A DNA stretch of 64,000 nt from Lactobacillus intestinalis (GTDB lineage: Bacteria > Bacillota > Bacilli > Lactobacillales > Lactobacillaceae), in assembly GCF_024397795.1 (NCBI RefSeq), contig NZ_CP072985.1:62001-126000 (forward strand). The letters are read 5' to 3'. The notes under the pieces were generated by a model. That model saw only the letters and a program-made list of their open reading frames with translations, ran no database searches and had not been told where the DNA came from. Shown here piece by piece: positions 1 to 64,000 of the stretch. Position 1 is the stretch's first letter, and the number at the start of each line of letters is the position of its first letter. The translations under genes and the position numbers were made by a program.

Positions 1-3000
1 ATACTTAGTTCCTGGAGTAAAGCTATTCGAAACTAACTTATAACCTTGAGATTCATATAATTTAATGATATTTGCAGGATCTAGGTTAAAATTGATTTCT
101 TCACCGAATTTTCCTATTACAGAATCACTACCTAATTGAAGAGGGTCATTAGAATTAAAGATATCTACGTAGTAAATTTCGGCAGTTTGTTCGCCGGCAA
201 TATAAGTTACGGTTTCTTCGATATCTGAAGAGTCATGAGAAACTTCAACTTCAGAAACCGTTAACCTATTTGGCGTGTATCCTGAAATCGTTGGAGAAGT
301 TACTTCACTCAATATTACATTTTCAGACCAAGTCAAAATTTCCTGACCAGTTACCTTATCACGGGTACCAGTTCCAACAAATGTAGCCGTTTGAGTGATA
401 GAAGGTTTAGCAGTTGAGCCATCTTGGTAAACATAGTGAATTACACGATCTACCGTTTCTTCTCTAGTTACTTCTTCGATACCATGTTTTAACGTAATAA
501 TGAACTTATTCGCATTTGGATTTACTTCACCATCTTTAAACTTAGTACCAACTACAAATGGATTATTAACTAATTCATAACCTTGACTGATTAATTGATC
601 AATTACAGTTTGTGGATTAAAGTTGATTTCTCTATCAAACTCACCTTCCACAGTATTAGAGCTGATTTCTTTATTATCAGTAATGTCTTGGAAAACGAAT
701 TCGGCTTTTTGTGCAGTCCGCGTGTAAGTTACAGTGATAGTAATATTGTTGTCATCACGGTTAACTGTCATGGTTGGGATGCTGGTTTTATCCGCAGTAT
801 AGTTTGGAATAGTTGGTGAGATTACTTCACCAAAAGTATCACTGTCCGCATTCCAGGTTAGACCATCAGCCTTGCCAATAATATTTCCTTGGTTATCAAC
901 TAAAACGTATTCACCTGTAACCTTATCAATGTAAGCCTTCGCAGTAAAAGTAATAGTTTGTACACTATCTGGAGCTGCGGTTAAGCCATTTGAGTAAACA
1001 TACTTAATTGTTTGGGTGATAGTTGTAGTCAATTTATCAGAATCAGCTGGATAAGTTGGACGATTTGGTGCAGGATCATCAGGATTGATTGGTTGATCTG
1101 GCTTACCAGGATTTTCCGGAGTAATCTCAAATACACCATGTTTGAATGTAATCAAGAATGATTGTGGGTTTGTAGAATCAAACTTGTGACCGCCTTCACC
1201 ATAGCCGTTACTTACTAAAACATAGCCCTTATTTTCGAACTCTTTAATCATATCTAATGGATTAGTAGTAAAGCTAATGTCATAGCCATGACTACCATTA
1301 GTGGTTAAAGTGTCTAAAACTACAGGTGTTCCAGTAGTTACGTCTTGGAAGATCACTTCCGCAGAAGCGTTATTTGGAACGTAAACGACATAAATGTCTT
1401 TACTTAAGTCTCCAGTTGGAGTAATAACGGCTTGCTCTTGGTATTTAAGAGTATATCCCAAAATTTCTGGAGCCTTAGTTGCACCTGCACTAAATGCATC
1501 CGAACCATTATTAAACTGTACAGAAGGTCCAAGTACATTACCCTGTTCATCAACTGGAATAATTGAACCCAATTGACTATAGATAAATTGAACTTCGTGG
1601 GGAGTTGAAGTTACGAATGGGTTACGGCCAAGATAGTTATAATTACTAAATTGTACTGCTTGACCTGGAGCAACAACATGACTTTCTACAGCAGTAGTCT
1701 TATCACCATCAAATAAACTAATTCTCATAGTTCCATCTGGGGAAATTTGATTGTACACTACATAGAATTCTACATTGCTACTTCCATATTCATAGTAGAC
1801 TTTCTTATAGTATTCTCCTTCTTTAAATTGAGAAAGAGTACCTTTAAAGTCACCACTTGGAAAATTATCTGGAATTAAGTAATACCCATTAATAATTTGC
1901 TTAAACTGATCTACATTTTTAATTTCAAATTCTTGACCAGTAAGACCAGAAACAATTATATTTGGATATTGATCTGAACCTTCAATTTCATGTAATTTGC
2001 CTTCACTATCTTTATAGTAATATTTAATTACAGAATTTTCAGTATATACAGGGATGATTTCCCCTAAGGCAGTATAGTTATTATTAGTTGTGTTGCCTAA
2101 TCCATAAATTGGACTAATTGTATCCGTATCTATCCAGCCTGGTTGACCAGTAATAGTAGAAGTATTTTCCGTTGGAACTTTTGTAGTAGTACCATTACCA
2201 TTGTCAATCGTTACATCACTCTTACCAGTATTGTTGATCTGGTATTTATGATTACCAACTGTAATTACTCTGTTGTTTCCAACCTTAATTTCAAATGTTT
2301 GACTAGCACTACTGTAATTGCTATTAGTTACATAAGCATAGATACTTTCATCATTATGATCATTTCTGTTAATCGCTAAGACTAATCTAGAACTTGTATC
2401 ATTTAAAGTAACAATTTGGTAAATATACTTATCATCACCAACTAATTTACCAGCGTCAGTTGGATAGTTATTAGGATCTGTAGCACTAATTACTACCTTA
2501 CCTTCAGTGTCAGCTGCATTTAAGTCAATAATGTTATCATTTTCGACTTTATCAGCTTCTTTATCCTTATTAGGATCTTTTACCTTATCATCGGTAGTTA
2601 ATTCTTTATCTCCAGTTTCACCCAAGTTTACAACTTTATCACTAACTTCAGTATCTGCCTTTGGCGCAGAGGGAGCTGGAACTTCTGGAGTAGTTTCAGC
2701 TTTTTCTGTAGTTTGTGTTTCTATGGTTGAAGCATTTGAATCTTTCGCTTCAGTGGAATTTTCAACTTTTTCAGCTACTTGTTGTTCATTAGTAGAGTTG
2801 TCTACTGTTATGTTTTCAGTATTTACATTATTTTGTGGTTGAGATTCAACTTGATTGTTATTTTCTGCAGTAGTTACAGTATTTGTCTGATTTTCTACCG
2901 AATTAGTGTTCTTAGTGGCTTGAGATTCAACTGTTTCAGTATTTTGTACTGGAGCAGTTTCAGTTGCTACTTCAGTGTTGTTTTCAGTTTGAGAAGCTAC

Positions 3001-3414
3001 TGGAGCAGTAGTTTCAGCTGCGTGAGAAGTGGTCGCTTCATTTTGAGCATTTTGAGCAGGCGTTTCTGTAGCAGTATCGTTTTGAGTAACTGCTTGATCA
3101 GTAGTTTGTGCTTTAGTGTTTTCAGCAACTGGCATTTCAGTTGTTACTTCTGAAGTTGGATTATTTTGAGTAGTTTCTTGAGAAACTGCTTCTAATTGAG
3201 AAGTATCAGTATTATTTGCTTTTACTTCTAATTCAATCCCTGCTTCACTATTTTCATTTCCAGTTGCAGCTTTTACACTTCGACCAGTAGTTCCCATAAA
3301 TGTTAACCCAATTAAAACAGAAGCTGCCCCCGTAGTTAATTTACGAATTGCATGATGTTCTCTTTGGGAATCCATTTTACGAATTCTTTCTTTAATATTA
3401 TTTTTCGGAATCAT
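1..3414 (-). CDS. Mub/MucBP-repeat surface adhesin, partial (C-terminus outside window)
   Basis: The frame is open from an ATG at 3414 (ribosome site GAGGTAAG just upstream) to the window edge, 1138 codons. The N-terminus carries a YSIRK-type signal (IRKLTTGAASVLIGLTFMG at about residues 22-40), followed by a Thr/Gln/Glu/Asn-rich low-complexity stalk to about residue 290. After a unique region come tandem Mub/MucBP-type modules. Three begin alike (AEVIFQDVTTG, KAEFVFQDITD, TAEIYYVDIF) and share FKHG/LKHG and IKYVY/IHYVY strings, so the repeat unit is roughly 190 residues. Such proteins are exported by Sec, anchored by sortase through a C-terminal LPXTG (not visible here), and bind mucus or epithelial glycans. 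Ligand specificity cannot be read from the sequence. Confidence 0.9.
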   Translation of the reverse strand, partial: MIPKNNIKERIRKMDSQREHHAIRKLTTGAASVLIGLTFMGTTGRSVKAATGNENSEAGIELEVKANNTDTSQLEAVSQETTQNNPTSEVTTEMPVAENTKAQTTDQAVTQNDTATETPAQNAQNEATTSHAAETTAPVASQTENNTEVATETAPVQNTETVESQATKNTNSVENQTNTVTTAENNNQVESQPQNNVNTENITVDNSTNEQQVAEKVENSTEAKDSNASTIETQTTEKAETTPEVPAPSAPKADTEVSDKVVNLGETGDKELTTDDKVKDPNKDKEADKVENDNIIDLNAADTEGKVVISATDPNNYPTDAGKLVGDDKYIYQIVTLNDTSSRLVLAINRNDHNDESIYAYVTNSNYSSASQTFEIKVGNNRVITVGNHKYQINNTGKSDVTIDNGNGTTTKVPTENTSTITGQPGWIDTDTISPIYGLGNTTNNNYTALGEIIPVYTENSVIKYYYKDSEGKLHEIEGSDQYPNIIVSGLTGQEFEIKNVDQFKQIINGYYLIPDNFPSGDFKGTLSQFKEGEYYKKVYYEYGSSNVEFYVVYNQISPDGTMRISLFDGDKTTAVESHVVAPGQAVQFSNYNYLGRNPFVTSTPHEVQFIYSQLGSIIPVDEQGNVLGPSVQFNNGSDAFSAGATKAPEILGYTLKYQEQAVITPTGDLSKDIYVVYVPNNASAEVIFQDVTTGTPVVLDTLTTNGSHGYDISFTTNPLDMIKEFENKGYVLVSNGYGEGGHKFDSTNPQSFLITFKHGVFEITPENPGKPDQPINPDDPAPNRPTYPADSDKLTTTITQTIKYVYSNGLTAAPDSVQTITFTAKAYIDKVTGEYVLVDNQGNIIGKADGLTWNADSDTFGEVISPTIPNYTADKTSIPTMTVNRDDNNITITVTYTRTAQKAEFVFQDITDNKEISSNTVEGEFDREINFNPQTVIDQLISQGYELVNNPFVVGTKFKDGEVNPNANKFIITLKHGIEEVTREETVDRVIHYVYQDGSTAKPSITQTATFVGTGTRDKVTGQEILTWSENVILSEVTSPTISGYTPNRLTVSEVEVSHDSSDIEETVTYIAGEQTAEIYYVDIFNSNDPLQLGSDSVIGKFGEEINFNLDPANIIKLYESQGYKLVSNSFTPGTKY

Positions 3415-3700
3415 AAAACTTACCTCGCATCTATAAAAACTTTCTTGATTTTAAATTTATCTCTCTAAATTGAGCTTGATATTATTTAATCACATAAAGT
3501 GACACTGCGTCAATATTTAATGTATAAAAGAAGATAAAGTATATATTAAGAAAGTTTAAATAGAAGTTATTGTTATTCGTACTATCGCTAAATCCTTATA
3601 CTTCTTTTATTCAAATTACGAATATTATTTATCATTGACTTAAAAATAGTTCATTATATAATTAAATCAAAAGTTATTAGTTTTATTTAAGGAGTAACCA
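3415..3700. other. AT-rich divergent intergenic region
   Basis: These 286 bases separate two divergently transcribed exported-protein genes and should hold both promoters. The right edge has an AAGGAG ribosome site for the 5'-nucleotidase. I see no clear structured RNA or operator. Confidence 0.4.
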
Positions 3701-5545
3701 ATGAATTATAAAGCTCTGCTAACGTCTGCCACTGTATTACTAGCGATTGAGGGACTATTTTCTAGAAATTCAGTCCAAGCTGCTAAAAAAGGAGTAACTA
3801 TTACCACCTATACAGATACCTCTTCTAATCCTAAAAATACGAACATTTTGGGAAACAGTAAAAAACACGCAAAGGATATCCCGGTTCAAATTTTAGGTAT
3901 TAACGACCTTCATGGAGGACTCAGCAGAACTGGGAATGCTTATATTGGAAATAACAAATATGTGCAAGCTGGAAGTGCTATTCGTTTAGGCTCTTATCTA
4001 AATCAAGCTCAAAATTATTTCAAACAACACAACAAAAATGGCTATACTTTTCGTGTTGAATCTGGAGATATGGTAGGGGCTTCTCCTTCTAATTCAGCCC
4101 TTTTGCAAGATGAATCAACTATGCATGCTCTCAAGGCTATGAATATCAACATTGGAACTTTGGGTAATCACGAATTTGACGAAGGCCTAGGAGAATTCCA
4201 TCGAATTGTTTCAGGAAAAAAGCCCACCAAAATTTACAATTCTGCCGAGATGAATTATCCCCACACTCCTTCTGGCCTTCAAATTACGATTGCCAATGTG
4301 GTTAAACGATCGAATAACAAAATTCCTTTCAATTGGAAACCTTACATCATTAAGACGGTGAAAACACCAAATGGTAAAAAGACAAAAATTGCTTTTATCG
4401 GTATTTTGACTAAGACAATGCCTAGTTTAACCACTTACAAAAATTACCATCCTTATAAATATCTTGATGAGGCAACCACCATCGCCAAGTATGATCGTAT
4501 TTTACGTAAAAAAGGAATTAAAGCTATTATAGTTATGGCTCATACAGGAGTAGCCAGTACAGTTGACGCGCAAGGGAAAGCTACAACCACAGGTGCAAGT
4601 GTTGATATTTTGAAGAAACTTTACAAAATTGATCCCCACAACTCAGTTGATGTTTACTTAGCCGGTCACTCCCACCAATATGCAAATGCTAAAGTGGGCC
4701 ATACAAATTTGGTTCAAGCTATTTATTCTGGTGAAGCCTATGATAACGTGATCGGTTACATCGATCCTAAAACTCACGATTTTGTAAAAAACAGCGTTAA
4801 ATCTCATGTATTCCCAGTTTTATCTGTTAAAGATGACCCAAAAGTTAAGGATAATGCTAAAGTTAAAGCTATTGTTCAAGACGCAGATAAACGCGTTGCC
4901 TCAATTGTTAATCAAAAAATCGGGGAAGCTGCGAGCGCCACGTCCTTTACTGGCCGAGATGCAAACAATAAATACCAAGAAAATGAAACCGGTGATTTGG
5001 TAGTAGATGCTCAACTTGCTCAAGCTAAAAAAGAAAATCGAGAAAACGTCGATTTTGCCATGACTAATGGTGGTGGGGTAAGAGCCGGGTTAAAAGTAAA
5101 GGCTGATAAATCCATTACTTGGGGTGCGGCTCAAGATGTCCAACCATTTGGCAACATGCTTTACGTAGTATCGATGACCGGCCAACAAATCTACGATGTC
5201 TTGAATCAGCAATATAAAAACGGGCGTACCTACCTATTAATTTCTAGATTAAAGTATGACTTTACAGATAACCGTGATTCTTCCCAATCTTATAAAGTTG
5301 CAAAAGTTTATGATAATTCTGGAAAAGAACTTGATCTAAATAAGAAATACAATGTCGTCATAAATGATTTCTTAAAAGATGGCGGAGACGACTTCCCTCA
5401 ATTTGCTCAAGGAAAAGTATTGGGAACAGCTACCGCAGAAGATGATACTGAAGTACTCGTCAATTACATCAAAGATCAGACTAAGGCCGGTCACCCCATT
5501 ACAGTTCCAAAACTTGATCGTAAAAACTACATCCCTAATAAATAA
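3701..5545 (+). CDS. Secreted 5'-nucleotidase / UshA-family metallophosphatase
   Basis: 614 residues, ATG after AAGGAG. A signal peptide (about residues 1-28, ending SVQAA) is followed by a calcineurin-like metallophosphatase domain: GINDLHGG (D69, H71), GNHEFDEG, VMAHTG and AGHSHQ supply the expected di-metal ligands. The C-terminal 5'-nucleotidase domain (about 400-590) has TNGGGVRAGL and the DGGDDFP substrate motif. The family hydrolyses extracellular nucleotides or nucleotide sugars so that nucleosides can be taken up. There is no LPXTG motif, so the protein is probably secreted or loosely attached. A terminator follows at 5588. Confidence 0.9.
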   Translation: MNYKALLTSATVLLAIEGLFSRNSVQAAKKGVTITTYTDTSSNPKNTNILGNSKKHAKDIPVQILGINDLHGGLSRTGNAYIGNNKYVQAGSAIRLGSYLNQAQNYFKQHNKNGYTFRVESGDMVGASPSNSALLQDESTMHALKAMNINIGTLGNHEFDEGLGEFHRIVSGKKPTKIYNSAEMNYPHTPSGLQITIANVVKRSNNKIPFNWKPYIIKTVKTPNGKKTKIAFIGILTKTMPSLTTYKNYHPYKYLDEATTIAKYDRILRKKGIKAIIVMAHTGVASTVDAQGKATTTGASVDILKKLYKIDPHNSVDVYLAGHSHQYANAKVGHTNLVQAIYSGEAYDNVIGYIDPKTHDFVKNSVKSHVFPVLSVKDDPKVKDNAKVKAIVQDADKRVASIVNQKIGEAASATSFTGRDANNKYQENETGDLVVDAQLAQAKKENRENVDFAMTNGGGVRAGLKVKADKSITWGAAQDVQPFGNMLYVVSMTGQQIYDVLNQQYKNGRTYLLISRLKYDFTDNRDSSQSYKVAKVYDNSGKELDLNKKYNVVINDFLKDGGDDFPQFAQGKVLGTATAEDDTEVLVNYIKDQTKAGHPITVPKLDRKNYIPNK

Positions 5546-5587
5546 TTGCATTAACATTCCCCCAACGTTATTATTAAAATAACAGCA

Positions 5588-5628
5588 AAAGCTAGAAACT
5601 GACTTTGTGTTTGTTTCTAGCTTTTTTA
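5588..5628 (+). terminator. Rho-independent terminator after 5'-nucleotidase
   Basis: The inverted repeat GCTAGAAAC / GTTTCTAGC is followed by a T run. It lies just before the ribosome site of the next gene, so the AEC permease is probably read partly by read-through or from a promoter inside this short gap. Confidence 0.75.
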
Positions 5629-5645
5629 TAGGAGGAATAAATTTA

Positions 5646-6575
5646 ATGACTTTTTTAATCCCAACCAAGCAAGTTGTAATTATGTTCATTCTAATGGTCA
5701 TTGGTTGGCTTTGTTATAAGGTGAAATTTTTACATGAACAAACTAGCAAAGACTTAACCAAAATCTTGCTGTACGTTGTCTCGCCCTGTTTAATTATTAA
5801 TTCTTTTAAACAAAGATTAACTACCACACGTCTAATTCAATTTGGTGTCTTGCTAGTCCTAATCACTTTCATTTTTATTTTCAAAATTCTTGTAAGTCAT
5901 TTTTTGTTCAGCAGAATAAGAAATGAGCAAGAAAGGACAGTCCTAAAGTATGCGGGAACCTACACTAATGCAGGTTTTATGGGCATACCTTTAGTACAAG
6001 CAATCTTAGGATCAACAGGAGTATTCTTTGCCGTACCTTATTTAATTTGTTATAACATTTTCATGTGGACTCATGGGATTAACATGTTTCAAAAAAATCA
6101 TACATCCCTCGCGGATCATTTTAGACAAGTAAGTACCAATCCGAATATTATCGCTGCTATTATTGGGCTAATTGTATTCATCACTCAATTCAAAATTCCA
6201 ACGCTCATCGCCACCCCGATGAATTACATCGCCGACATTAATACGCCTTTGAGTATGATTGTAATCGGTACTAATCTAGGATCTATTAATTTGAAAAAAG
6301 ATCTAATAAATCCAAATGTTTGGTTTGGTGTCTTCGTTAGAAACATTTTCTTTCCTTTATGTGTACTAGGTATTTTAACCATAACTCCATTAACACAAAC
6401 GGCCAAATTAGCAGTTTTAATTATGGCAGCATGTCCAGTTGCTGGCGTAGTTGTGCTTTTTAGCTTGATGAGTGGATATGATGTAAAATTCCCCACAAAA
6501 CTCATGTGTATTTCAACTTTAGTGGCAGTGATAACCATTCCATTAATGATCTGTCTAGGGATGCTAGCACTTTAA
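5646..6575 (+). CDS. AEC (auxin efflux carrier) family permease
   Basis: 309 residues. The start chosen is the ATG at 5646, seven to ten bases after AGGAGG; an earlier in-frame start would fall inside the preceding terminator. About ten hydrophobic segments in two five-helix halves are separated by a polar middle region near residue 150-170, the usual AEC (PF03547) layout; GFMGIPLVQAI and CPVAGVV are family-like. In lactic acid bacteria AEC proteins export or exchange malate or other organic acids. The substrate here is unknown; no malolactic gene is adjacent. Confidence 0.85.
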   Translation: MTFLIPTKQVVIMFILMVIGWLCYKVKFLHEQTSKDLTKILLYVVSPCLIINSFKQRLTTTRLIQFGVLLVLITFIFIFKILVSHFLFSRIRNEQERTVLKYAGTYTNAGFMGIPLVQAILGSTGVFFAVPYLICYNIFMWTHGINMFQKNHTSLADHFRQVSTNPNIIAAIIGLIVFITQFKIPTLIATPMNYIADINTPLSMIVIGTNLGSINLKKDLINPNVWFGVFVRNIFFPLCVLGILTITPLTQTAKLAVLIMAACPVAGVVVLFSLMSGYDVKFPTKLMCISTLVAVITIPLMICLGMLAL

Positions 6576-6626
6576 GAGAAAAACATGATAGAATAGTAAA
6601 TAATTGATTAAAACTGAGGTGCGTTT

Positions 6627-7955
6627 ATGAAAAATCAAGCTAAAAAATTAACACCAGAAATGATTGAGAAATTTGATCAAGATTTCCTTAAAGATAAAAG
6701 TGCATTGTTAGCTGGCCGTAGCATTGCAAAGAGTGGCTTTTTAGCAAGCAGCGAAGATCCAAGTGCAAGCAGCCGTAACAACATGACTTTTTCTATTGAA
6801 GTACCAACTGGAAAAGTTACTAATCAACGCCATAGTGGCAGATGTTGGCTTTTTGCAATGCTTAATACTTTACGCCAAGAATTTTCCAAAGAACATCATG
6901 TAAAGAACTTTGAATTTTCTCAAAATTATTCCTTCTTCTGGGATCGTTTAGGACGCGCAAACTTATTCCTCCAACGGGCTATTGAGAGTGCCGATAAAGA
7001 GATTGATGATCGTTATGTGATGTCTTACTTAAGTTACACTATGGATGATGGCGGTGAGTGGGATAACGCTGCAGCTTTAGTAGAAACTTATGGTGTGGCT
7101 CCTAGCTATGTAATGCCCGATACACACAATACGATGAATACTCATGAATTTGATCAAATCAATGCCAGTTTGCAAAGAAAAGATACTCTAGAATTACGTA
7201 AAATGGTTAGAACTGGTCAAGCTGAAGAAGAAATTGAAAAACGTCGTCAAGAAATGTTAAGCGAAATTTATCGCTTATGTGTACTGGCTTTTGGACAACC
7301 ACCTAAGACTTTTGATTTAGAATTCAAGGATGATAATGGTAATTTCCACCAAGACCTTGATATTACTCCTCAAGACTTTTTTAAAAACTACGTCAATGTC
7401 AATTTAGATGACTATGTAGAGCTTGTTGATTATCCCGACCATGAATATAACCATATTTATTGGAATGAAATGCAGGACAATGTTGCTGGAAGTTTCCAAA
7501 CTGAATATGTAAACGTAGATTTCAAATATTTAGAACAAGCTGCTATTGATCAATTAAAAGATGGTCATATTGTTTGGTTTGGCTGCGACGTCGATATTGA
7601 TTCTGATGCGCGTAAACGTGGTTGGCTTGATGACAAACTTTATCAGCCAGATCAACTTATTGGTATTGACTATAAGATGAACAAGAAAGAGCGTCTACAA
7701 ACTCGTCAAGGATCAGCTAGTCATTGTATGGCAATTACTGGGGTTAATTTAGTCAATGGAAAACCTACTCGTTGGAAAGTGGAAAATTCATGGGGCCCAG
7801 AAATTGGAACTGATGGTTATTTATCAATGACGGAATCTTGGTTCAAGAAGTATTGTTTCCAAGTTGTTGCTAATAAAAAATACTTACCAAAAGAAGTACA
7901 AGAGGTATTAAAAACTAAACCTATTAAAGTTGAACCTTGGGATACCTTATATTAA
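6627..7955 (+). CDS. C1-family cysteine aminopeptidase (PepC/PepE/PepG, bleomycin hydrolase family)
   Basis: 442 residues, full family length. The papain-like catalytic residues are all present: Gln and Cys in NQRHSGRCWLFA, His in SHCMAITGVN and Asn in KVENSWGPE. These enzymes are cytoplasmic and trim peptides imported by Opp-type systems. Lactobacilli carry paralogues (PepC with aminopeptidase activity, PepE and PepG with endopeptidase activity); the C-terminus PWDTLY is not the usual PepC tail, so I favour the PepE/PepG side but do not assign a symbol. The gene is a single transcription unit closed by a terminator. Confidence 0.9.
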   Translation: MKNQAKKLTPEMIEKFDQDFLKDKSALLAGRSIAKSGFLASSEDPSASSRNNMTFSIEVPTGKVTNQRHSGRCWLFAMLNTLRQEFSKEHHVKNFEFSQNYSFFWDRLGRANLFLQRAIESADKEIDDRYVMSYLSYTMDDGGEWDNAAALVETYGVAPSYVMPDTHNTMNTHEFDQINASLQRKDTLELRKMVRTGQAEEEIEKRRQEMLSEIYRLCVLAFGQPPKTFDLEFKDDNGNFHQDLDITPQDFFKNYVNVNLDDYVELVDYPDHEYNHIYWNEMQDNVAGSFQTEYVNVDFKYLEQAAIDQLKDGHIVWFGCDVDIDSDARKRGWLDDKLYQPDQLIGIDYKMNKKERLQTRQGSASHCMAITGVNLVNGKPTRWKVENSWGPEIGTDGYLSMTESWFKKYCFQVVANKKYLPKEVQEVLKTKPIKVEPWDTLY

Positions 7956-7960
7956 TATGC

Positions 7961-7990
7961 AAAAAAGGAGCTGAGTAGCTCCTTTTTATT
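7961..7990 (+). terminator. Bidirectional terminator after the aminopeptidase
   Basis: AAAAAAGGAGC / GCTCCTTTTTAT forms a short GC stem with A and T tails, so it can also end the minus-strand oxidoreductase remnant that follows. Confidence 0.75.
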
Positions 7991-7994
7991 TTAG

Positions 7995-8464
7995 CTAATA
8001 CCATGCAGGCTTATCACCATCAGTGTTAGGTTTATTAAGTCCTACATTATCACGAATATCTTTAGTGGGATTTTAGTCATCAAATAAGAACCTAATATAT
8101 TCTTATTCCATTCACCGAACTTTTCGGGAACTTCATCATACACCCCAAGTGATGAGATCCAAATCAAGCGTTTGACATTTTCATCATCCATGGCTTTTAC
8201 AACAGCCTTAGCCTGCTCTTCAATATTGCCACCAGCTAAATTAGCATAAACAATATCGACACCTTTAATTGCATTTGCTACTTCATCGCTACGACTTGCA
8301 TCCCCAATAACGATTTTTTCACATTTTTCATCAATCTTAGACTTATCAAGTTTATTAGGATGGCGCAAAAACAAAACCAATTGGTTACTGTCATCTTCTA
8401 ACAACAATTCTTCTGCCAACTTTGCAATTTGTCCACTAGCACTTAATACAGCAACTTTAGTCAT
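7995..8464 (-). pseudogene. NAD(P)-binding SDR/NmrA-like oxidoreductase, internal deletion and frameshift
   Basis: The start is the ATG at 8464 after AGGAG. The N-terminal Rossmann part is intact (VAVLSASGQIAKL nucleotide-binding loop, WISSLGVYDE) for about 130 residues to NILGSYL. At about 8075 the frame shifts; the original frame ends at 8042, while a second frame gives NPTKDIRDNVGLNKPNTDGD then KPAWY and a stop at 7995, the normal C-terminal end of this family. The roughly 65-70 residues expected between the halves are missing, so one deletion that is not a multiple of three explains the wreck. The fold's substrate-binding half is lost and activity is unlikely. Confidence 0.75.
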
Positions 8465-8506
8465 TTGTCTTCTCCTCATTAAATTCATCACTAACTAAAC
8501 ATGGAT

Positions 8507-8537
8507 CTAATCAGCCAATAAGTTTTCGGCTGATTAG
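8507..8537. repeat. 10-bp perfect inverted repeat upstream of the oxidoreductase remnant
   Basis: CTAATCAGCC and GGCTGATTAG are perfect complements separated by 11 bases. Neither side has a T run, so it is not a typical intrinsic terminator; it may be an operator or an mRNA-leader hairpin. A second inverted repeat (ACTTACAA / TTGTAAGT, about 8607-8643) lies between it and the chloride transporter gene. Confidence 0.5.
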
Positions 8538-8731
8538 CGTGCTGTGCAAACTGGAATAATTTCTGCCAAAAACATATTATCCTTATATTTGTAACCGTTT
8601 TCTATTACTTACAATTAAATGGTAACGCTAATGATTTGTAAGTCAGCCCTCTTTATTAAAAATATTAAATTTTTGGTAAAGATCTGCTAAGATAGAAGAT
8701 GGATAGATAACATTGTAATAAGGAAAACATT

Positions 8732-10075
8732 ATGATTAAAAGTGCGAAGCAAATTTTAAGAAAGCCCTTTTCTAGTCGAATGTCTTATCGGCTATTTCGG
8801 GCGATATCCGTGGGATTAGTTACAGGATTAATCGTCAGTGTATTCAGATGGATCATTGACCAAACTATGAAATTCCTTGATTTCATTTATCCTCAACTTG
8901 CAGCTCAACCTTACCTGCTACTTCCATATGTACTAGTAATGATTGGGATTTGTCTACTTTTAGGAAAAATCACTAAACCCTATTTAGATCAAGTTATTGG
9001 ATCAGGGGTGCCACAAATTGAAGCGATTTTCCTAAAAGAAAACCAAATGCCGGAATGGCAGATTTTATGGCGAAAATTCGTTGGCGGTCTCTTAGCCATT
9101 TGTCCAGGATTAATGCTAGGACGGGAAGGTCCTTGTATTGAAATGGGCGCTATGGTAGGCCAAGGATTAGGAAAAAATGTCTTTAATTTTAAGAGGGAGT
9201 CCGATGATTTAACTGAACTACAAGAATGTGGAGTTGCTGCCGGCTTATCGGCAGCATTTAGTGCTCCATTAGCCGGAGCCCTTTTTCTAGTAGAAGAAAT
9301 CACTTTTAATTTTAACCCTAAACGCGTAGTCTCAGTTTTAGCAGCAAGCTTTTCAGCGGACTTTATGACTTTTCTATTTTTTGGGAACCGACCATGTTTA
9401 TACTTGCCAGTACGTGGATACTTCCCAGTCTATGCTTATTGGACTTTACCATTAATCGGAATTGTTTTAGGCTTATTAGCTTATGTTTATCAATATGTGC
9501 TTTTAAGTTTAAAACCATGGTTTAGCAAAATAAAGAAAATTCCGGCTGCCTATCACAGTATTATTCCTTTTATTTTGATTATTCCAATCGGCCTATGGAA
9601 ACCTGAACTTTTAGGCGGTTCTCACGTTTTAATTACTGAATTGTTCAATCACGGTTTAGATACCCAACTTTTAATGGGACCATGGAGTTTAGTTTTAATC
9701 CCCATCGTTCTTTTCATTATTCGATTTGTCTTTTCTATGCTTTCTTATGGGGCATCAGTTCCAGGAGGAATCTTTATGCCGATCTTAGTATTAGGGGCAC
9801 TTCTTGGAATGATCTGTGCAAATGTAATGATCAAAACTGGAGTCATCCCATCCACTTATTTTGTTCATATTTTGGTGATTTCAATGGCCGCTTACTTCGG
9901 TGCAATTGAAAAAGCACCCTATACCGCAATTATGCTCTTAACTGAAATGGTTGGTACTGTTCAACAAATTCTTCCATTAATTATTGTGACTTTTGTTTCG
10001 TATTATGTTCTGGATTTACTTGGTGGCCGTCCAATTTACGAAGCATTACGTTTACAAATGAATTACAAAAAATAA
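8732..10075 (+). CDS. ClC-family chloride channel / H+/Cl- antiporter
   Basis: 447 residues with about 12 or more hydrophobic segments. The three ClC selectivity motifs are present: GSGVP (residues 90-94), GREGP (130-134, with gating Glu132) and GGIFMP (about 345). There is no C-terminal CBS pair, as in EriC/ClcA-type bacterial proteins. Known members exchange chloride for protons and help in extreme acid resistance; a gating glutamate fits a transporter rather than a pure channel. The gene stands alone with a bidirectional terminator after it. Confidence 0.9.
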   Translation: MIKSAKQILRKPFSSRMSYRLFRAISVGLVTGLIVSVFRWIIDQTMKFLDFIYPQLAAQPYLLLPYVLVMIGICLLLGKITKPYLDQVIGSGVPQIEAIFLKENQMPEWQILWRKFVGGLLAICPGLMLGREGPCIEMGAMVGQGLGKNVFNFKRESDDLTELQECGVAAGLSAAFSAPLAGALFLVEEITFNFNPKRVVSVLAASFSADFMTFLFFGNRPCLYLPVRGYFPVYAYWTLPLIGIVLGLLAYVYQYVLLSLKPWFSKIKKIPAAYHSIIPFILIIPIGLWKPELLGGSHVLITELFNHGLDTQLLMGPWSLVLIPIVLFIIRFVFSMLSYGASVPGGIFMPILVLGALLGMICANVMIKTGVIPSTYFVHILVISMAAYFGAIEKAPYTAIMLLTEMVGTVQQILPLIIVTFVSYYVLDLLGGRPIYEALRLQMNYKK

Positions 10076-10078
10076 TAC

Positions 10079-10117
10079 AAAAAGATCGCTATCATCGATT
10101 AGATAACGATCTTTTTT
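10079..10117. terminator. Bidirectional terminator between convergent genes
   Basis: AAAGATCG / CGATCTTT stem (with an inner TATC/GATA extension) flanked by A and T runs, between the plus-strand ClC gene and the minus-strand ABC operon. Confidence 0.8.
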
Positions 10118-10129
10118 TGCTATATATTT

Positions 10130-10996
10130 CTATCCTTGTTTCAAAATAATATCAGTTGGTTTAATATCTTTACCAAAGTATGGTCGTAATTCTTTATTGT
10201 AATCTTTTACAAAGAAACTTTGACGATTAAGCTTCGTAATTTCCTGATTGGTCCATTTCAAAAGCGAACGATTTCCTTTTTTCACCGCAGGTGAAACATA
10301 TTGACGTGGTCCGATACTCTTGATACCTACAGTATAATTTGGATTTTGTTTAACCCATGCATAGAGATAAGAATTATCATCGGCCAAGGCTGCCCCACGG
10401 CCATTTTTCAAAGCATTAAATTGTTGAGTTTTTGAGTCAAACTTCAGTAAGTTCACTCCCTTTTGTTGAGTGAAGTAATTTTCTGCTGTAGTACCCTTAG
10501 TAACAATTAATTTCTTCCCTTTTAATTGAGCTGCACTTGTAATTGGAGCCTTTTTAGGAGAAATCACCCCGACAGATACCTTCATATAAGGTTTGGCAAA
10601 GTCAACAACTTCTTTTCGCTCGGGAGTAACGGTAAAGTTGGCGAGTACAATATCAGCTTTATTAGAATTAAGAGTATCAACACGATTATTCGCATTTACT
10701 TGAATAAAACGAATTTTGACGCCAAGATCCTTTGCCATTCGATGAGCTAAATAAACATCATAGCCCACACGCTTTCCACTTGAATTTACCCAGCCATAAG
10801 GAGGCAAATCTCCAAAAACTGCAACACGTAAATAGCCACGTCTTTTAATTTGTGAAACGCTATTTTGATTACTCCAGCGGCTCGCAGAAGTCTCACTATT
10901 CAAATTAGGCTCTGTAAGTCCAAAATATGCCGACACAATTACCGTGATAATGGCTAAAATCCCCACTATCCAGCTAAATATATTTCTTTTCTTCAT
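10130..10996 (-). CDS. Family 3 amino-acid-binding protein of ABC transporter
   Basis: 288 residues. One N-terminal hydrophobic segment (about 8-27) has no lipobox Cys, so it is an uncleaved anchor or a Sec signal. The rest is the SBP_bac_3 fold: GYLRVAVFGDLPPYG, VGYDVYLAHRMAKDLG, DIVLANFTVTPERKEVVDFA and GTTAENYF match the polar amino acid family. It is the last gene of a four-gene minus-strand operon with the ATPase and two permeases. The leader attenuator upstream of the operon contains clustered Cys codons, so I infer cystine or cysteine as the ligand; the sequence of the binding protein alone does not prove this. Confidence 0.88.
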   Translation of the reverse strand: MKKRNIFSWIVGILAIITVIVSAYFGLTEPNLNSETSASRWSNQNSVSQIKRRGYLRVAVFGDLPPYGWVNSSGKRVGYDVYLAHRMAKDLGVKIRFIQVNANNRVDTLNSNKADIVLANFTVTPERKEVVDFAKPYMKVSVGVISPKKAPITSAAQLKGKKLIVTKGTTAENYFTQQKGVNLLKFDSKTQQFNALKNGRGAALADDNSYLYAWVKQNPNYTVGIKSIGPRQYVSPAVKKGNRSLLKWTNQEITKLNRQSFFVKDYNKELRPYFGKDIKPTDIILKQG

Positions 10997-11011
10997 TTTT
11001 ATTTAGCCTTC

Positions 11012-11752
11012 CTAAAAGTCCATACTATCTAAGAATTCTCGTGCTCTTTGCGTTTTTGGATTCTTAAAAAATTCATTTCCCGGCGTATCTTCTAAGATCT
11101 TCCCATCTTCCAAAAATAGCACTTCATCTGCAATTTTAGCTGCAAAATTCATTTGGTGAGTAACAATAATCATCGTCATATGATCATGTTTAGACAAATC
11201 TTCAACAATTTCCTGAACCCCGCGTACCATTTCGGGATCAAGGGATGCCGTTATTTCATCAAAAAGCATAATTTCTGGATTCATTGCTAATGCTCGCACA
11301 ATTGCCACACGTTGTTTTTGGCCCCCAGAAAGTTCCCGTGGGTATGAATTAGCATAACCTTCTAGGCCGACCCTTCTTAAAAGTTCCTCAGCTTCTTTTT
11401 TTACATCAGCTTCATTACGCTTTTGTACTTTGACCGGAGCTAAAAGAATGTTTTCCATTACACTCAAATTAGGGAATAAGTCATAACTTTGGAAAACCAT
11501 TCCAATCTTTTGCCGTAAAAGCTGCCAATTTTTAGGACTAGGATCAATTTTCTTTCCATGAAAATAAATAGCTCCACTTTGATAATCTTCTAGACCATTT
11601 AAAGTTCTTAGAAGGGTACTCTTTCCAGAACCTGAAGGCCCCAGTAACGTTACCACTTCTCCCTTTTTTAAATCAAAATTGATGCCATGTAAGACTTGCC
11701 AGTCCCCATAAAATTTGTTTAGATTTTCAACTTTTAATACTTCTTCTGTCAT
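11012..11752 (-). CDS. Amino-acid ABC transporter ATP-binding protein (GlnQ/TcyC type)
   Basis: 246 residues. The start is the ATG at 11752; the longer GTG start overlaps the ribosome site AGGTGAG. It has Walker A GPSGSGKST, Q-loop region MVFQSYDLFPN, signature LSGGQKQR, Walker B IMLFDE and the H-loop IVTHQMN, all intact, and the length is typical of polar amino acid uptake ATPases. It energises the two membrane subunits encoded just upstream in the operon. Confidence 0.92.
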   Translation of the reverse strand: MTEEVLKVENLNKFYGDWQVLHGINFDLKKGEVVTLLGPSGSGKSTLLRTLNGLEDYQSGAIYFHGKKIDPSPKNWQLLRQKIGMVFQSYDLFPNLSVMENILLAPVKVQKRNEADVKKEAEELLRRVGLEGYANSYPRELSGGQKQRVAIVRALAMNPEIMLFDEITASLDPEMVRGVQEIVEDLSKHDHMTMIIVTHQMNFAAKIADEVLFLEDGKILEDTPGNEFFKNPKTQRAREFLDSMDF

Positions 11753-11761
11753 ATCTCTCAC

Positions 11762-12433
11762 CTATCTATTTTTAGTTAATCGCTTAGCCCAAGCGGATAA
11801 AGGGTAATCTAAAATAAAATACAAAATAAAGATTAAGCCATATACCCAGAAAACACCGGTTGGATACTTTTGATTATTAGCTTCAATGATTTGTTGACCA
11901 ACATTAATAACTTCCATAATACTGATGACCATTAATAATGAAGTGGTTTTAATTACACGGGTAGCTAAATTAATCGTTGCTGGAAGTTCCAATTTTACTG
12001 CTTGAGGTAACAACACATAACGATAAAGCTGGACTCTACTTAAACCTAAAGCTAATCCAGAATCTTTTTGACTTTTTGGTACTGATTCTAACGCTCCCCG
12101 GACAATATCACTAAATTCGGCTGCAACCCACAAGGTAAATGCGAGGACAGCCATCCACGTAGCAGACCAATTTACATGGAAAGTTCGTGGCAAAATATAG
12201 TAAACCAAATATAGAAGAACAATCGTTGGCACGATTCTAAAGAATTCTAGATACACTCTCAAAATAAAGCGAACAATCTTATTAGGCAACGTTCGTAAAA
12301 TTCCAAAAATTGTTCCTAAAGCTAAACCTAAAACTATTGAAATAACTGCTATCCAAATTGATGTCCACAGTCCAGCCATCAACCGTGCAAAGTTACTACC
12401 TTCAAATAAAACGTTAATCCCCGAATGCACCAT
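11762..12433 (-). CDS. Amino-acid ABC transporter permease, second subunit
   Basis: The start chosen is the ATG at 12433, after AAAGGAGAG; this leaves 223 residues overlapping the end of the first permease by about 20 bases, a sign of translational coupling. Five hydrophobic segments and the EAA-type loop (DSGLALGLSRVQLYRYVLLP) fit the His/Glu/Gln/Arg/opine permease family. It pairs with the neighbouring permease as a heterodimer. Confidence 0.9.
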   Translation of the reverse strand: MVHSGINVLFEGSNFARLMAGLWTSIWIAVISIVLGLALGTIFGILRTLPNKIVRFILRVYLEFFRIVPTIVLLYLVYYILPRTFHVNWSATWMAVLAFTLWVAAEFSDIVRGALESVPKSQKDSGLALGLSRVQLYRYVLLPQAVKLELPATINLATRVIKTTSLLMVISIMEVINVGQQIIEANNQKYPTGVFWVYGLIFILYFILDYPLSAWAKRLTKNR

Positions 12434-13073
12434 AGCGAACTCTCCTTTCAAGCCAAGTTAAAAGTAAAATAATTGGTATCAAAATAATTGCATATGCAAC
12501 CACCAGCATTAATAAATATTCATTTGAACGATAGTACATGCCGATTAAATCAAGAGCAGTGTTGGTTAACTCTGGGATAGCAATTACTGAAAAGATAGAT
12601 GTTTCTTTAATTAAAAAGATAATGTTTGCCGTCAACGCTGGCATGCTTAGCGCAAAACCCTGAGGAAAGACTACATACCGTGCTAATTGAAAATTATTCA
12701 TTCCTAAGGCTTTACCACTGTTAATCTGACTTTCACTAACTCCATTAAATCCACCTGTAAAGCCTTCAGCCATGTATGCTCCACCCAAAAAGATTAATCC
12801 GATGATCCCGCACACTTCAGCTGACATTTTTAATCCAAATACAGGAAATGCATAGTATAAAAAGAACAATTGAATTAGCAATGGGGTGTTCCGAGCAAGT
12901 TCAACATATCCGGTTAGAATCTGATTAAAGACTGGTACTTTAAAATATTGTACTAAGCTTACAATCGTCCCTACGATAATTGATCCAATAATTCCAATTA
13001 ATGAAAGCCACAAAGTTAATTGGAAAGCTTGGCCAAAAGTAGGCAGCGCTTGTTGAATTACATTCCAATTCAT
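12414..13073 (-). CDS. Amino-acid ABC transporter permease, first subunit
   Basis: 219 residues with about five hydrophobic segments and the EAA-like loop INSGKALGMNNFQLARYVVFP. It is the first structural gene of the operon; its start codon follows GGAGGTAAATA and sits only about 18 bases after the leader terminator at 13092-13129. Expression of all four transporter genes therefore depends on read-through of that terminator. Confidence 0.9.
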   Translation of the reverse strand: MNWNVIQQALPTFGQAFQLTLWLSLIGIIGSIIVGTIVSLVQYFKVPVFNQILTGYVELARNTPLLIQLFFLYYAFPVFGLKMSAEVCGIIGLIFLGGAYMAEGFTGGFNGVSESQINSGKALGMNNFQLARYVVFPQGFALSMPALTANIIFLIKETSIFSVIAIPELTNTALDLIGMYYRSNEYLLMLVVAYAIILIPIILLLTWLERRVRYGAFGD

Positions 13074-13091
13074 TATTTACCTCCACAAAAC

Positions 13092-13129
13092 AAAAAAGAT
13101 CTACGAAAACTCAGTTTCGTAGATCTTAA
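13092..13129 (-). terminator. Leader terminator (attenuator) ahead of the amino-acid ABC operon
   Basis: Read on the minus strand, AAGATCTACGAAA pairs with TTTCGTAGATCTT around a five-base loop and is followed by a T6 run. It lies between the operon promoter (13301-13329) and the first start codon at 13073, so it is a regulatory terminator and not an end-of-gene one. I could not identify the competing antiterminator by eye. Confidence 0.75.
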
Positions 13130-13149
13130 AACAGTTATTTCTAAAATAG

Positions 13150-13248
13150 CTATGAAGTACGGTTGCTGAATTTTTCTGCATGACAAATATTGCTGTCGCA
13201 ACGACAACATACCTTTACTGATTTATTTGCCAAGTTTAAATTCAACAT
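13150..13248 (-). CDS. Cysteine-rich leader peptide (32 or 34 aa), candidate attenuation peptide
   Basis: An ORF too short for usual gene calling starts at ATG 13248 (or 13254), with AAGGGAG seven bases ahead of the inner ATG, and stops at TAG 13150. The second half reads VKVCCRCDSNICHAEKF: four Cys codons within nine residues (TGT TGT CGT TGC ... TGT). A strong hairpin, GTTGTCG ttg CGACAGC, overlies these codons. An intrinsic terminator follows 20 bases after the stop and then the ABC transporter operon. Together this is the layout of ribosome-mediated transcription attenuation that senses charged tRNA-Cys. The ORF, spacing and terminator are seen; the regulatory role is inference. Confidence 0.6.
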   Translation of the reverse strand: MLNLNLANKSVKVCCRCDSNICHAEKFSNRTS

Positions 13249-13300
13249 TTTCATACTCCCTTCTAGCTACTTACATTAAGTAACTCATTAATCGACTTCT

Positions 13301-13329
13301 AGTTTAGAATTAAACTTACTTTTTGTCAA
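13301..13329 (-). promoter_or_regulatory. Promoter of the cysteine leader / ABC operon
   Basis: Minus strand: TTGACA (13329-13324), 17-base spacer, TAAACT (13306-13301). It places the transcript start near 13294, about 40 bases before the leader peptide and 220 before the first transporter gene. Confidence 0.6.
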
Positions 13330-13397
13330 TTATTTTATTTAAATTTATTAATATTAATTTTCTATCGATTCCTATAAGAAAATAATATAGTTAGAAA

Positions 13398-13841
13398 TTA
13401 CTCATCGATCCTATAATAACTCCCATTCTCATCAACAATACCTTTTAATTGCCTACTTTCGCCGTCCTTAGAATGAATTTCTCCTAAATCAATTTCTCCA
13501 TAGGCCTTATCATAATCAGTTACAGTAATATTACTAAAGCTATGTTTGAAAAACTTGCGGCTTATTTTACTTTTAACACGCACATCCTTGGATTTTTCAT
13601 AAGCAGCAGCCAGAGTATATCCTTCATCTAATTGATCCTTTATAAAGGCAATCAAATATACGGTAGCCAAACTGTAACGACGAACTCCTGCGTTTTCATC
13701 ATCAATAGGCTTAATATATCCCTTCTTTTCCCAATAGCGAAGCTGTCTTTGAGAAACCCCGACTATTTTACTTACTTCTCCAATGCCGATTGCTAAATTT
13801 TTAAAAAGTTCATGAATAGCTTTCGCTTTATTTGTTGTCAT
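13398..13841 (-). CDS. MerR-family transcriptional regulator
   Basis: 147 residues. The MerR helix-turn-helix is at about residues 19-85: IGEVSKIVGVSQRQLRYWEKKGYIKP, then a wing region with RRYSLATVYLI. There is no cysteine metal-binding loop, and the C-terminus is short, with no obvious ligand-binding domain. It is transcribed divergently from the drug exporter, so it probably controls that gene by acting on the shared 156-base promoter region. Confidence 0.88.
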   Translation of the reverse strand: MTTNKAKAIHELFKNLAIGIGEVSKIVGVSQRQLRYWEKKGYIKPIDDENAGVRRYSLATVYLIAFIKDQLDEGYTLAAAYEKSKDVRVKSKISRKFFKHSFSNITVTDYDKAYGEIDLGEIHSKDGESRQLKGIVDENGSYYRIDE

Positions 13842-13935
13842 TTAAATTCCTACTTTCTAGTTAAATTTATTTTAAAATGTTTCGTTATATAATTCAACAT
13901 TGATGTTAAATTATATAACCTTAATGTAAGATTAT

Positions 13936-13964
13936 TTGACAATTAATAATTTTAGGACTATAGT
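13936..13964 (+). promoter_or_regulatory. Promoter of the MFS exporter
   Basis: TTGACA (13936-13941), 17-base spacer, TATAGT (13959-13964). The -10 box is inside an interrupted inverted repeat (GACT ... AGTC). A second dyad-like stretch (ACATTGATGTTA ... TAACCTTAATGT) lies upstream. Either may be the MerR operator. Confidence 0.55.
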
Positions 13965-13997
13965 TTTTACAGTCACTTTTTAGAAAGAAGGAATTTT

Positions 13998-15470
13998 ATG
14001 AATAAAGTACCCACCGATATTCATGGAAATAAATACAATCGGAATTTACTTGTTTTGGTTCTAATCATCGGCTCCTTCTGTACGGTTTTAAATGGGACCC
14101 TTTTGTCAACAGCGCTTCCATCTATCATGCGCTCTTTTAATATTAGTACAGCAACCGCCGAATGGCTTTCAACGGCATTCTTGCTCGTTAATGGTGTGAT
14201 GATTCCAATTTCTGCTTGGTTAATCAATCGCTTTGGCTCAAGAAAAATGTATCTAAGTGCCATGTCAGTCTTCTTTATTGGAACTGTAATTGCAGCTATT
14301 GCTCCCAATTTTCAATTACTTCTTCTGGGAAGAATTATTCAAGGATTAGGAGTTGGAGTTACAATGCCACTTCTTCAAACAATCATGCTTTCCATCTTCC
14401 CCCCCGATAAACGTGGGGCTGCGATGGGAACAGTCGGAATTGTTATTGGGCTTGCACCAGCGATTGGACCAACTTTATCTGGTTGGGTAGTCGACAATCT
14501 TTCATGGCGTTATTTATTCAGCATTATTGCTCCTATCGCCGGAATCGTTATCATCTTGGCTTTCTTTTTAGTAAAGGATGTCCTCCCCACTAAAAAAGAA
14601 AAAATCGATATAATTTCAGTTACTACTTCAACTTTAGGATTCGGAAGTTTGCTTTATGGCTTTTCTGAAGCAGGAAACAAAGGTTGGACTAATCCAGAAA
14701 TCCTTGGCTTTATTGCCTTTGGAATCGTATTTGTAATCCTATTTGGTTTACGTCAACTTCACATGAAGGATCCATTTTTAGATATTACCGTCTTTAAACA
14801 TTTTGAATTTTCATTAGCGGCTGCTTTAAGTGGTATCACTAACCTTGCCATGGTTGGAATTGAAATGGTTCTTCCTTTATACATTCAAAACTTGCGTGGA
14901 GTTTCTGCCTTCCATTCAGGTTTAATGCTATTACCTGGGGCTTTGATGATCGGAATTATGTCCCCAATTACTGGTAGAATTTTCGATCGATATGGTGCAA
15001 GAAAAATGGCCATCACAGGGATGACCTTGCTTACTTTAGGCACCGTACCATTTCTATTTTTAACCACTCAAAGTTCTTACTTGATGATTACTGTGTTATA
15101 TGCCGTGAGAATGGTCGGGGTAGCTTTGGTTATGATGAATGTTACTACTTCCGGGATGAATTCACTGCCTCTAGATAAAATTTCTCACGGAACTGCGGTT
15201 AACAATACCTTTAGACAGGTACTTAGTTCAATTGGGACTGCCATTTTAGTTTCCGTATTGACTACTACCACTAACAATAACATGCCAAGTAAAACTATGC
15301 TTCACAATCTTCCTCTTCAATATAAGAATAATGCGATTAACGCAACGCTTGATGGATTCCGAGCATCGTTTGCAATGAGTATTCTCTTTGCTTTAATTGC
15401 ATTAGTCCTTTCCTTCTTCTTGAAAAAAGGTAATCGTGCTCAGCAAAGACTTGAGAGAGGTGAAAAATAA
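13998..15470 (+). CDS. DHA2-family 14-TM multidrug MFS exporter (EmrB/QacA type)
   Basis: 490 residues, fourteen hydrophobic segments. Motif C of drug antiporters is visible (GLAPAIGPTLSGWVVD), as is motif A-like WLINRFGSRKMYL. The family exports hydrophobic drugs or dyes in exchange for protons. It is followed, with a one-base TAATG overlap, by a DUF4811 protein, an arrangement common in lactobacilli, and is controlled in all likelihood by the divergent MerR protein. The exported compound is unknown. Confidence 0.9.
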   Translation: MNKVPTDIHGNKYNRNLLVLVLIIGSFCTVLNGTLLSTALPSIMRSFNISTATAEWLSTAFLLVNGVMIPISAWLINRFGSRKMYLSAMSVFFIGTVIAAIAPNFQLLLLGRIIQGLGVGVTMPLLQTIMLSIFPPDKRGAAMGTVGIVIGLAPAIGPTLSGWVVDNLSWRYLFSIIAPIAGIVIILAFFLVKDVLPTKKEKIDIISVTTSTLGFGSLLYGFSEAGNKGWTNPEILGFIAFGIVFVILFGLRQLHMKDPFLDITVFKHFEFSLAAALSGITNLAMVGIEMVLPLYIQNLRGVSAFHSGLMLLPGALMIGIMSPITGRIFDRYGARKMAITGMTLLTLGTVPFLFLTTQSSYLMITVLYAVRMVGVALVMMNVTTSGMNSLPLDKISHGTAVNNTFRQVLSSIGTAILVSVLTTTTNNNMPSKTMLHNLPLQYKNNAINATLDGFRASFAMSILFALIALVLSFFLKKGNRAQQRLERGEK

Positions 15471-16027
15471 TGATTATTCTTATTTTAATTATCGCCGCTA
15501 TCGGTTTCATTTACTTTAATGTAATTCCTGGAAAAGGCCATACAATTTGTGCGTGGATTTCGTTAGCATTCGTTGCTTTGACTATTGTGGGAATTGTAGA
15601 ACACGATTATAGTCATTATGGGATGAAAACCAAGGTTGAAACTAGTAGTCATCAATTAGTTTCGAGTGTTAATCCTAAACTACCTATCTTGCTTTACCAA
15701 CCCTTAGGAAATGGTACAGAAAAAGTTTACCTTTATAAAACTGACAATCTTCAGAAAAAACCAAAAACTACCCGTACTGATCATACTTCTATTCACGTTA
15801 CTCGCTCTTCTACTCCAAAAGTAGTAATAAAAACTACTCGATATGTTTACAAAGATAGCTTTAATGCATTCATGTTTGGAGTATTTGGTCATAATAATGA
15901 ATTCAAGAAACACCAATATAACTTTTATGTACCTAAAAATTGGCAAGTTCTGTCCACTTCTCAGTTGAAAACTCTTCAAGCACGAATGAAGAAAATGGAG
16001 GCACAAACAAAACTTATGCATGAATAA
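15470..16027 (+). CDS. DUF4811-type membrane protein
   Basis: 185 residues. Two N-terminal hydrophobic segments (about 1-16 and 26-43), then a conserved HDYSHYGMK string and a polar extracytoplasmic or cytoplasmic domain ending in a charged helix. I recognise this as the small protein that regularly follows 14-TM exporters in lactobacilli (DUF4811). The ATG overlaps the exporter's stop codon, so the two are translationally coupled and probably function together; no biochemical role is known to me. Confidence 0.75.
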   Translation: MIILILIIAAIGFIYFNVIPGKGHTICAWISLAFVALTIVGIVEHDYSHYGMKTKVETSSHQLVSSVNPKLPILLYQPLGNGTEKVYLYKTDNLQKKPKTTRTDHTSIHVTRSSTPKVVIKTTRYVYKDSFNAFMFGVFGHNNEFKKHQYNFYVPKNWQVLSTSQLKTLQARMKKMEAQTKLMHE

Positions 16028-16028
16028 C

Positions 16029-16067
16029 AAAAAATCTGCCAGCTCTCAGTGAGTTGGCAGATTTTTT
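16029..16067 (+). terminator. Terminator after MFS-DUF4811 operon
   Basis: AAAATCTGCCA / TGGCAGATTTTTT stem with T run; closes the exporter operon. Confidence 0.85.
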
Positions 16068-16170
16068 ATTGGAACTTTAGAGAAGACGAGATCAATGAAA
16101 ATTAATTCTTTCACTATAAAATGATATAATGAACAGAAATAGGAATGTGCAAAAGGAGGGTTTAATATCA

Positions 16171-16296
16171 ATGGAGCAAAATAATCTAATTTTAGCTATT
16201 TTGTATTAGATTTATAAGTAAGCTGCAAAATTAGAAGATACTTTTCTTTTGAATATTCCTGTACTAAATGATATTACACACAAATTAGAAATATAA
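16171..16296 (+). pseudogene. Short decayed ORF with two in-frame stops
   Basis: ATG 16171 follows a very strong ribosome site (AAGGAGGG). The frame reads MEQNNLILAILY, stop, IYK, stop, then continues open for 24 residues (AAKLEDTFLLNIPVL...) to TAA at 16296. The good start plus two isolated nonsense codons suggests a dead small gene of about 41 codons. I do not recognise the family. Confidence 0.35.
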
Positions 16297-16325
16297 AGGA
16301 GCACTTTTTATAGAGAAAAATATAT

Positions 16326-16538
16326 ATGGTTAAATTAAATCTTGATGATCCGAATATTATGGCAGCAAATGAAGCATCAAAAATTTGGGGTCATGCAGAA
16401 AACTATGTTCGACCATTTATGAAACAAAATCCCAATAAATTTCCAAAGGGATCAATCAGAAAATTTGGAAAACAATGGGTAGTTACAACTGAAGGAATGG
16501 AAGCTATAACAGGTGTTAAAGACCCCCGCAAGAAATAA
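16326..16538 (+). CDS. Small helix-turn-helix DNA-binding protein
   Basis: 70 residues, basic C-terminus. The sequence ANEASKIWGHAENYVRPFMK followed by FPKGSIRKFGKQWVVT looks like the short excisionase/MerR-like HTH proteins found singly or as antitoxin-like partners in lactobacilli and streptococci. The nearest ribosome-site-like AAAGGAG is about 22 bases upstream, further than usual. It leads a small cluster of unknown genes on the same strand. Confidence 0.6.
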   Translation: MVKLNLDDPNIMAANEASKIWGHAENYVRPFMKQNPNKFPKGSIRKFGKQWVVTTEGMEAITGVKDPRKK

Positions 16539-16782
16539 TATTCAAGAGACTGCATTAAAGTGGTCTTTTTTATTGTTGAGAAATTTATGGTTGTTTAATG
16601 CTGATGATAATTCTAAAATTAAACAAAAAATTTGGAAAGATCCTTCACGAAAATTGAGCCATGAATATACCAGTATTAATAATTTTATTAAGGATTACAA
16701 ATATGATTATACAGAAGCTCAAATACATGGAGATTTATCCGCAAATGATGTTAATTATGTATCAGTGTCTAGAATTAACTGA
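16513..16782 (+). CDS. Hypothetical protein, start uncertain
   Basis: The open frame overlaps the end of the HTH gene in another frame; a TTG or other start nearer 16570 is as likely as the GTG at 16513. The C-terminal part (SHEYTSINNFIKDYKYDYTE...) looks protein-like and is acidic/aromatic. I see no known domain. It may be a remnant. Confidence 0.3.
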   Translation: MLKTPARNNIQETALKWSFLLLRNLWLFNADDNSKIKQKIWKDPSRKLSHEYTSINNFIKDYKYDYTEAQIHGDLSANDVNYVSVSRIN

Positions 16783-16841
16783 AATATTACAACCAGAACT
16801 AAAACAAGACGGTATAAAATATAAAGTAATTGGAGGTAAAT

Positions 16842-17234
16842 ATGATGATTAAACTATTAGCTAAAAACAACGAATATTATGTTTTTGCGGTTGATTATTA
16901 TTTTTATACCGTCAATAGGTCTACTGGTAAAATTTTACCCCAAGAATATTTAGTTCCATTATTAAAATATGGCGCTCCCTATGAATACGGTGATTTTACT
17001 AATGAATGTTCTAAGGAGTATTTAGAAGAAATTAGTAATAAAACATCTGACTATAGTAAAAAATATATTGAAGACCTTGTTAATATTGGAGAATTACCAC
17101 GTAACGAAGTAATGCCTTATATGATTAAGCGTTATGAACAGATACTTGCTAATTTTAATTTAGCAATTGGTAAACAAGTATATAAAAATGTTAAGTATGA
17201 TCCTGATTGGATAGATGACCTTGAAGGATTATAA
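16842..17234 (+). CDS. Hypothetical acidic protein
   Basis: 130 residues from ATG 16842, preceded by GGAGGTAAAT (an upstream TTG overlaps the ribosome site and is not used). Tyr- and Glu-rich with no signal or membrane segment (YYVFAVDYYFYTVNRSTGK ... YDPDWIDDLEGL). No family recognised. It is the last gene of the small cluster led by the HTH protein, with a terminator 30 bases downstream; a toxin-antitoxin or immunity role is possible but unsupported. Confidence 0.5.
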   Translation: MMIKLLAKNNEYYVFAVDYYFYTVNRSTGKILPQEYLVPLLKYGAPYEYGDFTNECSKEYLEEISNKTSDYSKKYIEDLVNIGELPRNEVMPYMIKRYEQILANFNLAIGKQVYKNVKYDPDWIDDLEGL

Positions 17235-17262
17235 TTGAAATTCTGTTTTCAAAGTAAATCAT

Positions 17263-17299
17263 AAAAAAGCGAATCCTGATATATCAGGATTCGCTTTTT
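17263..17299 (+). terminator. Terminator after hypothetical cluster
   Basis: AAAAAAGCGAATCCTGA / TATCAGGATTCGCTTTTT: a long perfect stem with a T run, usable in both directions. Confidence 0.85.
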
Positions 17300-17431
17300 G
17301 GTATGTAAATAATTAAGGTGAAGTTATAAAAAATATGGATGAGATTTAAATATAATAAATGGCTTTTAATAATATTATCTATTATGTTAGCGATAATTCT
17401 TACAGTAGTAAGAACATTGCTAAGTGTTTGT

Positions 17432-17460
17432 GGATCACCCCATACATATGTGGGGAATAC
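17432..17460 (-). repeat. Orphan decayed type I-E CRISPR repeat
   Basis: 29 bases beginning GGATCACCCC and ending TGTGGGGAATAC, one base longer than the array repeats, in the same orientation. It lies 840 bases beyond the leader-distal end of array 1, with the secreted-protein gene in between. Confidence 0.7.
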
Positions 17461-17475
17461 CTTGAACAAATAGTA

Positions 17476-18246
17476 TTAGTTACCCATAATCAAATTGGCA
17501 GATCTTTGTGAAGCACTAGTTACACGATCCATTTGTTGTTCAAATTGACCACTTGATAGTGGGGACCAAGTTCCACCTCCGGCAACATTTTTAATCATCC
17601 CCATATTCTTCATTAGAATCTGTTCAGCTTGAGTACGATCATTACCAGATAAACTTTTAACAATTTGCCATTTCTGCATTAGACTAATATTACTGTTAAG
17701 CTGATTAATAATGTCATCACTTAATTCTTGGGTTTTGTAACGATCTGGATATAGTTTTTTTAAGTCTTCGAGAGTAGGTTCAGGACCTGTAGCTTGATTG
17801 TCTTCTTCATCTCCTTGATTATCTTCATCATAAGCCACTGGTTTAGAAGATGTTACAGATTTTTTAGTGTACTTCTTTACATTACTTTTACTGTAAGTAG
17901 CAATCCATTTACTATTATTCTGAACAGCTACCCAAGTATATCCTTTCAAAGAAGCTGCACCTATGGATGGAATTCTACCTCTAAAAATCCAAACTTTAGA
18001 TTTGTTTCTGGTTATAAAAACTATCGTGTCTTTCCTTAAAGTTTTAGAATTAGACTTAATTACTTGTCTTGTAGCAGTACGCATTTTATAGATCTTTACA
18101 TTTCTAGTCACGATTACTTTGCGATTACGCTTCCAGTAGCTTGAGTTAATTGACGGCGTACTAGCCTTTACACTTTGAGTACTTGTTGTACCACATACTA
18201 TTAAAGAAACTAGTGCTAATAAAATAGCAATCCACTTTTTCTTCAT
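17476..18246 (-). CDS. Secreted hypothetical protein
   Basis: 256 residues. A clear signal peptide (about 1-29, MKKKWIAILLALVSLIV ... SVKA) is followed by a basic region rich in Lys/Arg/Tyr (about 35-130; VTRNVKIYKMRTATRQVI resembles SH3/SLAP-like surface segments), an acidic linker (DEDNQGDEEDNQ) and a helical C-terminus. No catalytic motif recognised. It is transcribed towards the orphan repeat and sits between that repeat and array 1, so it may have been inserted into an older, longer array. Confidence 0.7.
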   Translation of the reverse strand: MKKKWIAILLALVSLIVCGTTSTQSVKASTPSINSSYWKRNRKVIVTRNVKIYKMRTATRQVIKSNSKTLRKDTIVFITRNKSKVWIFRGRIPSIGAASLKGYTWVAVQNNSKWIATYSKSNVKKYTKKSVTSSKPVAYDEDNQGDEEDNQATGPEPTLEDLKKLYPDRYKTQELSDDIINQLNSNISLMQKWQIVKSLSGNDRTQAEQILMKNMGMIKNVAGGGTWSPLSSGQFEQQMDRVTSASQRSANLIMGN

Positions 18247-18302
18247 CTGAAGAAACCTCCAAAAATATAATTTTCCACAAGTTTAGAGTCATTGGGAGAC
18301 CA

Positions 18303-18757
18303 GAATTACCCTCACTTACGTGGGGAATACTTGATGGATTTTGTAACAATGCTGGTCCCTCAAGGATCACCCCCACCCATGTGGGGAATACTCTTAGAAT
18401 TATTCGTCACTACTTCAGTAGCCGGGATCACCCCCACCCATGTGGGGAATACCCATCTGTGCTAGTGTCTTCTTGTTCTGATTCAGGATCACCCCCACCC
18501 ATGTGGGGAATACACCAAACGCGAGAAAGAATTTTAAATGATTTGAGGATCACCCCCACCCATGTGGGGAATACCTTATCACTCTGCAGGCGCTAAAAAT
18601 GTAATTAGGATCACCCCCACCCATGTGGGGAATACAAATTTGATTATGTCTGAATAGTGGTGACTATAGGATCACCCCCACCCATGTGGGGAATACCAAT
18701 TGGAGATCCACAAACTAAACCTCAAATGAGGATCACCCCCACCCATGTGGGGAATAC
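18303..18757 (-). CRISPR. Type I-E CRISPR array 1 (8 repeats, 7 spacers)
   Basis: 28-base repeats every 61 bases starting at 18303, 18364, 18425, 18486, 18547, 18608, 18669 and 18730; all spacers are 33 bases. On the plus strand the repeat begins GGATCACCCCCACC and ends CATGTGGGGAATAC; the crRNA sense is the minus strand (GTATTCCCC ... GTGATCC). Seven repeats are identical; the first (18303) has several changes, as expected for the leader-distal terminal repeat. The leader is therefore on the high-coordinate side, next to cas2. Confidence 0.97.
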
Positions 18758-19053
18758 ACTAAACAAATGCTGATCTATAGCCATTTCTATAATTCAAAAT
18801 CTCTAATTTTCATTAGTTTCTTCTACTATACTAGATTGCATACCTATATTCCGATAAAATTATAGAGATCTAATTACAAATATTCTCACTTCTTTAAGTG
18901 CCTTTTCAAGTTATAGTTATACTTAAATGTAAACCTATTTGTAACTACTCATAATTTCTGAAGATTCAGAGAGACCTTTCCCAATTGATCACATACAATA
19001 CCCAAATTAATTTTGAAAATTATCTAAAGTTAAATACATTACCGTTGAAAACT
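18758..19053 (-). promoter_or_regulatory. Leader of CRISPR array 1
   Basis: About 296 AT-rich bases without an ORF, between the cas2 stop and the first leader-proximal repeat. It should contain the array promoter and the integration signals. It does not resemble the leader of array 2 beyond the first few bases. Confidence 0.65.
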
Positions 19054-19932
19054 TTAAAGCTTTAATTTTCCTTCATCAATCAATTTCAAGGCTAATTGAT
19101 ACGTACTTTTTGCATCAAAATCTGCATGATGCGGATTTTGATTTTCAATTTTATATTCAGATAATACTGTACTCAACTTATAATTATCGAGAAATTTATT
19201 ATTCTTTTTAATTATTGGAAGTAAATCTTTAGAAGTATTAATTAATCCAGAAATTTTATTTCTTTTATAGGCTATATCCAAAAAACTAATATCAAATGTC
19301 AGATTATAGCCTAATATAATTCGATCACCAAGAAAGTCTTTCAACATCCGTAAAACTTCAATTAAATTACTTCCTTTTGATTTTAATATCTTCATATTCA
19401 AACCAGTTAATTCACTTACATTAGCTGGAATATAGTTTACATCCCTAATTAACTTATAAAATACATCAACTTTTCCATTTTTCAAATATTTAACAGCACC
19501 AATAGAAAGAATTTCACTCTTATTAGGAGCCAATCCGGTAGTTTCTATATCAAGGACCGCAAATTTTAACAAAGTTGAATTATGTAACACAGACCGTGAA
19601 GTTATCTTAGCCTTATGATATTTTGCAGCATTACTAAATCCTATTTTTAAATTTGGCATTACATCAACATGTTTTAATAAAGGAATACCATCAAAATCTA
19701 CTATTTTTCTGTCTAATCGAGTGGTTCGAAAGGTATAACCTAATTCATTATTCGTATTATAAACTAGTGTCGCTTCTCCTTGACCGATATTTTTTTGAAC
19801 ACGTTCCCACAATAAGTCTCTAACTTTTGTATTAACATTTCCAACATAGATGCCCGTTTGAATTTCTTGACACCATTTAGTTAAGTCGCCACGTAAGGAA
19901 GCTGGTGTCTTAGATAGAGTAATTACAATCAT
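19054..19932 (-). CDS. cas2: Cas2 fused to DnaQ-like DEDDh exonuclease
   Basis: 292 residues. Residues 1-95 are type I-E Cas2 (MIVITLSKTPASLRGDLTKW, GIYVGNVNTKVRDLLWERV). Residues about 115-290 are a DEDDh 3'-5' exonuclease: VLDIETTG (D, E), GYNLTFDISFLD (D), and HHADFDAKS (H, D), so all five catalytic residues are present. Such fusions are known in type I-E systems of Streptococcus thermophilus and others, where the exonuclease trims prespacers before Cas1-Cas2 integrates them. Last gene of the cas operon, five bases after cas1. Confidence 0.95.
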   Translation of the reverse strand: MIVITLSKTPASLRGDLTKWCQEIQTGIYVGNVNTKVRDLLWERVQKNIGQGEATLVYNTNNELGYTFRTTRLDRKIVDFDGIPLLKHVDVMPNLKIGFSNAAKYHKAKITSRSVLHNSTLLKFAVLDIETTGLAPNKSEILSIGAVKYLKNGKVDVFYKLIRDVNYIPANVSELTGLNMKILKSKGSNLIEVLRMLKDFLGDRIILGYNLTFDISFLDIAYKRNKISGLINTSKDLLPIIKKNNKFLDNYKLSTVLSEYKIENQNPHHADFDAKSTYQLALKLIDEGKLKL

Positions 19933-19937
19933 TAAAA

Positions 19938-21526
<1,589 letters not shown>

Positions 21527-21536
21527 TATTAACCTC

Positions 21537-22247
21537 TTATATATTCGACATTATGTCATGCGTCGTTTCAACATGCGCATTTATTTTATTCTTCATTGGT
21601 ATATATGTACTTACCACTTCACGGTAATTATAATATCGATTTCTTTGATCGAACGATCCCACTTTATCTTTTATTTGAAATGTAAAATTATCTTTTGATC
21701 CAAGATCAGCATCATAAATTAGCTCTGCATTAAAATTAGAATGCTTCCTTTGATACCATTCAGCTGCTTGCCAATCCATTGATTTTAAAACATTTAATGG
21801 TCTTTGATTATTAAACATTTCAATTTCAAGTGGTCCAGCAGGAGGACATGAGCGTCTACCTAAAAACAATGAAAATTTTGGATGTTGCAAAGCATAATGA
21901 ATTTTTTCTATTAGTTCATCATCGTCTGATCCAATCGCTACCATAAATAGCGCATCTTGTAGATAATAGCGGTACGTTAATTTCTTGGCTTTTTTTGTGG
22001 CGCTTTTTGCATATTCAACAATTTGAAAGTCGTTTACGACTTGGCCTGGTTGATCACTTCTTACTGCAAACGCTAAATTATTTAATTCTAAGATTCTTTT
22101 ATCATTCCGACTATATCCTAAAGCCGCAGAAATCATTCCAATTACTGCACTTTTAGTAGGATATGGATTGGTAGTTCGTCTCCCAAAAGTAGCTTCATTA
22201 CCATAAGCTTGAAGTGGCGCCTTCAACTTAATCGTTAGTGTCTTCAT
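21537..22247 (-). CDS. cas5e: Cas5/CasD Cascade subunit
   Basis: 236 residues, beginning MKTLTIKLKAPLQAYG and containing FLGRRSCPPAGPLEI, both hallmarks of Cas5e. It caps the crRNA 5' handle in Cascade. Its start overlaps the cas7 end by 20 bases. Confidence 0.95.
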   Translation of the reverse strand: MKTLTIKLKAPLQAYGNEATFGRRTTNPYPTKSAVIGMISAALGYSRNDKRILELNNLAFAVRSDQPGQVVNDFQIVEYAKSATKKAKKLTYRYYLQDALFMVAIGSDDDELIEKIHYALQHPKFSLFLGRRSCPPAGPLEIEMFNNQRPLNVLKSMDWQAAEWYQRKHSNFNAELIYDADLGSKDNFTFQIKDKVGSFDQRNRYYNYREVVSTYIPMKNKINAHVETTHDIMSNI

Positions 22248-23349
22248 TTTCTACCCTCTTAGCCACTACAGTAGAAACATCATCTAGTAATTTATTAATA
22301 TCTGGTTCTTTTTCTCCCACAGTTGTTTCAAATTCTTTATTTGCATGAACAAAACTAGCAATTGGCTTACCAATCCATCCGCTAATATTATCAAATTCGT
22401 TTTCTAGTCGCTTAATTGATTTTTCAGTATAACCACTATTACTTTGAACAGCTGCTTCAAATGCAGAAACTAAGTTTACAGGAGTATCTTCTCTTAGAGT
22501 GACTAAAACATATTGAGGTAAAGTTTTATTTGCATAAGAGTTTTGATGACCACTAGGCATTGTCAAAGCAAAGTTTTTAATAAATTCTTTTAATCCAATT
22601 TGAGCCAAATCTATTCCTAAATTATGAATTAATTCATCCATATTGATATTTGCATATCTATATAAAGTAGAAGAATTATATTCAAGAGTCCCAAGCATAG
22701 CAGAACCTGATTCTTCGGATGTTTTAGCATCATCTACTGCTGTAAAGAAGTCAAATTCGGGCACAACTTCATGAGTGGAAATAGCGTGTGCCACTTGAGA
22801 AGAAGCTTCAACATTTAGCTCTGGATCATCTGCTACCATCCTACCAAAGAGTGCTAAATCTAATGATTGATTTTCAACCAAAAGTTTTTTTACCTCTTTT
22901 TTATCAATTTCATTGCTATTTAATATGTATTCTGCCAATTTTCTTAATTGACCAGGGCTAAAGAAAAGTAAAACCTTAGTTTCAAAGTCTTTATCATTAT
23001 TTTTATCAATTTTCTTTGCTTTATCAAACTTTAATCCCATACCAGATAAAACTTCTTTAGCTTTTTTACGTGCATCATCAAAACTTAAAGAAGAATCTTG
23101 TTTCATTAACTCTTTGGCCAATAAAGTAGCCGTTCTTTTAGTACGAAATCCACTACGCCAATCATACTCCCTACTATCTTTTTCAAAGCCTTCTCTAATA
23201 GCTTTTTTCCAGCTTTGTGAAGACACACGTGATCTAGTAGTTCCCCCGTACACAGCAGTTTTAGGTGCTCCAGTATCGTCTCTATTAATATTTGAAGATG
23301 GAATAGTTTGTAATACGTGAATATCTACATATAAATTATTTTTTGTCAT
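22228..23349 (-). CDS. cas7e: Cas7/CasC (Cse4) Cascade backbone subunit
   Basis: 373 residues. VDIHVLQTIPSSNINRDDTGAPK and the following SSQSWKKAIRE are typical of Cse4. Six copies form the crRNA-binding filament in type I-E Cascade. It lies three bases after cse2. Confidence 0.95.
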   Translation of the reverse strand: MTKNNLYVDIHVLQTIPSSNINRDDTGAPKTAVYGGTTRSRVSSQSWKKAIREGFEKDSREYDWRSGFRTKRTATLLAKELMKQDSSLSFDDARKKAKEVLSGMGLKFDKAKKIDKNNDKDFETKVLLFFSPGQLRKLAEYILNSNEIDKKEVKKLLVENQSLDLALFGRMVADDPELNVEASSQVAHAISTHEVVPEFDFFTAVDDAKTSEESGSAMLGTLEYNSSTLYRYANINMDELIHNLGIDLAQIGLKEFIKNFALTMPSGHQNSYANKTLPQYVLVTLREDTPVNLVSAFEAAVQSNSGYTEKSIKRLENEFDNISGWIGKPIASFVHANKEFETTVGEKEPDINKLLDDVSTVVAKRVENEDTND

Positions 23350-23352
23350 TTT

Positions 23353-23940
23353 TTAATCCTCGTTACTTTCTCTATTGTCGTTAATCCAAAAATATTCTCT
23401 TCCCCATTTAATGGCTACTTTCCTAGCAGATTCAAAGCCTAATTGAAAATTATACAAGTCATTTGCTAATTCAGGATAATTAATAATTGCAGCTGAATTA
23501 TTAGCTTTTATAATTTTAGTTAAACTCACTAGGGATCGAGTAACAGCTTCTATATTTGTTGTACTTAATACAGCCTGGGCACGTCTATCTAAAGCATCTC
23601 GTAACCGTTCATCTTTACGCAAAAATGATAAATTTCTAAATAATGAGTTTGCATTTTCATTATCATATTCTCGATCTCTTTCACTATCATTACCTTGCTC
23701 AAAGACAGCATAGCAACGCAAAGCAGTGAAAATCGCTCGTTCTGAAATTGTTTGCCTACTATTTTCACCAAAAGTATCTTTATCTTTGATATATTCAAAT
23801 AGCATCGGCCAAACAACAGTAGCTTGACGACTTAAAATAGAATTGGAACGTCTAAGAGCAGCTAAGATGGCTTTATCGTTGCCTCCTCGTTCATGTAATT
23901 TCGTTATAATATTATTGGTATCTTTTTCAATCTTTGTCAT
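23353..23940 (-). CDS. cse2: Cse2/CasB Cascade small subunit
   Basis: 195 residues from the ATG at 23940 (MTKIEKD); an ATG at 23952 is directly joined to the ribosome site AAGGAGGG and looks too close. Helical, basic protein; LRRSNSILSRQATVVWPMLFEYI matches the family. It acts as a dimer that stabilises the displaced DNA strand. Confidence 0.9.
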   Translation of the reverse strand: MTKIEKDTNNIITKLHERGGNDKAILAALRRSNSILSRQATVVWPMLFEYIKDKDTFGENSRQTISERAIFTALRCYAVFEQGNDSERDREYDNENANSLFRNLSFLRKDERLRDALDRRAQAVLSTTNIEAVTRSLVSLTKIIKANNSAAIINYPELANDLYNFQLGFESARKVAIKWGREYFWINDNRESNED

Positions 23941-23968
23941 CAAAATAATCATCCCTCCTTAAAAATTA

Positions 23969-25669
23969 TCATTTAATATGACTAAATATATTTAACTTAT
24001 AGTGGTTAAATATAGTAAATATATTTTTTATTCCACTTTGTTCATCTTTCTTATCATGATTTTTTTGGCCAATAATATCTCTTGGAGAAGCATTTTTTAG
24101 AATCTCTTCAGCTTTTGTTATCGCTATTGTCTTTAAAATTTTCTTCCACTCAGCTGTTTTATCTGCCCGTTCTTGATCATTTCTTAAACTTGCTAGCCAA
24201 TTAAGAAAAGGAAGATTTAGACCTTCATAAAATTTAGCGGTTGAATTATCAGCGAAATCAGTTCCATCTAGACCTCTCAATTTGCTAATGTTATTAGTAA
24301 AGATCCAAAAATCTTTTCCAACCTCTTGAGTTAAATCGATCATATTTTCAATATCTGCTGGCCAATAGTTCCTATAATTTTTATCAAATAGTACGTCTGC
24401 CCTGATTTTAAAACTATCATTAATTTCTACTACTGGAGATTGTGAAGTGGCATTTCCATCACTAATTAGTACTGTAGTTCTCAGAGTTAATGAAGTATCT
24501 GTAGGAAGATATTCGTTATTCTGGACCTCTCTCAGCCACTGAATTATTTTTGGTTCATGCATGTCTTCTAATTCATCAGAACCCGTAGTTTTAACATATT
24601 GCCCGAAATTTCTCCACATTGCTTTTGTTAAATCGTTTAAATGCTTGGTAGCTGGATAAACTTCTCCTGTTTTTTTATTTCTATGCCAAGTAGTCATCGG
24701 TTCAATAAATGCTTCTGTACTATCTAATTTTGGTAATCCAGCAGTAAAGATAATAGGCTTTTCATTTACCCATTCAATATGTAGCATTCTTGACCATAAC
24801 GTGTACAAAGTGCTAATTGAAAGATCACGAGCAAAAGGCTCATCTTTTAGAAACTCAATATATTCAACTATGTTTTCAAATTCCCAAAAAGGTTTTTCGT
24901 CTTCATATTCTTCTGAAAAGACCAAGTTTAACATTAAAGTTTGAAATAAATTTTCCCCTTGAGCAAACACAGGATTTAATCCATACAGCCAACCAGCCGA
25001 AACGGAAAATTTCTCTTTACTATCTACTTTTGTTTTATCAGTAACCCCTGTAAAACTTTGATAAGTTATGATCCAGCGGACTAATTGCGCCAAATTTACT
25101 TCATTTTTAGTGTGCCTGGTTCTAGGTGAAAAAATTGATGGACTATTATTACTTTCAGAGATAGTTCTATTTATTTGTTTAACATCAACCGTGCCTTTTG
25201 GCTTTTTAAGGTTAATTTTTTTATTAGCAGGTACTTCCTGATCATAAACCTCTTTATTAACCTGATAGAAAGGATCATCCCCTAAAAAATCAAATTTAGA
25301 GCTATTTTCTTTTAAATATTGAATAACAGGCGTAGAAAATTTCCCATTTTTATGTAAAAGGTGCCAGGTATTTATCAGATCAGCACGATCATAATCTTCT
25401 TCTTCAGCTTCCTTAAGATACATTTTTTCATCAAGAGTTAACCATTCATAAGCTTCTCCATCCATATCAACTCGTGAATATACAGTAGTCAAAATAGCAA
25501 CAAGTAAACGTAATATTACTAAATCTTGACTCGCCATATCACCAGCTAAACGTTGATAATCAGCAGCGTTTTCAAAAACGTCTAATAATGAAACTTCCTT
25601 TAAATTACCATCTTGATCTAAAACTTGAATCCAAGGTTCAGTGACGAGATTAAAACTTGGTTTATTCAT
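23969..25669 (-). CDS. cas8e: Cse1/CasA (Cas8e) PAM-recognising large subunit
   Basis: 566 residues from ATG 25669, which overlaps the cas3 stop (ATGAATAA), rather than the longer 572-residue reading. It starts MNKPSFNLVTEPWIQVLD, the usual Cse1 opening. It reads the PAM and recruits Cas3. The PAM cannot be deduced here because protospacers are not in the window. Confidence 0.95.
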   Translation of the reverse strand: MNKPSFNLVTEPWIQVLDQDGNLKEVSLLDVFENAADYQRLAGDMASQDLVILRLLVAILTTVYSRVDMDGEAYEWLTLDEKMYLKEAEEEDYDRADLINTWHLLHKNGKFSTPVIQYLKENSSKFDFLGDDPFYQVNKEVYDQEVPANKKINLKKPKGTVDVKQINRTISESNNSPSIFSPRTRHTKNEVNLAQLVRWIITYQSFTGVTDKTKVDSKEKFSVSAGWLYGLNPVFAQGENLFQTLMLNLVFSEEYEDEKPFWEFENIVEYIEFLKDEPFARDLSISTLYTLWSRMLHIEWVNEKPIIFTAGLPKLDSTEAFIEPMTTWHRNKKTGEVYPATKHLNDLTKAMWRNFGQYVKTTGSDELEDMHEPKIIQWLREVQNNEYLPTDTSLTLRTTVLISDGNATSQSPVVEINDSFKIRADVLFDKNYRNYWPADIENMIDLTQEVGKDFWIFTNNISKLRGLDGTDFADNSTAKFYEGLNLPFLNWLASLRNDQERADKTAEWKKILKTIAITKAEEILKNASPRDIIGQKNHDKKDEQSGIKNIFTIFNHYKLNIFSHIK

Positions 25670-28412
25670 CTTCCTCCTCCTTTTCATACATTAATCCTAA
25701 CTTTGAAGAATATTTTAAGTTAAATCCGTTTAAAGTCGTTAAATTATTCTCATTGAGTTCTAGAACTAAGGCGCCACGTAACCAAATGTCCTCTTTCCAT
25801 TTATTATGTAAAGATTGCATATTAGTCTCCAATTCTCTAATTGTTTTATCAATTGGATCTTTACTTTTTGAACTATTTACTATTGCAAAGGGTAATCGAA
25901 TAGTTTGACCAGCTATTTCCTCACTGCTTACTTCTTCAATATTACGACCATCCATCAAAAAGGTTCCTTCACTAGTAGTTCTTAAAAGAATCACTTCAAT
26001 AGTTTCTTTTATATCTCGAACACAAGCAGCGGCATGATTGTCATCGTTAACATTAATTTGTCCATCACTTAGCCATCCAAACAAATTATTTTTTCCTTTT
26101 TTATTCGGATTGCCTATTTGAAATACCCGAGCCTTCTTCTTAGATTTTTTTAAATCCTTTTCAAACTTTGCCTTAGAGTCAGAAATATCTTTAATATCCT
26201 TATCTACATTAGGATCATATACTTGTTGCACTAATGGAGACACATCCTTAGGAATATTGATTTTATCCGTTAGGAAATGATCAGTTTTCATTAATAAATA
26301 CTTTTCATAGATAAACTCATTGCCCTCACCATAATCACCGTAGCTGTTGATTCCTGTTATATAGACGGTGGGTTTAGCCAAATGGGTAGGTCGGGAAATT
26401 TTGTGACGATGCAATCTACCAATTCGTTGAATAATTAAATCCATGGGAGCAATATCAGTGAAAAGAACATCAAAATCAATATCTAAAGATTGTTCTAAAA
26501 CTTGCGTTCCGATAACTATCATTTTTTTAGGACGAGTAGCATCTTTTCCAATATTTGCTTGAAGTCGTTCTTCAATTTTTTCACGTTCAGGTGCTAAATA
26601 AGCAGAATGCAAAAGCAATACTTCAATATTTTCAGGAACCAATCTTGCTAAATCTTGTGCTCTTTTAACGGTATTAACAACTACTCCAGCTATGCCGCCG
26701 TCTTCTATTTCTGCGACAGCTCTATTAATAATTTCTTCTTCATTCCCATTAAACCGAACCACATTGATAGTTTTATTTTCATCATTTATAATTGAAAAGT
26801 TACTTACTTGTTCCAATTTATTTCCATCTAATATACTGAGTAATGGATAGCCTTCATTATGTTCCCAATTATCACTAGCTTTTATTTTTGGACTACCATA
26901 TTTTCCTTTCAAATAAGCTTTCAATAAATCATTTCGCTTTTCTTTAGGTAAAGTTGCTGATAAAGCAATTACAGGCACATGATATGCCCCTAACCACTTA
27001 ATAGCTTTCTCTAAATATGAACTCATATATGAATCGTATGCATGAAGTTCGTCAATTATCACCACTTTATCACTAAAGCCTAAATGTCTTAGAAAAAGAT
27101 GTTTTTGCTTTAAGGCAGTGAGTAAAAGATTATCAATTGTTCCAACTGCAAAATGAGATAGACTCGACTTTTTCCCCGCAAACCAACTATTAATTACCAC
27201 ATCTCCATCTGTATCATCATAGATATTTTCGGCATAAGGTAAATTAGTATATGTTTTATTAAATTTTGCTTTACCTTGCAGTAATTTTATATCGGGGTGA
27301 GCAGCTTGTTCTTTCGCCATACTATCAAGCCAGTGTTTAACTCTCGAAAACATAGCATTAGTTGTTGCTTGCGTCGGCAATCCCATATATAAACCAGTTT
27401 TTCCTTGCGTAAAGGCTAATTGCTCAGCTGCTGTCAACGCCAGCTCTGTTTTACCAATTCCAGTAGGCGCCTCAATAATGATCAACCCTGGATCATTAGA
27501 TTGAGAAATTATTTCCGACATTTCTTTTTGCACTGGGCGAGGAACAAAATTAAACCTTAAGCGATATTGTTCAGCAACCGAAGCTATCTTTTCAGGCATC
27601 CACTGATCACTAATATCCCAGTTTTGGATAGCGTGTTGATAACGCTCTTTCATATTTAATGAATCAAAATCTTCTTCTAATGAAATTAACGGGAATAACG
27701 ATATATTGCTATAGTTAGTTAATTTCTCACTAGAGGCAAGCCAGTCAGCCATGATTAACATACCTTCTAAAATTACGGCTTGCGGCAAAGTCACTTCCGG
27801 AATATCCTTAATATCATCGTAGTGACACACTTCTAATCCATATTGAAAAAGATTATTTTGAACTGATTTCCATTGGTCCTGAATTTTGGTATCTCTGTCT
27901 CTACCCCAGAGATTTGAAGCATATGTAGTCAATTGGTTAGAAGTTAAATCTCTTTTAGGAGGAAGACCATGATGGCCACCAATAATTGAGCCTATTGATT
28001 CATTTAATCCAAAAGATTCCAGGAGAGTTTCACCAGCAATAGGGTGAGGTGATTTACGAATTCTATAGTTATCCATTTGGATTGAAGAAAAACCAGCTCG
28101 TTTTAAATTTTCATCTATATCTTCATCCAAATCTTTATGTCTTGGAAAAGATTGTTTATATTGGAAAGCTGGCGTAGATTTACCAAAATCATGGAAGAAG
28201 CCCAGAAATCCTACCAACTTATAAACATCATCAGAAGACAGATTTTGTTGTAAAATTTCTCTAGTACCTTCACTAATCCAATCATTATAAAGCCACTGCA
28301 TTACATTCTTAGTATCAATTAAATGTGCAACTAAAGGAAGCCAAAATTCTTGATCGTCATGAACTGCCTTCTTTCCCCATAAAGCCTTAGTGGCTGGGGA
28401 TAAATTTATCAT
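25662..28412 (-). CDS. cas3: Cas3 HD nuclease-helicase
   Basis: 916 residues, full length. The N-terminal HD nuclease has VAHLID, GFFHDFGKSTPAFQ, SPHPIAG and GGHHGLPP. The SF2 helicase has Walker A EAPTGIGKTELAL, DEAH-like IIDELHAYD, motif III LSATLPKEKR and motif VI QRIGRLHRH. All motifs look intact, so target degradation should be possible. It is the first gene of the operon and overlaps cse1 by eight bases, so one transcript carries all eight cas genes. Confidence 0.96.
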   Translation of the reverse strand: MINLSPATKALWGKKAVHDDQEFWLPLVAHLIDTKNVMQWLYNDWISEGTREILQQNLSSDDVYKLVGFLGFFHDFGKSTPAFQYKQSFPRHKDLDEDIDENLKRAGFSSIQMDNYRIRKSPHPIAGETLLESFGLNESIGSIIGGHHGLPPKRDLTSNQLTTYASNLWGRDRDTKIQDQWKSVQNNLFQYGLEVCHYDDIKDIPEVTLPQAVILEGMLIMADWLASSEKLTNYSNISLFPLISLEEDFDSLNMKERYQHAIQNWDISDQWMPEKIASVAEQYRLRFNFVPRPVQKEMSEIISQSNDPGLIIIEAPTGIGKTELALTAAEQLAFTQGKTGLYMGLPTQATTNAMFSRVKHWLDSMAKEQAAHPDIKLLQGKAKFNKTYTNLPYAENIYDDTDGDVVINSWFAGKKSSLSHFAVGTIDNLLLTALKQKHLFLRHLGFSDKVVIIDELHAYDSYMSSYLEKAIKWLGAYHVPVIALSATLPKEKRNDLLKAYLKGKYGSPKIKASDNWEHNEGYPLLSILDGNKLEQVSNFSIINDENKTINVVRFNGNEEEIINRAVAEIEDGGIAGVVVNTVKRAQDLARLVPENIEVLLLHSAYLAPEREKIEERLQANIGKDATRPKKMIVIGTQVLEQSLDIDFDVLFTDIAPMDLIIQRIGRLHRHKISRPTHLAKPTVYITGINSYGDYGEGNEFIYEKYLLMKTDHFLTDKINIPKDVSPLVQQVYDPNVDKDIKDISDSKAKFEKDLKKSKKKARVFQIGNPNKKGKNNLFGWLSDGQINVNDDNHAAACVRDIKETIEVILLRTTSEGTFLMDGRNIEEVSSEEIAGQTIRLPFAIVNSSKSKDPIDKTIRELETNMQSLHNKWKEDIWLRGALVLELNENNLTTLNGFNLKYSSKLGLMYEKEEEDE

Positions 28413-28443
28413 TAACTACCATCTCCTTTTTGAATTCGATTTC

Positions 28444-28475
28444 ATTATATCACTTTTGAATTTACTCTACACAAT
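28444..28475 (-). promoter_or_regulatory. Probable cas operon promoter
   Basis: Minus strand: an extended -10 TGATATAAT with TATAAT at 28449-28444, preceded by a weak -35 (TTGTGT). It is about 32 bases before the cas3 ATG, which has AAGGAGATGG as ribosome site. Confidence 0.45.
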
Positions 28476-28491
28476 ATTGTTTATATTTTTT

Positions 28492-28570
28492 ATTAAAACT
28501 CCACATCTGTGGAGAATACTTTCCGAACTATACACTATATTCGGATCACCTTCACTACAGTGAAGAATAC
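28492..28570 (-). repeat. Two decayed CRISPR repeats upstream of cas3
   Basis: 28492-28519 ends CCACATCTGTGGAGAATAC and 28543-28570 reads GGATCACCTTCAC then TACAGTGAAGAATAC. Both keep the hairpin with compensating changes (CCAC.../...GTGG and TTCAC/GTGAA). The space between them is 23 bases rather than 33, so the old spacer has lost sequence. Confidence 0.65.
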
Positions 28571-28974
28571 CTTTTTAATTATAATCTTTTTATTGAAAAT
28601 AATTCTAACTTTGGAACTATTTGTGAAATAATGCAAGATTGGCTTCATTCTTTTGATTTTTTGGCTAAACACCTATTCTTTAAATTAAAGATAAAATATA
28701 ACCTCAAAAAATTTGATATAAAATTGACAAATTTAGCTTTAACTCTATCATCTGAAGTACTTTTAGATTCTGAATTAATTAGTTATTAGTTTTTTAATTA
28801 CATATTTTAGCTAATTCTCTTCTCCATCTTGCTTGATTTTCCAAAATTGACATAGTAAATATTCCTTATCTCTTTTCCTTTTAGCAAACTACCATAAAAT
28901 AGTTAACAATAATTAGAGAGCTCACCTACCGTAATAAATACCAAGTCTTGGCTTGATATGTTCTAATTTGGTGG
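28571..28974. other. AT-rich stretch without recognisable genes
   Basis: I see no ORF, RNA gene or strong hairpin in these 404 bases between two groups of decayed repeats. Confidence 0.4.
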
Positions 28975-29000
28975 GGATCACTCCCACGTGTGTGAAATAC
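28975..29000 (-). repeat. Decayed CRISPR repeat, 26 bases
   Basis: GGATCACTCCCACGTGTGTG followed by AAATAC: the array 2 repeat type, including its GTGT loop, with two bases lost in the GGGG arm. Confidence 0.65.
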
Positions 29001-29250
29001 AATATGTGCATGCTGACAATGGTACGAGGAAGGTTAATAAAGAAGAATCTTCTTTATTGAAAAAATGATGAATCAATGGAATAATAAAAGAAAGACGTAG
29101 TTTATGAAGGAAAACAGGGCTCTGCATAATACAACAGTATTAAGCGATCGGAAAGAGTGGGTATATAAAGTGCCTATATGGTACTTGTATATTTAAATGA
29201 AAGACGTGTGCAGGAAGTCAAGTAACTGGTGCAAATCCAGTCGTTACAAG

Positions 29251-29279
29251 GCATTCAGCATTTAGTTGAATGCTTTTTT
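29251..29279 (+). terminator. Hairpin with T run in phage-derived segment
   Basis: GCATTCA / TGAATGC followed by six T residues. Just upstream, ACTGG TGCAAAT CCAGT (29225-29241) forms a stem with a seven-base loop like a tRNA T-arm. Confidence 0.5.
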
Positions 29280-29312
29280 GTTTTTCAAAAGATTGGAGGA
29301 GGTGAACCAGCT

Positions 29313-29384
29313 TTGAACAAAAATCGTAAGAAAGCAAACGAGTATAAATTAACCGTCACGCAAAAGAAGTTTGCCGATGAATAA
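29313..29384 (+). pseudogene. Phage terminase small subunit remnant (N-terminus only)
   Basis: TTG 29313 follows a strong GGAGGAGGTGA site. The 23 residues contain KLTVTQKKFADE, the opening motif of phage TerS proteins (compare the common LT..Q..FADEYI); a TAA follows where a shift of one base would give DEYI. Nothing more of a terminase is recognisable downstream. It marks a prophage scar between array 2 and cas3. Confidence 0.45.
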
Positions 29385-29417
29385 TATCAAGCCTGAGAAT
29401 GTCACTCTATCAGCTAG

Positions 29418-29445
29418 AATCATCCCCACGTATTGTGGGGAATAC
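29418..29445 (-). repeat. Decayed CRISPR repeat
   Basis: 28 bases ending ATTGTGGGGAATAC, with AATCATCCCCACGT at the start. The stem CCCCAC/GTGGGG is conserved with a changed loop. It lies right after the terminase remnant, 362 bases before array 2. Confidence 0.7.
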
Positions 29446-29543
29446 TTTTGGATATAATCATTCAGAAAATGGTACCTATTATCCAACGGAAAAATAGAAT
29501 CGAATAATTGCTAAGGTTAAGAAAATATGGAATAATAGAAATT

Positions 29544-29617
29544 GAGAATAAGTCGTCTAACCGGGAAGACAGTCCTAGTTTTTAGGGAAGATATGGGTTC
29601 AATTTCCGTCGTTCTCA
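29544..29617 (+). pseudogene. tRNA-like sequence, probably a decayed phage tRNA
   Basis: GAGAAT and GTTCTC can pair as an acceptor stem; GTCT AACCGGGA AGAC is a good D-arm; ATGGG TTCAATT TCCGT is a good T-arm. The anticodon arm is poor (four pairs, no U33, TTT where the anticodon would be) and two extra bases separate acceptor and D-arm. It is not a functional tRNA as it stands. Confidence 0.35.
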
Positions 29618-29642
29618 TATTAAAATAAAAAGTAAACATTTG

Positions 29643-29671
29643 AAGACGCTGAATAATCAGCGTCTTTTTTT
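29643..29671 (+). terminator. Terminator after the tRNA-like sequence
   Basis: AAGACGCTGA / TCAGCGTCTT followed by T6. A ten-base-pair stem with a four-base loop. Confidence 0.75.
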
Positions 29672-29806
29672 ATACCAATCTTTATATATAGTTTGTGAAA
29701 AATTTTTGTATTACGCTTGTGAGAAATATTTATCAAACTACTGGTACATAGGCAAATTGTTGTTTGTGAAGTTTTTTAAGAAAAGAGAGTTAACGATATG
29801 AAATTA

Positions 29807-30627
29807 GGATCACCCCCACGTGTGTGGGGAATACTTAAAGGCTGGCTTGCTAAAATGGGTGCCCACAGGATCACCCCCACGTGTGTGGGGAATACAGTAC
29901 GGTATTCCATCAAAAAACATCAAAGAAAGGATCACCCCCACGTGTGTGGGGAATACCGTGCTTATGGTCAAGGTCAAGGATTGGCTCGAGGATCACCCCC
30001 ACGTGTGTGGGGAATACACAGGAGCTATATTCGGCTCTTCACACGTCTAGGGATCACCCCCACGTGTGTGGGGAATACAGTACGGTATTCCATCAAAAAA
30101 TATCAAAGAAAGGATCACCCCCACGTGTGTGGGGAATACATGCTACTAGTGGTACTGGTACATTCTTCTATGGGATCACCCCCACGTGTGTGGGGAATAC
30201 ATCAAATGCTAGTGAAGGGTTAACGATTATTGAGGATCACCCCCACGTGTGTGGGGAATACTCATACCAGACAGCTATCAAATTGCCCGCTATAGGATCA
30301 CCCCCACGTGTGTGGGGAATACTACATCCGCTACCGTCCAATCGCTAAACTTGTAGGATCACCCCCACGTGTGTGGGGAATACTCTAAGGCGTCAATCTT
30401 TAAATATTAGGAATTTGGATCACCCCCACGTGTGTGGGGAATACCTTCCGGGAACCTTTTCCTTTCGCGCAGTCTGAGGATCACCCCCACGTGTGTGGGG
30501 AATACTAATCTGACTGATATCCCGCATTATCAATAAAAGGATCACCCCCACGTGTGTGGGGAATACTTTAAAGTGGACTGGCTTATATTTCTTTTCCCAG
30601 GATCACCCCCACGTGTGTGGGGAATAC
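29807..30627 (-). CRISPR. Type I-E CRISPR array 2 (14 identical repeats, 13 spacers)
   Basis: 28-base repeats begin at 29807 and every 61 bases to 30600; every spacer is 33 bases. Plus-strand repeat: GGATCACCCCCACGTGTG then TGGGGAATAC, differing from array 1 only in the loop (GTGT against CCAT) while the CCCCAC/GTGGGG stem is the same. crRNA sense is the minus strand. Spacers 29896-29928 and 30079-30111 differ at a single base (C/T). All 14 repeats look identical, which suggests recent or active growth. Confidence 0.98.
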
Positions 30628-30760
30628 TCTAAAAGAATCCCGCCATATCAACAATTCTTTTTTATTATACCCTTAAATTCATTTACTTTGTATTTAAAAT
30701 ATTACATTAGTCTGTGCCCTTTTCCCAATCAAAAAAGAGATTAAAATTTCAACACTATAC
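30628..30760 (-). promoter_or_regulatory. Leader of CRISPR array 2
   Basis: AT-rich sequence on the high-coordinate side of the array. A closely similar sequence follows the orphan repeat at 36816, which supports its identity as a leader rather than random flank. The cas operon is 1.4 kb away on the other side of the array, so this leader must drive the array by itself. Confidence 0.65.
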
Positions 30761-30799
30761 ATTACTTAATTCTGTATTAACCTGATAACAGGCTATAAC

Positions 30800-30833
30800 A
30801 AAAACCTTCAAAACTCAAAGAGTTCTGAAGGAA
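30800..30833 (-). terminator. Terminator after coaA
   Basis: On the minus strand CCTTCAGAACTC / GAGTTTTGAAGG with a three-base loop and TTTTTG tail. Confidence 0.8.
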
Positions 30834-30844
30834 AACTAATTACA

Positions 30845-31678
30845 TTAATAATGTCTTACATATATTCTATCAATTCGGTGCCCATGACTCTTATGCAGGA
30901 TTACATTCGCCCGGCTTTTAGTGGGAGCAATATATTCACGCAAATTTACTAGATCCACTGTTTGCCAAATTTTTTCCGCTCTATCTACAGCCACATTGAG
31001 CGGTTCATTAGCCCAATCATAGTAAAAATTTTCAGGATTATTTTTATTAATCTTCAGTAAATGCTTAAATCTATCCATAAACCAATTTTCAATTATATCT
31101 TCATTTGCATCAATGTAAATAGAACAATCAAAGAAATCACTTGTTACTACTACCCCATTTGGAGGAAGCTGTAACGTATTAATTCCTTCTATAATCAATA
31201 CATCTGGTTGAGAAATTATACCATATTTTCCTGGAACAATATCACTTAACTCTTGAGAATAAAGTGGATAGTAAACATTTTCTTTTCCACTAGTTACATC
31301 AGATAAAAAGTCACACAATAATTTCATATTGTAACTTTCTGGAAAACCTTTGCGACTCATTAAACGTCTTTTTTCTAATTCAGAATTAGGGTATAAAAAC
31401 CCATCCGTAGTCATCAGTTGAACATGAAGATTAGAATAACAACGTTTTAATAAAATCTGCAACAGTCGAGCTGTAGTCGACTTTCCCACAGCAACTGAAC
31501 CAGAAATACCAATAATAAATGGATGATTTATTTCATCAACTCCAATAAAGTGACTCTGTAATTGAGAAAGCATCTTTTTATGTTGAGCAAAGAGATGTAA
31601 AAATTTAACTAATGGGATATAGATTTCATTTACATCATTCATATCAATTACATCACCTAATGCAGCTAAATCTGTCAA
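30845..31678 (-). CDS. coaA: Pantothenate kinase (type I, CoaA), 5'-truncated
   Basis: 277 codons from a TTG at 31678 with AAAGGAT before it. The P-loop GISGSVAVGKST, the MTTDGFLYPN substrate segment and the C-terminal SHGHRIDRIYVRHY are typical of prokaryotic type I pantothenate kinase, the first step of coenzyme A synthesis. The family normally has about 35-45 more N-terminal residues before TDLAALGDVID; here that part is replaced by a LysR fragment. The catalytic core is intact, so activity is possible but doubtful, and the gene has no obvious promoter of its own. Confidence 0.75.
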   Translation of the reverse strand: MTDLAALGDVIDMNDVNEIYIPLVKFLHLFAQHKKMLSQLQSHFIGVDEINHPFIIGISGSVAVGKSTTARLLQILLKRCYSNLHVQLMTTDGFLYPNSELEKRRLMSRKGFPESYNMKLLCDFLSDVTSGKENVYYPLYSQELSDIVPGKYGIISQPDVLIIEGINTLQLPPNGVVVTSDFFDCSIYIDANEDIIENWFMDRFKHLLKINKNNPENFYYDWANEPLNVAVDRAEKIWQTVDLVNLREYIAPTKSRANVILHKSHGHRIDRIYVRHY

Positions 31679-31796
31679 TATCCTTTATTGCTTTGCTAAT
31701 TGCAGGTTGAGATACATGCAAGATCTTAGCGCTTTTAGTTAAATTAAAGTCATTATCAACCACTGTTAATAAATACCTAATATTATCAATGTCCAC
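31653..31796 (-). pseudogene. LysR-family regulator, N-terminal fragment
   Basis: GTG 31796 follows AGGAAGAGG with normal spacing. The 47 residues are a LysR HTH: VDIDNIRYLLTVVDNDFNLT and SAKILHVSQPAISKAIKD, then seven unrelated residues and a stop. All the rest of the regulator is missing, and the reading runs straight into the truncated coaA (26-base overlap). This looks like a deletion or recombination junction near 31675. Confidence 0.7.
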
Positions 31797-31833
31797 CAGT
31801 ACCTCTTCCTTTCGTCAAAGTTAAAAACTACTT

Positions 31834-33405
31834 TTACTTATCATTTTTAATATTCATTACCGGTTCTTCGAAAATTCTAGCATCCATTTCCTTCAAGTTT
31901 TTACTAATAATAGGTTTAAAGTCCATTTGATCTAGAACATCTTTTTGTAAGTCGATTCCCGGTGCAATTTCCACTAGTTCGAGTCTATCTTTAACTAATC
32001 TAAAGACTGCACGTTCCGTTACATACCAAACTTCTTGCTTGCTATCATAAGCAACCTTACCTGAGAATGTGATTTGCTGAACATGTTTTACAAACTTCTT
32101 TACTTTACCTTCTTGAATAATGTGTAACTTACCATCTTTAATTTCTTCTTTAAGTCCACCAGCCGTGAAAGTACCAGTAAAGACAATCTTTGAGGTATAT
32201 TGTGTAATATCAACAAATCCACCAGTACCAGCAATCTTTGGACCAAATTTAGAAACATTCAAGTTTCCTTTTTCATCAGCTTCAGCTAAACCTAAGTACG
32301 TAGCATCTAACCCCCCGCCATTATAGAAATCAAACATATATGGTTCATCAATAGTAGCTTGAGGGGCAATAGCAGTACCAAAGCTCCCACCACCAAGTGA
32401 AGTACCACCAAAAGTACCGGCTTCCACGGTAGTAACGATATTATCAGATAAACCTTCTTCTTTCATTACCATTGCACAATACATTGGATATTGACCAATA
32501 CCAAAATTTACACAATGATCTGTTTCTGGATTGAAGATAAAAGCAGCTCTTCTAGCAATTACCTTCTTCTTATCAAGAGGAAGATCTAATTGCTGAGCAT
32601 CTTTTACAATATTAGATTTGATAATATCGGGATTATAGATATAATCTGTAGTTTGCTTAGTCATTTCAGGATTATCAGTTGGAACTACATAATCTACCAA
32701 AACTCCTGGAACACGAGCTGCCTTAGGGTCTAAGCTTCCAGCTTTTACTACTTTCTTAACTTGAACAATCACTTTACCGCCATTATTATGAGCCGCCATG
32801 GCTACAGCAGTTACATCCATCGTTAATGGTTCATCATCAAAAGTGATGTTTCCATTTTCATCAGCATAAGTACCACGGAAAATAGCTACGTCAGGTTTCG
32901 GGGTTTCATAAGCTAAATAATCTTTACCATGAATCTTAATTCTATTAACTAAAGTTGAATTCTTAGCAGCTTCGTTCAAACGACCTCCGTCATTTTCAGG
33001 GTCAACGAAAGTTCCTAATCCAGTATGAGTTACCAAAACCGGTCTGTGAGCTGCAGCATCTCTAAAGAGCTGTGAAATTGTGCCTTGTGGGAAGTTAAAT
33101 GCTTCAAATTCATTTGCTGCAACCATTGGAGCCAATTTTGGAGCTAAGGACCAAAGTCCACCAACTACTCGACGTAGCATCCCTTTTTCAGCAAAATTTT
33201 CAACTGCTGATCCATTATTGTCTCCAATACCGCATCCATACCAAACATCTAATGCCTTTGGATGACCAGTTTCTTGGTATCTAGCCTTCATCTTTTCCAA
33301 AATTTCTTCAGCTACATCTGTACTCAAGCATCCATCAAGAGCAACAGTAGCGTTATCTGGTACTAATTCGGCTGCGGTCTTACTATCAATAACTTTAACT
33401 GACAT
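31834..33405 (-). CDS. Acyl-CoA transferase (propionate/acetate CoA-transferase family, YdiF-like)
   Basis: 523 residues, both alpha and beta CoA-transferase domains in one chain. VTTVEAGTFGGTSLGGGSFG holds the catalytic glutamate that forms the glutamyl-CoA intermediate. The family moves CoA between short-chain acids (acetate, propionate, butyrate, lactate, crotonate). Upstream on the same strand are a FabK-like flavoprotein and a crotonase, separated by a terminator; a promoter with a likely CcpA site precedes this gene. Physiological substrates are not deducible. Confidence 0.88.
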   Translation of the reverse strand: MSVKVIDSKTAAELVPDNATVALDGCLSTDVAEEILEKMKARYQETGHPKALDVWYGCGIGDNNGSAVENFAEKGMLRRVVGGLWSLAPKLAPMVAANEFEAFNFPQGTISQLFRDAAAHRPVLVTHTGLGTFVDPENDGGRLNEAAKNSTLVNRIKIHGKDYLAYETPKPDVAIFRGTYADENGNITFDDEPLTMDVTAVAMAAHNNGGKVIVQVKKVVKAGSLDPKAARVPGVLVDYVVPTDNPEMTKQTTDYIYNPDIIKSNIVKDAQQLDLPLDKKKVIARRAAFIFNPETDHCVNFGIGQYPMYCAMVMKEEGLSDNIVTTVEAGTFGGTSLGGGSFGTAIAPQATIDEPYMFDFYNGGGLDATYLGLAEADEKGNLNVSKFGPKIAGTGGFVDITQYTSKIVFTGTFTAGGLKEEIKDGKLHIIQEGKVKKFVKHVQQITFSGKVAYDSKQEVWYVTERAVFRLVKDRLELVEIAPGIDLQKDVLDQMDFKPIISKNLKEMDARIFEEPVMNIKNDK

Positions 33406-33544
33406 AAAATTTTCCTCCTAGCTATAAGCTGTTAGTAATCCTACATTTCTACTGAATTGGAAACCAGATGAGTTAATGATGATTTTGAGAGCCATTTTCA
33501 ACTAGTAGAATTTTAAATTCTTGGATTTCTTCTTTACGTTTATA

Positions 33545-33563
33545 AGATAACGCTTACATTATA
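33545..33563 (-). promoter_or_regulatory. Promoter -10 box and cre-like site of the CoA-transferase gene
   Basis: Minus-strand TATAAT at 33563-33558 is directly followed by a cre-like sequence (TGTAAGCGTTATCT on the minus strand, 33558-33545), two mismatches from the CcpA consensus. Position immediately downstream of the -10 would repress when sugars are plentiful. Confidence 0.5.
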
Positions 33564-33622
33564 GATTGTGAAATCATTAATTTTCAGTATGGATATAACC
33601 ATAAGTTATAGCTTATCAAAAA

Positions 33623-33657
33623 AATAAAGGCAAAAGTACTTTTGCCTCTATTTTTTA
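33623..33657. terminator. Bidirectional terminator after the FabK-like gene
   Basis: AGGCAAAAG / CTTTTGCCT with A and T runs on both sides; separates the CoA-transferase from the two genes upstream. Confidence 0.8.
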
Positions 33658-33674
33658 ACTTTTAATATTAATAA

Positions 33675-34613
33675 TTACATAATTTCGATTTTTTGGTCTA
33701 AGATTCTTTGAGCATCATCCATTAAGTCTTTAACAATTTCTGCAGCAGGTTTAGATTCCTTGATCATTCCAGCTACTTCACCAGCCATAAAGAAGCTCTT
33801 ATCTGGATCATCTTCTCTAACCCCTACATACAAGCTTTTATTTAATGCAGAGTTAAATTCGTCTCTTGAAACTCCGGTCTTTTCAAGTTCGAATAACTTA
33901 CCCGCTTCTTCATTAGCGATACCACGAGTAGCACCACCTTTAATAGTTGAACCTACTACAGCCGTACCAGTATCAGTTGCATTAATTACAGCTTTACGCC
34001 AGTTATCACCTACAGGACTTTCCTTAGCAATTGAGAAGATAGTCCCACATTGTACTCCTTCAGCACCTGCTACGAAGGCTTCTACAACTCCTCGACCATC
34101 ACCAATACCACCAGCTGCAATTAATGGAATGTTAATGGCATCAGCAATTTGAGGCCATAATACCATAGAAGTAGTACCGCCAATATGGCCACCGGCTTCC
34201 ATACCCTCAACAATGACTCTGTCAGCACCCATTTCTTCCATTTTCTTAGCAATCTTAACATTAGGAATAACTGGCAAAACTTTAATTCCTGCTCCTTTTA
34301 AATCTTTCATATATGGCTTAGGAGTACCCGCACCAGTAGTTACTACCTTAACACCTTCATCAATAATAACTTTAACGTGTTCTGGGGTATTTTTATCCAT
34401 TAACATCAAATTGACAGCAAATGACTTATCGGTTAATTTCTTAGCTTTTTGAATTTGTTCTCTTAATTCATCAGGAGTTTTACCACCAGCTGCAATAATT
34501 CCTAATCCACCACCATTTGATACAGCAGCAGCTAAGTCAGCCGTAGCAACTTCTTGCATAGCACCTTGAATAACAGGGTACGTAATACCTAATAATTCTG
34601 TAACACGATTCAT
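33675..34613 (-). CDS. FabK/nitronate monooxygenase-family flavoprotein
   Basis: 312 residues, TIM-barrel FMN enzyme. PVIQGAMQEVATADLAAAV, SNGGGLGIIAAG, GMEAGGHIGGTTSM and AAGGIGDGRGVVEAFVAGAEGVQCGT are all typical; the GMEAGGHIG string is closest to FabK enoyl-ACP reductases, though nitronate monooxygenases share it. Being next to a crotonase (50 bases apart) it may reduce an enoyl thioester. Without fab genes nearby, a role in general fatty-acid synthesis is uncertain. Confidence 0.82.
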   Translation of the reverse strand: MNRVTELLGITYPVIQGAMQEVATADLAAAVSNGGGLGIIAAGGKTPDELREQIQKAKKLTDKSFAVNLMLMDKNTPEHVKVIIDEGVKVVTTGAGTPKPYMKDLKGAGIKVLPVIPNVKIAKKMEEMGADRVIVEGMEAGGHIGGTTSMVLWPQIADAINIPLIAAGGIGDGRGVVEAFVAGAEGVQCGTIFSIAKESPVGDNWRKAVINATDTGTAVVGSTIKGGATRGIANEEAGKLFELEKTGVSRDEFNSALNKSLYVGVREDDPDKSFFMAGEVAGMIKESKPAAEIVKDLMDDAQRILDQKIEIM

Positions 34614-34662
34614 AATATGTTCTCCTTTTAATATGCTTAACTATAATCTTTATCTTATGTAA

Positions 34663-35457
34663 CTACTTACCAATAAAATGCTTAGGTCTCTTTTCAACGA
34701 ATGCTGCCATACCTTCTTTTTGATCTTGAGTATCAAACATTTCACCCCAAATTTGACTTTCAAGATCGATAGCAACATCAAGTGGTAAGTCAGCTCCGCG
34801 ATCCACTGAATATTTAGCACGAGCTACTGATAATGGGGCATTCTTCATAATCTTATGAGCAATTTCAATTGCTTTATCCATCAATTCCTCAGGTTCAGCA
34901 ATTTCATCAAATAAACCGATTCTATAAGCTTCTTTAGCGTCAATCATATCACAAGTAGCAATTAACTCCTTAGCTTTTCCACGACCTACAACACGTGTTA
35001 AACGTTGAGTTCCACCAAATCCTGGTATAATACCTAAACCAGTTTCTGGTTGACCAACTTTAGCATTGGTAGAAGCAATTCTCATATCACATGAACATGC
35101 AAGTTCACAACCACCGCCTAATGCATATCCATTTACAGCAGCAATTACAAATTGTGGTAAGTGTTCAATTTCACCAAATGATGAGTGAGCTAACTTAGAT
35201 AACTTCAAAGCTTCAGTTACATTATCATTTTGCATTTCTTTAATGTCAGCACCTGCAACAAATGACTTAGCACCAGACCCAGTGACGATAACAACTCGAA
35301 TATCTTCTCTACCCTTTACTTCTCTTAAAGCATCACCGATATCCTTTAAAGTAGCTAAGTTTAAAGCGTTTAAAGCTTTAGGACGGTTAATAGTTAAAAC
35401 AGCAATACCTTCTTCAGGTTCTTCTAATAATACGTTTTCATAATTATTAAAACTCAT
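34663..35457 (-). CDS. Enoyl-CoA hydratase/crotonase family protein
   Basis: 264 residues from ATG 35457 (AAAGGAC upstream); the longer 274-residue reading has no ribosome site. Crotonase motifs: FVAGADIKEM (oxyanion-hole segment), NGYALGGGCELA and ETGLGIIPGFGGTQRL with both catalytic glutamates. It probably hydrates short enoyl-CoA such as crotonyl-CoA. It is the first gene of a two-gene unit with the FabK-like enzyme; thiolase and acyl-CoA dehydrogenase genes are not in the window. Confidence 0.9.
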   Translation of the reverse strand: MSFNNYENVLLEEPEEGIAVLTINRPKALNALNLATLKDIGDALREVKGREDIRVVIVTGSGAKSFVAGADIKEMQNDNVTEALKLSKLAHSSFGEIEHLPQFVIAAVNGYALGGGCELACSCDMRIASTNAKVGQPETGLGIIPGFGGTQRLTRVVGRGKAKELIATCDMIDAKEAYRIGLFDEIAEPEELMDKAIEIAHKIMKNAPLSVARAKYSVDRGADLPLDVAIDLESQIWGEMFDTQDQKEGMAAFVEKRPKHFIGK

Positions 35458-35761
35458 GATTTTTGTCCTTTCAAAAAACAAACTCATCTTTTGCTCTCAT
35501 CGCCATTAATTCTTGTTCAAGTCTACACAAAATTCAAATTTGCTATTTTAACTATTAATTTTTACTTATTGTTACAATTGCTTGTGACTGTAAGAATTAA
35601 CTCATGTATAAAAAATAGTTATTGGTTTTATAACGCTTTAAGAAATTCACTAATTTTTTCACATTCCATTCTAGAAATCGCTTTCACAGATAGGGATGAG
35701 CTAACTTATAACTTTTATTAATTCCTAGTATAACAATTTGTATTAGACTACTTTCGCTCGT

Positions 35762-35791
35762 TTGAAAGCGTTTACTGTGCGTGGCTATAAT
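35762..35791 (+). promoter_or_regulatory. Promoter and cre site of the glycerol facilitator remnant
   Basis: TTGAAA (35762-35767), 18-base spacer, TATAAT (35786-35791). TGAAAGCGTTTACT (35763-35776) overlaps the -35 and matches the CcpA cre consensus except for the last base, so this gene was catabolite controlled. The 300 bases before it hold no gene. Confidence 0.65.
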
Positions 35792-35827
35792 CGCAGTAGA
35801 AATATGTTTAAAAAGGAGTGAAAGTAT

Positions 35828-36583
35828 ATGTCTGGTCCATGGATATCTCGTTATATTGCAGAATTTTTTGGAACTGCAATTTTAGTAATATTAGGTAACG
35901 GTGCAGTTGCCAATTCGTTTTTAAAGGGAACTACAGCTAATGGAACAAATGGTCAATCAAACGGTGGTTGGAATTTTATCGCTTGGGGGTTTGGCTTTGG
36001 AGTAATGCTTCCAGCTATGTTGTTTGGTTCCATTTCGGGTAACCATATTAATCCAGCTATTACTATAGGTGAAGCTGCTTGTGGAGTTTTTCCTTGAGCT
36101 CATGTAGTTCCTTATATTGTTGCGCAAATGTTAGGAGCAATAAGTGGTCAACTACTTGTAGTAGCGATTTACTGGATTTACTTTAAAAATACCCCTGATG
36201 ATCCGGGAGCAATTCTAGCTTGCTTCTCTACAGGGGATGCTTTAGATAATAAGTTAAATGGTTTTGTAACAGAATTTATTGATACAGCAATTTTAGGATT
36301 TATTGCTATGGGATTATATCGCGGAATGTTCTTTAAACAATCTATTGATATTGCTAATATCGGGATTGGTCTTGTAATTACTGCATTGGTAATGGCCGGA
36401 GGAGGCCCAACCGGACCAGCTCTTAATCCCGCTCGTGATCTTGGTCCACGGATTGTTCATGCAATTTTACCCATTCCCAATAAAGGTGGTTCAAATTGGG
36501 GCTATAGTTGGATTCCCGTAGTTGCTACTACTTTAGGGTGTATTTTAGGAATTTGGCTTTATAAAATTTCATTTGGATTATAA
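35828..36583 (+). pseudogene. Aquaporin/glycerol facilitator (GlpF-like), one nonsense codon
   Basis: The frame is continuous for 252 codons except a TGA at 36095-36097, where GVFPxAHVV expects Trp (TGG to TGA). Both MIP pore motifs are intact: NHINPAITIG and GPALNPARDLGPR. Six hydrophobic segments are present. Ribosome site AAAAGGAGTG is good. A single recent mutation, an error in the read, or UGA read-through would each explain it. The family carries glycerol, water, lactic acid or small solutes. Confidence 0.8.
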
Positions 36584-36617
36584 TTCACTATGAAGAATAT
36601 AAAATTGATGTAAAATG

Positions 36618-36673
36618 AAAATCTCTATTAAATCTTGGAAGATAGTTAACCTTGATTTAATGGAGATTTTTTG
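36618..36673 (+). terminator. Terminator after the glycerol facilitator
   Basis: AAATCTCTATTAAATC / GATTTAATGGAGATTTTTT stem with T run. Confidence 0.75.
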
Positions 36674-36788
36674 ACTTAATAGACTATAAAACAACTTCTG
36701 AAAATTTAAAAGTTCAGGAAAAATAAATTTCACTTTTAAAAAATATTACTTAATCATGAGACTTCATACACGATTAATAGCTCGACTA

Positions 36789-36940
36789 TTATAACCCCCA
36801 CACACGTGGGGAATACACTAAAAAACCCCATCATATCAACAACCCTTTCTTATATATCCTCAAATTTATTTACTTTATATTTAAAATATCATATTTTACT
36901 CTTTCTCCCCTCAAAAAAGGAGTGAAAATTTTTCACCCCT
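36789..36940 (-). repeat. Relic CRISPR: one repeat plus leader copy
   Basis: 36789-36816 is a type I-E repeat (TTATAACCCCCACACACG then TGGGGAATAC); its loop is ACAC, the reverse complement of the array 2 loop. The next 100 bases match the leader of array 2 in order: ACTAAAA, CATATCAACAA, TTATTTACTTT, TATTTAAAATAT and CTCAAAAAAG have direct counterparts at 30628-30750. No spacer or second repeat remains. Same orientation as the two arrays. Confidence 0.75.
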
Positions 36941-36941
36941 T
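36912..36941 (-). terminator. Minus-strand terminator
   Basis: AAGGGGTGAAAAA / TTTTCACTCCTT followed by T run on the minus strand; ends the small pseudogene just upstream and lies at the far end of the relic leader. Confidence 0.65.
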
Positions 36942-36945
36942 AGTC

Positions 36946-37253
36946 TTATTCATCATCTTCAATTTTAAAAACCTCATGCCAAGTATAATCCAAAAGGCTT
37001 TTACCATCTATACTAGGCAACGGTTCTAGATGTGACCACCATGCATCCTGATATTGAGTAGACAATTTCTGATAAGATTTAAAATCTCTCACATCTAAAG
37101 TAATAAAAAGTTGGCTACTCTTTTTATCTAATATATAATTGATTTTTCAATTCCTACTTCTTGCAGTTCAGCACACTTTAACTTATCAAAATTCCAGTTA
37201 TCAATGCTATCAACTAAATCTAAATTTACTTGGACAACTTTTCATAGTTCCAT
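36946..37253 (-). pseudogene. Small hypothetical protein, degenerate
   Basis: From ATG 37253 the frame hits TGA after MEL, then continues (KVVQVNLDLVDSIDNWNFDK ...) to a TAG; a different frame then gives DKKSSQLFITLDVRDFKSYQ and ends KIEDDE at 36946. At least one nonsense codon and one frameshift are needed, so this is a dead gene of about 100 codons. Family not recognised. Confidence 0.5.
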
Positions 37254-37282
37254 AATTATCATACCTTTCAATTCAGATTAAT

Positions 37283-37916
37283 TTATTTTTCCTCATCGCC
37301 ATAACGTTCTCTAGTAATTTCATCAAGAGACTTGCCACGCGTCTTAGGTGTCCAAATAGTCCCAATAATTAATGAAATCGCTAAGAATATAATCATTAAA
37401 GTTTCCGCAGCTTTGAAACCCATTGAAGTTAAAATAGTGGGAAAAACAATCTACCAAATTCCGGCACTTCCTCTTACTGCAAAAAACATAAATCCTTGGG
37501 CACCGGCACGATATTTTGTGGGGAAGAGTTCAGTTGACCATAATGCGTACCATGCTTGCGCACCAATTCCTGCGGAAATCCCCCATAAAGTTACGAAGGT
37601 GATTAAAGCTGGCCATCCCATACCAATGTAGGCTAAAATAACCCAGGAAATTAAAGCCATCAATGCGCCTACACAGAAGAAAATTCTGTGATTTCACTTA
37701 TCTCCATGAAGAGCAAAACCAAAATATCCTGCTAAAGCAGTAAATGCCAATAAAACAGCCTTGAAGAATATTAGCTTGAGTATTGCTTAAACCACCTACT
37801 GTTTCATATACATATGGCATGAAGAATCCCATTGCACCAACCACTAGGTTCCAAAACATGTAAACACCAATTAAGAATAAAACCAACATTATTTCTAAGT
37901 TCCTTCTTGCTAACGA
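37283..37916 (-). pseudogene. MFS sugar-porter C-terminal remnant
   Basis: Pieces in different frames give VYMFWNLVVGAMGFFMPYVY (37889 downward), ELFPTKYRAGAQGFMFFAVR (about 37500) and TPKTRGKSLDEITRERYGDE ending at 37283. The last has the PxTxGxSLDEI signature of sugar-porter MFS proteins. There are at least two frameshifts and stop codons, and the N-terminal half is absent: homology stops at about 37916, where the AraC remnant of the opposite strand begins. Confidence 0.75.
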
Positions 37917-38430
37917 TCAATATAGTCAATACCTCATTTATCGGGCTAAAAATACTGAGGGACAAGTTCAAACCATTACTAATCAAATTATCGAGGAATA
38001 TTACAATCCAGGTGAATTTTCTAATAGGTTATTGGATAACTACTTAAACGCATTGTTAATCTTGCTTTCCCGAAATACGGATCTTAACTCTAGTATCACT
38101 ATAAAAAAGCAACTCTCAAATTTAGTACTATATATGCTTAAAGAGATTTCGCAGAACTACCAATCCGTTTCTTTAGAATCTTTAGCTAAAATGACCAACT
38201 ATAATCGTTCTTATTTAGGTACTTTATTCAAAAACGAAACTGGCTCTCCCTTTTCTAAAGCTTTAACTGATCAAAGATTGCTTAGTGCATATGATTTACT
38301 ATGTTCAAGTAATCTCTCAATTAGTAAGATTATGATTCGAGTAGGTATTAGTAATCGAACTTTCTTTTACAACAAATTTAAAGAGAAATTCCATCTCACT
38401 CCAAATGAAGTTCGTCTTCAAATGGCATAA
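37897..38430 (+). pseudogene. AraC-family regulator, 5'-truncated
   Basis: The open frame (ISKFLLANDQYSQYL onward) has no start codon with a ribosome site; a TTG at 38032 is the first possible one. The C-terminal double HTH is complete: SLESLAKMTNYNRSYLGTLF and then ISKIMIRVGISNRTFFYNKF. The N-terminal ligand domain is missing. It was probably the divergent regulator of the sugar transporter next door; a deletion took both 5' ends. Confidence 0.7.
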
Positions 38431-38458
38431 AAAAGATGACCTTAAAGGTCATCTTTTA
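38429..38458. terminator. Bidirectional terminator between AraC and TetR remnants
   Basis: AAAAGATGACCT / AGGTCATCTTTT, perfect stem. Confidence 0.8.
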
Positions 38459-38461
38459 AAG

Positions 38462-38977
38462 TTAAGCATCTTCAATATTTCTTTTGAGATTTCGTAGCAA
38501 ATTTTCTACAACATTTGAAAAAGTTAAAAATGATAAATTGGATCTCTCTTTAAAATTGAGAGCTATTCCAACTAACAATATATTAGCCTCAAGCATAGAA
38601 AGTAAATTATCAGGAAAATAGTTTTGAGATATCTCTGCTAGAGTCCGAATTACTTGTTTATTATTTACACTTACTTCTTTTACCAAGCCTGGACATGATA
38701 AAAGAACCCGATAAAAATACCAATAAGGTTCATGATTAGAAAATTGAACTTCTTCTGCCTTAACTTCAGTGGCTAATTTTTCTTCAAAATCATGATATGC
38801 AAGTTCTAAGACTGCTTTTTACAGTCCTTTTTGTGATTTGAATTAATAATATATTGGAGTAGTTGAACAATGACAAGCAGGAGTAATGGTGTATACTTTC
38901 AAATTATCCAAACCATTTTTATTAAAGAGTTTGTAAGATTTCTTCAAAATCATTTTTGCACTATAGCGAACGGTCAT
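38462..38977 (-). pseudogene. TetR-family regulator with two nonsense codons
   Basis: 172 codons from ATG 38977 (GGGAGAG upstream) to TAA 38462, in one frame. The TetR HTH is recognisable: ILKKSYKLFNKNGLDNLKVY ... TPIYYxFKSQKGLxKAVLEL. At both x positions TAA stands where TAT (Tyr) is usual. The rest of the ligand domain is intact in frame. The start overlaps the stop of the small membrane protein upstream by one base. Confidence 0.7.
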
Positions 38978-39213
38978 TATTTCTCTCCCTTCTTTTCATA
39001 AGAAGAGACAAGAATGTATCCAGATAAGCCAACTAAAAAAATCCCAATAGAAGTTAAAGTAATTTCTTTTTGGTCGTCTTCTTTTAAAACAGGTAGTTCT
39101 TTTTCTTTAAAGGAAACACTTTTAGATGGTAGAACTACTTTATAATTAAAACCAATATATGTAATTAAGCTGAGAGTTGTAACACTTACAATCATAGATT
39201 TGATAAACTTCAA
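38977..39213 (-). CDS. Small membrane protein
   Basis: 78 residues: an N-terminal hydrophobic segment (about 4-24), a polar middle with LPVLKEDDQ, a second hydrophobic segment (TLTSIGIFLVGLSGYILV) and a basic tail YEKKGEK. The shape recalls a sortase sorting signal, but LPVLK is not LPXTG and the protein is too short. It is translationally coupled to the dead TetR gene. Function unknown. Confidence 0.45.
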   Translation of the reverse strand: MKFIKSMIVSVTTLSLITYIGFNYKVVLPSKSVSFKEKELPVLKEDDQKEITLTSIGIFLVGLSGYILVSSYEKKGEK

Positions 39214-39251
39214 AAGAAGGAAACATAGACTTTAAAAAGAAGGTGATGAAA

Positions 39252-39803
39252 TGAGGCGTTTTCATCACGGGATTAAAATCCCGTGTTTTCAACGGCAATC
39301 TATTCAATAAATATTACTCGGACAAAAGTGATGTTTTAAAGGACTTAAAAAAGGAGTTATTGGAAGAATTCAAAATTGCTTTAAATGCCGATGGCAAAAA
39401 TTGGGCGTCTGTAACTCATGCCCCAAATAAAAAAGATATCAGTCGACTAGTTGATCAAAATGTTGATAAGCTTGTCAAATATTTTAATGATCATCAGGAT
39501 ATGCTAGCTCCCCTCATTTCTAAAAATGGTGATCCTAACTTTAGTTATCAATTAATTGACTTAACTACAAATACAGTCAAAAAACTGATTATTTATTATT
39601 TTCACCCATATCATCAAGAGTACATTTTGAAAAAGGATACATTAAAATTAGCAATCGTTGCTAAAAGATATGCACTTTCTTTTTTAGGTCCATTATTCAT
39701 GTGGGTAGAATATTTCGACGAATTCACCCTTAAAGAAACCAAAAAAATGATAAAGCCGATGGTGTTAAATTCGCCCTATGATATTTCTACTCATGGTTTT
39801 TGA
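39252..39803 (+). pseudogene. TetR-family regulator lacking its DNA-binding half
   Basis: An open frame without a proper start; KYYSDKSDVLKDLKKELLEE is the usual junction after the TetR HTH (FYRYYSDK...), and the rest is a normal C-terminal domain (ALSFLGPLFMWVEYFDE). A TTG at 39360 could start translation but the HTH is absent. Just upstream are two adjacent inverted repeats (GATGAAA/TTTCATC at 39243-39264 and CACGGGATT/AATCCCGTG at 39265-39284), which may mark a rearrangement point. Confidence 0.6.
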
Positions 39804-39823
39804 TTGTCAAAAAGGAGAAATCA

Positions 39824-40039
39824 ATGAAAATCTTCAATATTATTGGTATTAGCATTTACTTAACTATAGCTATTATTTTAGCGATTCGACATTTTCGACT
39901 CAATCAAGCATTTCGGCAGAATAAAATTAAACCTGATCAATTTAACCAGTTAGCTAAAAGAAATATATTTGAATTAATAGCAGTTGTGATTTTTGCATTG
40001 CTTTTTGTTTATACCCCATTTAAGCTTTTCATTATCTAA
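39824..40039 (+). CDS. Small two-TM membrane protein
   Basis: 71 residues from ATG 39824 after AAAAAGGAG. Two hydrophobic segments (IIGISIYLTIAIILAI and ELIAVVIFALLFVY) around a basic loop. It follows the TetR remnant by about 20 bases. Function unknown. Confidence 0.6.
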   Translation: MKIFNIIGISIYLTIAIILAIRHFRLNQAFRQNKIKPDQFNQLAKRNIFELIAVVIFALLFVYTPFKLFII

Positions 40040-40041
40040 AC

Positions 40042-40085
40042 AAAAATAGCGCGAATTCTCATTATAAGAATTTCGCGCTTATTTT
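40042..40085. terminator. Bidirectional terminator
   Basis: AAATAGCGCGAATTC / GAATTTCGCGCTTATTTT, between the small membrane protein and the convergent proteinase gene. Confidence 0.8.
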
Positions 40086-40104
40086 ATGGGGAAAAGTATA
40101 AAAA

Positions 40105-43100
40105 TTATAAAGTATTAGCGACTTTTACATATTGATTCTTACCAACTTGATAGTAAGTCTTATTCTTGAGCTTAAACTTTTCAGCTCCATTTAAGGCCAA
40201 AAGCACTGTGCCCTTCTTTAAAAGCTTACTCTTTTTAACTCGTTTGCCATTTTGATCATAAACAAAGGCATTATGAGTTAACTTAAGTTTCTTAGCTGGT
40301 TGAACGACGGTATTAGCAACTTTGATATATTGATGATCCGTAAGTTTATAATAAGTTACACCATTTACTTTAAACTTGTCTGCATTATTTAAAGCTGAAA
40401 CCCACTTATTTTTTGGTAAAAGTACACTCTTGCCATGCTTCTTAACCAGCTTTCCTTTTTCATCATAAACAAAGGCATTATGCTTTAATTGCAATCTCTT
40501 ACCAGCTTGCAAAGTAGTGTTGGCGACCTTTACATACTGATTCTTACCAACTTGGTAGAATTTTACACCTTTAATTACATAAACATGTCCATTTTGAAGC
40601 GCACTGATTGTCTTGCCTTTCTTCAAAACTGATTTCTTCTGTGGATCACTAGTTAAAACGACTTCCCCATTTTCATCATATAAATATGCATCATGAAGAA
40701 GCGGGAATGATTTAGCCGTTAAAACTACATCATTAAGATTATTATCTTTTGTAACACTAGTTTCACGTGAAACAGGAACTTGAACAGAGAGTTGATCTGT
40801 CGGATTATCCTTTGGAACTTGATTAGTTTGCTCACTATCTGAATGTTTGGTTTGATCAACAGCTGGAACTTCAGATGTGTTATCTGGAGTGGTAGGCTTA
40901 TCAACATTTACTGCTGGATTTGTTTGCGGTTGTGCAGTCTGACCAGAATTTTGATCTTGATCCGTTTTTGGAGGTTCAGCCACATAGTCTGGATCATAAT
41001 TAACAGCGATCTTCTTTTCTACTTTATTACCAACTTGGTCAACTACGTAAATCGTAAAGACATGAGTAGTTGGTTGATTGTTGTCATCATTTAAATTGAA
41101 ACTTTCTTCAAAGTTATGCGGACCATATGGGTTTACATCTGTCCCATCAGTATTTAAACCTGCTAATTTATTGTAGCCAGAATTTAAGAATTCTCGATAA
41201 ATATTATTGCCATTTACATAAAGTCTATAGCCATCTAAATTATCATTAACTACTCCTGAAAGTTTGAAAAGAGGATTGTTAGTTTTGACTTCAAGTTCGT
41301 TACCATTTACTTGATCTACATTTAAGGTTGGCGCAACTGTATCTAAGACAACATTTAGGGTACCGCGAACTTTTTGACCATTTTGATCAGTATAAATATA
41401 AGCTACGGGACGTTGGCCTACATTTTCAGTAGTGAAACTAAAACTGAACTTGCCATCTTTGCCCAACTTGACTTGATTTTGAGGAGCATTTTCATCAGAA
41501 CTATCTCCTAAGACAGTAAGCGATTTAACTTCTGGATCGACATGTCCTGTAACAGTAAACTTTTTAGTTACGGAATCATAATATCCATCAGTCACTGCAT
41601 TTTGTCCAAATCTAGTAGTGTCATTATCATTCAAATAATCAAAATGAATTGCTGGATTAGGATCCGTTCGAGTAGTTAAATCTGCTAGAGCATGTCCTGG
41701 GTATGCGGTTGGGCCAAATGAACTTAAGTCAGCTGCTTCATCTTGAACATCTACACCTAAATCAGCGCGATCAGTATAAACCTTTCGATTAACCTTATCA
41801 GTGGTGTAATAAACACCTAAATGATTTGAACTAGCTACACCAGCTTTACTGGTAACTTGTTTATCATTATATGCCGGACCGTCCACTTCACTCCACCCTG
41901 TTAAAAGCGCACGTTTAAATATACCGTCTTCGCCTTGATTAATAGAAGTATGCACATGGAAAGTAGCTACTCCATTTTCTACTTGGCCTTTATATACTTC
42001 ACCAGTGAAATAGTCTTGAGCATAGGCTTTGACATTTTTACCTAGAGGAACTGCTGCTTGCACAACTGCATTATTTGGATCATTAGTCTTCACAGAATAG
42101 ATATTTACTCCAAAATTCCCGTCAAAGCCATCGACATTTTGCCAATTAAAGAATGCCTTAGGGGTAAAAGTAGTGAAAGACTTTAAAACATTTTTACCTG
42201 CTTGATCAGTAGAAAATACCAAATCTTGGGTAGTCGTTTTTACTGGAACCTCGTATTTGCCATCTCGTACTTGCACTAAGGCACCATTTAAATAGAAATC
42301 TTGGGCCGCTGAACCATATAAAGTGTAAGTATCATTTTCTTTATTGTAGTCTTTAGAATTTTTATTAAATTCTACCCCTTCGGTTGCATTCCACACAGAA
42401 ACTGCTGGTTGATCTTTAACAGCAGGAACATCAACAGTTTTAACTGTCGTGTTGTTAGCTACATCACTTAAAGTTACAGAAACTTTATTCAAACTACCAC
42501 TTAAAGCATCCAAAGCATCTGAACTTAAAGTAAAATTGAAATGACCTTTTGTTTTTTCACTGTTGTCAAAACCTGATTCGCCCTCATTCAACTTGTAACC
42601 AAAGACTTTATCATTTACTTGGACAGTAACATAAGAATAATCCGTAAAACCTGCACCCTTATCTTCATAGTTACCGGACAAAGTATGAGTAGCCGAATCA
42701 TATTTAACGCTTAAACTAGGAGCTTGTGTATCTACTACAACTGGAAAATCTGCAGTCTGTTTTTGATTTGGTCCTTCATTCCAGAGAGTAGCAACAAAGC
42801 GATAAGTATATTGTCCATCGGGCGCCGTTACCATTTGACCAGTTTTAGTATCGTAAACTTTACCGTCCCATTCAAAAGCATCGGGATTGTCTCTCATGGA
42901 GACTGAAAGACTAGCATCTTTAGTTACTCCACTTTCATCGTAAGACTTATCAACCCCTTGAACATCAGATACTACGCGCACTACGTTACCCTTAGCGTCT
43001 AAAATTTCAACCTTTAAGTCTTTTACATTTTGCTTTAAATAAGCATATGGCTTGATAAGGTCACTTTGATGATCATCATTTGGTGAAAAAGCAACTTTTC

Positions 43101-45201
43101 CACTTTCGTAAAGTTTAGCAACTTCTTGCCAATTGTAATCACTGTCAACATTTACTAATTGTTTTAAAGATTCTTGATCAGTTACTCCAAGTGGATAATT
43201 GTTTTCATTAACGAAACGATTACCTTGAATATCTGGCTTTTCTTCATTTGCATTTTGATCGAAGACATTTTCACTAGTCAAATCACCATAATATGCTAAA
43301 TATGGCACTACCACAGTCGATTTATCTTTATCATTAGTAAAATGAAGCCATCCTTCTACTGGCTGATTTTTATTTAACCCCTGTAAATCTAATGTATATT
43401 GAAGGTCTTTAACCTCTTTTGGTGCTAGAGTAAAATTGCCTACACCATTCACATGAGCTCCTGCTAATTGAACCTCATGAAAGACCCCACTATCGGGATC
43501 ACGTTGTTCAGTATAACCTCCCCCCAAATCATTAAAGCTGTAGCTTTGTTCTTGATCTGTTAAATTATGAAAAGTAAGAGTAAAAGTAGTTTTTTCATCA
43601 ACTTGACGTAAAGATAAGGAGCTCGTTCCATCAGCAGCAGTTACATAAACTGGATTGGCCGTAGCAGCTCCTACATCAATTTGACCTGCACCTTGTCTTC
43701 TTGGAGAAACAGGCGTGGTGTATCCATTTTGCGTTTGCACTTTAGCGCTATTCATCAATAATGCTTTAGTTGCAGCAACAAGTTCTGCTCCTTTTAACTC
43801 TGGATTAGTTTGCTTTAGCCGTTGGATTACTAAAGCAGCACTGCCAGCTGCAAATGGACCAGCCATTGAAGTTCCACTCATTGTTTGATATTGATTATCA
43901 TTAACAGTTGAAACCACCTGATAACCAGGAGCTGAAAGATCTGGCTTTAAACTAAAATCAGATAATGGTCCCCATGATGAAAATGAAGCCATGTCACTAT
44001 CTTTGCCAGTTCCAGAAGTTTCCGCAGCAACAGTTAAGGCATTCTTAGAAGCACCGGGGTTGGCGACCGTTCCAGAATTCAAAGGTTCATAATTTCCAGC
44101 TTCTGATCCGGACCCATAACCTTTTGCGGTAACTTTACTTGGATTATCTACTGAAGCAGAATTTCCATTATTAGAAGCAGAAATTGAAACAAATACACCA
44201 TGGTCAATCGCATATTGAACTGCTTTTTGTTCAATATTAGTTAACTGTTGATCTGCCACACCCTGTCCTAAGGACATTTGGATAACATCGGCACCTAAGT
44301 TAGTTGCATCATAGATAGCTCTTGCTACATCATCTGTTTTTTCATCAGAAAATTGCCCAAATACTCTAAGTTGCATAAGCTGAGCTTCTGGAGCAACTCC
44401 GACAACATATTGTTGATCACCCTCAGGGTGCCCATCTGCCGCAATAATTCCAGAAACATGTTGCCCATGAGGACTATCATTTTGATTATTATCATCCGAT
44501 TTAATATAATCATTGTCCCTATCGGCATAATTATAAACATATGGAAATTTTTCATTAACATATTTTCCATATCCTTGCTGATCAATCTTACTTTGAACAT
44601 CTTCTTGCTTAAGTTTTGGATTAGATGGCATTGTTTGGAAATCTTTATGACTGGTATCAGCCCCAGAATCAATTACGGCTACAACCGTATTTTGACCTTT
44701 ATAACCCTGGTCCCATGCAGATTGAACATTTCCTTTTACATGATCGGCCTGATTAGCTGGTTCAGGAATTGATGAAGCATTATTTTCTTCTGTGTGAGCT
44801 TGAGTTACCTGAGATTGAGTAGTTTGTTGGTTTTGTAATTGAGTTTCAGTATGGTCATTTTGTACTTGTGACCCATTTTGATTAGCAGCTGCTGCTTGCG
44901 GAGTTTTTTGTTCCAAGTTCTGACTATTATTAAATTTTTGTGAATCACTTTCATTTTTAGCCACAGAAACTTTAACATTTTGGACAGAAGTCTCTCCTAT
45001 TGCTGCTTCAACAGAAGATGTCTGACTCAAAAAGACAGTCGAACCAGATGCTAAAGCAATAATAGCTGTAGCCACCCATTTCTTTCGCATATCTGAAACG
45101 CTCTTCGCACGTTTTTGTGTTTCAATCTTGTTTAAGCCTTCTCTTGTTTTGAAAACATAAGAATACTTATTGTGGCTCTTTGGCCAGCTATAATCACTCA
45201 T
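40105..45201 (-). CDS. Cell-envelope subtilisin proteinase with SLAP anchor
   Basis: 1698 residues, ATG 45201 after AGGAGG. An extended N-terminus carries the export signal (about 38-66). The S8 triad is intact: Asp178 (VIDSGADTSHKD), His245 (SPHGQHVSG) and Ser445 (SGTSMAGP). The His-Ser distance of about 200 residues leaves no room for the PA insert found in PrtP. A Fn3-like/A-domain and long beta-rich region follow (to about 1440), then a Thr/Gln/Pro linker and three SLAP-type repeats (KLKLTHNAFVYD..., residues about 1490-1698) that bind the wall or S-layer polymer instead of an LPXTG. Role: casein or host-protein breakdown to feed Opp-type uptake. Confidence 0.92.
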   Translation of the reverse strand: MSDYSWPKSHNKYSYVFKTREGLNKIETQKRAKSVSDMRKKWVATAIIALASGSTVFLSQTSSVEAAIGETSVQNVKVSVAKNESDSQKFNNSQNLEQKTPQAAAANQNGSQVQNDHTETQLQNQQTTQSQVTQAHTEENNASSIPEPANQADHVKGNVQSAWDQGYKGQNTVVAVIDSGADTSHKDFQTMPSNPKLKQEDVQSKIDQQGYGKYVNEKFPYVYNYADRDNDYIKSDDNNQNDSPHGQHVSGIIAADGHPEGDQQYVVGVAPEAQLMQLRVFGQFSDEKTDDVARAIYDATNLGADVIQMSLGQGVADQQLTNIEQKAVQYAIDHGVFVSISASNNGNSASVDNPSKVTAKGYGSGSEAGNYEPLNSGTVANPGASKNALTVAAETSGTGKDSDMASFSSWGPLSDFSLKPDLSAPGYQVVSTVNDNQYQTMSGTSMAGPFAAGSAALVIQRLKQTNPELKGAELVAATKALLMNSAKVQTQNGYTTPVSPRRQGAGQIDVGAATANPVYVTAADGTSSLSLRQVDEKTTFTLTFHNLTDQEQSYSFNDLGGGYTEQRDPDSGVFHEVQLAGAHVNGVGNFTLAPKEVKDLQYTLDLQGLNKNQPVEGWLHFTNDKDKSTVVVPYLAYYGDLTSENVFDQNANEEKPDIQGNRFVNENNYPLGVTDQESLKQLVNVDSDYNWQEVAKLYESGKVAFSPNDDHQSDLIKPYAYLKQNVKDLKVEILDAKGNVVRVVSDVQGVDKSYDESGVTKDASLSVSMRDNPDAFEWDGKVYDTKTGQMVTAPDGQYTYRFVATLWNEGPNQKQTADFPVVVDTQAPSLSVKYDSATHTLSGNYEDKGAGFTDYSYVTVQVNDKVFGYKLNEGESGFDNSEKTKGHFNFTLSSDALDALSGSLNKVSVTLSDVANNTTVKTVDVPAVKDQPAVSVWNATEGVEFNKNSKDYNKENDTYTLYGSAAQDFYLNGALVQVRDGKYEVPVKTTTQDLVFSTDQAGKNVLKSFTTFTPKAFFNWQNVDGFDGNFGVNIYSVKTNDPNNAVVQAAVPLGKNVKAYAQDYFTGEVYKGQVENGVATFHVHTSINQGEDGIFKRALLTGWSEVDGPAYNDKQVTSKAGVASSNHLGVYYTTDKVNRKVYTDRADLGVDVQDEAADLSSFGPTAYPGHALADLTTRTDPNPAIHFDYLNDNDTTRFGQNAVTDGYYDSVTKKFTVTGHVDPEVKSLTVLGDSSDENAPQNQVKLGKDGKFSFSFTTENVGQRPVAYIYTDQNGQKVRGTLNVVLDTVAPTLNVDQVNGNELEVKTNNPLFKLSGVVNDNLDGYRLYVNGNNIYREFLNSGYNKLAGLNTDGTDVNPYGPHNFEESFNLNDDNNQPTTHVFTIYVVDQVGNKVEKKIAVNYDPDYVAEPPKTDQDQNSGQTAQPQTNPAVNVDKPTTPDNTSEVPAVDQTKHSDSEQTNQVPKDNPTDQLSVQVPVSRETSVTKDNNLNDVVLTAKSFPLLHDAYLYDENGEVVLTSDPQKKSVLKKGKTISALQNGHVYVIKGVKFYQVGKNQYVKVANTTLQAGKRLQLKHNAFVYDEKGKLVKKHGKSVLLPKNKWVSALNNADKFKVNGVTYYKLTDHQYIKVANTVVQPAKKLKLTHNAFVYDQNGKRVKKSKLLKKGTVLLALNGAEKFKLKNKTYYQVGKNQYVKVANTL

Positions 45202-45339
45202 ACATTCATCCTCCTATCTTGTATGTCTAGTGTTATGAGTTAATTTTCATCTAAGATGAAATTGTTATAAGAATATCATTATATTTATAAAGTTTCAATA
45301 ATTATTTTAAAAATATTTAATTTTTATTTTATGAAAAAT

Positions 45340-45387
45340 AAAAAAAGCAATATACAGCTTAAATTCGTTTTAAACTGTATATCACTT
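45340..45387 (-). terminator. Terminator of the uronate operon
   Basis: Minus strand: ATATACAGTTTAAA / TTTAAGCTGTATAT, five-base loop, then T7. Ends the kduD-EIIC-kdgK-kdgA operon. Confidence 0.75.
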
Positions 45388-45459
45388 ATATTTGTTATAT
45401 TGTTAAAATTAATAATATGTCATATTTGTTTAATATTAGAAATAATATATATATATTAT

Positions 45460-46125
45460 CTATGAAGCATATACCACGTTACTCTCTATTCTTTGTAGTT
45501 TTGCATGAAAAGCTTCTGCATTATGTTTAACTTGAATATAATCATCCTTAAGTCCAGGACCTACTAAGCTTCCTCCTACACCAACAACATATGCTCCATT
45601 TTCAAACCATTTATTTATATTTTCTAGAGAAACACCTCCACTAGGCATAACATTAACATATGGAAATGGACCATGAATTTCTGAAATAATTTTTTGTCCC
45701 ACAATAGAGCTCGGAAAAATTTTTATTACATCTGCTCCATAAGTTAAAGCTTGCTGAACCTCGGTTGGACTAAAGCATCCTGGAATATATGGAATATCAT
45801 ATAAATTGCATGTTTTAGCAGTTTCTTTATTAAAGGATGGACTAACAATAAATTGGGCACCAGCTATAATTGCTATTCGTGCTGTAGCACTATCCAAGAC
45901 AGTACCAGCTCCAATAACTACATTAGTATTTTCATATTCCTTACTTAATTGTTTAATTGTTATATCTGTATTGGGAGAAGTAAAAGCTAATTCAATGGCT
46001 GTCACCCCTCCTGCAATACAAGCTTTAGCGGTCTTATAAGAGTTTTCCTGGCTATAACCTCTAATGACGGCTACTACACCAGCTCTTTCAACTTTCTGTA
46101 AAGATCTAAACTTTGACAACATCAT
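45460..46125 (-). CDS. kdgA: 2-keto-3-deoxy-6-phosphogluconate aldolase
   Basis: 221 residues, class I aldolase of the Eda family. AIELAFTSP holds the catalytic Glu, DVIKIFPSS the Schiff-base Lys, and MPSGGV the phosphate site. It splits KDPG into pyruvate and glyceraldehyde-3-phosphate. The start lies inside the end of kdgK (20-base overlap), so the two are translated together. Last gene of the operon. Confidence 0.92.
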   Translation of the reverse strand: MMLSKFRSLQKVERAGVVAVIRGYSQENSYKTAKACIAGGVTAIELAFTSPNTDITIKQLSKEYENTNVVIGAGTVLDSATARIAIIAGAQFIVSPSFNKETAKTCNLYDIPYIPGCFSPTEVQQALTYGADVIKIFPSSIVGQKIISEIHGPFPYVNVMPSGGVSLENINKWFENGAYVVGVGGSLVGPGLKDDYIQVKHNAEAFHAKLQRIESNVVYAS

Positions 46126-47083
46126 TTTGAATTACTCCATATTCTTTATAAAAATCTATTAATTGATTATATGTCGGATAGCCATCATTATCGCCATGCG
46201 TCTGTACTTGCATAGCTCCAATTGCATTACCTCGCTTAGCTGCCTGCACGTAATTTTTTCCTTCCATTAAAGCCGTAATAATACCCACTGCGAATCCATC
46301 TCCCGCACCAACAGTATCCACCACTTTTTTTACATTAAATCCTGGAACGAAAGCCGCATTACCCATTTTAGTTTTGAAATATACTCCTTTAGCTCCTGTT
46401 TTTACAAAAACTATTTTTGTTTGTCCATTATTTAAATAAAAATCTGCTATTTTTTCAGGATCATCACTACCGACCAAAATTTTCCCCTCATTTTGGCCGG
46501 GTAATACAATATCTGCATATTTGGCTAAATGATTAATTGTTGTTATCATTTTTTCCTTATCTGGCCACATAGCAGGTCTTAAGTTAGGATCAAACGTTAA
46601 GATAATATTGGCTTCATTTATTCTCCGAGCAAAGGTTTCACTGGCTTTTTTTGCTTTTTCAGAAGTTGCAGCTAAAATTCCTGTTAAATGAGCAAACTTC
46701 ACTCCTTTTAAATCGATAGAGGAGACATCTTTTGGAGTTAAATGTGAAGCCGCAGAATTTTTTCTAAAATTAAAAACGTAAGGATCTCCGTGAGTAACTA
46801 ATTGTTTCATTTGATAACCAGTGAAATACTTTTTAGACTGCTTTAAATTATTTACATCAATGTGACTAGCTTTTATTCTTTTTTGAATGAATTCTCCTTG
46901 AGGATCGGCACCAACCTGACTTACATATTCTGAGGAATGACCTAATCTTTGTACACCAATGGCAACATTTAATTCTGCACCACCTATTACTTTATTAAAA
47001 TTAGTTGCATCTTCAATAGAACAATCCGCTTGGGTTGAGCAAAATACGACAAGAGGTTCGCCCAGAGTAATAAATTCTGTCAT
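46106..47083 (-). CDS. kdgK: 2-keto-3-deoxygluconate kinase (PfkB family)
   Basis: 325 residues. N-terminal GGAELNVAIGVQRLG and C-terminal DTVGAGDGFAVG signature of the PfkB sugar kinases. It makes KDPG for the aldolase encoded next. GAGGTG precedes the ATG. Alternative PfkB substrates are possible, but the neighbours make KDG the best call. Confidence 0.9.
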   Translation of the reverse strand: MTEFITLGEPLVVFCSTQADCSIEDATNFNKVIGGAELNVAIGVQRLGHSSEYVSQVGADPQGEFIQKRIKASHIDVNNLKQSKKYFTGYQMKQLVTHGDPYVFNFRKNSAASHLTPKDVSSIDLKGVKFAHLTGILAATSEKAKKASETFARRINEANIILTFDPNLRPAMWPDKEKMITTINHLAKYADIVLPGQNEGKILVGSDDPEKIADFYLNNGQTKIVFVKTGAKGVYFKTKMGNAAFVPGFNVKKVVDTVGAGDGFAVGIITALMEGKNYVQAAKRGNAIGAMQVQTHGDNDGYPTYNQLIDFYKEYGVIQNDVVKV

Positions 47084-47143
47084 TTTTATTCACCTCGTTA
47101 ACCGGAAAATCCTCGAAGATTTCACCTCAAGGATTTCACTCTA

Positions 47144-48481
47144 TTACAAACCTTTCTTAATTTCTTTCTTGTTCCAAATCATTAAAGAAACTACAATTAT
47201 GGTTAAAATAATTGCACCAATAATAGGAAGATTTACAGTACATTCATATACAATCCATGCAAGAGGACTAGCAGCAAAGTCAATGCTTGCTACAGAAGAA
47301 GTACCGGCTGGAATTAAACTTGCTTGAACTATCTTAACAGCTTTAGTGAAGATACCAGCCAAAGTCGTAGCCGAAAGAACTCCCAAAATCAAGCTAACGA
47401 TCCCTACTAATAATGATTTAAGAACGTTACCTTTTGTATAAGGAAGAACTAATGGGAAAATATAAATTAACCCAGATAAACTAGCTAATGGTAGAAATTG
47501 ATTTCCTGGAATCACTACAGACAAGAAAAGAATAATTGGAATTAATAGCAAACTAGATACCAAAGTAACAGGATTACCGATTACCAATGCTGGGGTCATT
47601 CCAATGTTAAACTCTTTTCCTTTGAATTTATTTTTAACAATTTCTTGAGTACGTTTAGCAATTGGAGACAAACCTTCAATAAATAAACTAGTAATTCTCG
47701 GAATAAGAACCATGACTGCTGAAAGAACGACACCTAATTGTAAAATTTTAGCTACTGGATAACGCGCTAAGGCACCTATAAGCATCCCGATAATTACACC
47801 CAAAACGATTGGATCTCCTAATACTCCAAACTTTTCTTTCATTTTATCGGCATCAATATCTACCTTATTAAGGCCTGGAATTCTATCTACAATCCAGTTA
47901 ACCATTACTGCAAAAGGAATGAAGCTGACACAGAAAGCTTGAGGAATAGAAATTCCTGTCATATCTTTTCCATAAAACTTTTCAACTTTCTTTTGAGATC
48001 TATCTGCACCTACCAATGTAACAATAATTGTAACTATAGCTGCAAACATGCCCCACCAAAAGCTTTTTGTCGCAAAATATACAATAGATCCAATAAAGGC
48101 AAAATGCCAATAATTCCATAGGTCAATATTTAATGTCTTAGTACAACCGATTAATAAGCAAATAATATTTACTGCTAGCCCTAATGGAATAATAATTGCA
48201 CCTACCGATGTACCAAATGCAACTTGAGAAGCAGCTGGCCATCCAATATCCAGAGTGTAAAGATGCAAATGATATATTTTTACCATTGTATTAACCGCAG
48301 GTCCAATATTTTCTGATAATAATTGTGTAATTACACTTAATCCAACAAAACCTACTCCCACTTTAAGTCCAGATACAAGTGATTTACCAAATCCCATTCC
48401 AATAATTAAACCTAGAATTAAGAAAATAATTGGCATCATTACGCTAGCACCTAGGGACATAATGTAATTTATAACACCCAT
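47144..48481 (-). CDS. PTS EIIC, galactitol (GatC) type
   Basis: 445 residues with about ten or more membrane segments, of the EIIC-GAT type (GFGKSLVSGLKVGVGFVGL near the start; GMTPALVIGNP in the C-terminal half). Such EIIC proteins need EIIA and EIIB partners, usually encoded in the same operon; neither is present in this operon or window. It may use partners encoded elsewhere, or be a leftover. In uronate operons it would import an unsaturated or deoxy sugar acid. Confidence 0.88.
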   Translation of the reverse strand: MGVINYIMSLGASVMMPIIFLILGLIIGMGFGKSLVSGLKVGVGFVGLSVITQLLSENIGPAVNTMVKIYHLHLYTLDIGWPAASQVAFGTSVGAIIIPLGLAVNIICLLIGCTKTLNIDLWNYWHFAFIGSIVYFATKSFWWGMFAAIVTIIVTLVGADRSQKKVEKFYGKDMTGISIPQAFCVSFIPFAVMVNWIVDRIPGLNKVDIDADKMKEKFGVLGDPIVLGVIIGMLIGALARYPVAKILQLGVVLSAVMVLIPRITSLFIEGLSPIAKRTQEIVKNKFKGKEFNIGMTPALVIGNPVTLVSSLLLIPIILFLSVVIPGNQFLPLASLSGLIYIFPLVLPYTKGNVLKSLLVGIVSLILGVLSATTLAGIFTKAVKIVQASLIPAGTSSVASIDFAASPLAWIVYECTVNLPIIGAIILTIIVVSLMIWNKKEIKKGL

Positions 48482-48514
48482 GATTGTCTCCTCTAGAGAA
48501 TAAATTCTCTTAAG

Positions 48515-49342
48515 CTAACGAACTAAGTAACCTCCGTCAACTGATAAAATAGCTCCGTTGATATATGCTGAAGCATCACTTGCCAAGAAGACTGCAGGTC
48601 CCATTAATTCATATGGATCAGCCCAGTGACCCATTGGAATTCTACCTAAAATTTCATCATTACGAGCCTTATCTGCACGAATTGGAGCAGTATTTTCAGT
48701 TTTAATATAACCTGGTGCAATTGCATTAACAGTCACATTATAAGCACCCATTTCAGACGCAAAGGCTTTAGTAAGTCCAGCAACACCGTGCTTTGAAGCA
48801 GTGTATGAAGGAATAAATTTTCCACCTTGGAAGGAAAGCATTGAACCAATGTTAATAATCTTACCGTAATTTTGTTTAGCAAAAACCTTACATGCTTCAA
48901 GGGACATATGATAAACAGCACTTAAGTTAATGGCAATTACTCGATCCCAGTCTTCATCTTTGGATTCAAGAAGTGGATTACGTTTAATCATACCCGCATT
49001 GTTAACTAAAATATCAATGTGCCCCATCTTCTTAACAGCTTCTTCAATAACCTCATGAGGAACACCAGGTTTAGTTAAGTCAACGTCCATAAATTCAACT
49101 TTTCGTCCAACACTTTCAATTAAGTCTCGGGTATTGTCCCATTCCTGTTTACCATAAGTTGGAATAAAGATATCTGCACCAGCTTTAGCCATCGCAATTG
49201 CGTAGCCTTGCCCAAGTCCGGTGTTACCACCAGTGATAACTGCAACTTTACCTTTCAAGCTAAATTTATCCATGCTAAAGTTGTTCTTTAATTCTTCTTC
49301 GTGCTGTCTAATTTCTTCTTCTGATTCATGAATTTCTGACAT
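48515..49342 (-). CDS. kduD: 2-deoxy-D-gluconate 3-dehydrogenase / KduD-type SDR
   Basis: 275 residues: SDR with TGGNTGLGQGYA cofactor loop, NNAG, catalytic Ser plus YTASK, and DGGYLVR C-terminus. The N-terminal acidic extension (SEIHESEEEIRQHEEEL) is seen in some Firmicutes KduD proteins. It reduces or oxidises 2,5-diketo-3-deoxygluconate to KDG, feeding KdgK and KdgA. First gene of the operon, good AGGAGG; divergent from the IclR regulator. Confidence 0.88.
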   Translation of the reverse strand: MSEIHESEEEIRQHEEELKNNFSMDKFSLKGKVAVITGGNTGLGQGYAIAMAKAGADIFIPTYGKQEWDNTRDLIESVGRKVEFMDVDLTKPGVPHEVIEEAVKKMGHIDILVNNAGMIKRNPLLESKDEDWDRVIAINLSAVYHMSLEACKVFAKQNYGKIINIGSMLSFQGGKFIPSYTASKHGVAGLTKAFASEMGAYNVTVNAIAPGYIKTENTAPIRADKARNDEILGRIPMGHWADPYELMGPAVFLASDASAYINGAILSVDGGYLVR

Positions 49343-49380
49343 TTTCTTTTCCTCCTACATAATCTTTATATTTCTTATTT

Positions 49381-49424
49381 AGAAATACAATTTCTTTTTT
49401 ACACACATAGTGTAAGCCTTTTCA
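49381..49424 (-). promoter_or_regulatory. Operator-like palindrome and cre-like site in the uronate divergent region
   Basis: AGAAAT ACA ATTTCT (49381-49395) is a perfect inverted repeat suited to the IclR/KdgR family dimer. On the minus strand TGAAAAGGCTTACA (49424-49411) matches the CcpA cre consensus with one change. Both lie between the divergent kduD and iclR starts. Confidence 0.5.
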
Positions 49425-49496
49425 AAAACATTTACAAGTAATTTTTAATGTTTTTATATAGTTTTTGAGTATAATAGATATTGAAAGGTGAGAAGA

Positions 49497-50252
49497 ATGA
49501 CAGAAAAACGTTTATATGGCACGGTTTTATTAAAAGCTAAGAAAATTTTAGATTTTATTTCCAATTTAGAAACTGCTCCTACTTTAAAAGAAATTAGTAC
49601 TGGTGTAGAAATTTCCAAACCAACAGTTTTGAAAATTTTGCAGACTTTAGAATATTGTGGTTTTGTACGTTCCGTTGGTACTGAAAAACAATACTATTTA
49701 GGTTCAATTTTTATTAAATATGGAGATAAAACTACAAAAAGCTTCGATATTTCAAATATAGCAATGCCATTTCTAAATGAACTACGCGACAAAACTACCG
49801 AAGCTGTCAACTTGGGAATTTTAGAAAATAATCAAATCATTTTATTGAACCGAGCCAAAAGCTCTAATAGTATTCGCTTTGATCTAGAACTCGGCGGTTC
49901 AATGAATATGTATTCTTCAGCAATGGGTAAAGCCCTGCTTTCGACTTACTCGGAAGAACAACTTAATCATTATCTTGATCAAACCGCTCTAACTCCTTTA
50001 ACCAAAAGCACTTTTACCAATCGCGAAGATTTATTAAAGGAACTTACTCAGATCAAACAACAAGGATATGCAGTTGATAATATTGAGAATCAAGATGGAA
50101 TTTATTGCATTGGCTTCCCTCTTATAAAAAATGATCATATTTTTGGTGCATTTAGCATCAGTGCCCCAGTCTTTAGAGTTGATAATGATAAAGTCAATAA
50201 ATGGATTGAGTTAGGTATGGAAACACAAAAGAAAATTTTAGCGCATTTTTAA
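49497..50252 (+). CDS. IclR-family regulator (KdgR-like)
   Basis: 251 residues from ATG 49497 (AAAGGTGAGAAG upstream; the GTG at 49488 overlaps the ribosome site). N-terminal winged HTH (TLKEISTGVEISKPTVLKIL) and C-terminal IclR ligand domain (SSAMGKALLSTYSEE, GYAVDNIENQDGIYCIGFP). It is divergent from the uronate operon and should repress it until KDG or a related metabolite binds. Confidence 0.88.
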   Translation: MTEKRLYGTVLLKAKKILDFISNLETAPTLKEISTGVEISKPTVLKILQTLEYCGFVRSVGTEKQYYLGSIFIKYGDKTTKSFDISNIAMPFLNELRDKTTEAVNLGILENNQIILLNRAKSSNSIRFDLELGGSMNMYSSAMGKALLSTYSEEQLNHYLDQTALTPLTKSTFTNREDLLKELTQIKQQGYAVDNIENQDGIYCIGFPLIKNDHIFGAFSISAPVFRVDNDKVNKWIELGMETQKKILAHF

Positions 50253-50255
50253 AAT

Positions 50256-50300
50256 AAAAAGTCTACAGCCATTTGTGTAAACTAGCTGTAGACTTTTTAT
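50256..50300. terminator. Bidirectional terminator between IclR and OppA genes
   Basis: AAAAAGTCTACAGC / GCTGTAGACTTTTTAT stem. Confidence 0.8.
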
Positions 50301-50355
50301 TTATGAAATATATTCTATTTAATTAATATTGTACAAATTATAGATATTAATAATA

Positions 50356-51981
50356 TCATTCAAAATATGCATGTGTATAATCTACTTCTCCCACCGGATG
50401 CCATAACACACCTTTGAGGTTTGATTTAACCAAGTGACTTTCTGTCATGTTATAAAGAGGTAAGACCGCATTATCTTTACTCAATTGACCTTGAGCACTG
50501 CGCATATTCTTCCAATAATTTTGTTGCCTGGCGGCATCCTGACTTTTGGCATGATCAACATAGCTATCGTAAGCTTTACTACTATATTTTCCATAGTTTT
50601 GAGAGTTATTGGTTTGCATAACATCAAAATCACTCATTGGATCTGCATAATCGGCTAACCATAATGCATAATGCATATCAAAGTTTCCTTTGGCAACATT
50701 ACTTTGAGCATTTTTATCAGGAACTGAATGAACTTCAACATTAGCTCCTTTGAGTTTGTTTTCTAATTGAGATTGGACAAACTGTCCCACATTTTTATTG
50801 ATAGTTTGATCATCAGTATAATATGTTAGATTGACGGATTTTTTGCCAGTTTCTTTCAAACCTTTTGCCCATAATTCTTGGGCTTTTTTAACGTTATAAG
50901 TTTCTTGGGGCTTCATTTCAGTGGCGAAATCTTTACCAGTAGTCGGATCTTTAGCTAATTTAGGAGCGACAAAAGTATGTGCGGCCTTAGATCCATTTGA
51001 TAAAACTTTCTCAGCCAAATGATCTTTGTCCAAAACTAATGAAACAGCTTTTCGTAAGTTAGAATTAGATAGTGGATGTCCTTTAGCTTGATTAAGTTGT
51101 AAGTAATACACGCCAGCACGATCTAAATGCATTAAGTTTTTATTCTTTTGTAAACCTTGAGCAGTAGTCCCCGTGATAGTTGCATCATCTAAGTCACCTT
51201 GCTGGAACAATTGATGCGCAGTATTAGCATCTTTAACCACTTGCATCGTCATCTTTTTAAGTTTTACATTTTTGCTGTCAAAGTAATTATCATTCTTTTC
51301 TAAACTCCATGATAAATTACTTCCCGTCCATCCTCTTACTTTAAAAGCACCATCATAATACATTTTATCGGAGGAAGTACCATATTTATTACCAAATTTT
51401 TTAAGAGCAGCTTGACTTTGGGGGAAGAAGGCAGGCATAACCATCATCCGAGTAAAATATGGCATCGGATATTCTAAATCTACTTGTAAGGTATGTTTAT
51501 TTAAAGCTTTAACTCCTAATTTATTAACTGGAAGCTTACCTTCGTTTACCTTGTTAGCATTCTTCACACCTGTAAAAATATATGAATACCCTGACTGCGC
51601 ACTAGGACTCGTTTGTCTTCTCCAAGATGCAACAAAATCTTGAGCTGTAACAGGATCGCCATTTGACCATTTAGCATCCTTTCTTAAATTAAATGTATAG
51701 CGTTTGCCATGATTAGTGGGTTTGACAACTTCGGTAGCTAAAGCTGGTGCAGGATTTCCAGCTTTATTAGCACGATAAAGTCCTTCCATAGAATTTTCGA
51801 GTACATTCCATTGACTAATATTAGCTTGATTGGCAGTATCTAGCGACATAATTTCACCAGTTTGCATCAAATGTAAAGTTTGATTTTCTTTAGACGCGGA
51901 AGAACTATTCTTTCCACACGCACTGAGAGTAAATGTAGCTAATACCGCACTTGCCGACAACAATAAATTTCTTACTTTCAT
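50356..51981 (-). CDS. OppA-type peptide-binding lipoprotein
   Basis: 541 residues from ATG 51981 (AGGAGAAG upstream). The longer reading upstream runs back through the T-box leader and is not real. Lipobox FTLSACGKN gives a lipid anchor at Cys, then the SBP_bac_5 fold (TFNLRKDAKWSNGDPVTAQD, GAFKVRGWTGSNLSW). It binds oligopeptides outside the membrane for an Opp permease, which is not encoded nearby. Its expression is set by the T-box directly upstream, so it responds to starvation for one amino acid. Confidence 0.92.
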   Translation of the reverse strand: MKVRNLLLSASAVLATFTLSACGKNSSSASKENQTLHLMQTGEIMSLDTANQANISQWNVLENSMEGLYRANKAGNPAPALATEVVKPTNHGKRYTFNLRKDAKWSNGDPVTAQDFVASWRRQTSPSAQSGYSYIFTGVKNANKVNEGKLPVNKLGVKALNKHTLQVDLEYPMPYFTRMMVMPAFFPQSQAALKKFGNKYGTSSDKMYYDGAFKVRGWTGSNLSWSLEKNDNYFDSKNVKLKKMTMQVVKDANTAHQLFQQGDLDDATITGTTAQGLQKNKNLMHLDRAGVYYLQLNQAKGHPLSNSNLRKAVSLVLDKDHLAEKVLSNGSKAAHTFVAPKLAKDPTTGKDFATEMKPQETYNVKKAQELWAKGLKETGKKSVNLTYYTDDQTINKNVGQFVQSQLENKLKGANVEVHSVPDKNAQSNVAKGNFDMHYALWLADYADPMSDFDVMQTNNSQNYGKYSSKAYDSYVDHAKSQDAARQQNYWKNMRSAQGQLSKDNAVLPLYNMTESHLVKSNLKGVLWHPVGEVDYTHAYFE

Positions 51982-52017
51982 AATTCTTCTCCTCTTAAAT
52001 CCCCTTAGCTTTAGGTA

Positions 52018-52300
52018 AGAAAAAAGCACCCCACTAGATCGAATTGATCTAATAGGGCGCTTTTGCGCTGTACCACCTATTTTTCGCTGAAAAAAGTTCA
52101 GCCTCATGCACGTGCGGCCCACAAAGTGAGCGATACGTCGCCGCTATAAAGGGCGGACCCTGAACTTACTAAATATCGTAAATTCTGCTCAAAGGTGATT
52201 TTCAGCAAAACCATCATTATCCCTTTTCACCACCCAGGAATTCTCTGAAAATTTAGGCTTAACTTACTTTTCCTTATCAAAGCTATTGATTAATTCTTGT
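52018..52300 (-). promoter_or_regulatory. T-box riboswitch controlling oppA-like gene
   Basis: The minus-strand leader has the T-box core AATAGGTGGTACAGCGC (about 52082-52065), directly followed by a terminator (GCGCCCTATTAGATC ... GATCTAGTGGGGTGC and T6, 52060-52016). Upstream are Stem I features: AGAGAATTCCTGGGTGGTG, a GGTGG...CACC helix and a basal CTAAAT/ATTTAG pair. The specifier triplet should lie in GAATTTACG (about 52188-52178), but I cannot fix the register, so the cognate amino acid is open. Confidence 0.88.
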
Positions 52301-52545
52301 TGCTCAATATACTACGCTCTTAAATTTAAAAGTCAACAATTTTTTAAAAAATATTTTTTGCTAGTGGAGAACCATTGATAAATCAAGCTTTTGATACATA
52401 TTTAATCCATATTAAATATCAATAGTATATCATATGTTTTAAATATCTATAAAATATGTAATATAAAGTTAAAAAACGAGTCTACTGAAAACTCGGTTTT
52501 TAAATAATATTAGAAATATTTATTATATTGCATAGATTAGAGATA
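52301..52545. other. AT-rich gap
   Basis: No ORF or strong hairpin seen; it should hold the promoter of the T-box leader and the end of the plasmid-type protein gene. Confidence 0.35.
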
Positions 52546-54615
52546 TCATTCTATTGCTTTCACATTAATTACTGCTTTAGTTGAAATCATTTCTAACTTA
52601 CCTGTTTCACAATTTTTAACATGAAGAAAATGATTCGTCCACTTTTGTGCCGCCGTTGATTCAATATAGTGACTTGCTTCAGACATATTCTTAAATTCAG
52701 TATTTACATATCTAGCATCAAAGGTTTCAACTTGAATAGAAATAGTATCTGCTTTATTTTCAATGACTGCTGGTACATTCTGAAGTTTTTTAGCTTCAGG
52801 AGCAGCTGCTTTTTCTTTTCTTTGAGCTTTAGTCTTAATAGAAACAGGAACTCCTTGTGTCTCTTGCTTAGGAACTATTTGTGGTACTGGTAAGTTAGGT
52901 GAAACTGGCTTGGTTTCGGGTTTAGAAGTAAGCTCTGGAGCAAACTTCTTAACATAATTTTCATCACGTGGGATTTCCTTCTGAATCTTTATTCTTTGTC
53001 GTGGAGGAACTAAATTTTTAGCTACAATCCGAGATTTAAACATCTTATAAACGTTTGGCCCATACAGATTAATCTTATAATGCCATCCATTTAAAGGATC
53101 ATAGTTACTTTTACGAATTTTATCACGCACTTCATCCAATGGTCTATCAACTAAATGAGCAATATCATCCGTACTATAAAGAATATATTTTTCCTTAACA
53201 GCTTCTACAGAACGTAGATCTTGGGCAGACAACAAATCTATAAAAGTTTGCCAAGCATTAGCATCATACATCCTAACTCCATTAGATTCATAGGTCTTCA
53301 CAACACCTTGTTGAACAGCATTTTCAATTCTAGCAGTTGAAATTCCTAATTTTTCAGCAAGTTCCGATTCTGTAATCGGCCGCACCGGCGCTAAACTAGC
53401 TAGTTGATTCTTTATTTTATCAACATGAATTCCATGAGAAATTGCCCAAGTTTGATAATTCAAAACTAATTCAGGAATACGATTTTCATCAGGGTGAATC
53501 CACATAATATATCCCAAAAAAGTATTTGGATTTTCGGGTAATTCAATATAGGAATGCTTAGGAGGTTTAGTTACAACTCGGAAGTTATTCATATAACCAA
53601 AACTATTAGGCATCACATCATTGGCTTTACTTTGGAAAACCACAATATCTTCAGGCTCTACTTCTCCCATTTTTTTAGCTTCATCGATATAAGGCAAATC
53701 GACAATTGGCATAATTAAGCGCCCATGAGGATTAGTAATTCGTTTCAATTGAAGTTTAGGTTGATTGCGTGGCTGATTAATTTTATTGTTATGAGAAATA
53801 TAAACTTTCTCTACTTCTGCATGATATTCCGTTTCCTTTTCATTAATTAGAGGCAAAACCTCTTCAGAAGTTTCTCGTTCAGTTTCTTGTAAACGATCAC
53901 GATATTTCTTATAGCGGCTCGGTTGATATCTTACTTCCACATGACCTGGTTCTTTTTCAAGATCTGTCTTATCTTGGCTTTCTTGATAATTTTCCCATGC
54001 ACGCATACTAGAAGTGGAATTTTCAATTTCAATTACCCAATCATCTTGACGATCATAATTGCTTACCAAGATATCTGGCTTGTCCACTCCCTTAAAAATC
54101 CCAGCTTTTTCAATAACAGTAGTATCAAGACCATATTTATTGCCATTATAGCGTTTAATCTTACTAAATCCTTGAACAATATCGCCAATACCTAGTTTTT
54201 GATTTTGAGATTTGATGTACTTAACATTTTTCAAATTAAGCCATACATGATAATCTAAGAGTTCTTTGTTATCTCCCGTAGTTAATTTATCTAACAAAAG
54301 TTCCCCATTTAAATTGTTGGTAGTATTGGGCAGCGTTAAGTCACTCAGCACTCCAAGCCAATGTAGCCAAATTCCAGAATCATAGTAAGGCTTTAAACGA
54401 ATGTGCTGAGAATCGGGATGATTATATTTATTGAGAACATTTTTCGTATTCTCCCTTCTAATCTTATTAAAACTAGTCGTCATCCCATCTGACTTTATTT
54501 GATTAATACTTACATAATTTAGTTGCAGTCGGTCATCAACTTCATAATCTGTTTTTTCTTCATATTGAAGTCCTTTACGAGTGTGCAATAATTTTTTTAG
54601 TTTTTTCTTTTGCAT
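52546..54615 (-). CDS. Plasmid-type protein with nuclease-like and HTH segments
   Basis: 689 residues from ATG 54615 (AAAGGAGG at proper spacing). N-terminal half contains KPDILVSNYDRQDDWVIEIE, which looks like a PD-(D/E)XK-type or replication-relaxation-like segment, though the final Lys is replaced (EIEN). Residues about 415-520 contain two helix-turn-helix units (ITESELAEKLGISTARIENA and TDDIAHLVDRPLDEVRDKI). A Lys/Glu/Pro-rich linker leads to a short C-terminal domain. It lies downstream of the parA pair in the same direction. Family not firmly recognised; a DNA-handling role in plasmid maintenance is likely. Confidence 0.55.
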   Translation of the reverse strand: MQKKKLKKLLHTRKGLQYEEKTDYEVDDRLQLNYVSINQIKSDGMTTSFNKIRRENTKNVLNKYNHPDSQHIRLKPYYDSGIWLHWLGVLSDLTLPNTTNNLNGELLLDKLTTGDNKELLDYHVWLNLKNVKYIKSQNQKLGIGDIVQGFSKIKRYNGNKYGLDTTVIEKAGIFKGVDKPDILVSNYDRQDDWVIEIENSTSSMRAWENYQESQDKTDLEKEPGHVEVRYQPSRYKKYRDRLQETERETSEEVLPLINEKETEYHAEVEKVYISHNNKINQPRNQPKLQLKRITNPHGRLIMPIVDLPYIDEAKKMGEVEPEDIVVFQSKANDVMPNSFGYMNNFRVVTKPPKHSYIELPENPNTFLGYIMWIHPDENRIPELVLNYQTWAISHGIHVDKIKNQLASLAPVRPITESELAEKLGISTARIENAVQQGVVKTYESNGVRMYDANAWQTFIDLLSAQDLRSVEAVKEKYILYSTDDIAHLVDRPLDEVRDKIRKSNYDPLNGWHYKINLYGPNVYKMFKSRIVAKNLVPPRQRIKIQKEIPRDENYVKKFAPELTSKPETKPVSPNLPVPQIVPKQETQGVPVSIKTKAQRKEKAAAPEAKKLQNVPAVIENKADTISIQVETFDARYVNTEFKNMSEASHYIESTAAQKWTNHFLHVKNCETGKLEMISTKAVINVKAIE

Positions 54616-54819
54616 AGGAATACCTCCTTTTTTCATGCAAAACATTATTTTTTATTTATAAAAACTTACCCTATTATATCAAAGTTCCATCAAATTTTAA
54701 TATATGGTTCATATATAGGGTATATCTAGAATATAAAAAATAGAAGACATATCGTCTTCTATTCATTGCATATTTAAAATATATCAAATATATATAATGT
54801 TTTTAATATGATAAATATT

Positions 54820-55182
54820 TTATATATTCCATTTGGATTTGTTAGATTTTTCTAAGAATTTCAATACATTCTGAAATTCTTCTTTTCGATCGGTTTTCTT
54901 AATTAGATCTAGAATAGCTTTATTAACTACTTCATTAATACTATCGCCATAGTACGCAGCCATAATTCTTAAGTCACTATCAATTTGTTTGGTAACTGAT
55001 AGAACACGCTTTTCTGAACGTAATTCTTCAGTAGGCTTTTTCCGATGATCGATTTCAGAACTTCTTGATTTTCTTTCAGATCTACCACGACTAATAGTAT
55101 CAACTAAAGCATCTGCAGGATTCATTTCTTGTGCCGCACGTTGAACTGATTTTGGTTGTTTAATATTAATATTTTTACTCAT
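54820..55182 (-). CDS. ParA partner protein (small DNA-binding, ParB-like)
   Basis: 120 residues. Basic N-terminus (IKQPKSVQRAAQEM, RGRSERKSR) and a C-terminal part that looks like a ribbon-helix-helix (KRVLSVTKQIDSDLRIMAAYYGDSINEVVNKA). The start overlaps the parA stop by eight bases. By position and size it is the centromere-binding partner of ParA. Confidence 0.7.
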   Translation of the reverse strand: MSKNINIKQPKSVQRAAQEMNPADALVDTISRGRSERKSRSSEIDHRKKPTEELRSEKRVLSVTKQIDSDLRIMAAYYGDSINEVVNKAILDLIKKTDRKEEFQNVLKFLEKSNKSKWNI

Positions 55183-55951
55183 TTTCTAGCTCTCCTAATA
55201 ACTCATCAACAAAATTGCTAATATCATGGGTAACTTTACTCTTTGGATCATATTCAAAAATAGACTGAAAAGCATTCTGTGATTCTTTTACAGAAATTGC
55301 TTCTCGAATTTTAGTTTCAAAGACATGAGTTTGAAGCGATTGAGCTGCTTCGGTAAGTGCAGTGGTCATTGCTTTACTGAAGATGGTTCGTGAATTGTAG
55401 CGTCCTATTAAAATACCAGCAATTGTTAATTTTGGATTACTTCTCCGTTTAATGGCTGCCACAGTGGAACCCAAATCACCTAATCCTTTTAATGAAAACA
55501 AATCAGCTTGAGTTGGCACTACTACTGTATCTGAAGCAGTTAAAGCATTCATTACAGCCATACTTAAAGCTGGTGGAGTATCAATAATGACATAATCATA
55601 ATTGTTTTTGTAGTCCTCTAACTTATCTGACAAAATAAATTGAGCATCTAACATATGGTCTTGGGTTAATGTTACATCAAGTTTGGCCATTTGATTGCCA
55701 GCAGGTGCTAAATCAAGTTGATCATTAACATGTACTAAAATATCGTCAAGATTTAAATCTTGTGTTAACAATTCGTAAGTTGTTTGACTAGGATCATATT
55801 CTACACCTGTCCCATAACTGGCATCTGCTTGTTGATCAAGATCGATCAATAGTACTTTTTTTCCTTTTTCAATTAGAGCATCTTTTAGAAAAAGAGACGT
55901 GGTAGTCTTACCAGTCCCACCCTTTTGATTAGTTACAGTAATGACTTTCAT
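55175..55951 (-). CDS. parA: ParA-family plasmid partition ATPase
   Basis: 258 residues from ATG 55951 (MKVITVTNQ). Deviant Walker A KGGTGKTTTS, switch DLDQQADAS and Walker B DYVIIDTPP are intact. It has no N-terminal HTH, so it is the short (type Ib-like) form. With its overlapping partner gene it segregates the replicon and is probably autoregulated from the upstream AT-rich region. Confidence 0.93.
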   Translation of the reverse strand: MKVITVTNQKGGTGKTTTSLFLKDALIEKGKKVLLIDLDQQADASYGTGVEYDPSQTTYELLTQDLNLDDILVHVNDQLDLAPAGNQMAKLDVTLTQDHMLDAQFILSDKLEDYKNNYDYVIIDTPPALSMAVMNALTASDTVVVPTQADLFSLKGLGDLGSTVAAIKRRSNPKLTIAGILIGRYNSRTIFSKAMTTALTEAAQSLQTHVFETKIREAISVKESQNAFQSIFEYDPKSKVTHDISNFVDELLGELENE

Positions 55952-56304
55952 AAGCATTCCTCGTTATATAATATTAATAATTTCTACTATAATAATGATA
56001 TCATTAATTTCTATTAAATATAAGATACTAAAAATACTTTATATGTTTTGTATTTACTAAATATATGTAATATCTAATACATAATAAAAACTATTAATAT
56101 GTTAAATGTATCTAATTATGTATTTCAACAAGAGTATATATTTTCCTAAAAATAATTCTCCCAAGAAAAATTGGCACAGAAAAATAAATATTAAAATTGT
56201 GTTTAGTAATAAATAAAACATTTTAACTAAGTCGATTTTAAAATTTCACTATTAATTTTCAATTTTTACGCGTAAGCGTCTTAGTTTTTTTATTTTTTTA
56301 AAGT
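55952..56304. other. Very AT-rich region between parA and the origin
   Basis: No ORF. It should contain the parA promoter and perhaps the centromere (parS) site, but I see no convincing repeat set here. Confidence 0.35.
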
Positions 56305-56359
56305 CCTTTATACCCTTTATATATACCCTTTATATATACCCTTTATATTACCCTTTAGC
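56305..56359 (+). repeat. Direct repeats TATATACCCTTTA (AT-rich origin element)
   Basis: Four near-identical copies of a 13-base unit (TATACCCTTTA TA), the last slightly altered, end to end. Such AT-rich 13-mers next to iterons are typical DNA-unwinding elements. Confidence 0.65.
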
Positions 56360-56401
56360 GAATCTCTAAGCCCAGTAGTGATGGGCGATTCCGCGTTTGA
56401 A

Positions 56402-57241
56402 AAACGACGCGACGTGGAGCATAAATTAAACCGAAATGTGCTTTTATTACAGTTGTATCAAGGGCTGAGGAGGATTTTTTAAATAAAAAAATAAGGGTGA
56501 CGTAGCGTGGAGCTTAAAAATGAGTGAAAATACGCTTTCTCCTAGTAATACCAAGGTTTGAAGTTAGTTTTAATAAGGGTGACGTGATGTGGAATTATTA
56601 AACGACGCCACGTGGAGTTATAAACGACGCGACGTGGAGTGGAAAAGTACCCTCAAAAAATAAGGGTGACGCTTTATGGAGAAAAGTTATCCACAGACTT
56701 TGTGAAATTATTTTTGGACAAATTATCGTGGAACTAAATATAAAAATTATAAAAGTATAATAAATTCGCTTTCATTGTTGAAATATTTAGATTTATTTAA
56801 GTTTGGTTAATAAGAGTGACATTTTATGGAACCACTACATATAGTGGCTTGATATTGCATTTATTATTAATAAGCCCTATATTTTGCGAGGTGACTTTAG
56901 TAGAAATAATAAGAGTGACATCTGGTGGAGTTAATAAGAGTGACACATCATGGAGGATATTTTGAAATTTTTATATAAAAAATTAAATATTTTCACTGAT
57001 TTATTGTGAAACATATATTTTTTGAATAAATAAGGGTGTCAGCTCATGGAGCGTAAAAGTCATTCTTTTGAATAAGGGTGTCATGTTATGGAGATAAATA
57101 GACTAATTTTGAATAAGAGTGTCATTTCGTGGAGCTTATTAAATAAGAGTGACATCTTCGGGAGAGGTGGTGTAATGGGATTTAATAATAAGGGTGTCAG
57201 GCCATGGAATAAATTTTAAATAAGGGTGTCACATCATGGAG
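56402..57241 (+). repeat. Iteron array of the plasmid origin
   Basis: Twelve 22-base iterons of the form ATAAGRGTGWC-n6-TGGAR start at 56491, 56573, 56660, 56810, 56909, 56934, 57030, 57072, 57113, 57143, 57188 and 57220. Three variants AAACGACGCnACGTGGAG lie at 56402, 56600 and 56622. The third iteron base group shifts from GTGAC (left) to GTGTC (right). They are the binding sites of the Rep protein encoded just downstream. Confidence 0.88.
56687..56695 (+). promoter_or_regulatory. DnaA box
   Basis: TTATCCACA, an exact consensus DnaA box, six bases after an iteron. It indicates that host DnaA takes part in opening the origin. Confidence 0.8.
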
Positions 57242-57351
57242 AAAATTTACCAAAAGCCCTTGAAGCATGGTCTTAATTGATTTATAGTGTTTTTAATCAA
57301 AACAACGACGTGACACATTCTTTGTGTCGTTATAAAAAAGGGCGGTAAAAG

Positions 57352-58608
57352 ATGCCAGCTAAAAAGAGACCTATTCAGAAAATAATTAAGATTGACAATC
57401 GTTTTAACGATGATCCCATATTTGAACCTATCGATAGTTTGCCAGAAATTAATAGCAATATTTTTTGGCTTATTGCTGCCCAAGTGAAAGATCAGGGCAA
57501 TAATTTAATTACTCTGTCGCCAGAGCAAATAAAGCGAGAAGTGGGCTACAATAGTCATATTTCTAATAAACAAATTGCAAAAAACGTTGACGATACTTTT
57601 AGTAAATTGCTGACTATTCAGCTATCCAAAGAGGATATCGATAAAAAAACTGGCCATATTACTAAAACTAGAGAAAATATTTTTCAAAAATCGATTGTAG
57701 ACACTGATACCCTTGAAACTAGTGTAGAAGTAAGCAATAGTTTTTTGTATTTATTTAATCATTTAGAACATTGGACTCGATTTTCGATTACGCAATATGT
57801 ACGCTTGCATTCCAACTATTCAAGAAAACTTTTTAGATTATTGAAACAGTGGCGTACAACAGGGAAAAAAGAATACACCATCGATGAATTTCGTAAACGT
57901 CTGCAAATTCCTAAATCTTATCGTCCCACAGACATCGATCGGCGCGTTTTGACGATCTGTAAAGAGGAATTGAGTGCTAATTTTCAAAATTTTAAAATCA
58001 CTAAGAATTATCGTAAAGGAGTTCGTGGTCGAAAGTTAGAATCGTATATATTTACTTGGGTTCCTGAACAAAAAAATCAACAAGATATTTATTATGATTC
58101 CAGTATTGAGGATACAAATTCAGTCTATTACATTAAGTCAAATCCATTTTTAACCGAGAAAGAGAAATTTAGGGCCCTAGACAGGTTTTTCGGCTTTACC
58201 CTAGATACATCACTAAAAGAGTATAAAGACGGTCATATGCGCTCATATTTCCTTCCTAATAAACTTCATAATCGAAAAAAGCGAACAGTTTTCCACAGAA
58301 GTGATTTAAAATCACTTAGTCAATACAAACATGTCCAGTTTGGTCAGTTAATTGATGTGTATAAACAAGTTGGAGAAAAAGGTTTTTTAACTCAAGAGGA
58401 TAAAGAAGATTTAGCTTTGCTAGAGATGGGATTTGCTAAAACTGAAAAAGATCGTGAAAAGGATCAAGAAGAGGCTAAAGAACGTTTGAAGCGTTTGGAA
58501 AGTCAAACTAAAGATTTACAAGCAACGACCGATAGTAATGTTACACTTGATTTTAGTCAATCAGGTGTTGAAACCATGTCGTTTTTTGATGATGAGAGTA
58601 ATGAATAA
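57352..58608 (+). CDS. Rep_3-family plasmid replication initiator
   Basis: 418 residues, ATG 57352. Two winged-helix halves are recognisable: IFWLIAAQVKDQGNNLITLS ... EQIKREVGYNS and SITQYVRLHSNYSRKLFRLL ... YTIDEFRKRLQIPKSY, the pattern of Rep_3 (PF01051) initiators. It binds the iterons immediately upstream. The C-terminal 100 residues are charged and coiled. A terminator follows. This gene with parA defines a theta-replicating low-copy plasmid. Confidence 0.93.
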   Translation: MPAKKRPIQKIIKIDNRFNDDPIFEPIDSLPEINSNIFWLIAAQVKDQGNNLITLSPEQIKREVGYNSHISNKQIAKNVDDTFSKLLTIQLSKEDIDKKTGHITKTRENIFQKSIVDTDTLETSVEVSNSFLYLFNHLEHWTRFSITQYVRLHSNYSRKLFRLLKQWRTTGKKEYTIDEFRKRLQIPKSYRPTDIDRRVLTICKEELSANFQNFKITKNYRKGVRGRKLESYIFTWVPEQKNQQDIYYDSSIEDTNSVYYIKSNPFLTEKEKFRALDRFFGFTLDTSLKEYKDGHMRSYFLPNKLHNRKKRTVFHRSDLKSLSQYKHVQFGQLIDVYKQVGEKGFLTQEDKEDLALLEMGFAKTEKDREKDQEEAKERLKRLESQTKDLQATTDSNVTLDFSQSGVETMSFFDDESNE

Positions 58609-58615
58609 ATAATAT

Positions 58616-58649
58616 AAAAAGCATAGTTAATATTAGCTATGCTTTTTAT
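58616..58649 (+). terminator. Terminator after rep
   Basis: AAAAAGCATAG / CTATGCTTTTTAT stem and T run. Confidence 0.8.
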
Positions 58650-58802
58650 ATTTCTAATATTATATATTTTATTAATATTGGATAAATTTGATATATTTCT
58701 AATATTAGTTATACTGTAAAACTAAAAGGCGTATAAATTGCTTTCTTAAGCTAAATGATCTATTTTTAAAAGGGAAAATCTGATTATTAGGAGGGATATT
58801 TT

Positions 58803-59243
58803 ATGGACAATAAAGAAAAATTTCTAAGTAATGAAAAAGCTATTTTTAGTTTTGCAACAGATTTGTATTACAAAAATAAAGCTATGGAAGATCTAGTCGA
58901 AGTTCAAGAACAAAAAGATCTTCTGACTTTAAATCATAAAGCTGCACAAGAATTTAATGAAATTAATACAGCTCTTGCGTCATATTGCCAACCTCAAATA
59001 AAAGCAATTTTGCAAGTTAGCAGCAATGCTGAAGATATTGGTCCTGATTTTAACATGATGAAGGTTCAAGTAGATCAACTGATTCAAAACTATGATAATT
59101 TGAAAAAATTGATTCAATTGCAAGAAAGAATATTAGCTAAAAAAGATAAAACTTTGTCTAAATCTTGGCAAGATATGAAAACGCAAATTGATCAAATGGA
59201 TATTGACAAGATGAAAGCAATCCAGAAAGATTTGGAAAAATAA
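58803..59243 (+). CDS. Small helical/coiled-coil protein, unknown
   Basis: 146 residues from ATG 58803 after AGGAGGG. Almost entirely helical, rich in Lys/Gln/Asp with heptad-like spacing (MEDLVEVQEQKDLLTLNHKA; DQLIQNYDNLKKLIQLQERI). No membrane segment or catalytic motif. It sits between rep and the helicase-nuclease gene, each separated by terminators. Confidence 0.6.
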   Translation: MDNKEKFLSNEKAIFSFATDLYYKNKAMEDLVEVQEQKDLLTLNHKAAQEFNEINTALASYCQPQIKAILQVSSNAEDIGPDFNMMKVQVDQLIQNYDNLKKLIQLQERILAKKDKTLSKSWQDMKTQIDQMDIDKMKAIQKDLEK

Positions 59244-59263
59244 GCAGTTTTAAAAATTGATAG

Positions 59264-59306
59264 AAAAATCTCGAAAACCTTATATATAGGGGTTCGAGAT
59301 TTTTTA
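59264..59306 (+). terminator. Terminator after the coiled-coil gene
   Basis: AAAATCTCGAA / TTCGAGATTTTTT with an inner AACC/GGTT pair. Confidence 0.8.
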
Positions 59307-59585
59307 TATAAATATATAACTATAAATAATATGTAGATTTCTTTATATAAGTGTTGTTATAATAGCAATTGCGTCTTATACTAAGACTATAATAATTATA
59401 AAAACAAAGAATATAGAACCTTATTTTTTATAATTATAAGTGTAAGCCTAAAGAAGTAAAAATTGAAGCTTAATCTTTCAAAATGAGTAGTATTATAAAA
59501 AATATATTTAATATTGAACAAATGATTAATATATATCATATTTATAATATCACGTTTATTTAATAGAGAAAATAATCAGTAGTTT
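59307..59585. other. AT-rich promoter region of the helicase-nuclease gene
   Basis: No ORF. Several candidate -10 boxes near 59520-59550 (TTGAAC ... TATAAT) but none is decisive. Confidence 0.35.
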
Positions 59586-59597
59586 AAGGAGAAAAAC

Positions 59598-62500
59598 ATA
59601 ATAGATAAATGTAAAGAATGGGACGGAGAAATGTCTTGATTGGATTTTTAAAAACAATAAGGATAGAAAGTCTTTTTTAGCAACTATCACTCAAAGTACA
59701 GGAACTGGAAAAACTTATGCAATTGAAAATACTGTATGTAAACAAATTAACGCAAATGGTAATGAGATATTCTTTGTTGTAACTAATAATAAAGAAAATC
59801 GAAATGAAATATATAATGAACTATGTGGCCGAGATCCTCTCAATAAAGATAAGATTCTACTTTTAGAAAGTGATCATGATGCAATCGGTCATTACTTTGA
59901 TTCTCTCTTGAACAATGACTTTAATAATATATTTCGAAGCAAATTTGAGGTACTGAATAAATGGAAAGAAGGTTTAAATCCTCAGTTAACGTCAACCATA
60001 GAAGTTTTAGAGAGTTTAATTCCAAAATATGTATTTAATACGAAGTCGTCAAATGATTTTTTTAAATTAAAGTATGCTCTAAGAAAAGACTTAAATCAGA
60101 TCGCAAGTAAACAAGATAAAAATTTAAGTACTCTTCAAGATAAATTAGACTTTCGAAGAGAAATTGCTCCTTGGAGTTTTAAAATGTTTCCTGACTCAAA
60201 TATTCATCAATATCAGGTTATTGTTTTAACTATGCATAAATTTATTAGAAAATACAATCCGATTTTAGGAAATAGAATGTATTTTTGGAATATTAATTTT
60301 GATAATAAAAAAGTAACCACTTTCATTGATGAGTCTGATGAAGAAAAGAAAATAATGCTAGATATATTAGTAGATCAAGATGAATCTTCTAGTCGTAGAG
60401 AAGATGTTATAACTTTATTCAAGCGTGTATATATGAATTTAACACCTTCAATCAATCAGCCTTCTAACTTCGTCCAAAATGTGGTAGATGAAAGAGGACG
60501 TAAAAATCAAGATCGTTTTAAAAATATGTATAAAAAATTTAAAGAAGTGTATGATCAATATCATCTTGAAAGTGGCTTACGAATTTCTAGTGAAGTAAAG
60601 GAAAACGAAATTAATCGTTTTATTTTTAATTGCGGTCAACAAAATTATCTTTTTAATGGAAACAAGCAATATTTAGTGTGGGAGTATGATAAAAAGGCAA
60701 ATTTAAATGTACTTAAAAATAATAGGGCTCAGTATTTAGAAAAGAAAGAATATCGCTTGACTACTATAGTTCAAAAATTAGAAAGATTATTGAAGTTCTT
60801 TACTAGGAATATGTATTCCATTACTAAAGCTGTATACAAGGCAACTAGTATTCATACAGATGATTTTGAATCAGAATTAGTTCGTCAATTAAATAATGTT
60901 CTTCTTCCAACGCAAAATGAATTTTTAGCCGACTATTTTATTGAAAACTTTCTAGATGATATACCAAATAGAACAATTCCAAATATTAGAAACAATTTTG
61001 CTAAAGATACTACTTTGTACGCAGAAGGAATTAATGTTTTCAATATTATATCTAATGAAAAAGATGAAAATGTGCATGTCTATCTTTATTTACAAAATAA
61101 TTTTCCAGAAAAAGTATTAGTTCAAATTGCTAATCATACTAGGACCATTCTTTTATCAGCTACGGGAGATAATCCTTCACCGATTTCCAACTTTGATTTA
61201 AATTGGGTAAAAAATAATGTTAAACATAATGTAAGCTTGTCTTCTAAGCTCGAAGCTGTATTAGATAATGAAAATAAAATACGAAATAAGAAGTTAGAAG
61301 AAAAGGCAAACTGGAATATTAATGAAATAGGGAAATCGTTGATAACAGCTCATGGAACTTTAGCTCAAGTTATGATTAATACTTTAAAACAAGAGCTTAA
61401 TCTGGAATTATCTTTAGAAGCAGCGAGAGAATTATTAATGGAATTTCCCACTTCTCATATTTCTGACTATGAACGTATTGGCATCAATCCCGATATGAAT
61501 TTTATAAATGCTGCAGATAAAAGTGATGATGATCTCGCTCAAAACGTTTCTTTTAATTTTACTCGGCAACTAAAGTGGCTATTAACAACAATAGCTTTTT
61601 ATCAAAATTATCAAAAACATCCTTATTGTAATTCTTACGTTATCTTTACTAACGTACAATTAACTGATGAAAATAATGATCCTGATATGAATGACAAAAA
61701 GTGGTTATTGGCAGCTTTAACTCGATTAGGATTTTCTACTAAGAGTTCAGATTTTGAGTTTATAAATGCTCAAAATAAAGAGAATATAAAAAACATAAAG
61801 GAAGAATGGGGAGCCGGACAGTTTAAAATTTTGTTTACTAATAGAGAGGCTTTCAGTAGAGGAATAAATTTAAGTTACAAGTTAAGTGATAAGTTAGAAG
61901 AAAAATATGGTAGGTATTATCAAAAAAATGATGAACATAGTGATACGTCTCAAGTAGATGTGACTGGAATCTATGAAGAACAACCATCTCATTTAGCTGT
62001 AGTTTCTCAAAATAATACGCAAAATTCTGTAGATGATGACATTAAATTTATATATGAACAATATATGTTACACTATTCAAATTTAACTGATTTAAATCAA
62101 GATGATATTAAAAAGCGAATTCGGACATTTTTTAATCATAAAGGAGTACCCTTTTGGAATTTAATTCCTATGAAAATAGCTTCTACTGTTAATGTTGAAC
62201 AAGCAATGGGACGTTTATGTAGAAATGGTCGAAAAGCGGATCAAGTTCTCATTAATTTAGATTATTCAATGACGGAACGTTTAGATTATAAGTATTTAGC
62301 TTCAAAGAGAACCAATGTCATTATGGAGAAAATCCTAAATAAGCATCTTCCTTTGTTAGAAGATGCTTATCAACAATTATTTACTTCACCCGAAGAACAA
62401 GCAATGATAGATTTAATTAATAAAAAAGGGATATTTCTTCAAGATTTGGCAAATAATTTACGTACATTGGGTATTGGAAAACAATGTGAATGGATATTGT

Positions 62501-63321
62501 TGAGAGAATTTATAGGAAAACATCCAATAATTCAAGATTCTAGTCAAATTCCTTCTAATTTAGATAATACGCTGTATGGTTTTTATTATCAAAACGAGCA
62601 TCAAATCAAAAATTACTTTTATTGTTTTAAAGATCAAGAATATCAACTTGCCTTTATTGCTTCAACTGAAGAAAAAGCTAATCAAAAATTGAAAAGTTAT
62701 AAAGCCCATTATGAAGATAATCCCTTACTTAAATATCATGAATTTAATTTAAAAAAAGAATTATCATATTTGAATAAGATTTTTGACAAAAATCCCTGGA
62801 TTAAAAAGGAACTTCAACGCGAAGGATATGATTTGGATTTTTCTAAAAAAGGGAAATTGCTTCTAGCTCCATTAGCTTTCAATAATTTATATAAGGCTGC
62901 TATTAGTGAAAAGATTTTTGAAATTATAGCACGCCATTATTCTTGGAATTTTCATTCTATGAAAGATTTGGCTAAGTCAGAATTTGAATTATATGATGGC
63001 TTTCTCAATATACAAAATTCTATTTTATATGTGGATGTGAAAAACTATAATTCGAATAAATATAGTATGAGCAAGAAAAATCTTAATCAACAAGTTATAA
63101 AAAAAGAAAAAGAACGTTTAGGTGTATCTGAAGGAGAAGCAGTAGTAATTGTAAATTTGTATCAATTTGAAAGTGATATGGAATATAAACCAGTTCGAAT
63201 TTTAGATAAAATTAAATCCGACGGAGTTTATATTTATCCAGCTTTGTTTGATAATGATGGAACTCTAAATAATGATTTGATTCAGGATTTGGGAGAATTA
63301 ACTTATGGAAATAACAATTAA
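59598..63321 (+). CDS. SF2 helicase fused to PD-(D/E)XK nuclease, 5' end disrupted
   Basis: The main frame is open from 59605 to 63321 (about 1238 codons). It encodes Walker A TITQSTGTGKTYAIE (near 59690), DExD motif TFIDESDEE (60325), motif III LLSATGDNPS (61150), motif V NREAFSRGINLSYK and motif VI QAMGRLCRNGRK (62195), so it is a superfamily 2 helicase. The C-terminus has YDGF ... ILYVDVKNYNS (about 62990-63050), a PD-(D/E)XK nuclease core. No ATG, GTG or TTG precedes Walker A in this frame. AAGGAG at 59586 is followed at six bases by ATA (59598) in another frame, MIDKCKEWDGE-like, which would join the main frame after removal of one A near 59630. Start loss plus frameshift is the simplest reading. 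Confidence 0.7.
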
Positions 63322-64000
63322 TCAGATCGAAAAACCAATTATTAATTATAAAAAATTGAATAAAGATTATATTTTATTTCAGCTAAATTGTACGATGAAA
63401 TTTATACCTAAAAGTTTACTCAATCGATTGGCACAGGAAAATCCTCAGATTTTGGCCGTCAGTTATAAAAAATCAAAAGAAGGAATTTGGATATATCTTT
63501 TAACTGATGTAAATAATTCTATTGATATATATGAATTGAGAGCCAAGCTAGAGAAAATGGGCGCACAGTTTTCTCAATTACAAAAGGTAGATTTTAATAT
63601 TTTAGAGACAGATACTATTTTAAATATTTTACTTTGCTTATTGAGCAGCTTTAATATTGTAAAAGGTAGCAATATTCTTGGTAGACTTTATATTAATTCA
63701 TCGTTAACAGCCCAAAAACAACTTACTCTTAATGAAGTAGAATTTAGTAAAGAACTTAATTTACAAGTACATTCTCGGCAATTTACTAAAATTGCTGCAT
63801 TTAAGACACATAAAGATAGAAGGGGTGACTTGTCTAAATTTTCTAAAGGAGGATTAGGGAAGAGTGCACGTTACAAAATTGACGTTAAACACAACTCTAT
63901 TAGCCAAATTTCGGGGTGTTATCAAAAAGGAGAAAATGATGATTTATATTTGCAACATCCTTTAGTAAAAAATGGTAAAGGTAGTCTGACTAAATTCTGG
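63305..64000 (+). CDS. Unknown protein, partial, partner of the helicase-nuclease
   Basis: The ATG at 63305 overlaps the helicase stop by 17 bases, and 232 codons run to the window edge without a stop. Translation begins MEITINQIEKPIINYKKLNK and has a basic stretch near 63815-63880 (KTHKDRRGDLSKFSKGG). No motif I can name. The overlap makes it a functional partner of the helicase-nuclease. Its C-terminal part, outside the window, is needed to classify it. Confidence 0.7.
   Translation, partial: MEITINQIEKPIINYKKLNKDYILFQLNCTMKFIPKSLLNRLAQENPQILAVSYKKSKEGIWIYLLTDVNNSIDIYELRAKLEKMGAQFSQLQKVDFNILETDTILNILLCLLSSFNIVKGSNILGRLYINSSLTAQKQLTLNEVEFSKELNLQVHSRQFTKIAAFKTHKDRRGDLSKFSKGGLGKSARYKIDVKHNSISQISGCYQKGENDDLYLQHPLVKNGKGSLTKFW

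Follow-up and report, generated by a model that had tools for sequence, protein, structure and literature searches.

Results

A cysteine-codon leader upstream of an ABC transporter operon

The window, i.e. the whole 64,000-nucleotide stretch of Lactobacillus intestinalis DNA analysed here, carries on its minus strand a four-gene amino-acid ABC transporter operon headed by a short leader region. In the order of transcription, its features are as follows.

13301..13329, minus strand: promoter-like site TTGACA-17-TAAACT, a consensus match only (10/12)
13256..13262, minus strand: Shine-Dalgarno AAGGGAG, 7 nt upstream of the ATG at 13248, read from the sequence
13150..13248, minus strand: leader peptide ORF MLNLNLANKSVKVCCRCDSNICHAEKFSNRTS, 32 codons (34 from 13254), probable start from spacing and relatives
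13198..13209, minus strand: control codons Cys-Cys-Arg-Cys, read from the sequence; Cys clusters recur in relatives
13197..13215, minus strand: segment 1, the Cys-codon region, which can pair with segment 2 (-11.1 kcal/mol; putative role)
13153..13172, minus strand: segment 2, the antiterminator 5' strand at the ORF end, AATTCAGCAACCGTACTTCA (computed pairing)
13109..13126, minus strand: segment 3, the terminator 5' arm and loop, partner of segment 2 (-9.9 kcal/mol)
13086..13127, minus strand: intrinsic terminator and T-rich tail (stem 13127-13096; -15.4 kcal/mol)
12414..13073, minus strand: amino-acid ABC permease 1 (family-model matches)
11762..12451, minus strand: amino-acid ABC permease 2 (family-model matches)
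11012..11761, minus strand: ABC ATPase (family-model matches)
10130..10996, minus strand: solute-binding protein; among solved structures nearest to 2YJP (268 bits) and 1XT8 (251 bits)

Every element listed in the first-pass annotation is present, i.e. the promoter, an ORF of 32-34 codons with a ribosome site and four Cys codons, a hairpin over those codons, an intrinsic terminator shortly after the ORF and a polar amino-acid ABC operon downstream, although promoter matches of this kind are common here (7 found vs 7.3 in shuffles). The spacing of AAGGGAG favours the second ATG (13248), so the leader ORF is probably 32 codons long; its long-start version (13254-13150, minus strand) is MKMLNLNLANKSVKVCCRCDSNICHAEKFSNRTS. 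The Cys codons lie at 13209-13204, 13200-13198 and 13185-13183 on the minus strand, the last being the fourth, and the hairpin across them spans 13209-13191. The terminator begins 22 nt past the leader stop codon, the first permease gene starts 12 bases beyond the T-rich tail, and a scan gave 2 terminator-like sites vs 0.5 in shuffles. An antiterminator, which had been sought by eye without success, does exist: segment 2 at the end of the ORF has alternative partners, either segment 3 or the Cys-codon region.

The leader matches no Rfam family at gathering score, the T-box model (RF00230) at its gathering threshold matches the window only at 52050-52289 and not in the leader, and the leader ORF has no Pfam or NCBIfam match at E 0.01. 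A MerR-type regulator gene (13398-13841, minus strand) and a divergent DHA2-type efflux gene (13998-15470, plus strand) adjoin the leader.

Among solved structures, the two closest to the solute-binding protein are well clear of the next (139 bits) and, according to the accessible text of the sources, 2YJP is the L-cysteine-binding protein NGO2014 of N. gonorrhoeae (PMC7170509) and 1XT8 is a cysteine-binding protein of C. jejuni (PMC4757695). These relatives, together with the Cys-type T-boxes on orthologous operons described below, favour the cysteine/cystine specificity first proposed, and the four-gene operon probably imports cysteine.

The leader recurs before orthologous importer operons

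Of 75 genomes of the genus, 43 hold the importer permease, at 45 places in all, and the 420 bases upstream of each place were read for short ORFs. By inspection, 29 of the 45 places have a leader with at least one Cys, several of them holding only one or two; three leaders (L025, L042, L043) lack the Cys pattern, one (L053) contains Ns and 12 places have no leader. Two genomes (G013, G060) contain one permease copy with a leader and one without. Absence of the ORF or of its Cys codons in homologous leaders had been named beforehand as a result that would refute attenuation; this applies to part of the set, namely to those 12 (no leader) and three (no Cys pattern) of the 45 genus places. The proposed comparison of upstream regions bore out the prediction in that Cys codons, terminator and antiterminator recur in Lactobacillus, Limosilactobacillus and Companilactobacillus. 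Leaderless copies of the importer operon include L035-L037, L039, L040 and L170, the last lying directly 3' of an OppA gene with an Arg/His leader, and in five loci (L010, L016, L018, L020, L021) a second hairpin with a T tract follows the first terminator, ahead of the permease.

Under a fixed rule (the 3-Cys rule: Shine-Dalgarno, 12-60 codons, at least 3 Cys in 15), 14/45 genus places pass, rising to 26/45 with 2 Cys instead, as do 32/80 named loci, which belong to Lactobacillus, Limosilactobacillus and Companilactobacillus plus L121, a locus that carries a T-box and whose Cys ORF is probably due to chance. When 53 leaders, with L053 left out, were collapsed at 80% identity into 31 clusters, Cys made up 113 of the 906 residues of these non-redundant relatives, albeit in ORFs chosen partly for their Cys content; 500 nucleotide shuffles averaged 30 and never exceeded 48, and the two other frames of the same stretches gave 61/906 and 50/906, also above the shuffles. 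With the leader peptide itself as query, matches were obtained in 8/75 genomes including its own, seven of them weak, and the match at L003 lay just upstream of the permease. Outside the Cys cluster, the sequence and length of the leader vary widely among orthologous loci, while the DNA at the end of the ORF remains similar in loci with a different frame (L013, L017, L019), as expected of an RNA pairing segment.

A matched antiterminator and the computed effect of ribosome position

Each antiterminator was compared with its own and with swapped partners in 29 leaders, i.e. the 31 clusters minus L091 and L111, in which the Cys codons end the ORF. Own-partner pairing averaged -13.65 kcal/mol vs -10.24 for swapped partners, none of 20,000 permutations was as good (n=29, non-redundant), and own pairing beat the swapped mean in 26/29 leaders. 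The result held for all 16 Lactobacillus leaders (0/20,000) and for the 11 from Limosilactobacillus (233/20,000), and was weak inside close groups (1,048/20,000 for Lactobacillus class A and 2,076/20,000 for the main 8 Limosilactobacillus), i.e. the signal rests on differences between groups. In alignment A3, 88% of antiterminator cells pair, vs at most 46% when slid, with shuffles reaching 87%; only 2 antiterminator pairs in this alignment are changed on both sides, no excess over shuffles (238/500). The terminator in relatives has 5 double-changed pairs, a number reached in 0/500 shuffles. Taken singly, the pairing of the window's own leader is unexceptional (23/200 and 16/100 shuffles as good).

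Folding with the whole terminator included mostly gives the terminator, so control must be kinetic and a co-transcriptional view is needed. The RNA was therefore folded only as far as the terminator loop, with the 3' arm still unmade, and with a ribosome placed along it, as had been suggested at the outset. Mean upstream pairing of the terminator 5' arm and loop was 0.68 with the ribosome at the first Cys codon, 0.22 with the ribosome at the stop codon, a contrast partly built in as a ribosome there hides sequence, and 0.42 with none. The stalled value exceeded the stop value in 29/29 leaders and the ribosome-free value in 28/29, and dinucleotide shuffles of the upstream sequence gave 0.47, the best of 100 set means being 0.54. 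A TTNTTT pause motif after the Cys codons was also considered (27/50 vs a shuffle mean of 19 and maximum of 30) and is not claimed.

T-boxes occupy the same position in other orthologous operons

A plasmid of L. paracasei ATCC 334 carries a four-gene operon whose permease is 76.6% identical to that of the window, with a T-box upstream (L324; 62.8 bits, E 1.2e-11) that has GAAAG-TGC at the specifier place. In the accessible text of PMC6004538, a cysteine-specific T-box with specifier TGC precedes glnP2-glnM2-artM2-glnH4 on the FAM18149 plasmid; this operon is described as a cysteine transport system that is present on the ATCC 334 plasmid too, with a log2 change of -2.5 to -2.9 in methionine- vs cysteine-deficient medium. 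The ATCC 334 operon found here is presumably this published one.

Among 12 leaderless named loci scanned at E 0.001, eight carry a T-box ahead of the permease, at a distance of 64 to 214 bases and with a score of 53 to 86 bits, in each case under the gathering score of 93; they belong to Lentilactobacillus (L067, L086, L095, L113), Secundilactobacillus (L097, L109), Liquorilactobacillus (L103) and Lactiplantibacillus (L121). A scan of 14 loci at the gathering threshold missed the T-boxes before the permease and E 0.001 recovers them, whereas L077, L088, L117 and L130, the rest of the 12, have none at E 0.001. Read from the sequence by position, the specifier is TGC in 5/8 and ATG-like (Met) in L097, L103 and L121. 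The T-box leaders thus share with the window leader the same place in the operon and control by transcription antitermination, with TGC as specifier in L324 and in those 5/8, but in a T-box the RNA itself reads the tRNA, whereas in the window leader, which has no T-box match, a ribosome on the Cys codons would do so. A SAM riboswitch (L131 4425-4531, plus strand) lies ~460 bases upstream of an orthologous permease in Heyndrickxia acidiproducens and is perhaps a further sensor.

Related leaders before oligopeptide-binding proteins and permeases

The Lactobacillus leader model (R1) identified a second leader in the same genome, MLARTNKMQNRECCCTSCSLFVVLNVQCVS (G000:C3:264342-264519, plus strand), before an oligopeptide-binding protein (OppA). 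A model of OppA-type leaders (R2) matched 32 places in 27/75 genomes at E 0.05: with one place (G025:C45) outside the reading, 18 lie before OppA, one before another permease (L244), seven are importer leaders and five are unrelated. As R2 matches importer leaders too, the OppA and importer leaders are related in sequence. The L244 permease is best matched by a cystine permease model (222 bits, next 139), all matches being below curated cut-offs.

No matched antiterminator was detected in the OppA leaders, with 15,850/20,000 permutations as good in nine loci (two of them Arg/His leaders) and 4,207/20,000 in twelve, and their stall probability of 0.58 vs 0.42 did not stand out from the best of 60 set means (0.60). 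Across 40 OppA upstreams of 12 relatives, for which three gene starts were set by hand, Cys leaders occur only in the OppA-C group, bar a chance ORF at L209; the fixed 3-Cys criterion is passed by 1/37 OppA upstreams outside that group, and T-box-like sequence is present in 6/40. At the order level R2 matched 13/295 genomes, and among nine new places only L262 is a Cys leader.

Other leaders were seen near genes of these kinds. The T-box leader in the window (52050-52289, minus strand; 116.8 bits) precedes an OppA-type gene (PF00496 at ~50599-51753), another OppA of the same genome has a T-box (L179), with L177 similar by eye, and a lysine riboswitch (L187 2418-2593, minus strand; 88 bits) lies near another of its amino-acid ABC genes. 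An Arg/His-codon leader, ELRRRHQNDGLF, precedes a further OppA (L168, L170, L151, L152, L163), has a terminator where this was checked (L168, L170) and is possibly an arginine or histidine attenuator.

Cys leaders before cysteine-synthesis genes

R2 and a further model (R3) also found Cys leaders before an operon with synthase-like and cystathionine-lyase-like genes in two other families of the order, in six genomes of f7 and two of f3. At the order level 374/395 genomes match R3 at E 0.5, so weak matches are uninformative; of the 17 R3 loci read, eight carry a Cys leader in front of synthase genes, and L272 (E 1.4e-6) shows a frame rich in Cys with no cysteine gene seen at the locus. In an E. 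faecalis record the Cys leader before a synthase-type operon is annotated as hypothetical protein WP_002355203.1. The first gene of the operon is called a synthase since its best NCBIfam matches are cysteine synthase and cystathionine beta-synthase models, below cut-offs.

A search of 350 Lactobacillaceae genomes for this synthase matched 144 at E 1e-60, the window's own genome not among them, and 96 places reached E 7.5e-88, of which 90 upstreams were fetched and 89 analysed (L381 was dropped as too short). A leader passing the 3-Cys rule is present in 82/89, followed by a terminator in 82/82, vs such an ORF in 66/1,780 shuffled upstreams. The seven without a leader by this rule are L319, L347, L348, L352, L356, L363 and L366; the leaders of L312 and L318 start more than 400 bases upstream, so some of these negatives may be out of reach. 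The antiterminator again fits its own terminator (0/20,000 permutations as good; n=29, non-redundant), and segment 2 directly follows the Cys codons, at most 7 bases from the third codon in 28/29, possibly the reason why residues after CCC are conserved. The synthase leaders of other families together with L244 gave no significant result in the swap test (4,510/20,000; n=8), five similar leaders pairing at -17.6 to -19.3 kcal/mol and two of f3 at -7.1 and -9.1.

A profile of the synthase leaders matched 91/350 genomes at E 0.05, and 24 loci with non-synthase places were read. Eleven have a leader before a stand-alone lyase-like gene (L395, L402, L403, L419, L421, L422, L428, L431-L434), in L436 a lyase gene is preceded by a shortened leader, L399 and L424 have leaders before a second permease of the L244 kind, and L425 (twice) and L435 before OppA; identification by family models covers L395 and L419 for the lyases and L244 for the permeases. 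In L418 and L420 the leader has no gene within reach, and on reading there is no leader in L423, L426, L427, L429, L430 or L437.

The L. paracasei cysK2-ctl1-cysE2 operon

According to the accessible text of PMC6004538, cysK2-ctl1-cysE2 is induced without cysteine (log2 -2.9 to -3.2 by RNA-seq in the methionine/cysteine comparison), its 5'-UTR has high coverage with a terminator over the palindrome AAGGGCGCGAAA-N16-TTTCGCGCCCTT, and the authors, who call the mechanism "yet to be discovered", suggest premature termination as well as antisense RNA. The leader of this operon in L. paracasei contains CCCRTTRFWRCSAC. In L. paracasei W56, a strain other than FAM18149, MMSQSMFNAINCCCRTTRFWRCSAC and then exactly the published palindrome precede the operon. 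We read the palindrome, from the W56 rather than the FAM18149 sequence, as the attenuator's putative terminator.

Discussion

The leader very probably controls a cysteine ABC importer by ribosome-mediated transcription attenuation, with charged tRNA-Cys as the signal that it senses. While RNA polymerase moves through the leader, the 32-codon peptide would be translated by a ribosome. With plentiful Cys-tRNA, the ribosome would pass the Cys codons, reach the stop codon and cover segment 2, whereupon the terminator would form and transcription would end upstream of the operon. With scarce Cys-tRNA, the ribosome would stall on the Cys codons and open the 1:2 pairing, and the freed segment 2 would pair with the terminator 5' arm and loop, allowing readthrough into the operon. 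The computation established the ORF, its Cys codons, the terminator, the matched antiterminator, their recurrence in relatives and the association with cysteine genes. The leader has the computed marks of an attenuator, i.e. Cys codons clustered in an ORF, a terminator before the first gene and an antiterminator that stalling would free, and by homology the genes it controls make or import cysteine. We infer ribosome stalling, readthrough, cysteine as the substrate and, for this species, the direction in which control runs. Attenuation by a Cys leader, as advanced in the first-pass annotation, is strengthened by the recurrence of Cys codons, terminator and antiterminator before orthologous operons, and the results extend beyond what was first proposed.

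The same RNA anatomy would also serve if the ribosome were halted by an arrest peptide, or by redox or thiol chemistry acting on the Cys-rich peptide as it emerges, instead of by tRNA charging, and Cys clusters could respond to oxidation or metal. This is unlikely, as the leaders share little beyond their Cys codons and pairing segments and precede cysteine-supply genes, and the related L. paracasei operon responds to cysteine supply in the accessible text of PMC6004538. A functional small Cys-rich protein, e.g. one that binds metal or has a redox role, with the terminator as a fixed reducer of strength, is slightly less probable still: the ORFs look translated, with Shine-Dalgarno sites (though these were required by the search), and one relative is the annotated protein of E. 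faecalis, but the wide variation outside the Cys cluster, the want of a Pfam or NCBIfam match for the window ORF and the DNA-level likeness of the ORF end across differing frames all speak against it. Finally, control by a DNA-binding regulator at the GTAAG(T) repeats, which were seen by eye around the promoter and 5'-UTR (13266-13329, minus strand) and in leaderless paralogues too and are a possible operator, with ORF and terminator incidental, is very improbable as it accounts neither for the Cys codons and the matched antiterminator, nor for the return of both before other cysteine genes, nor for the T-boxes found in their place; both layers of control could coexist.

Leader-peptide transcription attenuators are known from the trp, his, leu, ilv and phe operons of Proteobacteria. 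They have in common with the tRNA-Cys attenuator proposed here an ORF rich in the regulated amino acid, 1:2, 2:3 and 3:4 segments and an intrinsic terminator; here the signal is cysteine and the host belongs to the Lactobacillales, and the likeness drawn is one of anatomy. The uORFC-8-2 motif, for which ribosome-mediated attenuation was proposed, precedes cysS in Rhodobacterales and has in common with the window leader a terminator and an ORF that bears tandem Cys codons, but in the accessible text of PMC8632094 it is reported only before cysS in that alphaproteobacterial order, whereas the genes 3' of the window leader encode an ABC transporter and not CysS. Cys-rich leader peptides before cys operons are also represented by the poly-cysteine uORFs that PMC13236596 cites for mycobacteria (Canestrari 2020) and by the cys leaders of Actinobacteria (PMC1262725); in the accessible text they are described as acting by translation attenuation or as having no conserved terminator hairpins, whereas the window leader has an intrinsic terminator and antiterminator. 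Firmicutes are thought to sense amino-acid supply mainly via T-boxes (PMC1262725, PMC2965389, accessible text), and leader-peptide attenuation has been predicted there for the His leader peptides of Bacillus hisS/hisZ (PMC2965389), with a different amino acid, histidine, and different genes. A literature search, mostly without subscription papers, found no report of a Cys leader attenuator in Lactobacillales. As a mechanism this is classical; the novelty lies in cysteine as the amino acid in this lineage, in how many operons are involved and in the swapping with T-boxes.

More broadly, the Lactobacillales probably have a multi-operon cysteine regulon of leader-peptide attenuators that are at least partly of common origin, have hopped between operons (importer, cystine permease, peptide-binding OppA, stand-alone cystathionine lyases and synthase-lyase-CysE), trade places with T-boxes on the importer and supply the mechanism so far missing for the control of cysK2-ctl1-cysE2 in L. 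paracasei. If so, a classical ribosome-stalling cysteine attenuator would sit on 82/89 sampled Lactobacillaceae synthase operons as well as on importers, and would account for the cysteine response that the accessible text of PMC6004538 reports with its mechanism left open; according to that text, the genes concerned bear on sulfur flavour in cheese. Orthologous importer operons would then use different sensors of the same amino acid, either a T-box RNA or the ribosome.

Elsewhere in the window, at 18302-18757, lies a CRISPR-like array with a ~28-base repeat, GGATCACCCCCACCCATGTGGGGAATAC, at a spacing of 61.
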